A stretch of 48,494 nt of DNA, from the NCBI GenBank assembly GCA_017883185.1, contig JADGOB010000013.1:1-48494 (forward strand), written 5' to 3'. Made by a program: the position numbers and the translations under genes. The DNA comes from Acidobacteriota bacterium (GTDB lineage Bacteria; Acidobacteriota; Vicinamibacteria; Vicinamibacterales; Fen-181). The notes below the pieces were generated by a model. That model was not told the origin of the DNA. It did not search any database and saw only the letters and a list, made by a program, of their open reading frames with translations. How positions within the stretch are numbered: position 1 is the first letter of the stretch; each line of letters opens with the position of its first letter. This document shows, one piece after another, positions 1 through 48,494 of this stretch.

Positions 1-108
1 AACTCGTGGGCGTGCTCGACCTCGTGACGCACCATCGCGACTGACTTGGCGAACAGCCCGTCGTCCGGTCCGGCCAGATTCACCAGGTATGCCGCGTGGA
101 TGGCCAAG
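1..108 (-). pseudogene. nfo: endonuclease IV (Nfo) internal fragment, runs off left edge
   Basis: Read on the minus strand, bases 108 to 1 are open and contain the stretch LAIHAAYLVNLAGPDDGL followed by FAKSVAMVRHEVEHAHE. This matches, from memory, the N-terminal third of deoxyribonuclease IV/AP endonuclease IV, where a VHASYLINLASPD-type strand carries the first zinc-binding His, followed by a KS..L..E...A..LG helix. The enzyme cuts DNA at abasic sites. The roughly 60 residues that should precede the strand are absent: the upstream sequence instead belongs to a plus-strand YfhO-like remnant. The rest of the gene lies outside the window, so I cannot tell whether only the start is lost. Third codon positions are GC-rich, consistent with real coding origin. 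Confidence 0.45.
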
Positions 109-266
109 GGCGTTCTCTGTGGCGAGCAAATCATGCCTTTCAAGCCGTGGAGATCCCGGCTGGCCGGCATCACGTCACCCTGCGATACCAGGACGCAGCG
201 TTCCGTGCCGGTGCGATTCTCTCGCTGGCCGCTCTGGTCGTCTCTCTGCTGCTGTGGCGGCCTTTC
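108..266 (+). pseudogene. C-terminal remnant of a YfhO-family membrane protein
   Basis: Frame starting near a GTG at 96 reads VDGQGRSLWRANHAFQAVEI, then [20 protein letters not shown] and a hydrophobic helix [14 protein letters not shown]. The motif series RANHAF...V..PAG.H.V...Y....FR.GA plus a final transmembrane helix is the extreme C-terminus of YfhO/DUF6044-type bacterial membrane proteins (multi-spanning, linked to glycosylation of cell-wall polymers). Upstream the frame is closed by a TGA at 42-44 and carries no homology, and downstream it runs into antisense of the ADOP permease. It is therefore a fragment of about 50 residues wedged between two minus-strand genes. Breakpoints are approximate (about 100-110 and 262-268). 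Confidence 0.55.
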
Positions 267-1810
267 TCGTCCTCGAGGCGTTCGAACAGTTCCAGCGAGC
301 GCTGCGCGGTGTAGCCGTTGAGCTGCGGCGAGACACCGAACGTCACGACGTTCTCGACCTTGACCCCGAGTTCCACCCGGCTCACGTTGAACAGGCTCCG
401 GAGGAACAGGCCCGCGCAGACGAGCAGGAGCATCGACAGGCCGATCTGCGAGGTGACCAGCACCGTGCGGAAGCGCGCCGCCGACCGCGCGCCGCTCGGC
501 TGGCCCGACTGTCCCTTCAGCGCGGTCACGAGATTCGGCCGCGTGCTGTGCAGTGCCGGGAACAGGCCGAACAGCAATCCGGTTCCCACCGTCAGTGCCG
601 CGGCGAACAGCAGGATGCGGGCATCCACGGTGACCGGGATCGCGCGGACGGCTTCTGCCGTCAGGAGCGAGGCGATCAGATCGAGCGTCCAGCGGGCCAC
701 CAGGATCCCAAGGGCGCCGCCCAGCAGTGCCAGCAGGCACGATTCGGTGAGGAGTTGCCCGACGAGCCTTGCGCGGCCGGCGCCAATCGACAGGCGGACA
801 GCCATTTCCGACGCGCGCCCGGCGGCCCGCGCCAGCAGCAGGTTGGCGATGTTCGCACAGGCGATGAGCAGGACCAGGCCGGTGACGCTCAGCAGCAGGA
901 CCAGTGGCGTCTTCGCTTCCTTGTGCATCTGGCTCTGTCCACGCGCGTCGGGCTCGAGTGTGAGCTTGCGCGCGCGAAACTGCTTCATCGTGTGATCGCT
1001 CATCCCCTTCTGGAGCGGCGCCTCGACGTCGTTGATGATGGCGTGGTAGGGGACGTTGATGGTGTTCACGGCCTGCTCGACCGTCACGCCCGGCCTCAGC
1101 CGCGCAAACGCGTAGGCCCAGTAGGAGCGCCGGTTCTCGAGGCTGCCCTTGAAGACCGACTCCATCGCGTCGCGCATCGTCATCGGGACGAAGACCTGCG
1201 GCTTCACGCCGAGCGTCGTGCCCTCGAACCCGCGAGGGGCGACGCCGACGATCGTCAGCGGCTGCCCGTTCACGATCAGCGGCTGGTTCAGCACGTCGCG
1301 GTTCTGATCGAACCTGGTTCGCCAGTAGTCGTAGCTCAGCACCACGACATGCGGCTCGCCGGCCGTACCGTCGTCCCGCTGGGTGAGAAGGCGGCCGAGC
1401 GCCGGCTGAATGCCCAGCACGGGGAAGTATCCGCCCGAGACCAGCAGTCCATCGCCGTTCATCGTTTGACCGCGGTACGCCAGGTTCACGCCGAACGGCC
1501 GGTGCGCGGCGATACCGGTGAACACGGCCTGGAGCCGCTCGAGGTCCCGGATCATCGGGTAGCTGAAGACCGCCTGGCAGTCGCCGGGCTGGCCGCACGA
1601 TTGCGAGCCGGGCTTCGGTCCGGGCGCATCCAGGTTGACCAGCCGCCCGGGTTCGGGCACTGGCAGGGGGCGCAGGAGCATCTGGTCGAAGAGCGAGAAG
1701 ATGGCGGCATTCGCCCCGATCCCCAGGGCGAGGGAGATGATGGCGACCATGGTGACCAGGGGCGCGCGGAACAGCGCGCGCAGGGCAGGTAGTAGGCGCG
1801 GATACCACAT
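170..1810 (-). pseudogene. ADOP-family MacB/FtsX-type permease, C-terminally truncated
   Basis: The protein begins [17 protein letters not shown], has an N-terminal transmembrane helix (about residues 15-40, ending in [12 protein letters not shown]), a MacB periplasmic core domain (about 45-280) and an FtsX permease domain whose helices contain [20 protein letters not shown]. This is the Acidobacteria-type ADOP (acidobacterial duplicated orphan permease) family, which normally has about 800 residues and a second FtsX domain. Here family resemblance stops at FERLEDE (codons at 266-283). The following 32 codons are antisense of a YfhO remnant and end at a TGA at 170-172. The second half, including three C-terminal helices, is missing, so function is doubtful. 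It starts 6 bases after a phosphatase remnant, probably a former operon partner. Confidence 0.8.
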
Positions 1811-1816
1811 AGACGA

Positions 1817-2062
1817 TTAGACGATGGCTGCAGGTATCTCGTTCGCGCCAAACCGCAGCGCCATCATCGTCGCGTCGTCGGAGAGTTCCGCCGAGCCGCG
1901 GAACGTCCGCGAGCAGCGCGTCGAGGCGATCGGGTCCCAGGAACTCGCCCGCCTCGTTCTCCGCTTCGACCATGCCGTCCGTGTAGAAGAACAGGATGTC
2001 ACCCTCCTCGAGCGGGAGCGTGTTCTCCTGGAGATCGCGGTCGAGCGCAAGGTCATCTGACG
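1817..2062 (-). pseudogene. SpoIIE/PP2C-type phosphatase C-terminal remnant
   Basis: One minus-strand frame (2055 downwards) reads DLALDRDLQENTLPLEEGDI, then LFFYTDGMVEAENEAGEFLG and PDRLDALLADVP. This is the conserved GD.L.FYTDG.EA.N..GE.FG block of SpoIIE-type serine phosphatases, which dephosphorylate anti-sigma-factor antagonists. A second frame then supplies the normal end GSAELSDDATMMALRF (SDDAT is the metal-binding C-terminal motif) and a TAA at 1817-1819. The frame switch near 1905-1915, with the loss of the helices that normally lie between, shows an internal deletion. The N-terminal two thirds are also missing: homology begins where the heptamer repeats start, near 2062. Confidence 0.7.
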
Positions 2063-2065
2063 GTG

Positions 2066-2141
2066 GTCAGTGGTCAGTTGTCAGTGGCCAGTCCGTCATG
2101 CGCGACAGACCAGCAACTGACAACCGACAACTGACAACTGT
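2066..2141. repeat. inverted pair of heptanucleotide arrays
   Basis: Four consecutive 7-mers GTCAGTG, GTCAGTT, GTCAGTG, GCCAGTC occupy 2066-2093. After a 20-base spacer, CAACTGA, CAACCGA, CAACTGA, CAACTGT occupy 2114-2141. The second set is close to the reverse complement of the first, so the whole element can fold into a long imperfect hairpin. It sits immediately upstream of the phosphatase remnant and just past the end of the tricorn gene. It is one of several period-7 arrays in this window. Confidence 0.85.
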
Positions 2142-2149
2142 TCCCGTCG

Positions 2150-5100
2150 CTACCGAATGGGGTACTTCGGCTTCGGCGGGAACGCGAACGGCTTCGCCTT
2201 GATCTGCTTCTGCAGTTCCTCGATCGCGCGTTCGAGTTGCGCGTCGCGGCCGGCTGACGCCGATGTCGGGTCGTTGTCGAGCACGATGTCCGGGTCGGCG
2301 CCGTGGCTCTCGACCAGCCACTTGCCCTGCTCGTTGTAGAACGAGTTGTTCGACTGCTCCACGGTGCCGTTGTCGACCGTCAACTGCCGGTTGAGGATTC
2401 CCACCAGGCCGCCCCACGACGGCACGCCGATCACCGTCCCCAGCTTGCGTGCCTTGAAGTGCTCGACGAACGCCTCGCCGTCCGACCCGTTGTACTCGTT
2501 GGTGATGACGGCAATCTGGCCGGTCGTCGTCGAACCCGGGTAGCGGAACGGTTCCATGCCGCGCAGGACGTTGTAGGCCGTCAGCTTCCGCTCGAGCTTG
2601 TCAATCATGAAGTACTCGGTCCACCCGCCGCCGTTGCCGCGCACGTCGATGATGAGCCCCTTCTTGTAACGGAATGCCCGCCAGAACTTGTCGAACTGGC
2701 CGATGTTGTCGGTGCCCATCGCCTGGATGTGCATGTAGCCGATGTCGCCGTTCGACGCCTCGAGGACCGCGTCGATGTTGTCGGCCAGCCAGCGGTTGTA
2801 GCGCAGTGTGGCGTCCGATCGCAGCGGTTCGATCTCGTACGTTCGCGCGAGGGTCGCGGTGGGCTTCGAGTTCACCGTCAGCTTCACCTTCTGGCCGCGC
2901 GTGACTTGCAGGAACTGATAGGGATTGTCGGTCGTCTTCACCTCGCGGCCGTCGATCGCGATGAGGAACTCGCCCTCCTTCACGTCCACGTCTGGCCGGG
3001 CCAGCGGCGAGGTGAGGTCCGCGTTGTAGGCGGTCGGCCCGAAGATCTTCGCGAACTTCAGGTAGCCGCTGGCGTCGGCCTCGAGATCGGCGCCGAGCAG
3101 GCCGGGGTAGATCCGGACCTCGGGCGTCAGCTGCGGCCCGAGGTCGCCGCCGCCCACGTAGGTGTGCGACACGTTGAGATCGCCCACCAGCTGCGAGAGC
3201 AGCCAGTTGAGATCGGACCGCGACGACAGATCGGGAATCATCGCGCGGAGCGTGTCGCCCCACTTCTTCCAGTCACGGCCGTGCATGTTCTCGTCGTAGA
3301 AGAACTCCCGGTACCAGCGCCACGTGTCGTTGAAGATCTGCGTCCACTCCTCGACCGGGCGCACGCGCGCCGCCATCTTCTCGAGCGACAGCCTCGTCCC
3401 GAGCGACTTCGGGTTCTGCACGATCTTGTCCGGCGTCGTCACCTGGAAGCTGACACCAGCCTTGCGCACGATCGCCTGCTCGCGGTTGGCCGACAGCCGC
3501 CAGTCCACGATAGTCCCTTCTGCAGCGACGTCCTTCTGCGAGGCCATGTCGAAGACGTGCAGCGTCCACTTCTCTGCGCCGCCCGGCTTGAACAGCTCCT
3601 CGGTCTCCGCCTCGCCGTAGGTGGGCAGCGACGTGTAGGTGACCAGCCCCTTGCCGGCCTTCAGGTGGAAGTAGAGACCGGGTGGGATTGGCAGCGGGAA
3701 GACGCGCGCCTCGAGGCCGGCCACGTCGATGCGGAACGGCTCGGCGTCCTTCTTGTCCCTGCCGCGATCGTACGGCGGCCGCTGGCCCGCCCTGAGCTGC
3801 ACGGCCATCACCTGCACCGGGTGTTCCATCACGTGGTTGTCCTCGAAGAGGTCGATCCGCGTGTCGAAGTTCCGGTAGGACAGGAAGTAGAGGTAGTCGC
3901 CGTTGGCGTCGAACGATGGGTTGAGGCTGTCGAAGAAGTCGCCGGTCACCGGGAACGACGTGTTCTGGTCGAGGCTGTAGAGGAACACCCGATTGTTCCG
4001 GTTGAACTGCGTGAACGAGTAGGTGACCCACTTGCTGTCGGGCGACCACGAGTAGTCGCTCACTTCCCAGAAGAACTCGTCGTTCTTCATCTGGTTCGAG
4101 GTGGCGAACTTCGTGAGCTTCTTCGTCGCGACATCGACGTAGAACAGCGCGAAGTCCTTGTTCCCGAAGAGGATCTTCGAGCTGTCGGGCGACCACTCGA
4201 GGTGGTAGACGGTCCGATCGAGTTCGGTCGTCAGCTGCTCCCACCTCTTGTCGCCCACGATGTTCGCCAGGTAGATCTGGTAGGTGCCGGTCTTGTCCGA
4301 CAAGAACGCGACCTTCTTGCCGTCGGGCGAGATCTGCGGGTGGCGCTCACGCGTGAGGGTCGTGGCCGTCAGGTTCACCGTCGGCAGCGCATCGTCGGAT
4401 GGAACGAGGAAGATATCGCCCCGCGCCTCGAACACGGCCGTCTTTCCGTCGTTCGATACCGAGAAGGTCTGGATGTAGTCGCGCGGGTTGACCGTCCGCT
4501 CGGCCAGCGGCCACCGGTCCGAGGGCATGTCCACCTCCACCGGCTTCACGGCCCCCGTCGCCGTGTCGAATACCGTCAGGCGCCCGCCGCGGACGAAGAC
4601 GATGCGCTTGCCGTCGGTCGTCGGCCACTGGATGTCGAAGTCGTCGAACGTCGTCACCTGAACGACCTTCTTCGTGGCGGGATCGATCGTGTAGAGGTTG
4701 CTGATGCCCTTCGGATCGCGGTCCGACACAAAGAAGAGCTTGCCGCCCGCGTGCATCGGGTAGGCGCTCTTGCCGACGAAGTCGGAGAGCTGCGTGTACT
4801 GCTTGCTCGCGAAGTCGTAGAGCCACAGGTCAACGTACCGACCGCCCTTGTACCGCTTCCAGTAATACTCCTCGATGCCGCGGCGGTTGTAGGCGAGCTT
4901 CGTCCCGTCTGGCGAATACGAGCAGAGGATGCCCCGGTCCATCGGGAGCGCTTCGGGGAAGCCGCCCTCCGGCGAGACCGAGTACAGCCGGGCCATCGGC
5001 CTGAAGGTGGCCTCGTGGCTCGACCGGAAGACGATCTTCCTGCCGTCTGGCGTCCACGCGACGGCCTGCACGCCCGCGCCGTAGTACGTGACCCGCCTGG

Positions 5101-5401
5101 GCGCACCGCCCGTGGCGGGCATCGCGTACAAGCTGGGGGTGCCGTCGTATCCGCCGGTGAAGACCAGCGTCTTGCCGTCGGGCGAGAACTTCGCGGCTTC
5201 CTCGATGCCCGGGTGATTGGTCAGTCGGCGGGCTGCGCCACCCGCCACCGGGACCGACCACAGGTCGCCTTCGTACGTGAACACGATCGTGTCACCCGAG
5301 ATCGTCGGGTACTGCATGAACCGGCCCGGCACGCCCGCGGCGACGGCCGACGCCAGGCACACGACACCAAGCATGGCAAGGAGGAGGATTCTTCGCATCA
5401 A
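2150..5401 (-). CDS. tricorn-like S41 serine protease, secreted
   Basis: This 1083-residue protein belongs to the tricorn protease family, which degrades peptides. An N-terminal signal peptide (MMRRILLLAMLGVVCLASAVAAG) implies export, unlike the cytosolic archaeal enzyme. Residues about 28-350 and 350-690 form two beta-propellers built from PD40/WD40-like blades (repeated SPDGK, SPDSK, TPDGR motifs). A C1-like helical domain, a PDZ domain (about 775-860) and an S41 catalytic domain follow. The catalytic residues are visible: the Ser745-His746 pair in LNVSHTYVGGG, the nucleophile Ser973 in NGSDGEAF, and a candidate Glu in WLVESHGADPD. These align well with Ser745, His746, Ser965 and Glu1023 of the Thermoplasma enzyme. 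A GGAG sits 7 bases before the ATG at 5401. It probably recycles extracytoplasmic peptides. Confidence 0.93.
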   Translation of the reverse strand: MMRRILLLAMLGVVCLASAVAAGVPGRFMQYPTISGDTIVFTYEGDLWSVPVAGGAARRLTNHPGIEEAAKFSPDGKTLVFTGGYDGTPSLYAMPATGGAPRRVTYYGAGVQAVAWTPDGRKIVFRSSHEATFRPMARLYSVSPEGGFPEALPMDRGILCSYSPDGTKLAYNRRGIEEYYWKRYKGGRYVDLWLYDFASKQYTQLSDFVGKSAYPMHAGGKLFFVSDRDPKGISNLYTIDPATKKVVQVTTFDDFDIQWPTTDGKRIVFVRGGRLTVFDTATGAVKPVEVDMPSDRWPLAERTVNPRDYIQTFSVSNDGKTAVFEARGDIFLVPSDDALPTVNLTATTLTRERHPQISPDGKKVAFLSDKTGTYQIYLANIVGDKRWEQLTTELDRTVYHLEWSPDSSKILFGNKDFALFYVDVATKKLTKFATSNQMKNDEFFWEVSDYSWSPDSKWVTYSFTQFNRNNRVFLYSLDQNTSFPVTGDFFDSLNPSFDANGDYLYFLSYRNFDTRIDLFEDNHVMEHPVQVMAVQLRAGQRPPYDRGRDKKDAEPFRIDVAGLEARVFPLPIPPGLYFHLKAGKGLVTYTSLPTYGEAETEELFKPGGAEKWTLHVFDMASQKDVAAEGTIVDWRLSANREQAIVRKAGVSFQVTTPDKIVQNPKSLGTRLSLEKMAARVRPVEEWTQIFNDTWRWYREFFYDENMHGRDWKKWGDTLRAMIPDLSSRSDLNWLLSQLVGDLNVSHTYVGGGDLGPQLTPEVRIYPGLLGADLEADASGYLKFAKIFGPTAYNADLTSPLARPDVDVKEGEFLIAIDGREVKTTDNPYQFLQVTRGQKVKLTVNSKPTATLARTYEIEPLRSDATLRYNRWLADNIDAVLEASNGDIGYMHIQAMGTDNIGQFDKFWRAFRYKKGLIIDVRGNGGGWTEYFMIDKLERKLTAYNVLRGMEPFRYPGSTTTGQIAVITNEYNGSDGEAFVEHFKARKLGTVIGVPSWGGLVGILNRQLTVDNGTVEQSNNSFYNEQGKWLVESHGADPDIVLDNDPTSASAGRDAQLERAIEELQKQIKAKPFAFPPKPKYPIR

Positions 5402-5415
5402 TGGCTCCAGGACAA

Positions 5416-5472
5416 GAAGACAGAAGATAGAAGATAGAAGCCGTCAGGAGACAGCTGTCAGCTGCCAGCCCT
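5416..5472. repeat. heptamer arrays upstream of the tricorn gene
   Basis: Bases 5416-5443 read as GAAGACA, GAAGATA, GAAGATA, GAAGCCG, and 5452-5472 as CAGCTGT, CAGCTGC, CAGCCCT. Both sets have a strict 7-base period but unrelated words. They lie 15-70 bases upstream of the tricorn start codon, inside the 251-base divergent region shared with the AEC permease gene. Confidence 0.75.
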
Positions 5473-5608
5473 GCAATCCGCCAGTTCACGCCCGATCGCT
5501 TCCTGCCACAGAGTCTTCATTCGGGTTCTCTCTCCGCACAGTGCGGACAATTGTACGTCCGAACGTGGCCCCATGACCGCAGCGGGAGCACGCACGTTCA
5601 GCAGCTTT

Positions 5609-5636
5609 CTGCTGGCTGCCCGCTGCCGGCTGTCTG
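5609..5636. repeat. heptamer array upstream of the AEC permease gene
   Basis: Four consecutive 7-mers CTGCTGG, CTGCCCG, CTGCCGG, CTGTCTG occupy the 28 bases ending 17 bases before the permease start. The preceding bases form a small hairpin (CAGCAG, loop CTTT, CTGCTG). Period and style match the other arrays in this window. Confidence 0.7.
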
Positions 5637-5652
5637 ATATGATCTCCCTCCC

Positions 5653-6561
5653 GTGACCCTGCTGCTGTCCATCTTTGCCAACGACGTGCTGCCGATCTTC
5701 ATCGTCGCGGCCGTCGGCTTTGCCGTCGCCCGCGTGCTGAAGGCGGACGTGCGCACGCTCTCGCGCATTACGTTCAACGCGCTGTCGCCGTGCCTTGTCT
5801 TCCACCTGCTCGTGACCTCGTCTCTGAGCGCGAGTGATTTCATCCGGATGACGGCGCTGGCGGTCCTGGTGATCGTCGGGATCGGCCTGGTGGCGCGCCT
5901 CGTCACGCTGCCGCTTCGCCTCGACCGCGCCCTGACCAGCGCGTTCCTGATCGTGGTGATGTTCTCGAACAGCGGCAACTACGGGCTGCCCGTCGTGCTG
6001 TTCGCGTTCGGGAGGGACGCGCTCGCGCACGCCACCGTCTATTTCGTCGCCAATGCCGTCGCCACCTACACGCTCGGCGTCTTCCTGGCGTCGGCCGGCC
6101 GCCGCTCGATCGGGCAGGCCGCGCGGGGAGTCCTGCGGGTGCCGGCGGTGTGGGGAGTGGTGGCGGCGGGGACCGTGGTCGGCCTCGGCATCCCCATGCC
6201 GCCTGCGATCATGCGACCGGTCGAGTTGCTCAGCGGCGCGGCGCTGCCGACGATGATCCTCGTCCTGGGGATGCAACTGGAACGAAGCGCCTGGCCCGAC
6301 CGTCCGGCGCTGGTTGCGCTCGCAGGAGCGTTGTCGCTCGTGGTGACGCCGCTTCTCGCCGTCGGCGCCGCGCAGTTGCTGGGCCTGACCGGCGTCGCCA
6401 GGCAGGCTGCCATCGTTCAGTCAGGTATGCCGAGCGCCGTGCTCACCACCATCCTCGCGATCGAGTTCGACGTCGAGCCCTCGTTCGTCACCGCGTGCGT
6501 GATGCTGTCCACACTCGCCAGCCCCATCACGGTGACGCTGCTGATTGCCGCCATGACATAG
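5653..6561 (+). CDS. AEC family (auxin efflux carrier-type) permease
   Basis: A 302-residue integral membrane protein with about ten predicted helices arranged as two inverted halves, typical of the AEC/BART transporter superfamily, which exports organic acids or auxin-like compounds in bacteria. Family hallmarks are the NSGNYGLPV motif at about residues 105-113, where the helix is broken in the first half, and the QSGMPSAV motif near residue 257 in the second half. Length is normal for the family. The start is a GTG at 5653 (MTLLLSIFANDVLPIF); no better ATG exists. It is transcribed away from the tricorn gene. The substrate cannot be read from sequence. Confidence 0.9.
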   Translation: MTLLLSIFANDVLPIFIVAAVGFAVARVLKADVRTLSRITFNALSPCLVFHLLVTSSLSASDFIRMTALAVLVIVGIGLVARLVTLPLRLDRALTSAFLIVVMFSNSGNYGLPVVLFAFGRDALAHATVYFVANAVATYTLGVFLASAGRRSIGQAARGVLRVPAVWGVVAAGTVVGLGIPMPPAIMRPVELLSGAALPTMILVLGMQLERSAWPDRPALVALAGALSLVVTPLLAVGAAQLLGLTGVARQAAIVQSGMPSAVLTTILAIEFDVEPSFVTACVMLSTLASPITVTLLIAAMT

Positions 6562-6757
6562 ACATCTTCCAGGGCTGAGATCGTAACGGTTGAGCAAGTT
6601 TCTGCAGGTCCCCTGGAATCAGGCCTTCGGCCAGAGTCCAGTGTTTCCACGTGCCATCCCGCCAGCGGCTCAGGCCGGCAACCGTGGCGAGGACCGCGAA
6701 CGCTGCAACGAGACGGCGGCAGTGGATGACTCACCGAATTATAGGCCAGCTTCGGGA

Positions 6758-6806
6758 CAGCAGGCAGCAGGCAGCAGGCAGCAGGCAGCAGGCAGCAGGC
6801 AGCAGG
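6758..6806. repeat. perfect heptamer array (CAGCAGG) x7
   Basis: Seven uninterrupted, identical copies of CAGCAGG run from 6758 to 6806. A degenerate unit and one more exact copy (6814-6820) follow. Perfect identity suggests recent expansion or slippage. Confidence 0.95.
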
Positions 6807-6849
6807 CAAAACACAGCAGGCTGTGCGTTACTCGCTGTTGCCGGGCTGG

Positions 6850-6933
6850 CAACTGGCAACTGCCCACTGCCCACTAGCAACTGGCCACTGGCAACTGCCC
6901 ACTAACAACTGGCCACTGCCAACTGGCCACTGC
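6850..6933. repeat. degenerate heptamer array C[AC]ACT[GA]N x12
   Basis: Twelve consecutive in-phase 7-mers can be read: CAACTGG, CAACTGC, CCACTGC, CCACTAG, CAACTGG, CCACTGG, CAACTGC, CCACTAA, CAACTGG, CCACTGC, CAACTGG, CCACTGC. Phase breaks only after 6933. The array ends 40 bases before the APC permease start codon, so it may be transcribed as part of its leader. Confidence 0.95.
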
Positions 6934-6973
6934 CACTGGCCACCGCTCCTGCGCCCTGATATCCTCATCCCCC

Positions 6974-8347
6974 ATGGCCATGACTTCGCCCGAACCTGCC
7001 GCCGTCGCCGTCGGCGCGGCGCACCGCGAGCTTCCGCGCGTGCTCGGCTTCACATCCGTCGTTGGTATTCTCATCGGCACCGTGATCGGTTCGGGCATCT
7101 TCGTGGCGCCCAACCGGATAGCCGACCTCGTTGGCTCACCGCAACTCATTCTCGCCGTCTGGACGGTCGGGGGTGTGCTCTCGTTCTTTGGTGCCCTGGC
7201 CTTCGCAGAGCTGGGCGCGGCGTTCCCGCAGGCGGGCGGGATGTACGTCTATCTGCGCGAAAGCTACGGACCGCTGGTCGCATTCCTCTTCGGATGGACG
7301 CTGTTCTTCGTGATCGACTCGGGCGCGATCGCCACGCTCTCCGTGGCGTTCTCCGCGCGCTACCTGCCGTACTTCGTCCCGCTGTCGCCGCTGGCGTCGA
7401 AGTTCGTGGCGCTCGCGCTCATCGCGGTGCTCGTCGTGGTGAACATCCTCGGCGTGCGCTACGGCGCGGCGCTGCAGAACCTGCTGATGTTCATCAAGTT
7501 CGGCGCCATCGTCGCGGTGTCGCTCGTCGTGTTCGTCTTCGCGAACGGAAACACCGCGAACTTCGTGCAGCCGGCCCCCGCGGCGTGGTCCGGCGGGCTG
7601 GTCGGGAACTTCGGCGCCGCCCTCGTGCTGTCGCTGTGGGCCTACAAGGGGTGGGAGGCCGTGACGTTCAGCAGCGGCGAGATCAAGAACCCTCAGCGGA
7701 ACATGCCGCTCGGGTTGTTGGCCGGCACCGCGGTGGTGGTCGTCCTCTACATCTCGACCAACCTCGCGTACCTCTACGTGTTCCCGGCTGGGCAGATCGC
7801 GAAGTCGAGCCGAATCGCGGCAGACGTGATGAACGTCGCGATCGGGCCGATCGGCGCGTCCCTGATTGCCGGCGTGATCCTGTGCTCGATTACCGGCGCC
7901 GCCAACGGCAACGTGCTGACCGCGCCTCGCGTGTTCTTCGCCATGGCGCGCGACGGGTTGTTCTTCAGGAAGTTCGCGGACCTGCACCCGAAGCTGCTGA
8001 CGCCGCACGTCTCGATTCTCGCCACCGGCGCGTGGGCGGCCATCCTCAGCGTCACCGGGACGTTCGAGCAGTTGGCCACCTACGTGATTTTCGGGCAGTG
8101 GATCTTCTTCGGTCTCACCGTCGGCTCGGTGATCGTGCTGCGCCGGACGCGCCCCGATCTGCCGCGCCCCTATCGGACGTGGGGCTACCCGGTGACGCCG
8201 GTGGTGTTTATTCTCGCGGCGCTGTACATTTCGGTCAGCACGCTGGTGACGCAGCCGCTGAACGCGCTGGCGGGCCTCGCGATCATCCTGGCCGGCGTGC
8301 CTGCCTACGCGTACTGGCAGCGACATCGCGCATCGACCCCCGCCTGA
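6974..8347 (+). CDS. APC superfamily amino-acid permease (LAT-like)
   Basis: This 457-residue protein has twelve predicted membrane helices and the APC fold. Helix 1 carries the unwound substrate-binding motif GTVIGSGIFVAPNRIA (about residues 37-52). FAELGAAFPQAGGMYVYLRESYG marks helices 2-3, and helix 6 contains LWAYKGWEAVTFSSGEIKNPQRNMP, typical of LAT/CAT-type exchangers. It moves an amino acid across the inner membrane by proton symport or exchange. Alternative starts are the ATGs at 6974 and 6980. The stop codon overlaps the ATG of mntP (TGATG), so the two genes are translationally coupled. Confidence 0.92.
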   Translation: MAMTSPEPAAVAVGAAHRELPRVLGFTSVVGILIGTVIGSGIFVAPNRIADLVGSPQLILAVWTVGGVLSFFGALAFAELGAAFPQAGGMYVYLRESYGPLVAFLFGWTLFFVIDSGAIATLSVAFSARYLPYFVPLSPLASKFVALALIAVLVVVNILGVRYGAALQNLLMFIKFGAIVAVSLVVFVFANGNTANFVQPAPAAWSGGLVGNFGAALVLSLWAYKGWEAVTFSSGEIKNPQRNMPLGLLAGTAVVVVLYISTNLAYLYVFPAGQIAKSSRIAADVMNVAIGPIGASLIAGVILCSITGAANGNVLTAPRVFFAMARDGLFFRKFADLHPKLLTPHVSILATGAWAAILSVTGTFEQLATYVIFGQWIFFGLTVGSVIVLRRTRPDLPRPYRTWGYPVTPVVFILAALYISVSTLVTQPLNALAGLAIILAGVPAYAYWQRHRASTPA

Positions 8348-8901
8348 TGTCACTCTGGGAAATCCTCGTCATCGCGGTGGGCCTCTCGATGGATGCCGTC
8401 GCCGTGTCGCTGGCGGCGAGCGCCAGTAACCGGGCGCAGGGCACACGGGCGATGTTCCGGCTCTCGTTCCACTTCGGCCTGTTCCAGTTCCTCATGCCGA
8501 TCGTCGGCTGGTTCCTGGGCGTGAGCGTCGCGCGGTATATTGGGGCGGTCGATCACTGGGTGGCGTTCGCGCTGCTCGCCCTCGTGGGCAGCCGTATGAT
8601 CTGGGCCGCCGTCAGCGGCGCGGAGGAAGAGCTGGCGCGGGACCCGAGCCGGGGCACCACGTTGATCGTTCTGTCGTTGGCGACCAGCATCGACGCGCTG
8701 GCGATCGGCCTGACGCTGGCCATGCTCGGCGCCCGCATCTGGTACGCCAGCCTGGTGATCGGCGTCGTGACGGGATGCCTGTCGCTCCTGGCGATCCTGC
8801 TGGGCAAGCGGGTTGGGCGAGCGGTCGGGATGCGAATGGGGATTGTCGGTGGCGTGGCGCTGATCGCCATCGGCGTGCGAATCCTGGTTGAACACCTGTA
8901 G
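8347..8901 (+). CDS. mntP: manganese efflux pump MntP
   Basis: Reading starts at the ATG overlapping the upstream stop (TGATG) and gives 184 residues, the usual MntP length. There are six predicted helices. Two acidic membrane motifs characteristic of the family are present, GLSMDAVAVSLAAS (near residue 15) and ATSIDALAIGLTLAM (near residue 118). In E. coli MntP these aspartates are needed for Mn(II) export. Family members are often preceded by a yybP-ykoY Mn riboswitch; there is no room for one here, because the gene is coupled to the APC permease, so control must act on the upstream promoter. Confidence 0.92.
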   Translation: MSLWEILVIAVGLSMDAVAVSLAASASNRAQGTRAMFRLSFHFGLFQFLMPIVGWFLGVSVARYIGAVDHWVAFALLALVGSRMIWAAVSGAEEELARDPSRGTTLIVLSLATSIDALAIGLTLAMLGARIWYASLVIGVVTGCLSLLAILLGKRVGRAVGMRMGIVGGVALIAIGVRILVEHL

Positions 8902-9007
8902 ATCTCTTCCGAGGCGGGGATCGCGGTTTCGAAGTTCTGATGTCGGTGTGACGCGGCCATGCGGCAGCGAGCCGGCAGCCTGACAACGCCAAGAGTCGAG
9001 AGCCGTC

Positions 9008-9628
9008 ATGTATCACGGAGAGCGATTCAACAGCATCAGCCACCTGGTCGGCGCGATCCTGGCGCTCGTCGGCGTCGTGGTGCTGGTCGTGGACGCCAGA
9101 CTTCACAGCGACACGCGGAAGATTGTCAGCGTCAGCATCTACGGCGCCTCGCTGCTGACCCTCTACACGTGCTCTACGCTCTACCACAGCCTGAGGGGCC
9201 GCGCGAAGCGGGTCTTCAAGCACCTCGATCACACCGCCATCTACCTGCTCATCGCGGGCAGTTACACGCCGCTCACGCTTGTCGCCCTCCGCGGACGCCT
9301 CGGGTGGTCGCTCTTTGCCGCGGTCTGGACACTCGCTGTCGTCGGGGCCCTGCAGGAGTTCCGCCGCGTCAAGGGTGAGCGGGTGCTGTCGGTGGTCATC
9401 TACGTGGCGATGGGGTGGATGGCGGTCGTCGCTTTCCGGCCGCTGGCCGAGGTGATCGGGCCAGGCGGGCTGGCGTGGCTGATTGCCGGCGGCCTGTGCT
9501 ACACGGTCGGCATCGGCTTCTACGCATTCGACCACCGACTACCGGTGCTCCACGGTGTGTGGCATCTGTTCGTGCTCGGCGGCAGCATCGCCCACTACAT
9601 CGTCGTCCTGGCGTATGTCAGAAACTGA
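9008..9628 (+). CDS. hemolysin III / TrhA family (PAQR) membrane protein
   Basis: A 206-residue, seven-helix member of the PAQR/hemolysin III family. All family zinc-site motifs are visible: ERFNSISHLVGA near the N-terminus, CSTLYHS (about residues 57-63), HLDHTAIYLLIAGSYTP (about 74-90) and HGVWHLFVLGGSIAHY near the C-terminus, supplying the conserved Ser, Asp and His residues. Such proteins are thought to be zinc-dependent amide hydrolases or to influence membrane-lipid and energy homeostasis; true haemolysis is rarely shown. The Rrf2 gene starts only 35 bases downstream, so the two may be cotranscribed. Confidence 0.92.
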   Translation: MYHGERFNSISHLVGAILALVGVVVLVVDARLHSDTRKIVSVSIYGASLLTLYTCSTLYHSLRGRAKRVFKHLDHTAIYLLIAGSYTPLTLVALRGRLGWSLFAAVWTLAVVGALQEFRRVKGERVLSVVIYVAMGWMAVVAFRPLAEVIGPGGLAWLIAGGLCYTVGIGFYAFDHRLPVLHGVWHLFVLGGSIAHYIVVLAYVRN

Positions 9629-9663
9629 CTCATTTCATCCGGTTTTTCCTATCTGGACCGATC

Positions 9664-10125
9664 ATGCAACTGACCCGTGCGGCGGACTATGGCGTTCGAG
9701 TGATGATTCACCTCGCTAGCGCGGACACCAACCCTCGCTCCAGCCTGAGCGAACTGGCCGATGCTGCGGAAGTCTCGCCGGCCTTCCTCTCAAAAGTCCT
9801 CCAGCGTCTCGTCCGGTCCGGCCTCGTCGCCTCGTGGCGCGGCAAGAAGGGTGGCTTCGAGCTGCTCGAACGAGGACGTTGCGCTTCTTTGTTGGATATT
9901 CTTCAGGCGCTCGACGGTGTTCCCGAGTTGAACATCTGTCTGCTGTCGGGTGGGTGTCACCGCAGCCCGTGGTGCGCAGCGCACCCGGTCTGGCAGGAGG
10001 TGCAGGTGCGGATGCGCGACACCCTGTCCGCCGCCACGCTCGAGCAGTTGGTTCTCGACACCCGTGCGCGGCAGGCGTCGCTGTCCGTCGGGGCGACCGG
10101 CAGGTCGCCAGGACAAGCCTCGTAG
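9664..10125 (+). CDS. Rrf2 family Fe-S transcriptional regulator (IscR/NsrR type)
   Basis: A 153-residue winged-helix protein starting MQLTRAADYGVRVM, the Rrf2 signature. The recognition helix lies around residues 36-52 (VSPAFLSKVLQRLVRSGLV) and the wing at RGKKGGFEL. Three cysteines at 92, 98 and 104 (ICLLSGGCHRSPWC) have exactly the C-x5-C-x5-C spacing and position of E. coli IscR, so it probably binds an iron-sulfur cluster and senses iron-sulfur status, nitric oxide or redox stress. No suf/isc genes are nearby, so the target is unknown. The last 14 or so codons and the TAG stop are encoded by REP-like palindromes, giving a Gly/Ser-rich tail that is probably not functional. Confidence 0.92.
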   Translation: MQLTRAADYGVRVMIHLASADTNPRSSLSELADAAEVSPAFLSKVLQRLVRSGLVASWRGKKGGFELLERGRCASLLDILQALDGVPELNICLLSGGCHRSPWCAAHPVWQEVQVRMRDTLSAATLEQLVLDTRARQASLSVGATGRSPGQAS

Positions 10126-10142
10126 GGCCGACCGGCAGGTCG
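10092..10142. repeat. pair of GTAG/REP-like palindromes
   Basis: The first copy has arms GGCGACC (10092-10098) and GGTCGCC (10103-10109) with loop GGCA. The second has CGACC (10129-10133) and GGTCG (10138-10142) with the same GGCA loop, headed by GTAG at 10122-10125. The stop codon of the Rrf2 gene is the TAG inside this GTAG. The layout (GTAG head plus hairpin, copies in tandem) resembles REP elements mobilised by RAYT transposases; no RAYT gene is in the window. Confidence 0.7.
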
Positions 10143-10227
10143 CGCGGAAGAGGCCCGAACGGGTAGGCCCGACAACGACCGGCCGTCGCACCGGAACGTC
10201 CTGCCCTTCGCGGTTGAGTTCGTGGAC

Positions 10228-10249
10228 GGGCAACGCATCAGCGTTGCCC
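10228..10249. terminator. intergenic hairpin between convergent genes
   Basis: Perfect 9-bp stem GGGCAACGC / GCGTTGCCC with a 4-base loop ATCA. It lies between the convergent ends of the Rrf2 and GT39 genes and could terminate both transcripts. There is no U-tract on the plus strand, so termination is inferred from position; it may equally be a REP-like element. Confidence 0.5.
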
Positions 10250-10259
10250 GGCGCGACGA

Positions 10260-12098
10260 TCAGATGCCGCACTTCGCGTACGGGCCTGGCATCAGGATGA
10301 CGATCTCCTCCACCTGGATGAGCGACCCCAGAGGGGCCGTGGGGCCGTCGTGGGCGGCGTGTGCCGCCAGGTACTGATCCCGCGGCATCATGATGGGCCG
10401 CTGCAGGCCGGGCGTATCCAGCATCTGCATCAGCTGTTCATCGGCGAGCCCTTCTTGCCGGTCCCACCCCAGCTTCCGGTAGTAGAAGAAGTACGGGTGC
10501 GCGTAGTAGTGGCTGGGCAGATACACGTACACACCCGGGACCGGTCGTCCGGCCTTCAGTTCGGCATGCTGCACCGCCTGCACGCAATTCCGGGACGTGA
10601 GCAGCGGGTGATGCTCGAACATCACCCGGTTGAGCGTCGTACGATACCAGGCGATCGGCAGCAGGGCCATCAGCACCAGGGGAACGGCGATGCGCGCCGT
10701 CGATCGGCCGTGCCCGGCGAGCAGGCCGAGGACCATGGCGATGAGGGCTGGCCGCCACACCGACGGGTGGCGCACGATCAGCAGGCCGGCGAGTTCAAGA
10801 CGACCTGGGTAGACGAGCGCGATCGCGGCGAGGCCCAGATAGCCGATCGCCGCAACGAGGAGCACGACGCGCAGCACGCGAATCGCGTCCCCGCTGCGTA
10901 AGCTTACGGCTGCGGTCATCATGGGCAGCGCCGCACGGCCGCCCGCAACGAGACGATCGACTCGGATCTTCTGGGCGATCCGGGACATCCATGCCGGAGG
11001 ACGCCCGGCCGCCATGTCGTCGATGACGTTGGCCACCGACGCCATGAAGTACCCTCCCGCCAGGGCCACCGGCGGCAGGAACGGATACGTGTAGTGCCGC
11101 AACTTGCTGGTGCCGAGCGACATCAGCACGAACGGCAGCCAGAACCAGTAGAGGGTCAGTGTGCCCTCGGGCCATCGCTCGCGGAGCACGCGTGCGTGGA
11201 TCAGGACCGCGCCGGCGATGATGACCCAGGCCGTGCCCGCGGCCGTCATCTGGTCGAAGAGATCGACGAAGTAGTGGTACCAGGGCTTGACGTGATTCGG
11301 ATCCAGCCAGGCGTTGAACCGCTTGTACACGTGTTCGCCCAGCATCACCGCCCACAGGCCGCGTCCCGGCTGCAGCATCTGGTAGATGAACCACGGCGCC
11401 ACCAGGACGGCCACCACGCCGAGGACCACGACCCAGGTGCGCCATTCGCGCAGCGCCTTGTCCCGTGCGGACGTGAGTTCGAGGGTTGCCGCGCCGAGGA
11501 CCATCGGCAGGAAGAGCGCGGCCACGAACTTCGTCATGAAACCGAGGAAGAAGTAGAGGCCGACGGCAAGCGCGTGCCGCCACCCGCCGCGAGCGTCGTC
11601 CGTCTCCGCCCACCGCGCGAAGTGGTAGACGGCGCCCGCGTAGGCCAGCATGAGCGGCGCCTCCATGTTGTTCCCGCGGAGGCCGTGCGCGAAGATCAGC
11701 GAGTCGAACGAGTACAGGATCAGCAGCGCCACGACACCGCAGAACCACCCCGCCATCCGCCGCCCGATCGCGAACACGTAGAGAAAGGCCAGGCTGCCGA
11801 AGACCGCGTCCCAGAACCGGAGGCCGAAGTCGTTGTCAGGCAGGAGGCCCAGGCGGATGGGCAGCGCCACGATCCAGAACTTCAGCGGCGGTTTCTCGAG
11901 AAACACCGCGTCGGTCGTGGGCGCGAGCCTGGGGTTCAGCCAGTCGCCCGTCTCGAGAATGCTCTCGACGGCGTAGCTGTAAATCGCCTCGTCGTTTTCC
12001 TGGTCGGTCCGCCCGAGCCCCGCAAACAGCGGCGCACAGAACACCACGACCACGGCAGCCAGGCAAAGAAGCCGCACCCACACACGCATCGCGATCAT
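10260..12098 (-). CDS. GT39/ArnT-like membrane glycosyltransferase
   Basis: This 612-residue protein has about eleven membrane helices and the PMT/ArnT-type (GT-C) layout. The first periplasmic loop carries the catalytic-type acidic motif DQENDEAIYSY (near residues 32-42), then FLEKPPLKFWIVALPIRLG, which binds the lipid-phosphate sugar donor, then GLRGNNMEAPLMLAYAGAVYHF. The C-terminal periplasmic domain (about 500-612) includes YLPSHYYAHPYFFYYRKLGW. It should transfer a sugar from a polyprenyl-phosphate donor to a lipid or protein outside the inner membrane. The DPM1-like GT2 gene upstream would supply that donor. Start may be the ATG at 12098 or, with better AGGA spacing, the one at 12089. 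Confidence 0.85.
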   Translation of the reverse strand: MIAMRVWVRLLCLAAVVVVFCAPLFAGLGRTDQENDEAIYSYAVESILETGDWLNPRLAPTTDAVFLEKPPLKFWIVALPIRLGLLPDNDFGLRFWDAVFGSLAFLYVFAIGRRMAGWFCGVVALLILYSFDSLIFAHGLRGNNMEAPLMLAYAGAVYHFARWAETDDARGGWRHALAVGLYFFLGFMTKFVAALFLPMVLGAATLELTSARDKALREWRTWVVVLGVVAVLVAPWFIYQMLQPGRGLWAVMLGEHVYKRFNAWLDPNHVKPWYHYFVDLFDQMTAAGTAWVIIAGAVLIHARVLRERWPEGTLTLYWFWLPFVLMSLGTSKLRHYTYPFLPPVALAGGYFMASVANVIDDMAAGRPPAWMSRIAQKIRVDRLVAGGRAALPMMTAAVSLRSGDAIRVLRVVLLVAAIGYLGLAAIALVYPGRLELAGLLIVRHPSVWRPALIAMVLGLLAGHGRSTARIAVPLVLMALLPIAWYRTTLNRVMFEHHPLLTSRNCVQAVQHAELKAGRPVPGVYVYLPSHYYAHPYFFYYRKLGWDRQEGLADEQLMQMLDTPGLQRPIMMPRDQYLAAHAAHDGPTAPLGSLIQVEEIVILMPGPYAKCGI

Positions 12099-12135
12099 CC
12101 TTGGAGGGCCGCCTACTCACGGGACCGGCAGCCGG

Positions 12136-12897
12136 TCAGATCCGCCCCGCGCGCCGGTCACGCCAGATGGCCACCAGTTCGAACATCGAGCGAACGAAGT
12201 CCGAGGCCTCGAGCTTCGACCCGGGGACATCGTACCAGGCCGGCACCGTCAGTTCGTAGATCCGCGACCGGCGGGGCGTCCCACCATCATCCACCGGGAG
12301 GTTGAGGTAGCGCGCGAGGATTTCCACGTCGAAGATCCACGGGCTGCGGAACGGCGCAGCAAAGACGCGGCGCATCGCCTCGTTCACGCGAAACACCTTC
12401 GCACCGCACTGCGTGTCGTACACGGGGAGGCTGAGCGCCAGCGAGGCGGCCGTGGCGAACACGCGCCCAAGGTAGTGTCGCGTGGCCCTGCGGCGGATGT
12501 CCCGGCCCATCAGCAGCACCCGCGAGCCGAGAATCAGGTCGATGTCGGGGTACTTCGCCGCCACGCTCAGGAAGTCGTTGATCGCCGCGAGCGGCGTGGA
12601 GAGATCCGCATCCCAGAAGCCGACCAGCGTCGGCCCGCGGCCCATGGCCTCCAGGATTCCCCGTCGGACGGCTTCCGCCTTGCCTTGGTTCGTCTCGAGG
12701 CGCAGGGCCGAGATGCTCCCGGGCGCGGCCGCCGCCAGGCGAGCGTGGAGCGCTGCCGTGCCGTCGACACTCCCGTCGTCCACGAACAGGATCCGGACCG
12801 AGGGATGCTGCCGGACGAAATCGAGGAACGCCGACTCCTGCAGGCGGCGGGCCTCGTTGTAGCACGGGACGATCAGCACCAGGTCAGGGGCCATCAT
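12136..12897 (-). CDS. GT2 glycosyltransferase, dolichyl/polyprenyl-phosphate sugar synthase-like
   Basis: A 253-residue GT-A enzyme without C-terminal helices. Motifs are LVLIVPCYNEARRL (nucleotide binding), LFVDDGSVDGT, the donor/metal motif FWDADLSTPL near residue 95, LGSRVLLMGRDIRRR, and YDTQCGAKVFR near the acceptor site. This set is typical of DPM1/DPG synthases that load mannose or glucose onto polyprenyl phosphate. Its ATG overlaps the stop of the upstream GT39 remnant (ATGA), and its 3' end precedes an intact GT39 transferase by 37 bases, supporting a donor-synthesis role for that enzyme. A small GACCGG/CCGGTC hairpin overlaps the stop codon. Confidence 0.9.
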   Translation of the reverse strand: MMAPDLVLIVPCYNEARRLQESAFLDFVRQHPSVRILFVDDGSVDGTAALHARLAAAAPGSISALRLETNQGKAEAVRRGILEAMGRGPTLVGFWDADLSTPLAAINDFLSVAAKYPDIDLILGSRVLLMGRDIRRRATRHYLGRVFATAASLALSLPVYDTQCGAKVFRVNEAMRRVFAAPFRSPWIFDVEILARYLNLPVDDGGTPRRSRIYELTVPAWYDVPGSKLEASDFVRSMFELVAIWRDRRAGRI

Positions 12898-13055
12898 CGG
12901 CGTTCCATACGGTCAGCGCCCAGGGTGTCGAGTGTCTCGATCATGGCTTCGTCGTGCCACTCCTCGTGGAGGTCCCAGCCGGCCTTCCGAAAGTAGCAGT
13001 AGAACGGGTGCTGGTAGGCGCCGGTCGCGAGCCACACGAAGAGCGAGTCTGTGGC
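12894..13055 (-). pseudogene. C-terminal remnant of a second GT39-like transferase
   Basis: Minus-strand codons from about 13055 to the TGA at 12894-12896 read DSLFVWLATGAYQHPFYCYF, then RKAGWDLHEEWHDEAMIETL and DTLGADRMERR. The block aligns with VYVYLPSHYYAHPYFFYYRK and LGWDRQEGLADEQLMQMLDT of the intact GT39 protein at 10260-12098, so it is the tail of a paralogue. Its stop overlaps the start of the GT2 gene in an ATGA, which shows the two were once an operon. Everything upstream of the tail is gone, replaced at about 13050-13058 by a plus-strand DinB fragment. Confidence 0.75.
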
Positions 13056-13153
13056 TGGCCGGCGCGCCGCTCGACTTGCTCGAGCTCTACGCCTGGCACG
13101 GCCGCCATCACACCGCGCAGATCACGGCGCTCCGTCAGCGGACGAGCTGGTAG
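13056..13153 (+). pseudogene. C-terminal remnant of a DinB/YfiT-family protein
   Basis: The plus strand reads LAGAPLDLLELYAWHGRHHT, then AQITALRQRTSW and a TAG at 13151-13153. WHGRHH.AHI..LR.R..W is the highly conserved last helix of DinB-family metal-dependent hydrolase/bacillithiol transferase-like proteins, including two metal-ligand histidines. The first 130 or so residues are missing. The fragment's stop overlaps the end of the convergent DUF6311 gene by 19 bases, which was probably the ancestral arrangement. Confidence 0.7.
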
Positions 13154-14793
13154 CGCGCCTTGCCGGTTTCGACGTAGGTCCGAAACGTCTCGTCGCTGTC
13201 GCGGCTCACGCAGATCCAATCGCCGTCGAAGCGGCCACACGCGGCGCCCGCGCTCTTGAATCTCGGCACGTGTGCAGGCGAAACGACGTAGATGGTCTGC
13301 GCGTCGAGTGTTCGTGCGCCGAGCGCCTGCTCCATACGACGGCACTCCGCGCTCACCTTTTTGGCGGGCAGGCGCGCAAAGATGCCGCTGTTGTAGGTCG
13401 TCTTCAGCCGGTACGCCAGGAGCATGTAGCGGTACGCGTGGTCCTCTTCGTACGGATCGCCGCAGACGCCGAGTACCTGCATTGGGAAGAGCGCCAGGTG
13501 ACGATAGCGCCCGGCGGCCAGCGTGAAATCGGCGATGGGCGCCTGGCGGAACTTCTTCTGTGACAACCAGAACGGGTCAACCTTGAGGTCTGCCGCCTGC
13601 AGCGTGACCGCCGCCGCGAGCAGCGCGGTCGCTGTCGATTGACGTCCGGGCCCGAACGCCCGCGTGACGCCCCAGACGCCAAACATCAACACGAGGTAGT
13701 GAAGAGGCCAGATGAAGCGGCCCGACGCGCGAAAGGGCGTGACCAGTGGCGTGAGCCAATCAATTCGCAGCAGTTCGTGACCACCGACCGTCACGACGCT
13801 CGAGAGCGCATAGAAGCCCATCAGCACGCAGGCCGCAACGACCGGCCAGATGTGCTGCCCCGTGGACGGTCGTCGACGGACGAACACGACGGCGGCCGCG
13901 ACGAATAGGAGGACACCGCCGAGGCCGAGGAAGCCCAGCCCTTCCCACTGGGACGGGGGCAGGGGCACCGAAGGCAACAGGCGCGAGAGGTGCATTGGAT
14001 TAACGAGCGTCAGCAGGTCGGACGAAAAACTTCCGAAACCCATTGTTCCAAGCTGCGCCTTGCCGAAGTAGCCGATCGCGCCAAATACGGCCAGCATGCC
14101 GGCCGTGGTGGCGAGCGCGGCGGCTGCGGCACGGCCAATCGTCATCAGCCCCGATCGCCATAGTCGTACGTAGAGTGCCTGCGCGAGCACCCAGCACATC
14201 GCGGCGAGATACGGATGAATGGCAGCCGGCAGCATCACCGCGCCCGTCGACAGCCACGCGGACCGGCGCGCGGATCCCGCGTCGGGGTAGTCGCGAAGCC
14301 CGAGATACATCAGCCCGAGCAGCAGCCAGTGGGCGCAGAGCGTGTCGTGGCCAAGCCGGGCCAGGAGGACCGGGCTCAAGACGACGAGCCAGCCGCCGAG
14401 CACTTGTTGTCCCGGACGTTTCGTCACCGTGCTGGTCAAGGCGGCGCCCATGTAGCCCTGCATGACGAAGCAGATCGCGAGCCACGGACCGATGAACTGG
14501 AACTCCGTCGGCAGCATGCTCGAAAAAGGTTTGAGCAGCAGCGACACGAGGGGATTCGAGTCCGTGAATCCGATGGTGGTGCCGATCGGATAGGGCATGG
14601 CGGCGAGCTTGCCGAGCGGGAATGTCCACGGCTCGTTGCGGAAGAGCAGCCATCCGAGCCAGTGCTGCAGCCAGTCGCCGGCCAAAACCCATCCGACGTT
14701 CGTGGGATTCAGCGTCGAGCCTCCGCCGATCTGGAGGAACCAGACGAAGCCCAGGAGACCGGCGACGAGGCGGGGCCAGCGCGGGCTTGTCAT
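13135..14793 (-). CDS. DUF6311 family polytopic membrane protein
   Basis: A 552-residue protein with about ten membrane helices in its first 400 residues and a soluble, probably periplasmic, C-terminal part. The N-terminal block GDWLQHWLGWLLFRNEPWTF followed by PLG, then YPIGTTIGFTDSNPLVSLLL, is the DUF6311 signature. These proteins resemble GT-C glycosyltransferases and are usually found with DPM1-like GT2 genes, as here: the GT2 gene upstream overlaps it by four bases (ATGA). I infer an extracytoplasmic sugar-transfer role; no enzymatic activity is established for the family as far as I know. Start is the ATG at 14793. Confidence 0.8.
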   Translation of the reverse strand: MTSPRWPRLVAGLLGFVWFLQIGGGSTLNPTNVGWVLAGDWLQHWLGWLLFRNEPWTFPLGKLAAMPYPIGTTIGFTDSNPLVSLLLKPFSSMLPTEFQFIGPWLAICFVMQGYMGAALTSTVTKRPGQQVLGGWLVVLSPVLLARLGHDTLCAHWLLLGLMYLGLRDYPDAGSARRSAWLSTGAVMLPAAIHPYLAAMCWVLAQALYVRLWRSGLMTIGRAAAAALATTAGMLAVFGAIGYFGKAQLGTMGFGSFSSDLLTLVNPMHLSRLLPSVPLPPSQWEGLGFLGLGGVLLFVAAAVVFVRRRPSTGQHIWPVVAACVLMGFYALSSVVTVGGHELLRIDWLTPLVTPFRASGRFIWPLHYLVLMFGVWGVTRAFGPGRQSTATALLAAAVTLQAADLKVDPFWLSQKKFRQAPIADFTLAAGRYRHLALFPMQVLGVCGDPYEEDHAYRYMLLAYRLKTTYNSGIFARLPAKKVSAECRRMEQALGARTLDAQTIYVVSPAHVPRFKSAGAACGRFDGDWICVSRDSDETFRTYVETGKARYQLVR

Positions 14794-15593
14794 CGCGGAT
14801 TGCCGCTCTGCCGGCGCAGCCGCGCGCGAAGCCTCACGAGCCGGACCGCCATCTTCAGAGGATCGATGCCGAACACGAGCGAAGACCCCCCGCGCTGGTG
14901 GCAGTCGATGGGGACTTCCGTGAATCGGGCGCGCGCTTCTCTGAGCAAGACCAGCACCTCAATATCGAGCAGCCAGCGATTTTCCTGCAGTTGGGGGAGG
15001 ACTGGTCGAAGGAGCGACGCCTGGAAGAACTTAAGCCCGCACTGTGAATCGTAGAAGCCCAGGTGAAACAGTTCCTCCACGCCCGTCGCGAACGTTCGCC
15101 CCTGTACATGGCGAAACAGCGACCGCTCCACGGATCGTCCGGCCATCTTCACGCGCGATCCGCAGACCGCATCCACCGAAGCGTCGGGAAGCAGGCTGGC
15201 CAGACGCCAGTACTCCCGGGCCGGCACCGCGCCGTCCGCGTCGATGAAGCCGAGCCAGTCGGCGTTCGCGTCGGCTCGACTCCAGCCCCAACGAACCGAC
15301 GCGCCCTTGCCCTGATTGCGCTGGGCGCGCAGGTACTGAATACCGTGCGGCGCCCCGCCGCGTCGCAGGGTCTCGGCCGCCGCATCCACCGCCTGGCGCT
15401 GCCGGGCCTCCTGGTCCGCCTTGCTGCCATCGTCCACTACCAGCGCTGTGACAATGGTCGATGTTTGGCGAAGTCCCTCCGATGCCCAGTCCTGGAGGAA
15501 GGCGGACAGCCGGTCTCCCTCATTGTAGGCCGGCATCACTGTAGTAACGTTCACCGTTCGCATACGCCGCGCAGAGGCTGACACATTGTCCAA
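14790..15593 (-). CDS. GT2 glycosyltransferase, DPM1-like
   Basis: A 267-residue GT-A fold enzyme with TTVMPAYNEGDRL at the start, LVVDDGS near residue 52, RNQGKGASVRWG, the DxD-type motif FIDADGAVPAREY (about residue 117), CGSRVKMAGRSVERS, and FYDSQCGLKFF. This pattern fits polyprenyl-phosphate sugar synthases. Translation is coupled to the DUF6311 gene through a 4-base overlap, so the pair probably makes and then uses a lipid-linked sugar. The start MDNVSASARRMRTVN could begin at the internal Met11; neither has a strong ribosome-binding site. Confidence 0.88.
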   Translation of the reverse strand: MDNVSASARRMRTVNVTTVMPAYNEGDRLSAFLQDWASEGLRQTSTIVTALVVDDGSKADQEARQRQAVDAAAETLRRGGAPHGIQYLRAQRNQGKGASVRWGWSRADANADWLGFIDADGAVPAREYWRLASLLPDASVDAVCGSRVKMAGRSVERSLFRHVQGRTFATGVEELFHLGFYDSQCGLKFFQASLLRPVLPQLQENRWLLDIEVLVLLREARARFTEVPIDCHQRGGSSLVFGIDPLKMAVRLVRLRARLRRQSGNPR

Positions 15594-15721
15594 TCGGAAG
15601 CAACACCGACGCAGTGACCGTAATCCGTCGATAGGGCGGCCGGCACCTCACCACTGGTGTGCGGCCGTGCGTGTTCGCGGTCGATGCCCCGTCGCGGACC
15701 AGGCGCGGAGGGCCGCGGGCG

Positions 15722-16000
15722 TCAGGACGTCAGCGATCGGGCCTCGCGGGCGTCACTTTCAGTCGACCGCCGACCCACCTCCTGCACCAACGTCCGATTG
15801 ACCCGCGCCAAGCCCTGCAAGGGCGCCGTCTCCTCCGGAATGTACGCGATCTCCTCCGGGCCCCGGCGCGCCTGCGCCGCCGTGATCAGGGCCTCGTCGT
15901 GAAAGCTGTACAGAAACTTCCGCGCCGCTTCCGGCGACGGCACCGCGTGCCCGATCAGCTCCGCGAGCCCCGGATCCGCGCGCCGCCGCGGCCTGAGCAA
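15722..16000 (-). pseudogene. IS1380-family transposase remnant
   Basis: One minus-strand frame reads ADPGLAELIGHAVPSPEAAR, then KFLYSFHDEALITAAQ, EEIAYIPEETAPLQGLARVN and RTLVQEVGRR. The PSPEAARKFLY.FHDEAL...YIPEE.APL.GL..VN..LV pattern is the N-terminal part of IS1380-family transposases, just before the catalytic DDE core. Neither the start nor the catalytic core is present: homology stops at about 15767 and the frame ends at 15722. No inverted repeats or target duplication were found, so this is a dead fragment. The neighbouring 15594-15721 bases show nothing recognisable. Confidence 0.7.
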
Positions 16001-16017
16001 TATGTAGAAACTCCAGG

Positions 16018-16037
16018 CGCGGGCCTTCAGGCCCGCG
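16018..16037. terminator. hairpin at the 3' end of the GT2 gene
   Basis: Perfect 9-bp arms CGCGGGCCT (16018-16026) and AGGCCCGCG (16029-16037) with a 2-base loop. It overlaps the last codons and stop of the adjacent GT2 gene. It may act as a terminator, though without a U-tract, and is similar in design to the other GC-rich palindromes at gene ends here. Confidence 0.5.
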
Positions 16038-16815
16038 GTCTCCCCCGTCGCCGTCGTTCCTCGATCAGCTCGCGCCACAGGCGCAGCCGGAACAGGAACA
16101 GGTCCCGGAACGCACGGAGGATGACCCTCAGGTTCGCTCTCGTCGAGTGGCCTGCCGTCCTCGGGAGATGCGTCACCGCGACGTCGGCGATGACGAAGCC
16201 GCGCGCCCGCGCCCCGGCCAGCAGCTCGGTGTCGATCATCGCCCCGTTCGACTGGGTGTGCACGTGCTGCAACAGGTCGCGGCGGAAGAGCTTGAAGCCG
16301 CAGTCGATGTCGCGGCACAGCCGGCCGAACAGCGTGACGACGACGAGGTTCCACCCGAACGCGTTCACCTTCCGGATGAACGCGTCCTGGCGATTGGCAC
16401 GGTAGCCGCTCACGATATCCGCGTCGCCCGCCCGCTCAATGAGCCGTCGGAGTTCGGTCGGGTCGAACTGGTTGTCGCCGGGCAGGAACGCAATCCAGTC
16501 GTGCCTCGCGGCGTCGAATCCGGCCCGGAGCGAACCTCCATAGCCCCGGTTCGGGATGTGCTCGACCAGCCTCAGGTGAGGCACACGCGGAACAAGATCC
16601 CGAACGACTTGCCCTGTGCGGTCGCGGCTCCCGTCGTTGACCGCGATGATCTCGTAGTCGATGCCGAGCGATTGGGCGGCGGCCGAGACGCGCTCGATCG
16701 TCGCGGCCACGGAGCCTTCTTCGTTGTACGCGGGGATGACGACGGACAGCCCCGACAACGTCCTGGTCTGACCCGGAGTCGCACCGGGAGAAGTAAATCG
16801 GTGAGAGAGCGTCAC
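16027..16815 (-). CDS. GT2 glycosyltransferase, polyprenyl-phosphate sugar synthase-like
   Basis: A 262-residue enzyme if started at the GTG at 16815 (MTLSHRFTSPGATPGQTRTL). Core motifs are LSVVIPAYNEEGSVAATIER, IIAVNDGSRDRTGQV, RGYGGSLRAGFDAARHDWIAFLPGDNQFDP with its metal site, and DIDCGFKLFRRDLL. It lacks the C-terminal helices of the ArnC/GtrB subgroup. The GTG start overlaps the stop of the upstream M42 peptidase gene (GTGA), so the two genes form one operon. Substrate cannot be told from sequence. Confidence 0.88.
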   Translation of the reverse strand: MTLSHRFTSPGATPGQTRTLSGLSVVIPAYNEEGSVAATIERVSAAAQSLGIDYEIIAVNDGSRDRTGQVVRDLVPRVPHLRLVEHIPNRGYGGSLRAGFDAARHDWIAFLPGDNQFDPTELRRLIERAGDADIVSGYRANRQDAFIRKVNAFGWNLVVVTLFGRLCRDIDCGFKLFRRDLLQHVHTQSNGAMIDTELLAGARARGFVIADVAVTHLPRTAGHSTRANLRVILRAFRDLFLFRLRLWRELIEERRRRGRPRA

Positions 16816-18992
16816 TGTCTCCCCGGGAACTCGTTCACGAGCACGACAATCAGGTTGATCAGTGCGTCGAGGTCGCGGCCGTCGATGAGCTCGACGGGAG
16901 AGTGCGAGTAGCGTCCGGGCCACGAGATCGGCACGACGATGCTGCCGTACTTGCTGAACTGGGAGCCGTCGTTCCCGCCGCTCGTCACGCCGACCGTCGT
17001 GGGGACCTGGCGCGCTCCCGCGAGCGCGCGAATCCGCGCCACCGTCTCGGGCGGCGTGATGCTGCTGTTGTCCACGGCGCGCAGGACGGCGCCGGTGCCG
17101 AGCGGGATGTGCGCTATTCGCTGCGGGTCCACCGGCGAGTCGGAGGACACAAAGGTATCGACCGCGAACGCGTAGGCCGGGTGCAGTCGCTCGGCCAGCG
17201 CGCCCGATCCGGCGAGGCCCGTCTCTTCCTCGACGACCCAAGCGAACGTGACGCGGTTCGTGACCTTCGCCGGGTCGATTTTCTCGAGCGCCGCCAGCAG
17301 CGCGGCGCAGCCTGCCCGGTCGTCGATCGCGCGGGCCGACCCGCGCGAACCGGCGAGCCGCACAAACTCCTTCCGGACCGTCGCCGTGTCGCCCTTGACG
17401 ATGCCAAGCGCCTCGGTCTGCTGCCGGCTGGTGGTCCCGAAGTTGAGCAGGACCTCCTCGGCCTTCGGCTGTGTCTCGGCGGCCCGCAGGTAATTCGGAC
17501 GCGGCGCCACGATCGCGGGAACCTGGCCCCGGGCCGTGTGCACGAGCACCGGGTGCGCCTCCAGCAGGCTGTCGAAGAAGCCGCCGCGCTTGCGCACCGT
17601 GGCCGTCCCGTCGTCCTGGATGCTGACGATCTCGTAGCCGAGTTCGTCGGTGTGGGCCACGAAGAGAACCTGCTGTCCGCCCTGACCGAACGACACCGTC
17701 AGGTTGCCCTTCGCATCGACCTCCGGCCTCGCCCACCTGGGAAGGCGTGAGGCCACGGCCTCCCGCACGGCCGTTTCGTGGCCGGAGACACCGTAGGTGG
17801 CGATGAGCGCGTCGAGGTGTGCGAATACGTCCGGCCGGTTCTCGTGCGGGCGGCCGGCCAAGCTTCCCGAGACGGCTGTGCCCTTCGGCAGCCCGGCCAT
17901 CTCGGCGAGCAACGCGGTGACCGCGGACAGGTCGTCGTCCTGGACCGTCTCGACTGGCGTTTGCGCGAACAGCGTCGGGATCGCCAGCGTCTGGACCGTG
18001 GCGCGACGCCACGCGTTCGTACCGCGGAGAGCCGGAACGGTCTGAATCGCCAGGCCCGCCTGGCGCGCGCGATCGAGCAACGCGGCGTCGGCTTCTGGCA
18101 CGACCGGGCCGCCGCCCAGGCGACCGAGCGCGCCTTTCGCATCGGCCGTGTCACGCCCCGGCGCGCCGCGACTGAGGAGGATCACCCGATCCGGGTCCGT
18201 GGTCTGGCCAAGCCGCGCGAGGCCACGGTCGCCGAACAACCCCTGGGCGACCCAGGCAATCGTGAGCGTGCCGGTGACGGCGGGCGCCTGTTTCAGGCCC
18301 GCCAACAGGTTGACGAGTGCGAGCGCGCCGCCCCGCGCCTGTGCCGCCACGCCGGCGGTTCGTCCCCCGGCCAGCCGCTGGACACGCTCGCGGAGGGCGA
18401 CGGTGTCGAGCAACCTGATCCCGAGTTTCTCGACGTCTGCGCGCGAGCTGGCGCCGACGTCCACCCAGAGGTCGTCGAGTCCCTTGATCGCGGTGGACGT
18501 GTCGCGGCCGCGCTGCAGGTGGCTCGAGGCGGTCGCCACGATGCCCGGAACGTGGGTGGACACCTTCCACGCTGTCGGACCTTTGCCGACGGGCGCGGTC
18601 ACGCCAGTCGTGCGGATGACCACCGGCTGTCCGTAGACGAACTGGTCGAACAGGCGGTAGCTGGCCCCGGTGGACACCCGGGTGAGTCGCAGGAAGCCAT
18701 CGTCCGTGATGCCCGAGACCAGGTAGCCGTCCTCGTCGATGGTCGCGGCGATCAGCAGATGCGGCTGGCCCTGTCCGATCGTCAGCACCAGGTTGCCGAC
18801 CTCGTCAACCTTTGGCGTGGCCCACGCGGGCAGCATCCCGGCGACGGCCTGCTGCACGTCAGACTCGAAGCCCGACACGCCCTGCGTCTGGATCAGCGCG
18901 GCAAGCCGGTCGTCGGCCGCCGCCGATGCGACGCCGGGAGCACAGAGGGCCAGGAATGACAAAACGGCGAGAACTCGACGACACGTTGGCAT
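16812..18992 (-). CDS. tandem M42-family peptidase with a degenerate first domain
   Basis: This 726-residue secreted protein (signal peptide MPTCRRVLAVLSFLALCAPG...ASA) contains two M42/M20-like metallopeptidase domains, about residues 26-365 and 385-726; normal M42 enzymes have one domain of about 350. The second has the full di-metal site: His447 in VAHTDELG, the Asp557-Asp558 pair in AIDDRAG, Glu589-Glu590 in EEETG, Asp612 in VDTF, and His697 in YSHSPVE. The first retains the fold pattern but has lost the ligands: Thr84 replaces His447, Ala217-Gln218 replace the Asp pair, Gly251-Leu252 replace the Glu pair, and Gln344 replaces His697. It is therefore a pseudo-peptidase fused to an active aminopeptidase. 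Start is the ATG at 18992. Confidence 0.9.
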   Translation of the reverse strand: MPTCRRVLAVLSFLALCAPGVASAAADDRLAALIQTQGVSGFESDVQQAVAGMLPAWATPKVDEVGNLVLTIGQGQPHLLIAATIDEDGYLVSGITDDGFLRLTRVSTGASYRLFDQFVYGQPVVIRTTGVTAPVGKGPTAWKVSTHVPGIVATASSHLQRGRDTSTAIKGLDDLWVDVGASSRADVEKLGIRLLDTVALRERVQRLAGGRTAGVAAQARGGALALVNLLAGLKQAPAVTGTLTIAWVAQGLFGDRGLARLGQTTDPDRVILLSRGAPGRDTADAKGALGRLGGGPVVPEADAALLDRARQAGLAIQTVPALRGTNAWRRATVQTLAIPTLFAQTPVETVQDDDLSAVTALLAEMAGLPKGTAVSGSLAGRPHENRPDVFAHLDALIATYGVSGHETAVREAVASRLPRWARPEVDAKGNLTVSFGQGGQQVLFVAHTDELGYEIVSIQDDGTATVRKRGGFFDSLLEAHPVLVHTARGQVPAIVAPRPNYLRAAETQPKAEEVLLNFGTTSRQQTEALGIVKGDTATVRKEFVRLAGSRGSARAIDDRAGCAALLAALEKIDPAKVTNRVTFAWVVEEETGLAGSGALAERLHPAYAFAVDTFVSSDSPVDPQRIAHIPLGTGAVLRAVDNSSITPPETVARIRALAGARQVPTTVGVTSGGNDGSQFSKYGSIVVPISWPGRYSHSPVELIDGRDLDALINLIVVLVNEFPGRQ

Positions 18993-19039
18993 GACGGGCG
19001 TCTCCAGGGGGGACAGTCGGGGATCATATCAGGAGGAAG

Positions 19040-19058
19040 GGCGGATACCCAGTCCGCC
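19040..19058. promoter_or_regulatory. inverted repeat in the divergent peptidase-dsbD region
   Basis: GGCGGA (19040-19045) and TCCGCC (19053-19058) form a perfect inverted repeat with a 7-base spacer in the 109-base region between the divergent M42 and dsbD genes. A TACGAT hexamer downstream (near 19079) could be a -10 box for dsbD. It may be an operator or a transcript hairpin; the evidence is positional only. Confidence 0.25.
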
Positions 19059-19101
19059 GCTGCCCCTCGTGTTTTGTTACGATAGACACGTGCTTGAATC
19101 C

Positions 19102-21189
19102 ATGACGTTGGTTCGCGTGTCCACACGTCGTCTTGCGGCGATCGCTCTCGCTCTCGCGCTCGCCGCCTGTTTCCCATATCAGGTTGCCGCCCAGGGCGAC
19201 CCGGTGAAGTGGTCTGCGAGTACGAAAGCGACGAAGGTGCCGCCGGGCGGCAACTTCGAGGTCCAGGCTCTCGCGCAGATCGCCGAGGGATGGCACCTCT
19301 ATTCGCTCACCCAGCCGCCGCCGCCCATCGCCACCAGGATCACCGTGGCGCCAGGGCAGCCGTTCAGCCTGGGCGGCAGTATCGACGCGCCGTCACCGCA
19401 CACGGCCTTCGATCAGAGCTTCGGCATCGACACCGAGTTCTACGCGGAGAGCGCGGGATTCTCGGTGCCTGTGAAGGCGGCGGGTGACGCGCCCGCCGGG
19501 AAAACGAAGGCTCGGGTGCAGGCGTACTTCCAAACCTGCAACGACCAGTTCTGCCTGCCGCCGAAGACCGTGACGATGGAGGTGGCGATTGAGATCTCCG
19601 GCGCGCCGGTGGCTGGGACCCCAGCATCCGCGCCGGCTGCGACGCCCGCCACCGCGGCTCCGCCGGCTGCCACTCCGTCCCCGGCCGCCCGGAGGGATGC
19701 TGACGCCCAGGCGGTTACGCCGCCGCCTGCGGCCGGCCTGCCCGCCGCCGTGGTTGCCGCAGGTGGGGCTGCGCCTGCCGCGTCCACTCCGGGGACTCCC
19801 GCGGGCGCCGCAGCGGCCGCGTCGTCCGCCGCCACGCCGGCGGTGCCGGCGCAGGGCCAGCGATCGCTCTGGTCGTTCATCTGGCTGGCGATGACCGTCG
19901 GTGCGCTGTCGCTGCTGACGCCGTGCGTGTTCCCGATGGTGCCGATCACAGTCTCCTACTTCACGAACCACGCGGCGGGTAGCCGCGGCAAGGCGGTGCA
20001 GCAGGCGGTGACCTACATGCTCGGCATCATCCTGACGTTCACGGCGCTCGGCATGGCCATGGCGCTGCTGCTCGGCGCGACCAGCCTGAACCGGTTTGCG
20101 GCGAACCCGTGGATCAACGTCCTCATCACCGGGATCTTTCTCGCGTTCGCGCTCAGCCTCTTTGGTGTGTTCGACCTCGGCGTGCCGCCGGCGCTGGTCA
20201 ACAAGCTCGATTCCCTGACGCGGCGGCAGGGCGGCAGCCAGACGCTGGCGACGTTGCTGATGGGGCTGACCTTCACGCTCACGTCGTTCACCTGCACGGC
20301 GCCGTTCGTCGGCACGCTGCTGGTGATGGCGGCGGGCGGCGATTGGCAATGGCCGCTCGTCGGGATGCTCGCGTTTTCGACGGTTTTTGCGCTGCCGTTC
20401 TTCCTCCTCGCGCTGATGCCGCAGTGGATGGCGTCGCTGCCGAAGTCGGGCGGCTGGCTGAACTCGGTGAAGGTGCTGATGGCCTTCCTCGAGGTGGCCG
20501 CGGCGACGAAGTTCCTGTCCAACGTCGATCTCGTCTGGGGCTGGGGGATCTTCACGCACGACGTCGTCCTCGCCACGTGGGTGGTCATCTTCGTCATGAT
20601 GGCGCTCTACGTGCTCGGGCTGTTCCGCTTCGCGCACGACGCGCCCGTCAAGCACGTGGGCATCACGCGGCTGACGACCTCGCTCGTGTGCGGCACGCTC
20701 GGGTTGTGGCTGATGACGGGGTTGGTCGGCAAGCCGCTGGGCGAGCTGGAAGCGTTCCTGCCTCCGCCGCCCGAGTCGCTCAAGTCGGGCGTGTCCACGG
20801 TCGCCGGCTCGAACGAGCTGTCGTGGATCATGAACGACTACGAGCAGGCGCTGGCGACGGCGAAGCGGGAAGGGAAGCGCGTGTTCATCGACTTCACCGG
20901 CTACACCTGCACGAACTGCCGGTGGATGGAAGCGAACATGTTCCCGCGCGAAGAGGTGCGCCGCGAACTCGCTGGCTTCGTGCGCGTGCGGCTCTATACG
21001 GACGGTGAGGGCGACGTCTTCCAGCGACAGCAGCAGTTGCAGGAGGACAAGTACAAGACGGTCGCGCTGCCGTTCTACGCCGTGGTCAACGCCGACGGCA
21101 GCCCGGTGGTCAGCTTCCCCGGCCTGACCCGCGACCTGGCGCAGTTCGTGGCGTTCCTGAAACAGGGTCAGGCGACGGTCGGCCGGTAG
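19102..21189 (+). CDS. dsbD: thiol:disulfide interchange protein DsbD
   Basis: This 695-residue protein carries reducing power from cytoplasmic thioredoxin to the periplasm. All three modules are present: an N-terminal DsbD-alpha domain with Cys146 and Cys151 (QTCNDQFCLPP), a long Ala/Pro linker (about 165-255), an eight-helix core with membrane cysteines Cys275 (LLTPCVFPMVP) and Cys398 (TSFTCTAPFVG), and a C-terminal thioredoxin domain with Cys603-Cys606 (YTCTNCRWMEANMF). The signal region ends in L20-A21-A22-C23, a good lipobox, so the N-terminus may be lipidated. Start is the ATG at 19102, or the GTG at 19090. The TAG stop sits inside a GTAG-headed palindrome. Confidence 0.93.
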   Translation: MTLVRVSTRRLAAIALALALAACFPYQVAAQGDPVKWSASTKATKVPPGGNFEVQALAQIAEGWHLYSLTQPPPPIATRITVAPGQPFSLGGSIDAPSPHTAFDQSFGIDTEFYAESAGFSVPVKAAGDAPAGKTKARVQAYFQTCNDQFCLPPKTVTMEVAIEISGAPVAGTPASAPAATPATAAPPAATPSPAARRDADAQAVTPPPAAGLPAAVVAAGGAAPAASTPGTPAGAAAAASSAATPAVPAQGQRSLWSFIWLAMTVGALSLLTPCVFPMVPITVSYFTNHAAGSRGKAVQQAVTYMLGIILTFTALGMAMALLLGATSLNRFAANPWINVLITGIFLAFALSLFGVFDLGVPPALVNKLDSLTRRQGGSQTLATLLMGLTFTLTSFTCTAPFVGTLLVMAAGGDWQWPLVGMLAFSTVFALPFFLLALMPQWMASLPKSGGWLNSVKVLMAFLEVAAATKFLSNVDLVWGWGIFTHDVVLATWVVIFVMMALYVLGLFRFAHDAPVKHVGITRLTTSLVCGTLGLWLMTGLVGKPLGELEAFLPPPPESLKSGVSTVAGSNELSWIMNDYEQALATAKREGKRVFIDFTGYTCTNCRWMEANMFPREEVRRELAGFVRVRLYTDGEGDVFQRQQQLQEDKYKTVALPFYAVVNADGSPVVSFPGLTRDLAQFVAFLKQGQATVGR

Positions 21190-21214
21190 GGGCGGGTTTG
21201 AAACCCGCCCCTAC
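21186..21214. repeat. GTAG-headed perfect palindrome at dsbD stop
   Basis: Two 14-base arms (21186-21199 and 21201-21214) are exact reverse complements around a single G. The left arm begins GTAGGGGCGGG and the right arm ends CGCCCCTAC. The dsbD stop codon TAG (21187-21189) is part of the left arm. It could act as a terminator or be a REP-like mobile palindrome. Confidence 0.85.
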
Positions 21215-21256
21215 AGCTGTTTCCAGACGTCCCAGGTTCGTTCATAATGCCGAGTC

Positions 21257-22753
21257 ATGCCCCGCATCCTCCTTGGCCTCGATGTCGGCAGTTCGTTCGT
21301 AAAGGCGGCGCTCGTTGACGCTGACACCGGAGCGCTCGTCGCGCAGGCGTCGGCGCCGTCCTGCGAGATGACCATGGCCGCGCCGCAGCCCGGCTGGGCC
21401 GAGCAGGACCCGGCCGAGTGGTGGCGCAACGTCGTCTCAGCCGTTCGCGACGCGGTTCAGCGCGCGGGCGTCCCAGGCACGGAGGTGTGTGCCGTCGGCA
21501 TCTCGTACCAGATGCACGGCCTGGTGGTGGTCGATAAGCACCAGCAGGTGCTGCGGCCCGCGATCATCTGGTGCGATGGCCGGGCGGTCGAGATCGGACA
21601 GCGCGCGTTCGACGAGATCGGACGCCTCTCCTGCCTCGCGCGGCTGCTCAATTCCCCTGGTAACTTCACCGCCTCGAAGCTGCGATGGGTCAAGGAGCAC
21701 GAACCGGAGGTCTTCGCCTCGACCGACAAGGCGATGCTCCCGGGCGACTACCTTGCCATGCGGCTCACGGGTCGCATCGCGACCACCGCGTCGGGCCTCT
21801 CGGAAGGCATCTTCTGGGACTTCTTCGACGGCCGAGTCTCCGAGGACGTACTCAACGTTTACGGCTTGTCGCCCGCGCTCATTCCTGAGATCGTCCCGAC
21901 GTTCGGCCACCAGGGAGAAGTGACGGCCGCGGCCGCGAATGAGCTGGGGATTTCGGCGGGCACCCCCGTCGCCTACCGCGCCGGTGACCAACCGAACAAC
22001 GCGTTCTCGTTGAACGTCCTCGAGCCGGGGGAAGTGGCCGCAACCGCGGGAACGTCGGGCGTCGTCTTCGGCGTGGGCGATCAGGCGCGGTGGGACAACG
22101 ACTCGCGCGTCAATACCTTCCTTCATGTCAATCATCGGCCGGATGCACCGCGCTACGGCGTGCTCCTGTGCGTCAACGGAACCGGGTCGCTCAACAGTTG
22201 GGTGAAGCGGACGGTGGGGGAGGGGTTGACGTACGACGAGATGAACCGCGCCGCACTCGAGGCGCCGATCGGGTCGGACGGGATTCTCGTGTTCCCGTTC
22301 GGAAACGGCGCCGAGCGGACGCTTGGCAATCGCGACCTCGGTGCGTCGGTGCACGGCCTGTCGTTCAACCGGCATACGCGGTCGCACCTGTTCCGGGCGG
22401 CGCAGGAAGGGATCGTCTTCGCGCTGAACTACGGCATCGACATCATGCGCGAGATGGGGATCGACGTGCGCGCGGTGCGGGCCGGCCGCGCCAACATGTT
22501 CCTGAGCCCGCTGTTCGCGCGTGCCTTCGCCGATACGTCCGGCGCGGTGGTGGAGTTGTACGACACCGACGGGGCGCAGGGCGCCGCGCGTGCCGCCGGT
22601 GTCGGCGCCGGGATCTTTCCGACGATGCGCGACGCGTTCGCCGGCCTGCGTGCCTGCGACCGCCTCGAGCCTGACGCGACGACATCCGGGCAATACCGCG
22701 AGGCGTACCAGCGATGGCTCGACGCGCTGTCACGGCGGATGCACGAAATGTAG
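21257..22753 (+). CDS. xylB: xylulokinase-type FGGY sugar kinase
   Basis: A 498-residue FGGY kinase, the normal xylulokinase length. The N-terminal ATPase motif LLGLDVGSSFVKAALVD, the sugar-contact motif ISYQMHGLVVVD (xylulokinases have GQMHG), WCDGRAVEIG, and AGDQPNNAFSLNV with the general-base Asp are all visible. The C-terminal ATPase lobe contains GTSGVVFGVG and RAGRANMFLSPLFARAFAD. It should phosphorylate D-xylulose or a related ketose for the pentose phosphate pathway. No xylose isomerase or transporter lies in the window, so substrate is inferred from motif similarity only. ATG at 21257 is used; there is no clear ribosome-binding site. Confidence 0.82.
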   Translation: MPRILLGLDVGSSFVKAALVDADTGALVAQASAPSCEMTMAAPQPGWAEQDPAEWWRNVVSAVRDAVQRAGVPGTEVCAVGISYQMHGLVVVDKHQQVLRPAIIWCDGRAVEIGQRAFDEIGRLSCLARLLNSPGNFTASKLRWVKEHEPEVFASTDKAMLPGDYLAMRLTGRIATTASGLSEGIFWDFFDGRVSEDVLNVYGLSPALIPEIVPTFGHQGEVTAAAANELGISAGTPVAYRAGDQPNNAFSLNVLEPGEVAATAGTSGVVFGVGDQARWDNDSRVNTFLHVNHRPDAPRYGVLLCVNGTGSLNSWVKRTVGEGLTYDEMNRAALEAPIGSDGILVFPFGNGAERTLGNRDLGASVHGLSFNRHTRSHLFRAAQEGIVFALNYGIDIMREMGIDVRAVRAGRANMFLSPLFARAFADTSGAVVELYDTDGAQGAARAAGVGAGIFPTMRDAFAGLRACDRLEPDATTSGQYREAYQRWLDALSRRMHEM

Positions 22754-22771
22754 CGCGGGGTGCGCAAGTGT

Positions 22772-22795
22772 GGCGCGGGGCTTGAGCCCCGCGCC
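22772..22795. terminator. GC-rich palindrome between convergent xylB and hemerythrin genes
   Basis: Perfect 11-bp arms GGCGCGGGGCT (22772-22782) and AGCCCCGCGCC (22785-22795) with a 2-base loop. An incomplete copy of the left arm, GTAGCGCGGGG, starts at 22750 and supplies the xylB stop codon. Located between convergent genes, it could terminate both; its design matches the other GTAG/REP-like palindromes. Confidence 0.6.
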
Positions 22796-22804
22796 GAAGA
22801 CCGT

Positions 22805-23752
22805 CTACTCTTCCGCCAGCAACCGTCGCTCGCCGGTCAGCGCCCGGATGCCAGCTGCGTCCTGCACCACTTCGAGCGCGCCGAGGTAGTCGCCCTGCGG
22901 GCTCCTCACCGGGTAGTAGCGGATGTGAATGAAGCGTCCGCCCATTTCGATCCAGAACTCCGCCATCGTCCGCGTTCCCGCCTTGAAGTCGGCCAGGATC
23001 TTGTTGACGAGGTGCACGCTCTTCTCGGGATGGCAGTTCTGCACCGTCATGCCTATCACACCACGCGTCCGCGGGAAGATCTTCTCCCCGTTCTCGTGGC
23101 TGAAATAGCGCACCTTGTCGTCCTTGTCCACGAAGGACAATTCCACCGGGAGCGTGTTGAGGATGGCGGCCATCACGTCGCGCTCGACGCCGAAGGAGAG
23201 GTCCTCGACGCCCCCTCCGGTGATGATGCGGTCGGCCAGCGCGTAGTACTTCGCGCGGGTGTCGGGTCCGACCGACGCCTCGGTGGCGATGATGCCGGCG
23301 ACGACAGCGTCCCCGTCCGCCCCGCTCATCACGCGGCGCGCCATCGGGTAGAGGATGTCGTTCTCCTTCCAGAAGTGGTTCTTCATCAGGGTGAAATACT
23401 CGGCGAACACGTTCCTCAACTCGCCAAGCGCCCCGGTGTTCCCGCCGATGTACTCGTCTACCAGGTCCACGAGCCGCGGCAGCAGCGATCGGTTCTGCTC
23501 GTGCTCGGCGAGCATCACCGCGAGCGGACCGCCATGTCGGGGGATTCCGCGCTGCTCGATGAGGGGAAACAGGTGGTTCTCTTCCTTCTTGTTGTGGCAC
23601 CCGTCGATGTACTCCTGGAAGTACTGCGCGGCGTCGCGCAGCAGGCCCGGAGGCGGCGCGCCAGGGCCAGCCAGCGCCCGCTCCACCGCGTCGAAGACCT
23701 TCTCCGTGGTCTGATGATCGTTCAACAGCAAGTCCGACCAGTTCTCCGCCAT
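22805..23752 (-). CDS. hemerythrin-like domain plus PAS sensor protein (DUF438-like)
   Basis: A 315-residue cytoplasmic protein. Residues 1-145 form a hemerythrin HHE-type four-helix bundle with the iron-ligand pattern LLNDHQTTEKV, HNKKEENHLFPLIEQ, MLAEHEQN and MKNHFWKENDILYPMA. Residues about 190-305 form a PAS domain of the DUF438-associated type (LPVELSFVDKDDKVRYFSHE ... MTVQNCHPEKSVHLVNKIL). Such proteins bind a di-iron centre and are linked to sensing oxygen or nitric oxide, or to iron-cluster repair. There is no output domain, so its partner is unknown. A CRP/FNR-like palindrome lies about 80 bases upstream, fitting anaerobic or NO control. Start is the ATG at 23752. Confidence 0.88.
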   Translation of the reverse strand: MAENWSDLLLNDHQTTEKVFDAVERALAGPGAPPPGLLRDAAQYFQEYIDGCHNKKEENHLFPLIEQRGIPRHGGPLAVMLAEHEQNRSLLPRLVDLVDEYIGGNTGALGELRNVFAEYFTLMKNHFWKENDILYPMARRVMSGADGDAVVAGIIATEASVGPDTRAKYYALADRIITGGGVEDLSFGVERDVMAAILNTLPVELSFVDKDDKVRYFSHENGEKIFPRTRGVIGMTVQNCHPEKSVHLVNKILADFKAGTRTMAEFWIEMGGRFIHIRYYPVRSPQGDYLGALEVVQDAAGIRALTGERRLLAEE

Positions 23753-23824
23753 ATATGCTTCTCTGCCTCCCGAAGTGGATGATTCCTTTTCACCTTATCA
23801 TGGGAGGAGCACGCCGGCGATGCC

Positions 23825-23840
23825 TATGACCCACGTCATA
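23825..23840. promoter_or_regulatory. CRP/FNR-family-like operator (TATGAC-N4-GTCATA)
   Basis: The plus strand reads TATGAC, CCAC, GTCATA: perfect 6-bp half-sites with a 4-base spacer. The TGAC-N4-GTCA core is the DNR/NNR-type half-site arrangement of CRP/FNR regulators. On the minus strand a GATAAG-like -10 box near 23795-23800 would place the transcription start near 23791 and the palindrome centre near -41.5, the class II activator position for the hemerythrin-PAS gene. The -10 assignment is weak. Confidence 0.45.
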
Positions 23841-23977
23841 ACAGCGTCCTTCGCCGCGCGACTGCGCGCCTCACCGGTCGGCGGCGACCGCCCTCCCAAC
23901 CCGCGTCGGCGTTTGAGGTTCGGGACGAGGACGTGGTCAAATGAGCGGACTCGGTCCAGATATTCCCTGGAGGTCAT

Positions 23978-26900
23978 GTGAAACGCTTGCGTCTTCTCGT
24001 CGGGTTCACGATCCTGCTGGCAGCGTCCGGTCTCACCCTTCGCGCACAGTCCGGCGCTGGCGGCGCACAGAAACCGGCGGCGCAGGCCCAGAAGCCCGAG
24101 GAGAAGCAGGCCGATACCAAGGATCTCCTGACGTCCGGAACGTTCTCGGGCCTGGCGTGGCGGACGATCGGACCCGCCGTGACCTCCGGGCGCGTCATCG
24201 ACATTGCCGTGCGCCCCGACCGCCACGCCACGTGGTACCTCGCCACGGTGGGCGGCGTCTGGAAGACCGAGAACACCGGCATGTCCTGGACGCCGGTGTT
24301 CGACTCCGAAGGGTCGTTCTCGATTGGCTGCGTCACCATCGATCCGCGCAACCCGCACACCATCTGGGTCGGTACCGGCGAGAACAACAGCCAGCGCAGC
24401 GTCTCGTACGGCGATGGCGTCTACCGGTCGCTGGACGCCGGCAAGACGTGGGAGAACGTGGGCCTGAAGGACTCGATGCACATCGGCCGCATCGTCGTCG
24501 ATCCGCGCGACTCGAAGGTCGTCTACGTGGCGGCCATGGGACCGCTCTGGTCGGCGGGCGGCGACCGCGGGCTCCACAAGACGACGGACGGCGGGAAGAC
24601 CTGGAAGGCGGTGTTGACGGTCAGCGAGAACACCGGGGTGAGCGACGTGGCGATCGACCCGCGCAACCCCGACACCCTCTACGCGGCCGCCTATCAGCGG
24701 CGGCGTCACGTGTGGACCTTGATCGACGGCGGCCCGGAATCGGCCCTCTACACGTCCACGGACGCGGGCGCCACCTGGAAGAAGCTGGACAACGGCCTGC
24801 CCAAGGAAGACATGGGACGAATCGGCCTGGCCGTCTCGCCCGTCAACCCGGATGTCGTGTACGCCGTCATCGAAGCGGCGAACAAGGCCGGCGGCTTCTT
24901 CCGTTCGACCGACCGCGGCGCGAGCTGGGAGAAGATGAGCGGCTACGTGCCGGGCGGCCCGATGTACTACAACGAGATTGTCGCCGACCCGAAGCACGTG
25001 GACCGCGTGTACTCGATGGACGTCTACATGCAGGTCACCGACGATGCCGGCCGGACGTTCAAGAATGCCGGCGAGCGGTGGAAGCACGTGGACAACCACG
25101 CGCTGTGGATCGACCCGGACGACAGTGACCACCTCGTGAACGGAAACGACGGCGGCGTCTACGAGAGCCTCGACCGCGGCCGCACATGGGAGTTCAAGGC
25201 GAACCTGCCCATCACGCAGTTCTACCACGTGGCCGTGGACAATTCGACGCCCTTCTACTACGTCTATGGCGGCACGCAGGACAACACGTCGATGGGCGGG
25301 CCGTCGCGCACCATGACCGACCACGGCATCACCAACGACCTCTGGTTCGTGACGACTGGCGGCGACGGGTTCGTCAGCCGCATCGATCCGGACGACCCGA
25401 ACATCGTTTACGCCGAGTCGCAGCACGGCGTGATCGTCCGCTTCGACCGACGGACCGGCGAGCAGATCGACATCCAGCCGCAGGCCGGCAAGGACGAGGC
25501 CCCGCTCCGCTGGAACTGGGACTCGCCGCTCGTCATCAGCCCGCACCTGCACACGCGCCTCTACATTGCGGCGCAACGCGTCTTCCGGTCCGACGACCGC
25601 GGCAACTCGTGGACGCCGATCAGCGGCGACCTGACTCGCCAGGTCGACCGGAACGCCCTGAAGGTGATGGGGCGCGTGTGGAGCGTGGACGGGGTGGCGA
25701 AGAATGCGTCCACCTCGTTCTACGGGAACATCGTGTCGCTGGCCGAATCGCCTGCGAAGGAAGGGCTGATCTACGTCGGGACCGACGACGGGCTGGTGCA
25801 GGTGACCGAGGATGGCGGAAAGAGCTGGCGGAAGATCGAGAAGTTCCCGGGCGTGCCCGACAACAGCTACGTGTCGCGGCTGGAGCCGTCGCCGGGCGAC
25901 GCGGACACCGTGTATGTCGCGTTCGACAACCACAAGATCGGCGACCTCAAGCCGTACCTGCTCGAGAGCACCGACCGGGGGCGTACGTGGACGTCCGTGG
26001 CCGGCAATCTGCCCGAGCGCGGGTCGGTCTACGTCGTCGTGGAAGACCCCGAGAAGTCGAGCCTGCTGTTCGCGGGGACGGAGTTCGGCGTCTTCTTCAC
26101 GATAGATGGCGGGAAGAAGTGGACGAAGCTCGAGGGCGGCCTTCCGACGATTGCTGTCCGGGACATCGCCATCCAGAAGCGGGAGCACGACCTGGTGATC
26201 GCCACCTTCGGCCGCGGCTTCTACGTTCTCGATGACTACCGGCCGCTGCGGCAGATCTCGCCGGAGGTGCTTGCGCAGAACGCCATGTTCCCGGTGCGCC
26301 AGGCGTGGATGTTCGTGCCGTCGCTCCCCTACGGCCTCCGGGGCAAGGGGTTCCTGGGCGAATCGTTCTACGCGGCGCCCAACCCGCCGTTCGGGGCGGT
26401 CCTCACCTACTACTTGAAGGACGCACTGCAGACCAAGCGTCAGGCCCGCCAGGCGCAGGAGAAGAAGCTCGCCAAGGAAGGCGGCGCCATCACGTATCCG
26501 CCCTGGGACACTCTTCGCGCAGAGGACCGTGAAGAGGTCCCTGCCGTCGTGCTGACGGTGACGGATGATGCGGGCAACGTCGTGCGCCGACTGACCGGCC
26601 CGACGAGCGCCGGGTTCCATCGTGTCGCGTGGGACCTGCGCTATCCGCCGGCCGATCCCTCATCGGCCGAGCCGTTCTCCTTCAGCGACGAAGACCTCTT
26701 CGCGACGCCGCCGGTCGGGCCGATGGCGGCGCCGGGGACCTACAAGGTCTCGATTGCGACCCGCGTGGATGGCCGGTTGGCGCCAATCGGCGAGCCGCAA
26801 GCGTTCCAGGCGGTGCCCCTTGGTACCTCGGCGCTGCCCCCGGCAGACCGCGCGGCGACGCTCGAATTCGCGCGGAAGACGGCCCGGCTGCAACGCGCGG

Positions 26901-27325
26901 TGCTGGGGGCGTCCGAGGCGGCGAAGGACCTTCGCAAGCAGCTGACGCTCATCAAGCGGGCCGTGGAAGACTCGCCAAAGGCGGACGCGAAGCTGATCGA
27001 CGACGTGAGGCGCATCGACGGGCGCGTCGGTGACCTCCAGTTCGCGCTCGACGGAGACGTCGTCGTGCGCCGGTATAGCGAGCCGACACCCGCCTCGATC
27101 GTCGAGCGCGTGCAGGGGATCGTCGCCGGCCACTGGTCGTCAACATCGGCGCCGACCGAGACGCACAAGCGGTCGTACCAGATCGCGAGCGACTCGTTCG
27201 CGCCGGCGCTCGAGCAGTTGCGAACGATCGTGGAGGTGGACATGAAGGCCCTCGCCGATCGACTCGAGGCGATTGGGGCCCCGTGGACGCCGGGGCGTGT
27301 GCCGCGCTGGTCGCCGGAGAAGTAG
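23978..27325 (+). CDS. secreted sortilin/VPS10-type BNR beta-propeller protein
   Basis: A 1115-residue exported protein (signal peptide MKRLRLLVGFTILLAASGLTLRAQ). Residues about 45-740 contain at least nine Asp-box/BNR motifs of the form S-x-D-x-G-x-[TS]-W, for example SLDAGKTW, TTDGGKTW, STDAGATW, STDRGASW, SLDRGRTW, SDDRGNSW, TEDGGKSW and STDRGRTW, arranged as two sortilin/xyloglucanase-like propellers. The C-terminal 350 residues have a basic helix (about 820-845), an Ig-like segment and helical hairpins. These proteins are abundant in Acidobacteriota and Bacteroidota and are annotated as glycosyl hydrolases, but no catalytic pair can be identified here. Start is the GTG at 23978 with TGGAGG 5 bases upstream. 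Confidence 0.88.
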   Translation: MKRLRLLVGFTILLAASGLTLRAQSGAGGAQKPAAQAQKPEEKQADTKDLLTSGTFSGLAWRTIGPAVTSGRVIDIAVRPDRHATWYLATVGGVWKTENTGMSWTPVFDSEGSFSIGCVTIDPRNPHTIWVGTGENNSQRSVSYGDGVYRSLDAGKTWENVGLKDSMHIGRIVVDPRDSKVVYVAAMGPLWSAGGDRGLHKTTDGGKTWKAVLTVSENTGVSDVAIDPRNPDTLYAAAYQRRRHVWTLIDGGPESALYTSTDAGATWKKLDNGLPKEDMGRIGLAVSPVNPDVVYAVIEAANKAGGFFRSTDRGASWEKMSGYVPGGPMYYNEIVADPKHVDRVYSMDVYMQVTDDAGRTFKNAGERWKHVDNHALWIDPDDSDHLVNGNDGGVYESLDRGRTWEFKANLPITQFYHVAVDNSTPFYYVYGGTQDNTSMGGPSRTMTDHGITNDLWFVTTGGDGFVSRIDPDDPNIVYAESQHGVIVRFDRRTGEQIDIQPQAGKDEAPLRWNWDSPLVISPHLHTRLYIAAQRVFRSDDRGNSWTPISGDLTRQVDRNALKVMGRVWSVDGVAKNASTSFYGNIVSLAESPAKEGLIYVGTDDGLVQVTEDGGKSWRKIEKFPGVPDNSYVSRLEPSPGDADTVYVAFDNHKIGDLKPYLLESTDRGRTWTSVAGNLPERGSVYVVVEDPEKSSLLFAGTEFGVFFTIDGGKKWTKLEGGLPTIAVRDIAIQKREHDLVIATFGRGFYVLDDYRPLRQISPEVLAQNAMFPVRQAWMFVPSLPYGLRGKGFLGESFYAAPNPPFGAVLTYYLKDALQTKRQARQAQEKKLAKEGGAITYPPWDTLRAEDREEVPAVVLTVTDDAGNVVRRLTGPTSAGFHRVAWDLRYPPADPSSAEPFSFSDEDLFATPPVGPMAAPGTYKVSIATRVDGRLAPIGEPQAFQAVPLGTSALPPADRAATLEFARKTARLQRAVLGASEAAKDLRKQLTLIKRAVEDSPKADAKLIDDVRRIDGRVGDLQFALDGDVVVRRYSEPTPASIVERVQGIVAGHWSSTSAPTETHKRSYQIASDSFAPALEQLRTIVEVDMKALADRLEAIGAPWTPGRVPRWSPEK

Positions 27326-27390
27326 CTCTCGCCGCCGCGCCTCAGACAGATTCCAGGGGTTCGACAGGAACGTGCTTCAACGGCGACGAT

Positions 27391-28038
27391 CTCGTGTTTG
27401 CCCTGACCTGGCGTCAGAGCGTCCGTCGGCAATACCAGGCGGACACCGAGCGGCTGATCGAGGAGCGCACGGCCGCCCTGGCCCGCACGACGGTCATCGT
27501 CGAGAACAGCCCCGTCGTTCTCGTGCGGTGGCTGCCCGGGGACGGGTGGCCGGTTGAGTACGTCTCCGACAACATCGCGCAGTTCGATTACTCGCCCGCG
27601 GAGTTTCAGACCGGCAGGCTGAAGTGGTCCGACATCCTGATACCCGCGGACCTCGAGCGGATGCGCCAGGAGGTTGCCAGGGACCGCGACGTGGGCCTGC
27701 GCCGCACGCGGCAGGAGTACCGGATCGTCACGGCAGACGGGCGCGTGCGATGGATGGAAGACCGGACGTCGATTGTCGAAGGTCGCGGCGGCCGGCTCAT
27801 TCACCAGGGCATCATCTCTTCACGACGAAGGACGTGGGGAAGGACCCCGGGCTCGGCCGTGTTGTACTGCAGTGGCTACAGCCGGCAGGCGCTGACCGAC
27901 AGCGCCGTGCCCGACGAAGAGAGCCTGGAGCTGTTGCTCGAGCCGTACGCACCGCGGGTGCTCCTCGAATGGGTGCGGGCGGTGCTGGCGGCGCGGGCCC
28001 GAGCTGGCGGCGCCTCGTCTGCCGGTCCTACTTCTTGA
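27391..28038 (+). pseudogene. collapsed hybrid histidine kinase (PAS - ATPase scrap - receiver tail)
   Basis: The frame begins without a proper start (GTG at about 27391) with a helical linker QYQADTERLIEERTAALART, then a PAS/PAC domain (VIVENSPVVLVRWLPGDGWP ... YRIVTADGRVRWMEDRTSIV). Straight after it, in another frame, comes FTTKDVGKDPGLGR, the G2 box that ends a HATPase domain. Back in the first frame follows SGYSRQALTDSAVPDEESLE and LLLEPYAPRVLLEWVRAVLA, the C-terminal third of a receiver domain. The His-box, most of the ATPase and the receiver's phospho-Asp are missing, so at least two internal deletions occurred. It starts 60 bases after the BNR gene and overlaps the end of the PEGA gene. 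Confidence 0.75.
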
Positions 28039-28855
28039 CGGCCGCCGATCCGGCCACCTGCTGCCGGACCTTGTCCACGTTACGGTGGAAGACGAACAGA
28101 GGGTCGGCGTTCTCGATCTTGGTGGTGAAGTTGTAGGATTTCCCGCCGCGCTTCTTGATGCGCAGGTTTTTCTTCAGGTAGTCCACCTCGAACGTCTCGA
28201 CCTCGGCGAACTTCAGCGAGAACGCATCGTCCTTGTTCGTGGTCTCGTAACGGATCCCCTGCGGGTCTGCCAGCAGCCGGCCTTCGCACGACCCCATCGT
28301 GTGCTTGTGCACGACGTCCACCGCCTCCTCGAGGCGGATTTCCTTGAACCGCACCATCACGTCGGTCGTGCCGACCGCCACCTCGATTGGTGCGGCGTAG
28401 CCGTCGTAGCCCTCGGCGGTAAGGTTGAGATGATGGGTTCCCGGGGGAATCTCCTTCGCGGTCACCGGCGCGTTGCCGATGAACTTCCGATCGAGGAAGA
28501 CCATGGCGCCCGGCACGTCGCTCTCGATGTGCAGCTCGCCGGTCGTGGGTTCCGCCGGCGCCGGCGGCGCGGGCACCTCCACCTTCTTCTTCGGCCGGGG
28601 CTTCCCGTCGCGCGACGCCTCGATGGTCGTCGTCGGCGGCTCGGGCTCGGGGGTCGACGGGGTTGCCGCCGGCGCCGGTGACGGCTTCGCGGTCGAGACG
28701 CCAGCCGGTTCGGCACTCCCTCCGCCGCGGATCATGGGCGCGAGCCAGTTGCCGGCGAGCGCGGCGATTGCGAGAAGAGCAACGCCTGCGACGCCAATGA
28801 GCGCCCACTGCCACGCGGGACGCGATGCGGGTGACGGGTGTTGTTTCAAGCTCAT
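28028..28855 (-). CDS. membrane-anchored PEGA-domain protein
   Basis: A 275-residue protein with a cytoplasmic N-terminus (about 15 residues), one membrane helix (about 17-42), a Pro/Ala/Lys-rich linker (about 50-105) and a PEGA domain (about 107-175: GELHIESDVPGAMVFLDRKF, IGNAPVTAKEIPPGTHHLNL). PEGA domains are small beta-sandwiches found outside the cell in surface or sensor proteins. The C-terminal 95 residues (KHTMGSCEGRLLADPQGIRY ... ) look like a small beta-barrel with a PH-like strand pattern; I do not recognise a specific family. Together with guaA it reads leftwards, starting 10 bases after the guaA end is read in reverse, so it lies downstream of guaA in the same direction. Confidence 0.75.
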   Translation of the reverse strand: MSLKQHPSPASRPAWQWALIGVAGVALLAIAALAGNWLAPMIRGGGSAEPAGVSTAKPSPAPAATPSTPEPEPPTTTIEASRDGKPRPKKKVEVPAPPAPAEPTTGELHIESDVPGAMVFLDRKFIGNAPVTAKEIPPGTHHLNLTAEGYDGYAAPIEVAVGTTDVMVRFKEIRLEEAVDVVHKHTMGSCEGRLLADPQGIRYETTNKDDAFSLKFAEVETFEVDYLKKNLRIKKRGGKSYNFTTKIENADPLFVFHRNVDKVRQQVAGSAAVKK

Positions 28856-28865
28856 CGGCGCTTTC

Positions 28866-30692
28866 TCACTCCCATTCGATTGTGCCTGGCGGCTTGGACG
28901 TCACGTCGAGTGCCAGGCCGCTCACGCCCGGCAGCGCGAGGATGCCCTTTCGCAGTTCCTCGACCAGCGCATCGGGCAGCGCCGCAGGGGTTGCTGTCAT
29001 CGCGCGCTCGGAGTGGATGGGTCTCACGATGACCAGCTCGCGACCGGCTCCATCGAGCTCGAGCGGGACGAGGACCGTCGGGCACTGCCAGATCGTGTCG
29101 TAGAGACCGTGGCGTTGCAGGCCATCCATCACGATCGCATCGGCTTCACGCAGCAGGTCCAGGCGTTCGCGCGTCATCCCCGCGGCCAGCGGCCGCGCGG
29201 ACGAGGGGAACGCGGGTCCGAGGTTCCAGATGCAGCGATTCAGGCCGGGGACCTGCTCGAGGATCATCCCGACGGCTTCGACCAGGCGATCCCACGGGAC
29301 CTGCCCACCAAGCATCACCGGGTGTTCGTAGGCCCGGAGATCGGCTTTCACGCCGACCGACCGGATAGGCAACGTCAGCGCCTGGATTCCGTAACGGGCG
29401 GCCAACGCCTCGACCTGCGGCTCGATCTCGGCAAATCCCTCGCGGTCCTCGGCGCCGCCCGAGCAGAGGAGACGCACGCCGAGACCCGGACCCGGGAACG
29501 GGTGGCGCCAGATCATGTCGTGCGGGATGCCGAGCTGCTCCCCGAGTTCCCGCACTTCAACCTTGTAGAGTTCCGCGAGCGGTTCGACGACGCGGCCCGC
29601 CTCGATCATCCGCTCGATGACCGGCACGCGGTTGTGATGCGTCTTGATCGTGTCCGCCCGCTTCGTCCCGCCCGTTTCGATCGTGTCGGGATAGATCGTG
29701 CCCTGGCCGAGCAGATGATCCTCGATGCCGAGCCGGCGCGCTTCGCGCTCGAACACCTCCACGAAGGTGTCGCCGATGATCTGCCGCTTCCGCTCCGGCT
29801 CGCTGACACCCTCCAGCGCCTTCAGGAACACGTCGCCCGCGTCCACGAAGTGGAGATGCTCGCCGAGGCCGAGCGACTGGAGCATCCCGATGACGGCGCG
29901 GCTCTCTTTCTTGCGCATCAGCCCGTTGTCCACGTGCAGCAGGTGCAGGCGTTCGGGACCGATCGCCAGGCCGAACAGCTTCGCGGCGACCGTAGAGTCG
30001 ACGCCGCCCGACGCGAGGAGAAAGACGGAACGATGGCCAACCTGGGCGCGCACGCGCTCCACCTGCTCCTCGAGATACCGTTCCATCGTCCAGGACGGCG
30101 TGCAGCCGCAAATCCCGAGGACGAAGTTGGCGATCATCTCGTGGCCGTGGACCGTGTCGTCCACTTCCGGGTGGTACTGGAAGCCGTAGCGGCGGTAGCG
30201 GTCAGACCCGATGGCCGCGTAGCGGTGGCCGCCGCCCTCGCTCTCGCCGAGCATGGTGTAGCCGAGTTCCTCGAAGCCCTCGCCGACGCTGACCACCGAA
30301 TCGAAGTGGCTCATGAAGACCGGCTCCACCGGGGCCAGGCCCCGGAAGAGCGGGTGGTCGCGGACGATGTGCAGGCTGGCTCGGCCCCACTCGCGACCGC
30401 CGTGCACGACCTGGCCGCCGTAGTGCTTCGCGATCTCCTGGTGGCCGAAGCAGAACCCGAGGATCGGGGTGTCGAGGTCGTAGATCGCCTTGGTATAGCC
30501 CGAGTCCTCGCCGAATGACGAGAAACTCGGGCTGCCCGACAGGATGATCCCTTTGTAGCCGGAGAACATCTCGATCGGATCCTCCGGCTGACGAATCTCC
30601 GCGAGGACGCGAAGTCGGCGCACCTTGGTGGCAATCAGGTGCGCGTACTGTCCGCCGAAATCGACGACGGCGATCGTGTCGTGCCGGCTCAT
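28866..30692 (-). CDS. guaA: GMP synthase (glutamine-hydrolysing)
   Basis: GuaA converts XMP to GMP with ATP and glutamine. The N-terminal class I amidotransferase has its triad at Cys81 (GFCFGHQE), His174 and Glu176 (YHPEVDDT). The ATP-pyrophosphatase domain has the P-loop LLASGGVDST (about 226-235) and the C-terminal dimerisation domain ends with the canonical TSKPPGTIEWE. At 608 residues it is about 80 longer than the E. coli enzyme (525); extra sequence lies in the dimerisation domain around PAFPSSARPLAAGMTRERLD. The ATG at 30692 overlaps the stop of a 32-codon pentapeptide-repeat gene (ATGA) and has only a weak ribosome-binding site, so translation is probably coupled. Confidence 0.96.
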   Translation of the reverse strand: MSRHDTIAVVDFGGQYAHLIATKVRRLRVLAEIRQPEDPIEMFSGYKGIILSGSPSFSSFGEDSGYTKAIYDLDTPILGFCFGHQEIAKHYGGQVVHGGREWGRASLHIVRDHPLFRGLAPVEPVFMSHFDSVVSVGEGFEELGYTMLGESEGGGHRYAAIGSDRYRRYGFQYHPEVDDTVHGHEMIANFVLGICGCTPSWTMERYLEEQVERVRAQVGHRSVFLLASGGVDSTVAAKLFGLAIGPERLHLLHVDNGLMRKKESRAVIGMLQSLGLGEHLHFVDAGDVFLKALEGVSEPERKRQIIGDTFVEVFEREARRLGIEDHLLGQGTIYPDTIETGGTKRADTIKTHHNRVPVIERMIEAGRVVEPLAELYKVEVRELGEQLGIPHDMIWRHPFPGPGLGVRLLCSGGAEDREGFAEIEPQVEALAARYGIQALTLPIRSVGVKADLRAYEHPVMLGGQVPWDRLVEAVGMILEQVPGLNRCIWNLGPAFPSSARPLAAGMTRERLDLLREADAIVMDGLQRHGLYDTIWQCPTVLVPLELDGAGRELVIVRPIHSERAMTATPAALPDALVEELRKGILALPGVSGLALDVTSKPPGTIEWE

Positions 30693-30787
30693 CGTGCGAA
30701 TCCGACCGTGTCGGTCGTCTTCGCGCCCTTCAGGTCGGCCTGGTAGAGATTCGTGTCGGTCATGTTGGCGTTGGTCAGGTCTGCCAT
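30689..30787 (-). CDS. 32-residue pentapeptide-repeat micro-gene coupled to guaA
   Basis: The minus strand encodes MADLTNANMTDTNLYQADLK followed by GAKTTDTVGFAR. The five-residue units ADLTN, ANMTD, TNLYQ, ADLKG fit the pentapeptide-repeat pattern A[DN]LxX, i.e. about one and a half coils of a right-handed beta-helix. A GGAGG sits 4 bases upstream of the ATG, an in-frame stop lies upstream at a TAG about 21 bases away, and its TGA overlaps the guaA ATG. A GACCG/CGGTC hairpin lies in its last codons. It could be a genuine small protein, a leader peptide that sets guaA translation, or the last remnant of a longer pentapeptide-repeat gene. Confidence 0.6.
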   Translation of the reverse strand: MADLTNANMTDTNLYQADLKGAKTTDTVGFAR

Positions 30788-30865
30788 AAGCCTCCAGTGA
30801 GCGCAAGACTACTGCGTACGATAGCCCGACCACCAGCCGACGGCAACAGGCAACGCGCCTCGTCG

Positions 30866-32290
30866 CTATCTGGACGTCCGCAGGCCCGTGTGCTGTCCGA
30901 TCCAGCTGGCCAGCAGGTCGAGGAATCCCGGGACGAACTCCTTCTTCAGCGTGGCGTACTCGCTCGCGCTGCCGGTGTTCGCCTCCTGGTAGAGATGGTT
31001 GGCGCTGGGCAGCACCACAATCCGGTGGTCGTTGTGTCCGCTCTTTGCAAAGACCTCTTCCATCGCCTGGCGGTTCGCAGCGACCGGGACCTGGAGGTCC
31101 TTCTCGCCGAAGATCGCCAGTACCGGCACCGTGACCTTCGCCAGGGTGGGCGCCGGATCGTAGTCGAGGAAGTACTTGAACCACGGCGTGCGGACGAGCG
31201 CCACCTGCGCGGCCATCTGCTGGCGCGCCGCCGTCTGCCGGTCGCCGATGGCCTTGCGCTGCGCCTCCGGGAGCCTTGCCAGGGCCGCTGCTGACAGTCT
31301 TTCGCCGGCCTCAGCCACCGCTTCCCAGCCAGTGCCGGAGCGGACCGCGGCGAACATCTGGCGCTGCAGGTCGGCGTTCGCCCGGATCTGCTCCTCGGGG
31401 ATGTGCTCGGCCTTCGCGATCAGTTCCGCCTGCGCCAGCATGATTCTCTCGCCGGTCAGCGCCGAACCCGACATCAGGACGATGAAAGCGACGTCGTTCG
31501 ACTTCGCCGCGACCATCGGTGCGATGAGCCCACCCTCGCTGTGGCCGAGCAGGCCGATGTGGGTCTTGTCGATGTCCGGCCGCGCCTTGAGGAACTGCAC
31601 CTCGGCCAGCACGTCTTCGGCGAAGTCGGCCGACGTCGCCTGCGCCGTGTTGCCGGTGGAGCCGCCCACGCCGCGATCGTCGCAACGCAGGACCGCGATG
31701 CCCGCCCGTGTCAGGTGATCCGCGATCACTTTGAACGGCTTGAAGCCGAAGAGCTCCTCGTCGCGGTTCTGCGGGCCGCTGCCGGTGATGAGCACCACCG
31801 CTGGGTGCGGTCCGCCGGCCGGCGGGACCGTGAGCGTCCCGGCGAGGGAGATGGCACCCGCCTGGATCTTCACTTCTTCCTGTTTGTACGGAGGTGGCGG
31901 GTCGGGCGCCGGGGCCGCACCACCGCGCTTCGCCTCGAATGTCCCCTTCACCAGGCCCTGCTCGAACGTGCCCGACATGATGTCGGCCTTGATCTCTCCA
32001 TCGAAGATGGCCAGGGTCGGACCGGCTGGCAGCTCGAAGTGCGCCCGGGCTCCATCTGCGCGGACGTTGCGGAGGGGCAGGCCCGATGCACCCTGCTGCG
32101 GGATGTCGATGGTGGCGGCGAGTGCCGGGCCCTCCCCGGTGAAGACGATGACGATGCCGAGCTCCCGGCCCATCACTTTGATGGCGCCCTCCCACCGGCC
32201 CGCGACCGTCTGGGCGCCCGCCGAGAGCGGCCAGAGGATCCCGCACGACAGCAGCGCGAGGAGGAACGCGTTCCCACGAAACATGTCCAA
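30866..32290 (-). CDS. secreted alpha/beta-hydrolase (EstD-like serine esterase/peptidase)
   Basis: A 474-residue exported protein (signal peptide ending ...PLSAGA, about residue 26). Residues 28-125 form a beta-rich N-terminal domain (GRWEGAIKVMGRELGIVIVF), then a Pro-rich linker, then an alpha/beta-hydrolase domain. The catalytic triad is recognisable as Ser251 in LLGHSEGG, Asp397 in FGEKDLQVP and His431 in SANHLYQ, with the oxyanion strand LITGSGPQNRDEE. This architecture matches EstD-like carboxylesterases. It starts 9 bases after the DUF5808 gene and forms the last gene of the GntR operon. Confidence 0.88.
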   Translation of the reverse strand: MDMFRGNAFLLALLSCGILWPLSAGAQTVAGRWEGAIKVMGRELGIVIVFTGEGPALAATIDIPQQGASGLPLRNVRADGARAHFELPAGPTLAIFDGEIKADIMSGTFEQGLVKGTFEAKRGGAAPAPDPPPPYKQEEVKIQAGAISLAGTLTVPPAGGPHPAVVLITGSGPQNRDEELFGFKPFKVIADHLTRAGIAVLRCDDRGVGGSTGNTAQATSADFAEDVLAEVQFLKARPDIDKTHIGLLGHSEGGLIAPMVAAKSNDVAFIVLMSGSALTGERIMLAQAELIAKAEHIPEEQIRANADLQRQMFAAVRSGTGWEAVAEAGERLSAAALARLPEAQRKAIGDRQTAARQQMAAQVALVRTPWFKYFLDYDPAPTLAKVTVPVLAIFGEKDLQVPVAANRQAMEEVFAKSGHNDHRIVVLPSANHLYQEANTGSASEYATLKKEFVPGFLDLLASWIGQHTGLRTSR

Positions 32291-32299
32291 TTCTCCTTC

Positions 32300-33043
32300 T
32301 CAACGGGGCGGCGTCTGCGACTGAGGCAGGAACGCGCTCGTGAGGACGATCGCCAGCACGATGGCCAGAAAGACGACGAGCATCGCGAGGGCTATCGGGT
32401 TGCCGAAGTTGATGGTGTAGCCGAGGCCGAAGCGCTTCTCGACGAACACCGAGGGGTCGTGGCGATTGACGTAGAACGCGCCCAGCACCCAGTGCGTGTT
32501 GTCCGCCAGACCATTGGTCAGCGGCGCTCCGACCGATCGCTCGAGCCGCGCGCCTCTCTGCCCGTATCGAATCGCCAGGTAGAGCGACCCGCCGATGGCA
32601 TAGATCACGAGGACGCCGCCGGCAACGCCGACCACGAGTGCGCTGAGCGGAAGGGCCAGCGACCACCGGGAATCTGCGGCAAGCGCGGCGGCCGCCGCGC
32701 GCTGGCCAGGCAGCGCCATCTTCCTGGCCTGGAGATACACGACGAGATACACCGCCGACGACAGCACCGACAGCACGACGAGGGCCACGACGATGCCGAG
32801 CGGCTTCACGGGCTGCAAGAAGATCACAGCCTCTCCGGCCGCGAGGCTGAGGGCCGCGATGGCGGCCATGCCGAGATACCAGGTCCGCGTGATGCGGGCA
32901 GCATCCGCCCCCGCCCACCGCTCCTCCCCGACGTAGACGCCGAACAACAGGCCACGCCGCGCGATGCGAGGCTGGATGACCAGGAGCGCGCCGACGGCGA
33001 CCAGGTTGCCCAGGAGCACGAGTTGCAGGAGGAGCGGATGCAT
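32300..33043 (-). CDS. DUF5808/DUF1648-like membrane protein
   Basis: A 247-residue protein with about six membrane helices. The C-terminal block DNTHWVLGAFYVNRHDPSVF followed by VEKRFGLGYTINFG is the DUF5808 signature (W..G.FY.N..DP..FVEKR.G.GYT.N). In Firmicutes, such proteins and related SdpI-like DUF1648 proteins are usually paired with a YtrA-type GntR regulator, as here (23 bases apart). The family is thought to be involved in cell-envelope or peptide-toxin responses, but no activity is known. Start is the ATG at 33043. Confidence 0.85.
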   Translation of the reverse strand: MHPLLLQLVLLGNLVAVGALLVIQPRIARRGLLFGVYVGEERWAGADAARITRTWYLGMAAIAALSLAAGEAVIFLQPVKPLGIVVALVVLSVLSSAVYLVVYLQARKMALPGQRAAAAALAADSRWSLALPLSALVVGVAGGVLVIYAIGGSLYLAIRYGQRGARLERSVGAPLTNGLADNTHWVLGAFYVNRHDPSVFVEKRFGLGYTINFGNPIALAMLVVFLAIVLAIVLTSAFLPQSQTPPR

Positions 33044-33066
33044 GACGCGAGGCCTTCTTCAGCGGG

Positions 33067-33459
33067 TTACGAGCGTTCGAGGCGCCCGAGTTGGGCGCCC
33101 ACCATGCGGCGGAGGTCGGCGACCGACATCCCCGCCTGTCGCATGCGTACGAGCACTTCCCAGAGTTCTTGTTCGAGGCCCTCGCGGGCTTCGCGCGTCG
33201 CCTGGCGGGCGGGCGTCACGACCTCCACCCCTGAGCGGTCGCGGATCCGGACGAATCCCTGTTCCTCGAGGCGGCGATAGGCGCGCGCGATGGTGTTCAG
33301 GTTGACGCCGAGGTCCGACGCCAGCGTCCGGACGCCGGGGAGGATCGTGCCGGCTTGGAGCTGCCCGGTGGCGATCGCCGATCGGACCTGCGACGCAATC
33401 TGCTCGTAGGCGGCATCGGCGGCATCGCGATCGAGGACGAGCACCAGCGGATGGTCCAC
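33067..33459 (-). CDS. GntR family regulator, YtrA subfamily
   Basis: A 130-residue regulator consisting of a GntR winged helix (about residues 12-75: AAYEQIASQVRSAIATGQLQ, AGTILPGVRTLASDLGVNLN, TIARAYRRLEEQGFVRIRDR) and a short helical dimerisation tail, the YtrA layout without an effector domain. Start is the GTG at 33459 (VDHPLVLVLDRDAADAAYEQ). A longer frame upstream would read through the promoter and is rejected. The predicted transcription start coincides with the GTG, so the mRNA is probably leaderless. It heads an operon with the DUF5808 and hydrolase genes and likely represses itself. Confidence 0.88.
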   Translation of the reverse strand: MDHPLVLVLDRDAADAAYEQIASQVRSAIATGQLQAGTILPGVRTLASDLGVNLNTIARAYRRLEEQGFVRIRDRSGVEVVTPARQATREAREGLEQELWEVLVRMRQAGMSVADLRRMVGAQLGRLERS

Positions 33460-33465
33460 GGGAAA

Positions 33466-33494
33466 CTGTATATCTCTGGGTATACAGGTGTCAA
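33466..33494 (-). promoter_or_regulatory. consensus promoter with embedded GntR operator
   Basis: On the minus strand a perfect -35 TTGACA (33494-33489) is followed after 16 bases by TATACA (33472-33467). A perfect 7-bp inverted repeat, CTGTATA (33466-33472) and TATACAG (33481-33487) separated by 8 bases, fills the spacer and the -10 box. This is the typical placement of a YtrA/GntR operator that blocks RNA polymerase. The transcription start is predicted at 33459-33460, at the GTG start codon. Confidence 0.8.
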
Positions 33495-33503
33495 GAGCAC
33501 CTG

Positions 33504-33570
33504 CCAGTTGCCAGCCTGCCCTGAGCGAGCGAGGCGAGTCGAAGGGTCGCCAGTTGTCAGTGGTCGGTCT
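33504..33570. repeat. composite of heptamers and a CCCTGAGC...GTCGAAGGG palindrome
   Basis: CCAGTTG, CCAGCCT (33504-33517) precede an element whose ends are CCCTGAGC (from 33519) and GTCGAAGGG (to 33546). CCAGTTG, TCAGTGG, TCGGTCT (33550-33570) follow. The central element has the form of a short interspersed palindrome that I recall from many unrelated bacterial genomes. The whole sits in the 232-base region between the GntR promoter and the end of the GH109 gene; the remainder (33571-33691) shows only GC-rich, purine-biased sequence. Confidence 0.6.
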
Positions 33571-33691
33571 GTCACGGTGGCGGGGGACGGAGGGCGGGAA
33601 GGCGGAGGGCGGGCGGCCGGGAGGCGGCCCGCTACATGGGACTTGTGGCAGCACACGGCCGCCAGTCGCTCGTCGCGAGCCGCAGGCCGGC

Positions 33692-35062
33692 CTACACGTC
33701 CATGGCGTGCAGCGGCCGGCGTGTCTTCCAGCCGCCGCGCGTGAAGTCCGGGAACTCGACGGGCTTGCCGCGCCCGGCGATCGACACCTCGGTCAGCGCC
33801 GTCACGACGCTCCATGCGGCGGCGTCGTAGACATCCAAGTCGAGCGGTCGCCCGTTCCTGAGGGCGTCGATCAGGCGGTAGTCTTCGATGTAGTCCATCC
33901 CGCCGTGCCCCGCTCCATGCGCCTTCTCAGCCTGCGTCGTCCAGAGCGGGTGATCGAACTCGGGGAACTTGTCCAGGGTGTCCCACTCGTCCGACGTGCT
34001 GCGCCCCTCGACGTAGACGCGGTTCGGGTACTTCTCGAACAGCCCCTGCGTGCCCTGGACCTTGTGGATGCGGCTGTAGGGACGCGGGAGATCCGTGTCG
34101 TGGTAGAGGGTGATCACTTTCCCGAGGGCCGTGTGGATCAGCGTGACATTGACGTCGCCAAGCGCGTACTTCTGCGTGGCGCGCACATCGTTCGGGCCGA
34201 ACGTCTTCGCGGCATACAGGTTCAGGCCGCGCGACGGGCTGCTCATCGAGACGAGGTAGTCGAACCGGTCGCCGCGGTTGATGTCCATGCACTGCGCCAC
34301 CGGGCCGAGGCCGTGCGTGGGGTAGAGATTGGCGTTGCGCTTGATGGCGTGGGCCAGGCGCCAGAGCCCTTCGCCCTCGTTTGAGAACTTCACGCCGCGC
34401 AGGTCGTGCAGGTAGCCCGCCTCGGCATGAAGGATCTCGCCGAGCAATCCCTTCTTCACCATGTTCAGGCACTGCATCTCGGGACGGTCGTAGCAGCAGT
34501 TCTCCATCATCACGCAGTGCCGCTTCGTCCGCTCCGACGTCTCCACCAACTGCCAGCATTCCTCGAGCGTCATCGCGGCCGGCACTTCGGTGGCCGCGTG
34601 CTTGCCGGCGTCCATCGCCGCGACACAGATGGGCACGTGCCATTCCCACGGCGTTGCGTTGTAGACCAGATCGATGTCGGCGCGCGCGCACAGCCGACGG
34701 AAGTCCTCGGGCCCGCCCGAGTATCCCTCCGGCTTCGGCTGGCCGGCATCCACCACCCACTTCTGCACGCGCTCCACCTTGGCGGGCACGATGTCGCAGA
34801 CGGCCCGGATCTGGGCTCCTTCGATCTTCAACAGGTTCTGGACGTGCGCCGATCCCATGCCGCCCACGCCGACGTAGCCGATCCGCACCGGGTCGATCGG
34901 CGGCATGCGGAAGTCGAGGAGGGGAGTCGTCTTGATTGCGCGCGCCTCCTGTCCTGCGCTCGCGGCCGAGTCCGCCCCGCCGAGCGCAACACCCATCCCC
35001 GCCACCGCCCCGGCCCGCAGGAAACGCCGCCGATCCAATCCGCCCGATGTCCGCTTACCCAT
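33692..35062 (-). CDS. TAT-exported Gfo/Idh/MocA oxidoreductase, GH109-like
   Basis: A 456-residue protein with a twin-arginine signal (LDRRRFLRAGAVAGMGVALGG), so it is exported folded with its NAD(H) cofactor. The Rossmann domain has IGYVGVGGMGSAHV (about residues 59-72) and the sugar-binding half contains NATPWEWHVPICVAAMDAGK, MMENCCYDRPEMQCLNMV, AGYLHDLRG and NLYPTHGLGPVAQCMDINRG. These are the hallmarks of GH109 enzymes, which remove alpha-N-acetylgalactosamine by an NAD-dependent redox mechanism. Start is the ATG at 35062. Natural substrate in this organism is unknown. Confidence 0.88.
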   Translation of the reverse strand: MGKRTSGGLDRRRFLRAGAVAGMGVALGGADSAASAGQEARAIKTTPLLDFRMPPIDPVRIGYVGVGGMGSAHVQNLLKIEGAQIRAVCDIVPAKVERVQKWVVDAGQPKPEGYSGGPEDFRRLCARADIDLVYNATPWEWHVPICVAAMDAGKHAATEVPAAMTLEECWQLVETSERTKRHCVMMENCCYDRPEMQCLNMVKKGLLGEILHAEAGYLHDLRGVKFSNEGEGLWRLAHAIKRNANLYPTHGLGPVAQCMDINRGDRFDYLVSMSSPSRGLNLYAAKTFGPNDVRATQKYALGDVNVTLIHTALGKVITLYHDTDLPRPYSRIHKVQGTQGLFEKYPNRVYVEGRSTSDEWDTLDKFPEFDHPLWTTQAEKAHGAGHGGMDYIEDYRLIDALRNGRPLDLDVYDAAAWSVVTALTEVSIAGRGKPVEFPDFTRGGWKTRRPLHAMDV

Positions 35063-35080
35063 CGATGATCTCCTGTTGAT

Positions 35081-35169
35081 CGCGGGGCCAAAGCCCCGCG
35101 CCACCGGAACAGGGCACAGCACGCTGTGCCCCTCCCGCATGCCATGCCCCTGCCGTGTCGGCATGCGGG
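35081..35169. repeat. three GC-rich hairpins in series upstream of the GH109 gene
   Basis: (1) CGCGGGGC / GCCCCGCG, 35081-35100, loop CAAA. (2) GGGCACAGC / GCTGTGCCC, 35112-35131, loop AC. (3) CCCGCATGCC / GGCATGCGGG, 35134-35169, 16-base loop. All arms are perfect. They lie between the start of the GH109 gene and the heptamer array that follows the amidohydrolase, and may include its terminator or a REP-like cluster. Confidence 0.75.
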
Positions 35170-35172
35170 CCC

Positions 35173-35242
35173 TGACCCCTGATCCCCGACCCCCGATCCC
35201 CGACTCCTGAGTCCCGACTGCCGACTCCTGAGTCCCGACTCC
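35173..35242. repeat. heptamer array YGANNCC x10
   Basis: Ten consecutive in-phase 7-mers: TGACCCC, TGATCCC, CGACCCC, CGATCCC, CGACTCC, TGAGTCC, CGACTGC, CGACTCC, TGAGTCC, CGACTCC. The last unit overlaps the first base of the amidohydrolase stop codon (35242-35244 read in reverse), so the array directly abuts the gene end. Confidence 0.95.
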
Positions 35243-36828
35243 TACTTCTTGGCCCGTTCCGCCCGCGCGGCCGCCACCATGTCCCGGACTTCCTTCATCA
35301 GCGTCGGGACATGGTACGGAATACCATCCTTGATCGTCCACTCGATGCCGCCGCCGCGGGCGATCTTCACCGACGAGTCGCCAGGCGTAAGCGTCGCGTA
35401 GTTCGACACCGGCTTCCCGTTGACCGTCAAGACGTCGGTGCCGTACGGATTGAGCAGGTGGAGGTTCTCGAGCGGGTTGCCGTTGACGACCAGGAGGTCC
35501 GCGACGTAACCCTGGCGAACGCGTCCGAGCCTGTCGTCGATGCCGAGCAGCGTCGCGCCGTTGACCGTCGCGTGCTTCAGCACCTCGAGCGGATGGAACC
35601 CCGCTTCTTCCATCAGTTCGAGTTCGTGGATCAGGCCGAAGCCATACAGCGAGTAGATGAACCCGGCATCGTCGCCCGTGGCGATCAGGCCGCCCTTGAG
35701 GCCGAACTCGCGGAGCGCCTCCATCCACACCTGGTAGTCCTTCGCCCATCGGGCTTCCTGGGTGCTGGTCCACCCGAGAAAGAACGAACCGTGGTGCTCG
35801 AGATCGGGCTTCCAGTACTCCTCCATCGTCGGGTGGAGATACTCCTTGTACCACGGCAGGTTCTGCGCGCGGATCAGGTCGCGGCCGGCGACGTAAATCG
35901 ACAGCGTCGGCACCCACGCGACCTTGTTCTTGATCATGAGATCGAGCACACCTGACAACTTTGCGCGATTCAGGTTCTTCTGGATGTAGAGCTCGCCCGC
36001 CCGGCCGAAGCGATGGACCTCGTTGCTCGCATTGTGGTCGGCCGGAAAGTCCTGGATGCCGTCGAGCGCCGCGTCCGCGATCCCGTAGAAGTGTTCGATG
36101 GATGTGACGCCGAGCTCGGCGAAGTCCTTCGCCGTCGTCTCCTCGACCGCAATGTGCGTGGCACTTCGGAGGCCGACCTTGTGCGCCTCGTCGAGCGCCG
36201 CCTGGAGCAGGTCGCGGTCGATGCCGAAGATTTTGATCCCGTCCGCGCCGTTCGCTTTCGCCCACTGCACGCCGGCCCGGACCGTCTGCGTCGTCTCGGG
36301 CGCCCCGCCGGTGCGCCCGCGCCAGCTCGGCGTGTAGATGAGAATCCGCGGCGCGATCAGCGTGTGCGCCGCGCTGTCGGCCCGCCACTTCTTCGCCTTC
36401 TCGAACTCCGACCCGACGTCGCGCACGGTGGTCACGCCGCACGCCAGCAGCAGGTTGGCCTCGTACTGGAACGGCTGCGCCACGCCGCCCCGCTCGTCCT
36501 GCAGGTGCATGTGGGCGTTGATGATGCCGGGCATGACGTACTTGCCGGCCGCATCGATGACCGCGTCGGGCGGCGGGTCCTTCGGCGACGAGGGGCCGAC
36601 GCGGGCGATCAGGCCGTCCTGGACGACGATGTCCGTCGGGCCGAAGGCGGGCTTCGCGTTGCCGTAGATGACCATCGCGTTCCTGATCAGCAGCCGCGTG
36701 ACCGCCTTCGCGTGCACGGGCGCTTTCGGTGCCGCGGCGGACGCCTGGATCCTCTGGCCAACAACGAGCGCCAACCCTGCCAACAGAGCGGCGCCGACAA
36801 AGACACGCATGGCGCGAGCAGTGGACAT
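35242..36828 (-). CDS. secreted metal-dependent amidohydrolase
   Basis: A 528-residue exported protein (N-terminal helix RVFVGAALLAGLALVVG and a signal cleavage near ASA). The amidohydrolase TIM-barrel ligands are visible: His106 and His108 (INAHMHLQ), the carboxylated-Lys candidate Lys199 (ADGIKIFG), His225 (SATHIAV), His246 (SIEHFYG) and the Asp in ATGDDAG. The C-terminal small beta domain has LGRVRQGYVADLLVVNGNP. It belongs to the imidazolonepropionase/prolidase-like secreted subgroup; substrates in this group include dipeptides and cyclic amides, so the exact one is open. ATG at 36828 is 75 bases from the divergent oxidoreductase gene. Confidence 0.88.
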   Translation of the reverse strand: MSTARAMRVFVGAALLAGLALVVGQRIQASAAAPKAPVHAKAVTRLLIRNAMVIYGNAKPAFGPTDIVVQDGLIARVGPSSPKDPPPDAVIDAAGKYVMPGIINAHMHLQDERGGVAQPFQYEANLLLACGVTTVRDVGSEFEKAKKWRADSAAHTLIAPRILIYTPSWRGRTGGAPETTQTVRAGVQWAKANGADGIKIFGIDRDLLQAALDEAHKVGLRSATHIAVEETTAKDFAELGVTSIEHFYGIADAALDGIQDFPADHNASNEVHRFGRAGELYIQKNLNRAKLSGVLDLMIKNKVAWVPTLSIYVAGRDLIRAQNLPWYKEYLHPTMEEYWKPDLEHHGSFFLGWTSTQEARWAKDYQVWMEALREFGLKGGLIATGDDAGFIYSLYGFGLIHELELMEEAGFHPLEVLKHATVNGATLLGIDDRLGRVRQGYVADLLVVNGNPLENLHLLNPYGTDVLTVNGKPVSNYATLTPGDSSVKIARGGGIEWTIKDGIPYHVPTLMKEVRDMVAAARAERAKK

Positions 36829-36903
36829 GCGACGTTCCTCCGCGGGTATGCTGCCTCCCCCGCCGGGCGAGGTCAAGGACGAAATCGGTGCATAATCGGC
36901 GGG

Positions 36904-38775
36904 ATGGATGTTCGACAGAAGGTCCTCTTCGTCGATGCGGCCAGCGGGTTCTACCGCATCGCCAAGTACCCGATCGGCGATTTCTTCGGCCCGGTCGATC
37001 TCGGCCTCCACCTGACCGGCCGGTTCAACAGCCTGAACATCGGCGTCGGCCTGCTGGCTGGCTCGATCCTCCCCGGTTCGAACCGCCTGGTGGTCACCGG
37101 TTTCTCCCCGTGCTGGGGCGGGTTCTTCATCTCGTCGATGGGCGGCGCCGGCCTGATCTTCGACAACCTCGGGATCAACATGCTGTCGCTGGTCGGATCG
37201 GCGGCGACCCCGTCGGTGCTGGTGCTCAACCGCCAGAACGGCGAGGAGATCGACGTCTCGCTCGAACCGGTGGATCTGCCGCGGGTCTGGGCGTCCGGGC
37301 GGCTCGGCGTCTACGCGCTGCTCGACGAGGTTCACCAGCGATACACGACACGCTACTCGGAGGCGCCACGGATCCTGGCCGTCGGCCCCGCGGCGGAGGC
37401 GACCGACTTCGGCGGCATCGTTTCGGTGCCGATCGACGGCAACGGGGCCCTGACGCACGTGGACACCTGGGCGGGCCGGGGCGGGTTCGGTTCGCGCCTG
37501 CTCCGCGAGCACAACATCGCCGCGATCATCTACGGCGGCACGGTCGTGGACGAGGACTTCCGCGACCGCAAGGTGGCCGACGAGTGGTTCCATGTGCGGT
37601 TTCAGAAGCGGCTGGCGGCGAAGGACTTCGAGGCGACCACCAAGTACCGCTTCGACCCGAAGCTCGCGACGGGCGGCACGCTCGGCGTCAACTTCGCCAC
37701 GCTGGGCGGCGCGATGCTGTCGTTCAACTACCGTAGCATCTACATGAGCGAGGCCGAGCGCGTGGCGCTCCACCGCTCGCTCGTCCTCGACCACTATCTG
37801 AAGCAGTTCAACGAGGAGACGATTGCCGCCAAGCAGCAGCACACGTGCGGGGAGCCGTGCGCGGCGGTCTGCAAGAAGATGCGCGGCGAGTTCAAGAAGG
37901 ACTACGAGCCCTACGAGACGATGGGGCCGCAGTGCGGGATCTTCGACCAGCGGGCCGCCGAAACACTGGCGCACCATGCCGACGCGCTCGGCTTCGACGC
38001 CATCTCGGCGGGCGGCGTGCTCTCCTGGATGATGGAGTGCCTGCACGAGGGCGTGCTGTCACCGTCCGACGTGGGCGCCGACGGCCCTCCCGTGTTCACG
38101 CCCGATGGGTTCCGCGTCGTCGAGGACTCGATGCGGAACGCCGACCTTGGCGTCACGATGCTCGACGCGATCGTCTCGAAGCGCTTCGACCTGGTGCAGG
38201 GGCCGCGGCGCCGGGCGCGTCGGCTGGCGCGGGTCAAGGGCCGCAAGGTGCTGGACCTGTTCGTCCACACCGCGTTCGCGCGCAAGGGCTGGATGGTGCC
38301 GAACCAGTACTGGACTCCCGGCGCGCTCGCGCCGATGCCCATCACGGGCAAGTACTACATGTATTACGGGCCCGACTTTCTCGAGCCGCGCCAGCTCGGT
38401 CGCCTGAACGCCGACCGCATGGTGCAGGAGCTGCTGCTGGACAATCTCGGGATCTGCCGGTTCCACCGGGGATGGGCCGAGGACATGGGCGCGGATATCG
38501 TGCAGGCGCTCTACGGCCTCGGTAAGGAGTTCGTCGAGAAGGTGAAGATGACGGCGAGCCGGATCAACAGCCGGAACTCGTCGGTCTTCTGGGAGGCCGG
38601 GCGGAACGCCGACCTGGTCTACGAATTCCTCGAGCGGCGACGCGACATCGGCGACGTCCATCGACCCGAGCTCGACGCGTGGATCGCGCGATTCGAGAAG
38701 GACCGTCGGGAGGCGGCGCTCGACTTCTGGTACGAGATGCACAAGGGCGCCCACGAATCGCTGCTGGAGTTCTAG
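36904..38775 (+). CDS. aldehyde:ferredoxin oxidoreductase family enzyme (tungsten-type)
   Basis: A 623-residue AOR-family enzyme; these tungsten (or molybdenum) bis-pterin proteins oxidise aldehydes with ferredoxin. The N-terminal domain holds GRFNSLNIGVGLLAGSILPG and FSPCWGGFFISSMGGAG. The pterin-binding block is AGRGGFGSRLLREHNIAAII, with a second at LGFDAISAGGVLSWMMECL. The iron-sulfur ligands are Cys315, Cys319, Cys323 (HTCGEPCAAVC) and Cys518 (GICRFHRGW). The first three are spaced C-x3-C-x3-C rather than the C-x2-C-x3-C of Pyrococcus AOR. No ferredoxin or cofactor genes adjoin it. ATG at 36904; a CATAAT box at 36891-36896 suggests a nearly leaderless transcript. Confidence 0.9.
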   Translation: MDVRQKVLFVDAASGFYRIAKYPIGDFFGPVDLGLHLTGRFNSLNIGVGLLAGSILPGSNRLVVTGFSPCWGGFFISSMGGAGLIFDNLGINMLSLVGSAATPSVLVLNRQNGEEIDVSLEPVDLPRVWASGRLGVYALLDEVHQRYTTRYSEAPRILAVGPAAEATDFGGIVSVPIDGNGALTHVDTWAGRGGFGSRLLREHNIAAIIYGGTVVDEDFRDRKVADEWFHVRFQKRLAAKDFEATTKYRFDPKLATGGTLGVNFATLGGAMLSFNYRSIYMSEAERVALHRSLVLDHYLKQFNEETIAAKQQHTCGEPCAAVCKKMRGEFKKDYEPYETMGPQCGIFDQRAAETLAHHADALGFDAISAGGVLSWMMECLHEGVLSPSDVGADGPPVFTPDGFRVVEDSMRNADLGVTMLDAIVSKRFDLVQGPRRRARRLARVKGRKVLDLFVHTAFARKGWMVPNQYWTPGALAPMPITGKYYMYYGPDFLEPRQLGRLNADRMVQELLLDNLGICRFHRGWAEDMGADIVQALYGLGKEFVEKVKMTASRINSRNSSVFWEAGRNADLVYEFLERRRDIGDVHRPELDAWIARFEKDRREAALDFWYEMHKGAHESLLEF

Positions 38776-38805
38776 CCGGCCCCGTTCGCGTTAAGATGTG
38801 TGTGA

Positions 38806-39672
38806 ATGAAGCTGCCGGCCTTCATCACCAGTCACATCGCGGCGATTGAGCGCGAACTCGACCGGGTGACGCCCCCGGACTCCGCCCAGCCGCAGGCGCT
38901 CCACCGCGCGATGCGCTACACGCTCCTTGCGCCGTCCAAGCGCGTGCGCGCCGTGCTCACGCTGCTGTCCGCCGACGTCTGCGGGTCGTCGGAAGGCGCG
39001 CTGCCCGCCGCCGCAGCCATCGAGCTGGTCCACGCCTCGTCGCTGATCCTCGACGACCTGCCGGCGCTCGACAACGCCGACCTTCGTCGCGGGCGCCCGT
39101 CGAATCACGTGGCGCACGGGGAGGCGATGGCGCTGATGGCTGCGTTCAACCTCTTCAACCTGGCCTTTCAGACGATCGCCCGCGCCTACGAACCGTCGCT
39201 CGCCCGCCAGTTGACCGCGCTCGTGTCCGGGTCCGTGGGATCGGAAGGGCTGATCGGCGGCGAGGTCGAGGACCTGCTGGCCACCGAGTCGTCGATCTCG
39301 TTCGAGGCGCTCGAGTTGATTCACCGGTGGAAGACCGGTGCGCTCTTCGTGGCAGCCGCCGTCGCCGGCGCGTTGACGGCCGGTGCCAGGCAGGACCAGG
39401 TGGCGGCACTGACGGCATACGCCAAGAACCTCGGGCTCGCGTTCCAGATCGTCGACGACCTGCTCGATGTCGAGGGCGATCCGGCCGAAACCGGGAAGCC
39501 TCGGATGGCCGACGCCCGCAAGACGACGTTCGTGTCGTTCAGCGGCGTGGACGGCGCCCGGGAACTGGCGGGCGAGCTGTGCCAGACGGCGACGGGCGCG
39601 CTCGAGATCTTCGGGCCGCGCGCCGAACCGCTTCGCGCGCTGGCTGGCTTCGTCGCAGGCCGACACGTGTGA
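38806..39672 (+). CDS. polyprenyl synthetase family protein, divergent
   Basis: A 288-residue IspA-like prenyltransferase, which joins isopentenyl diphosphate to an allylic diphosphate. The second Asp-rich motif is intact (QIVDDLLDVEGD, Asp217, Asp218, Asp221). The first, DDLPALDNADLRRG (from Asp83), has Asn90 where Asp is usual. Other consensus positions also differ: PSKRVRAV (43-50) replaces GGKRLRP, and GGEVEDL (151-157) replaces GGQ.DL. KTGALF is kept. It may therefore be slow, use an unusual substrate, or play a regulatory role. It follows the AOR gene by 30 bases and precedes the phosphodiesterase-like gene by 22, so the three are probably cotranscribed. Confidence 0.85.
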   Translation: MKLPAFITSHIAAIERELDRVTPPDSAQPQALHRAMRYTLLAPSKRVRAVLTLLSADVCGSSEGALPAAAAIELVHASSLILDDLPALDNADLRRGRPSNHVAHGEAMALMAAFNLFNLAFQTIARAYEPSLARQLTALVSGSVGSEGLIGGEVEDLLATESSISFEALELIHRWKTGALFVAAAVAGALTAGARQDQVAALTAYAKNLGLAFQIVDDLLDVEGDPAETGKPRMADARKTTFVSFSGVDGARELAGELCQTATGALEIFGPRAEPLRALAGFVAGRHV

Positions 39673-39694
39673 GGAGAATCGCTCCGGGAAGGAC

Positions 39695-41623
39695 ATGGGA
39701 GATCCGAATCCCTCTGTCGACGAGTTGCGCGCGCGGCTGCGTGAGCTGGGCTACCTCGATGCCGGGATGAATCGGTTCGTCCTGGGGCCGGTCCGCGGAG
39801 GCCGTGGCCTGGTCAGCGTCGCGTGGCGATCAAGTGCGCGCATCGGCCTGCTTGCCGCGCTGCTGCTCGGGCCGTCTGCCGCGATCGCGCTGGCCGTGCG
39901 CCTGCCCGGCCTCGTCACCGGGCTGCGCGACCTCGTCGTCCTCGCGCTGTACCTCGGCGCTTTGTCTGGCGTCAGCGTAGCGGCGCTCTCGCTGGCGGCC
40001 ACCCTGCTGCTCGGATTCCTGGCCTCTCGCCCTCGTGGCAACGCCGCGATCCAGCGCAGCGGCCGTCGCCTCGCCCGTGCCGCCGGCGCGATCGTCGGCG
40101 TCGCGTGCCTCATCTACCTCGTGCTCTGGTGGCGGACGGTGAATCCGGCCGGCACGGTCTGGCGCAGCGCGGGCTGGACCTGGCCGGTCCTGGCCTTCTC
40201 GACCGCCATCAGCATGCTGCTGGGTCACGCGGTCACCGTCTCGACGCTGGCCTTCGCGGCACGGGGGGCGCACGCCGCCTGGCCGTCGCTCCGGCTCCCG
40301 TCGCGCTCCTGGCGGCTGACGATAGTCACGGGCGCAGTGACGTTCGTCGCCGGCGCGGCCATGTTGTTCCTCACCACGCGCGGCGAGGAACGAGCCAGCG
40401 AACGCCCACCGTCGGCTCCGGCCGTGAAGACCGGTGTTCGCCTGACCGTCGTTGCCGTCGACGGGCTCGACCTGGTGTTCCTGGAACGACTGGTGGCCTC
40501 GGGCCGCGCGCCTCGGTTCGCGCGGCTGCTCGAGGGAGCGCGCCTGACGCTTCCCGCCTCAGACGCACCAGACCCCGCGCGCACCTGGACGTCGCTGGCC
40601 ACCGGCCAGCCTGCCGATGTTCACGGTGTGAGCGGGATCGAGGCGCGAACGGTTAGTGGAATTGACGGGACGATGCCGACGGCCGAGTCGGGGCTGGCCG
40701 GCGCCATCGGTGCGGCAACCGACCTCGTTCGCCTCACGCGGCCGACGCTGACGACAGGCCTGCAGCGGCGCTCGAAGACCTTCTGGGAAGTCGCCGCCGA
40801 CTTCGGCCTGCAGACGTCCGTCGTCAACTGGTGGGCGACGTGGCCGGCGCCGGCCGGGGCGGGCGTGGTGTTGAGTGACCGGGCCATGCTGCGCCTCGAG
40901 CGCGGCGGGGAGTTGGACGGCGAGATCGCGCCCGCCTCGCTCTACGCGTCGCTGAAGCCTTTGTGGCCCGGACTCCGCGACGACGCGCGTCGGCAGGTGG
41001 TCGCCGCGTTCGCAGGCACCGACGACGCGGAAGTCTCCGTTCTGAGGCGGGCGGCGGAACAGGATGCGGTGCCCGCGGCGTTGGCCGGTCGCGTGTTCCC
41101 GGAGGGCGCCGATCTGCGGGCCATCTATCTGTCGGGGCTGGATATCGCTCAACACAACCTGATTGGCGGCGCGGGTGGGGCAGGCCTTCCCGCCTCCGCC
41201 CTCGCGGCAAGAGTCGAGGTGCTCGAGCGTTACTACGAATTCCTCGATCGCCTTCTGGCGCCGCTGGTGGACGACGGGCAGCCCGGGAGTATCGTGGCGC
41301 TCGTGTCCGATCCTGGCCGGTCGGCGTCGCGGGGGGCGGGAGTGCTGGCCCTCACCGGGGCATCGGTTAGGAGAGGTGAACGGCAGGCCGGAAGTGGCGC
41401 CGACGTCGCCCCGACGATGCTCTACCTGCTCGGCGTCCCGGTCAGCCGCGAACTGACGGGCCGGCCGCGGACCCGGCTAGTCGATGCCGAGTTCGTCTCG
41501 CGGGTGAGGGTGCGCGCTATCGACACATACGGGAATCGCACCATTACACCGCGAGCGCCGGGGGCGACGCCCCTGGACCAGGAGATGCTCGAGCGCCTCC
41601 GAAGCCTCGGATACGTGAGGTGA
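39695..41623 (+). CDS. membrane protein with degenerate alkaline-phosphatase-superfamily domain
   Basis: A 642-residue protein with about six membrane helices in residues 47-230, followed by an outer alkaline-phosphatase/phosphodiesterase fold. Some metal-site residues are present: Asp256 (AVDGLDLVFLERL), nucleophile Thr299 (TWTSLATG), Asp483 and His487 (LSGLDIAQH) and Asp539. But the usual SDHG is SDPG (Pro540), and the final His before ADVAPTMLYLLGVP is missing. Active relatives are type I phosphodiesterases or phosphoglycerol transferases. With two metal ligands gone it may bind rather than hydrolyse its substrate. Start is the ATG at 39695, with AAGGA 4 bases upstream. Its position after the prenyl synthase hints at a lipid-linked phosphate ligand. 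Confidence 0.78.
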   Translation: MGDPNPSVDELRARLRELGYLDAGMNRFVLGPVRGGRGLVSVAWRSSARIGLLAALLLGPSAAIALAVRLPGLVTGLRDLVVLALYLGALSGVSVAALSLAATLLLGFLASRPRGNAAIQRSGRRLARAAGAIVGVACLIYLVLWWRTVNPAGTVWRSAGWTWPVLAFSTAISMLLGHAVTVSTLAFAARGAHAAWPSLRLPSRSWRLTIVTGAVTFVAGAAMLFLTTRGEERASERPPSAPAVKTGVRLTVVAVDGLDLVFLERLVASGRAPRFARLLEGARLTLPASDAPDPARTWTSLATGQPADVHGVSGIEARTVSGIDGTMPTAESGLAGAIGAATDLVRLTRPTLTTGLQRRSKTFWEVAADFGLQTSVVNWWATWPAPAGAGVVLSDRAMLRLERGGELDGEIAPASLYASLKPLWPGLRDDARRQVVAAFAGTDDAEVSVLRRAAEQDAVPAALAGRVFPEGADLRAIYLSGLDIAQHNLIGGAGGAGLPASALAARVEVLERYYEFLDRLLAPLVDDGQPGSIVALVSDPGRSASRGAGVLALTGASVRRGERQAGSGADVAPTMLYLLGVPVSRELTGRPRTRLVDAEFVSRVRVRAIDTYGNRTITPRAPGATPLDQEMLERLRSLGYVR

Positions 41624-41773
41624 CGAGGGGATCGACAGGCCCGGTCGTGTGAATATGGGTGCAGTTCAACGCCGAGCTGAGGTATGATTGCCCGACCCGG
41701 ATGCGTGTCTGTCCGAAGTACGGGCGGCCCCGGCGGAGTTTTGATCCTTCCATCAACGATGAGCGGGGTGACT

Positions 41774-43303
41774 ATGAGTTCCAAAATGACGCGCGCCGTG
41801 GTGCGGCTGGCGGGGATTGCCGTGATCGCGGCCTTGGTGAACGTCGGTGTCGCCGATGCCGCGCGGCAGGCGACCGCGAAGGCTGCGGCTCCCAAGGCCG
41901 AGCAGGCTGCGAAGCCCAAGGCCGCGAAGCGGGCCGAGACCGCCGCTACGCAGGCGGTGAGCCCGGATGGATTCCACAACGCGACCCGACTGGGCGGTTC
42001 CCGAAGCCTGATCGGGGTGATGAGGGACCTGAAGAGGCTCAAGCTGAACATGACTCGGCCGAAGATCCGCAAGGACATCCAGACGGTTCTGGACGTCGCC
42101 GGCATGAGCCCGGCGGTCAAAGACGAGTTGCTCAACATCCTGATCGCGGCCGACCCGTCACAGCTGAAGGACGAGACGTTCCCGATCGGCAACACGATGT
42201 TGTGGATGGGCCTGAAGAACAGGGGCAAGGGCGACATCCTCCGCAACGTGCGCTGGAATGGCGCCAAGCCGTTCGCGGTCTGGGCGTTCGATATCGACGA
42301 TGGCGAGACGCTGTATCACTTCGTCTTGCCGAAGCCGTGCGGCAACCTGGCGCTGGCATCGAGCGAGCGGAGCCCGAAGGCGATCGCGGCTGAGAACGCC
42401 CGGAAGGCCGAAGAAGCGCGCCGCGCCGAAGAAGCCCGCAAGGCTGAGGAAGCCCGGAAGGCCGAAGAGGCCCGGAAGGCCGTGCCTCCGCCCCCGCCGC
42501 CAGCCTCCGCGTCCTGTGGCCTGACGGCCAGCGCGGTGAAGGCCAGGGGCGGCTGGTCGGTGTCGATCGACGGCGGGCAGTCGCAGTCGGGAGGGTCGCC
42601 TGCGGCCAAGCTGGTCGTGCAGATTCTCGGGCCGACGGGCGAGCCGGTGAGCATGGAGTACCAGGGCAAAGCGGCCACCGAACTGTCGCTTGCGCCGCCG
42701 TTTCAGGCCACGGTGCTGCTGAGGAGGGCGTTGTCGGGCAGCTACACGATCAAGGCGGCCTCGACGGCAACCAACCCGGAGGCCGACAAGAGCAACTGCG
42801 AGGCGACATTCACGATCATCGCGGAGAGCAACGTCAACTTCTTCGTGGAAGGCGATTTCGGTAAGGAGCGTCGTGTCCGCGACGTCCTCAGCGCTACCGT
42901 TCCGCCGGTCACCTTCGGCTACGGCTTCTGCGCGCCGCTGTTCGGCGCGAAGGTCGGCGCCGATGTCCGGCTGGCGCCCGACTGGCGCATGGCGCCGTCG
43001 ATTGGTGTAGCTCTGAACACTCGGGAAGCCAGCCAGTCGAGCCTCTTCGCCGAGGTCGAGATCAACCGGTGGTTCGGCCGCAAGGGCTTCATCGGCACCG
43101 GCATCGGCGTGTGGGACTTCACCCACGGCGATACCGTGGCGCCGGTGTGGTTGCTCCAGGGCGGCCGCCGGGTGTGGAAGGCCAGCGGCCCGAAGGAGAA
43201 CGAGCTCCACTTCGTGGTGACCGGTCGAATGTTCCTCAACAAGATGGACGACATCGCGAACAACTACCAGTTCTGGGCCGGCCTCCGCTTCATCATCCGG
43301 TAG
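41774..43303 (+). CDS. secreted protein with charged coiled repeat and barrel-like C-terminus
   Basis: If started at the ATG at 41774 (MSSKMTRAVVRLAGIAVIAA) the protein has 509 residues; an ATG at 41759 is possible. A signal peptide (to about ADAARQ) is followed by a Lys/Ala-rich stretch, a helical segment (about 50-160), a run of six-residue repeats (R[KR]AEEA, about residues 207-231) predicted to form a straight charged helix, a Pro-rich hinge, an Ig-like domain (about 240-345) and a beta-strand-rich C-terminus (about 355-509) with alternating aromatic residues, ending WAGLRFIIR. This resembles an outer-membrane barrel preceded by a periplasm-spanning helix, but I do not recognise a family. 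A strong terminator follows. Confidence 0.7.
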   Translation: MSSKMTRAVVRLAGIAVIAALVNVGVADAARQATAKAAAPKAEQAAKPKAAKRAETAATQAVSPDGFHNATRLGGSRSLIGVMRDLKRLKLNMTRPKIRKDIQTVLDVAGMSPAVKDELLNILIAADPSQLKDETFPIGNTMLWMGLKNRGKGDILRNVRWNGAKPFAVWAFDIDDGETLYHFVLPKPCGNLALASSERSPKAIAAENARKAEEARRAEEARKAEEARKAEEARKAVPPPPPPASASCGLTASAVKARGGWSVSIDGGQSQSGGSPAAKLVVQILGPTGEPVSMEYQGKAATELSLAPPFQATVLLRRALSGSYTIKAASTATNPEADKSNCEATFTIIAESNVNFFVEGDFGKERRVRDVLSATVPPVTFGYGFCAPLFGAKVGADVRLAPDWRMAPSIGVALNTREASQSSLFAEVEINRWFGRKGFIGTGIGVWDFTHGDTVAPVWLLQGGRRVWKASGPKENELHFVVTGRMFLNKMDDIANNYQFWAGLRFIIR

Positions 43304-43332
43304 GCCAGCGGAACCACGTTCGACGGATCATG

Positions 43333-43369
43333 ACGGGCGCGGGAGTTTCTTCCCGCGCCCGTTTTGTTT
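43333..43369 (+). terminator. Rho-independent terminator
   Basis: Perfect 12-bp stem with arms ACGGGCGCGGGA (43333-43344) and TCCCGCGCCCGT (43351-43362), loop GTTTCT, then TTTGTTT. It lies 30 bases after the barrel-like gene and is the only hairpin in the window with a clear U-tract. Confidence 0.95.
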
Positions 43370-43372
43370 CCT

Positions 43373-43510
43373 CGAGCGGCGAGTGCCCGAAACGCTGCAG
43401 GTTCCGAGCGGACGACGCGTGAAGCTGGAGTACGGCGCGGCCGGGACGGTGGAAGCGGCAGTCAAGTTCCAGGAACTGTTCGGCCTCGCCGAGAGCCCCC
43501 GCCTCGGAAG
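43373..43510 (+). pseudogene. hrpB: HrpB helicase C-terminal remnant
   Basis: The plus strand reads VPETLQVPSGRRVKLEYGAA, then GTVEAAVKFQELFGLAESPR and LG. VPSGRRV.LEY.......AVKLQELFGLA.TPR.G is a well-conserved block near the C-terminus of ATP-dependent RNA helicase HrpB. The preceding helicase (about 700 residues) and the following 80 or so residues are absent. The frame stays open into the ABM monooxygenase gene, so a fused HrpB-scrap/ABM polypeptide is possible if translation began at the GTG near 43383. Confidence 0.65.
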
Positions 43511-43574
43511 GGGTAATACGGGGTCCGATCCCGCGGATTGCGAACTTCCCGCCTGGGTGGTCTATGATCGGCCC

Positions 43575-43877
43575 ATGCTGATTCTCCAGGTGAACGTTCG
43601 GGTGAAAACCGACCAGGTCAACGCGTTTTGCCAGGCGACATTGGCCAATTCACTGGGCAGCCTCGCCGAACCTGGCGTCGCACGCTTCGACGTCCTGCAG
43701 AACGAAGAAGATCCCACGCGCTTCATGCTGATCGAGGTGTATCGGCAACGCGAGGCGATCGCGGCCCACAAGGAGACGCCCCACTATCGGGCCTGGGTGG
43801 AAGCGGTCACGCCAATGATGGCCGAGCCCCGCACGCGGTCCTGGTGGACCAGCGTGCACCCCGACGACGCGGGCTGA
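43575..43877 (+). CDS. antibiotic biosynthesis monooxygenase (ABM) domain protein
   Basis: A 100-residue ferredoxin-like ABM protein, similar in size to LsrG/YgiN. It starts MLILQVNVRVKTDQVNAFCQ and carries the family core PGVARFDVLQNEEDPTRFML, IEVYRQREAIAAHKETPHYR and the C-terminal PMMAEPRTRSWW. Family members are cofactor-free quinol monooxygenases or isomerases, acting as dimers. An Fe-dependent alcohol dehydrogenase begins 17 bases downstream, a pairing that suggests joint catabolism of an aromatic or small carbonyl compound. ATG at 43575 is chosen because upstream codons belong to a helicase remnant. Confidence 0.88.
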   Translation: MLILQVNVRVKTDQVNAFCQATLANSLGSLAEPGVARFDVLQNEEDPTRFMLIEVYRQREAIAAHKETPHYRAWVEAVTPMMAEPRTRSWWTSVHPDDAG

Positions 43878-43894
43878 TAGGCACCTGGCCGACC

Positions 43895-45049
43895 ATGCGC
43901 TTCGAGTTCGCCACCGCCACCCGCGTCGTCTTCGGCGCCCGTTCCCGCCTCGAGCTTCCGACCATCGCGGCCGCGCTCGGCAGCAGGGCCCTGGTCGTCA
44001 CCGGCCGATCGCCTTCGAGAAGTGAGCTGCTGGTGAGCGGCCTCACCGAGCGGGGGGTGCGATGCGTGCTTTGGTCGGTGCCTGGCGAGCCCACGATCGA
44101 CCAGGTGCGGACCGGCACGGAGCTGGCCCGCACGAATCGTTGCGACCTCGTCGTGGCGATCGGCGGCGGAAGCGCGATCGACGCGGGCAAGGCGATCGCC
44201 GCGCTGACGACGAACCCCGGCGATCCGCTCGAGTACCTGGAGGTGATCGGGAAGGGCCGGTCGCTCGACCGCGCCTGCCTCCCATTCATCGCGGTGCCGA
44301 CGACGGCCGGCAGCGGCGCCGAGGTGACGCGCAACGCCGTGCTCGCGTCACCCGAGTCCGGCGTGAAGGTGAGTCTGCGCAGCCCGCTGATGCTGCCGCG
44401 CGTCGCCCTGGTCGATCCGGAACTCGCCCGCGACCTTCCGCCCCTAGTGACGGCGACAACCGGCCTCGACGCCCTCGCGCAGCTCATCGAGCCGTATCTG
44501 TCGCACCGGTCCACCCCTTTCACCGATCCGCTGTGCCTGGACGGCATCGCGCGCATCGCGCGGGCGCTGCCCGTCGCGGTGCGCGACGGGGCCGACGTCG
44601 GTGCGCGCGAAGACATGGCATTTGCCAGCTTGCTGGGCGGGATGGCGCTGGCCAATGCGGCACTCGGCGCCGTCCATGGGTTCGCCGGCCCCATCGGCGG
44701 ACGGTTCCCTGCACCGCACGGCGCCGTCTGCGCGGCGCTGCTTCCGCACGTGGTCCGGGCGAACCTGGTGGCCCTGACCGAGCGGGAACCCACCAGCCCG
44801 CTGCTCGCGCGTTTCGACCAGGTGGGCCGGACCTTGACCGGCCGGGCGCGCGCCGGGGCGATGGACGGCGTCGATCGACTGGAGTCGCTGCGCCAGGAAC
44901 TCCACATCCCGCCTCTGGGCGCCTACGGCGTCACAGAGGCGGACGTCCCCACACTGGTCGCGCAGGCGCGCCTGTCCAGCAGCATGCGGGGGAACCCGAT
45001 CGAATTGACCGACAGCGAGATGAGCGACATCCTGCACCGAGCGCTGTGA
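43895..45049 (+). CDS. iron-containing alcohol dehydrogenase
   Basis: A 384-residue group III dehydrogenase. The NAD(P)-binding domain has VVAIGGGSAIDAGKAIAA (about 87-104) and VPTTAGSGAEVTRNAV. Metal-site positions are Asp192, Gln196, His261 and His275 (TGLDALAQLIEP, AVHGFAGPIGGRFPAPHG). The classical second ligand is His; Gln at this position occurs in a large subgroup (DALTQLIEP). Substrates in the family include short alcohols, lactaldehyde and maleylacetate. The gene forms an operon with the ABM monooxygenase. Start is the ATG at 43895. Confidence 0.92.
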   Translation: MRFEFATATRVVFGARSRLELPTIAAALGSRALVVTGRSPSRSELLVSGLTERGVRCVLWSVPGEPTIDQVRTGTELARTNRCDLVVAIGGGSAIDAGKAIAALTTNPGDPLEYLEVIGKGRSLDRACLPFIAVPTTAGSGAEVTRNAVLASPESGVKVSLRSPLMLPRVALVDPELARDLPPLVTATTGLDALAQLIEPYLSHRSTPFTDPLCLDGIARIARALPVAVRDGADVGAREDMAFASLLGGMALANAALGAVHGFAGPIGGRFPAPHGAVCAALLPHVVRANLVALTEREPTSPLLARFDQVGRTLTGRARAGAMDGVDRLESLRQELHIPPLGAYGVTEADVPTLVAQARLSSSMRGNPIELTDSEMSDILHRAL

Positions 45050-45380
45050 GCCCACGCGGCGGCCCGCCGCCGGCCGGTGTGCAACCATGCTCGTCTGCTG
45101 TCTCCCGGTCTCCGGCCTGTTCGAAGTCCCCCGCACACCTGCCCAAGTCGACACGTACCTGGGTTGGTGACTCCTGTTTCGCGCTTTGCACGCAATCTGC
45201 GCGCGGTTGGGCCCCGTCCCCGCTCCTCGAGCATCGGCTTCCGCCAGAATAGTCCCTGATGCGCGAAGTCTTCGACGTCGGGGAGAAGACATCGGCGGTT
45301 TTCGGCCGAAGGCCGCTGATAACCCGGCCGAGCCTCTTTGGTTGCGGCTCGACTGGGTTATGGGCGGAGCAGCCGATGCC
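45050..45380. other. 331-base region between the dehydrogenase and receptor genes
   Basis: The first 200 bases show no gene, repeat or promoter I can support; codon bias is absent in all frames. From 45259 onward there is a small open frame and a series of hairpins, listed separately, that make up the probable leader of the TonB-receptor-like gene. Confidence 0.55.
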
Positions 45381-45384
45381 ATGA
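45259..45384 (+). CDS. possible 41-residue leader ORF coupled to the receptor gene
   Basis: The frame from the ATG at 45259 encodes MREVFDVGEKTSAVFGRRPL, then ITRPSLFGCGSTGLWAEQPM and P. Its TGA overlaps the ATG at 45381 of the receptor gene (ATGA), the usual sign of translational coupling. No ribosome-binding site precedes it and I recognise no family. It coincides with the hairpin series, so it may be an accident of an RNA element. Confidence 0.25.
   Translation: MREVFDVGEKTSAVFGRRPLITRPSLFGCGSTGLWAEQPMP
45268..45359 (+). promoter_or_regulatory. structured leader (three hairpins) of the receptor-like gene
   Basis: Hairpin 1: GTCTTC (45268-45273) with GAAGAC (45285-45290). Hairpin 2: GCGG near 45295 with CCGC near 45315, enclosing CGGCC-GAA-GGCCG. 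Hairpin 3: AACCC (45321-45325) with GGGTT (45355-45359), then a symmetric 3x3 internal loop, then CGAGCC (45329-45334) with GGCTCG (45346-45351). Hairpin 3 ends at the base before an in-frame ATG (45360) and so could control translation start. No known riboswitch was recognised. Confidence 0.4.
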
Positions 45385-48305
45385 ACTGGCTTTGTTCGAC
45401 GACCGCCGCGGCGTGTCTCCTGGTCGCCCTCGCGCACCCGTCAACCGCGCAGGTCCACACGGGCGAGATCTTCGGCCGTGCGATGGACCAGGCCGGCGTC
45501 GCGCTTCAGGGCGCGACCGTCCGCCTCTCGGGTTTCGCGCTCCTGCGGCCGCTGTCCACGACGACCGCCACCAGCGGAGCGTACCGATTCCCCCTCCTGC
45601 CCGTCGGCAGCTACACGGTCCTCTTCGAGCATGCGGGGTTCTCGTCCCTCGTGCGCCGCGACGTCGTCATCGAGGCCGGGTGCCACATGGCGATCGACGC
45701 GCGCCTCGAACCATCCGGCGGCCGCGACACGATGCTGGTGACCGAGGCCGGCCCGCCTGCAGACACCCGGTCCACTGCGATCGCCTCGTCGATCGCGCGC
45801 CCGCTGCTCGAGACGATGCCTTCCGGCCGCGATGTGCGGTCTGTCGTGTCTCTCATGCCGGGCGTGACCACTTCGTCAACGGGGACCGGCGGCCGCTCTC
45901 TCGTCGAGCCTCCCACGGTCGCGGCGCGTGGTGTCGAGGTCCGGAGCTGGAGTCTCGATGGGGTGGTCCTCACCGACTGGCGGCCCACGTCCTCCGGTGG
46001 CGTACCAACGCCCGCGCCGGACCTGTCGGCGCCCTACAACATCGCCGCACTCGAAGAAGTCCACGTGCAGTTCGGCGGCGTTGACGCCTCGGTCCAAGGC
46101 AGTGGCCCGGTCATCAGCCTGGTGACCCGAAGCGGTAGCGCGCGCGTCCGCGGCAGCGCGCGGTACCTCTTCACCGACCATCACCTGCAGTCGGACAACC
46201 TCACGCCGGAGTTGAAGGCTGTCGGCGCCAGCTTCGGCGACCCGACCGCGCAGATGGTGGAGGTTGGAGCCGAGATTGGCGGGCCGATCAGGCAGAATGC
46301 CGCGTGGTTCTGGGCTTCCATGTCACACGTCAACGAGTCTGTTGGCATCATCGGCTACTACACGCCGGCGTGCACGGAGCCGGGCGGCAAGCCGGTGGCC
46401 GATGCCGCGTATCGCGTCGAGTGCATGAACACCGACACGGTGAACGTCACGGATGCGAGCGCAAAGATCCAGTCGCAATGGACGAAGGGGAACAGGTCTA
46501 CCTTCTTCTGGCAGTGGAGTGAACGCTACCGGCGGAGCCGGTTTGCCGGGCCCCTGAACCCGCTGGAAACGACGAACCGGCAGCGGAACCTCGGCCTCGC
46601 GCGGCCTGCGCGATTCGAGCACCAATTTGTGGCGAGCCCCGGCTTCGTGCTCGACGTCGGAGGATCGTACTCGAACAACGGCTACGTGTTCGATTTCCAG
46701 GACGCCGTGCTGGCCAGCGAGCAACCGATCCACGACCGCGCGACCGGCCAGGACCGCCGGTCAGGCTCGCGCCACGAGACCCGCAGTACGACGACCGACG
46801 TGAGCGCCACGACCAGTTGCCTGCTTCCGGGAATGGCCGGAGGTGACCACGCGATCGACGCAGGCATCCGGTTCCGGGACACGCCGTGGGAGCAGATCGA
46901 CCAGACGGGCGGCGGGGCGGTTGCCGGTATCGACAGCGCCACCGGTCGCGAACTGCCGTATCGCGCCTGGATCTATCGCGACGGCTGGCAGCGCGTCGGG
47001 CAGCGCCACTGGTCGTTCTGGGTTCAGGATTCATGGCGGCGCGGCCGGTTGACGATCAACGCCGGCCTCCGCGTGGACCGGCAGGACGACACGGCGCGTC
47101 CCGTGCGCATCCCCGCCAATCCGGTGCTGCCAGACCTGCTGCCCTCGGTCAGTTTTCCTGGCGCTGACTCGGGCGTCGTCTTCAGCGACTTCTCTCCGCG
47201 GCTTGGGATCACCTGGGATCCGGTCGGCAGCGGCCGGACTATCGTGAGAGCCAGCGCTGCACGTTACTGGGGCGTTGGCATCGACACGGCCAGCAGGCTT
47301 CAGCCGACCGGGCAGACGCTCCTGTCCTATGGCTGGAACGACGCGAACGGCGACCTGCGAGTGCAGGGCCCTGAACTGGACCTCGTCACGCCAATCGGTT
47401 CGTCGTCGAACTACGTCGCGGCAAGCCCGGGAACTGTCCGCTCATACGCGCGCGTGGATCCCGGGCTGCAGAACGACCTGACAGACGAGGTGACCGTCAG
47501 TCTCGACCGCCAGATCGCACGACGGGTCACGCTCGGTGTGTCGTACGTGGCCCGCAAGTACCACCAGTTCCAGGAGACCTATCGCGTCAATCCAGACGGC
47601 TCGTGGATCGGTTCGGACACATTCGCCCCGGTCACCTGGACGCCGAATCCGGCGAACTGTCCACCCGGAGCGCGCTGTCCGACCGTGACCTACTACGCGC
47701 GCGACACGCGCCTGCCCTCCGAAACCATCCTCCGGAACAGCGGCTCGTACAAGTGGCATCACAGCATCGACGTGACTGCCCGAAAGCGGATGGCGAACAA
47801 CTGGATGCTGGCGCTGGCCTTCACGTGGAACGCCTCGAGAGTGTTCCTGCCGGAACCGACGCGCGACTTCACCGACCCGACGAATGTCGCGCAGAAGGAC
47901 GGCGCGGAGTATGGCGCGCAGAATGCCAGGTGGGTCGCAGCCGCCTTGTGGACATGCCGGCTGCCCCGTCAGTTCTCGGTGTCCGCGGTCTTCCGGGGCC
48001 GCGAGGGGTATCCGTTCGTGCAGACGGTGTTGACGCCAGACCGGGGAGCGTTGAGCGCGACGCACGTGATGGTGGGCCGCTACGCGTCCGAGCGCTACCC
48101 GGACGTCTACCAGCTCGACGTATCGTTCGACCGCGCGTTCCGCCTGCGCACGCTCACCATCGTGCCCACGATCACCCTCTTCAGCGTGACGAACTCCAGC
48201 GTGGTGCTGGCCCGCCAGCCGGTGCAGAACTCGGCCTCCGCCAACCAGGCGACCGCCATTGCGGTGCCGCGGACAATCAGGCTGGATCTGAAGGTGACGT
48301 GGTAA
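45381..48305 (+). CDS. carboxypeptidase-regulatory-domain TonB-receptor-like outer-membrane protein
   Basis: A 974-residue protein if begun at the ATG at 45381 (MNWLCSTTAAACLLVALAHP); the in-frame ATG at 45360 is an alternative. After the signal peptide, residues about 25-105 form a CarboxypepD_reg domain (GEIFGRAMDQAGVALQGATV, TSGAYRFPLLPVGSYTVLFE). A plug-like domain follows (about 120-250: LLETMPSGRDVRSVVSLMPG, LDGVVLTDWRPTSSG), then a long barrel with alternating hydrophobic strands (VGAEIGGPIRQNAAWFWASM, FSPRLGITWDPVGSGRTIVR) and a terminal strand TIRLDLKVTW ending in an aromatic, as barrel insertion requires. This is the Acidobacteria-type Oar/TonB-dependent receptor layout. Ligand unknown; no TonB box is clear. 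Confidence 0.88.
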   Translation: MNWLCSTTAAACLLVALAHPSTAQVHTGEIFGRAMDQAGVALQGATVRLSGFALLRPLSTTTATSGAYRFPLLPVGSYTVLFEHAGFSSLVRRDVVIEAGCHMAIDARLEPSGGRDTMLVTEAGPPADTRSTAIASSIARPLLETMPSGRDVRSVVSLMPGVTTSSTGTGGRSLVEPPTVAARGVEVRSWSLDGVVLTDWRPTSSGGVPTPAPDLSAPYNIAALEEVHVQFGGVDASVQGSGPVISLVTRSGSARVRGSARYLFTDHHLQSDNLTPELKAVGASFGDPTAQMVEVGAEIGGPIRQNAAWFWASMSHVNESVGIIGYYTPACTEPGGKPVADAAYRVECMNTDTVNVTDASAKIQSQWTKGNRSTFFWQWSERYRRSRFAGPLNPLETTNRQRNLGLARPARFEHQFVASPGFVLDVGGSYSNNGYVFDFQDAVLASEQPIHDRATGQDRRSGSRHETRSTTTDVSATTSCLLPGMAGGDHAIDAGIRFRDTPWEQIDQTGGGAVAGIDSATGRELPYRAWIYRDGWQRVGQRHWSFWVQDSWRRGRLTINAGLRVDRQDDTARPVRIPANPVLPDLLPSVSFPGADSGVVFSDFSPRLGITWDPVGSGRTIVRASAARYWGVGIDTASRLQPTGQTLLSYGWNDANGDLRVQGPELDLVTPIGSSSNYVAASPGTVRSYARVDPGLQNDLTDEVTVSLDRQIARRVTLGVSYVARKYHQFQETYRVNPDGSWIGSDTFAPVTWTPNPANCPPGARCPTVTYYARDTRLPSETILRNSGSYKWHHSIDVTARKRMANNWMLALAFTWNASRVFLPEPTRDFTDPTNVAQKDGAEYGAQNARWVAAALWTCRLPRQFSVSAVFRGREGYPFVQTVLTPDRGALSATHVMVGRYASERYPDVYQLDVSFDRAFRLRTLTIVPTITLFSVTNSSVVLARQPVQNSASANQATAIAVPRTIRLDLKVTW

Positions 48306-48343
48306 CGGCGCGAATCGTCCAATCCGTCCGACGCGCGATCAGT

Positions 48344-48494
48344 TCAGCGCCGCCGGACCACTGCGGCGAGGCAGGCGACCAGCACGGCCGCGCCGCCCAG
48401 GCAGAGCCAGCCAGCGTCGGTGGATGGCACGGATGACGGCGTCAGTCCGGCGAGCGTCCCGGCCGGCCCGCCGGCTGGAACCATCCAGCTGAGC
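48344..48494 (-). CDS. C-terminal membrane anchor of an unknown protein, runs off right edge
   Basis: The last 49 residues of a minus-strand gene are in the window: LSWMVPAGGPAGTLAGLTPS, then SVPSTDAGWLCLGGAAVLVA and CLAAVVRRR, stop TGA at 48344-48346. A Val-Pro-Ser-Thr-Asp motif, a single hydrophobic helix and a terminal triple Arg resemble C-terminal sorting tails such as PEP-CTERM or VPDSG-CTERM, though the motif is not canonical. It ends 38 bases after the convergent receptor gene. The main body lies outside the window. Confidence 0.55.
   Translation of the reverse strand, partial: LSWMVPAGGPAGTLAGLTPSSVPSTDAGWLCLGGAAVLVACLAAVVRRR

Follow-up and report, generated by a model that had tools for sequence, protein, structure and literature searches.

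The 32-codon micro-ORF directly upstream of guaA in the window (the whole stretch of DNA analyzed here, 48,494 nucleotides) is, with a probability of about 90%, an in-frame internal-deletion remnant of a gene for a 119-residue pentapeptide-repeat protein, which stands directly before guaA in one sub-lineage. Comparison with relatives that have the intact gene (G003, G004 and G050) establishes, at the level of sequence, the remnant relationship, the exact junction, the frame and the polarity of the change; slippage as the mechanism of the deletion we infer. The features on which the argument turns are:

30689-30787, minus strand: micro-ORF (remnant), 32 codons, defined by its reading frame and by alignment to G003
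28866-30692, minus strand: guaA, which encodes a glutamine-hydrolysing GMP synthase of 608 aa and shares 4 nt with the remnant
30791-30795, minus strand: Shine-Dalgarno sequence GGAGG of the remnant, the same in G003 and present in G004
30774-30781, minus strand: junction of the deletion, marked by the one copy of GACCTGAC left in the window; the two G003 copies are 261 bp apart
30818-30846, minus strand: promoter-like element TTGCCG-N17-TATCGT, read by eye and tentative

The micro-ORF translates as MADLTNANMTDTNLYQADLKGAKTTDTVGFAR*; the last base of its GGAGG lies 3 nt from the ATG, and its TGA overlaps the guaA ATG (30690-30692) in a 4-nt ATGA at 30689-30692. Residues 2-22 match the PF00805 Pentapeptide profile (27.0 bits, E = 3.2e-6) above its gathering score of 20.2; thus, the repeat pattern is not due to chance. 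The initial annotation had described a tiny ORF with a GGAGG, an ATGA overlap and pentapeptide repeats, and that description is correct. It was also right that guaA lacks a good binding site of its own: the best one is a GGA at -11 with a computed duplex of -3.3 kcal/mol, as compared to -8.7 kcal/mol for the GGAGG of the micro-ORF.

Where does such a short run of repeats come from? The relatives compared included four further species in the genus and two other genera in the family. In G003, in which GuaA is 98% identical to that of the window, an intact pentapeptide-repeat gene of 119 codons, reading MADLTRTDVVKILAVTEHARLAGVDLSGLDLHGLNFAGADL...GADLTNANMTDTNLYQTDLKGAKTTDTVGFAR, occupies the same site, with ACTGGAGGCTTATGG again as start context, an identical binding site and, as in the window, a stop that overlaps the guaA start in an ATGA; its product scores 115.9 bits against PF00805. 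G004 has an intact orthologue of equal length (69% amino acid identity) at the same site and keeps the ATGA overlap, and a third full-length, 119-aa copy is found in G050, which belongs to another family in the order and in which guaA does not follow. These three are the clear full-length copies among 193 genomes of the class that were searched. The intact orthologues give dN/dS ratios of about 0.19-0.36, calculated from synonymous distances that are high and rough, a range to be expected of real genes. Because intact copies exist in G004 and G050, full length is ancestral and the deletion is derived. Among the genomes examined, the pairing of a pentapeptide ORF with guaA is confined to the window, G003 and G004; no pentapeptide ORF precedes guaA in G001 and G002 (same genus), G005 and G006 (same family), or G007, G054-G057, G059 and G072 (same order). 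A general linkage of pentapeptide genes to guaA was considered and rejected, as the G050 copy does not lie before guaA. A literature search for pentapeptide repeats together with guaA returned only papers that, by title and abstract, are unrelated.

Aligned to the G003 gene, the window lacks a single block of 261 bp (87 codons). In G003, a copy of GACCTGAC stands at either end of this block, at gene offsets 6 and 267. What remains is a 5' end of at most 4-5 codons joined to a 3' end of about 28 codons of the ancestral 119-codon gene. A search of the genome to which the window belongs (G000) did not find the missing segment at another site; the sole match to the long protein there is the 31-residue remnant. 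The structure of the gene itself may explain how this came about: pentapeptide repeats reuse codons (e.g., GCC GAC CTG), and this reuse makes the gene rich in short direct repeats, all in one frame. Indeed, the G003 gene has 25 pairs of 8-base direct repeats, every one of them in frame and the pair used at the junction among them; the same is true of 12/12 pairs in the G004 gene and 23/23 in the G050 gene. Slippage or annealing between the GACCTGAC copies (codons 3-5 and codons 90-92) would remove 261 bp, or 87 codons, while sparing the start codon, the binding site, the last repeats and the stop/start overlap.

Little of the protein is likely to have survived this event. AlphaFold2 models, which are single-sequence predictions for both proteins, give the intact G003 protein a pLDDT of 81 and a pTM of 0.72, with regular short strands about every five residues; it also matches solved pentapeptide-repeat proteins and is predicted to be a repeat β-helix. 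The remnant is modeled with a pLDDT of 62, a pTM of 0.12 and zero strands, and so does not form a right-handed quadrilateral β-helix in the model. One coil of the β-helix takes four repeats; the usual definition of the family asks for eight or more (PMC8145042). To judge from the models, the remnant peptide is too short for a β-helix and probably has no protein function; the original function of the protein has likely been lost.

Could the micro-ORF nevertheless be a product of selection? The initial annotation suggested a GMP-synthesis leader or a small partner of GuaA, and a regulator of guaA that arose in this short form, be it a conserved micro-protein or a GMP-responsive leader peptide, would account for the good binding site, the ATGA overlap and the weak guaA start. 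A short ORF conserved upstream of guaA is what this idea predicts and what the annotation proposed to look for; the short form is absent from the other relatives examined, which have either the full-length gene, in place in two congeners, or, in the 11 relatives listed above, no pentapeptide ORF before guaA at all. A full-length gene in relatives, marking the micro-ORF as a remnant, was the very outcome that the annotation had named as fatal to its proposal, and G003 and G004 present it. With full-length orthologues at the same position, a leader or a dedicated GuaA partner was rejected as the primary reading and is now very hard to credit. A weaker form of the idea holds that the 32-codon frame has been kept by selection since the deletion, either as an obligatory translational feeder for guaA or as a micro-protein with a new role. 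This is unlikely. Since all 25 repeat pairs are in frame, keeping the frame needs no selection, and an intact frame by itself does not point to a selected micro-protein. In the 99 bp that are left, three positions are not as in G003 (two synonymous, one not), too few for a test of selection.

The other way to dispense with a deletion is to blame the assembly: the organism would have the full-length gene, and the contig would have lost 261 bp. The deletion form is known from one genome, a fragmented assembly of 395 contigs, and nearby there is another difference in length, of 104 bp; both speak for an artefact. Against it, the junction is that of a classical microhomology deletion, and a search of the other contigs did not find the missing segment. 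Joining reads at 8-base overlaps is not what short-read assemblers usually do, and an assembly error is therefore possible but improbable. The second length difference is in the leader at about 30806 (minus strand), between the hydrolase gene and the remnant, which is 104 bp shorter than its G003 counterpart and means that the region differs from G003 in more than one way. The α/β-hydrolase gene itself (30866-32290, minus strand) has about 80-91% nucleotide identity to G003, as compared to about 98-100% for guaA. A chimeric contig, with an abrupt change of identity at the junction, was also considered and rejected: sliding identity to G003 declines gradually, from about 0.98-1.0 in guaA to 0.96, 0.93 and then 0.80-0.91 in the upstream hydrolase, with no sharp breakpoint.

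If the micro-ORF is a deletion remnant, does guaA still depend on it? The decayed gene may serve as a feeder: the peptide would have no role, ribosomes would initiate at its strong site and reinitiate at the ATGA to translate guaA, and only in-frame deletions would be tolerated. This possibility, which adds to the deletion-remnant explanation and is not its competitor, stands at roughly even odds. In its favor, the promoter-like element, the binding site and the overlap have all been kept, and 4-nt overlaps coupled translation in 13 of 14 tested pairs (PMC6728339). Furthermore, in all three genomes that have the upstream gene (the window, G003 and G004), guaA is preceded only by a GGA at -11 and by no -10-like box. 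On the other side, the repeat structure alone would lead one to expect retention of the frame, and a single deletion event is known. In 8 of the 11 relatives without an upstream pentapeptide gene (L019, L021-L027), the guaA start has a -10-like TAnnnT box 14-18 nt ahead of it, which suggests that guaA there has its own promoter and a leaderless or nearly leaderless transcript. The promoter-like element reads TTGCCG-N17-TATCGT in G003 and TTGCCC-N17-TATCGT in G004, in each case upstream of the pentapeptide ORF; a promoter scan requiring 9 of 12 consensus bases found none, the element read by eye having 8 of 12, below this threshold. Dependence of guaA on transcription and ribosomes arriving via the upstream ORF, through termination-reinitiation, is the simplest reading of these start regions and has about one chance in two of being correct. 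Coupling stays plausible because the argument applies just as well to the intact gene of G003 and G004; the property would have been inherited from that gene and not created by the micro-ORF.

The synthase and its surroundings have peculiarities of their own. GuaA in the window is of a long, divergent 608-aa type, and its alignments to solved GMP synthases cover mainly residues 4-414; in the order, 15 of 162 genomes have a match to this type at E ≤ 1e-100. One relative, G005 (L012, L014; G005:C63), seems to have two GMP synthases: one, 79% identical, is of the 608-aa type, and the other is matched at 43% identity, in two separate pieces. In G002 (L026), the region directly before guaA is taken up by CAGCCGACAGCCGC-type repeats in tandem.

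As a deletion remnant, the micro-ORF is of little importance by itself. It is one case of the shrinking of a repeat-encoding gene in frame via its own direct repeats. It carries a warning: what stands out as a micro-ORF with a good binding site may turn out to be an ordinary gene that has suffered an internal deletion. And if guaA does depend on the remnant, a dead gene would have been kept for its translation-start signals.

How does the remnant compare to known systems? Like its full-length orthologues, it matches the PF00805 profile; unlike them, it has only about five repeats, against the at least eight of the usual definition (PMC8145042), for which the orthologues have enough, and no confident fold. 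Among NCBIfam models, that of the Alr5209 family (NF052603; PDB 6omx), whose members are of similar small size, fits the intact G003 protein best, but the score of 83 bits does not reach the curated cut-off, which is 125 bits. The protein is therefore not assigned as a member, and the remnant has no match at all. Translationally coupled pairs are recognized by a 1-nt or 4-nt same-strand stop/start overlap, and the window, G003 and G004 all have one; as in overlapping pairs coupled by termination-reinitiation (PMC6728339, PMC10666635), the 4-nt ATGA joins a strong upstream start to a weak downstream start. Here, in contrast to those pairs, it is a truncated gene that stands upstream, and its coupling to guaA is a prediction from the sequence.
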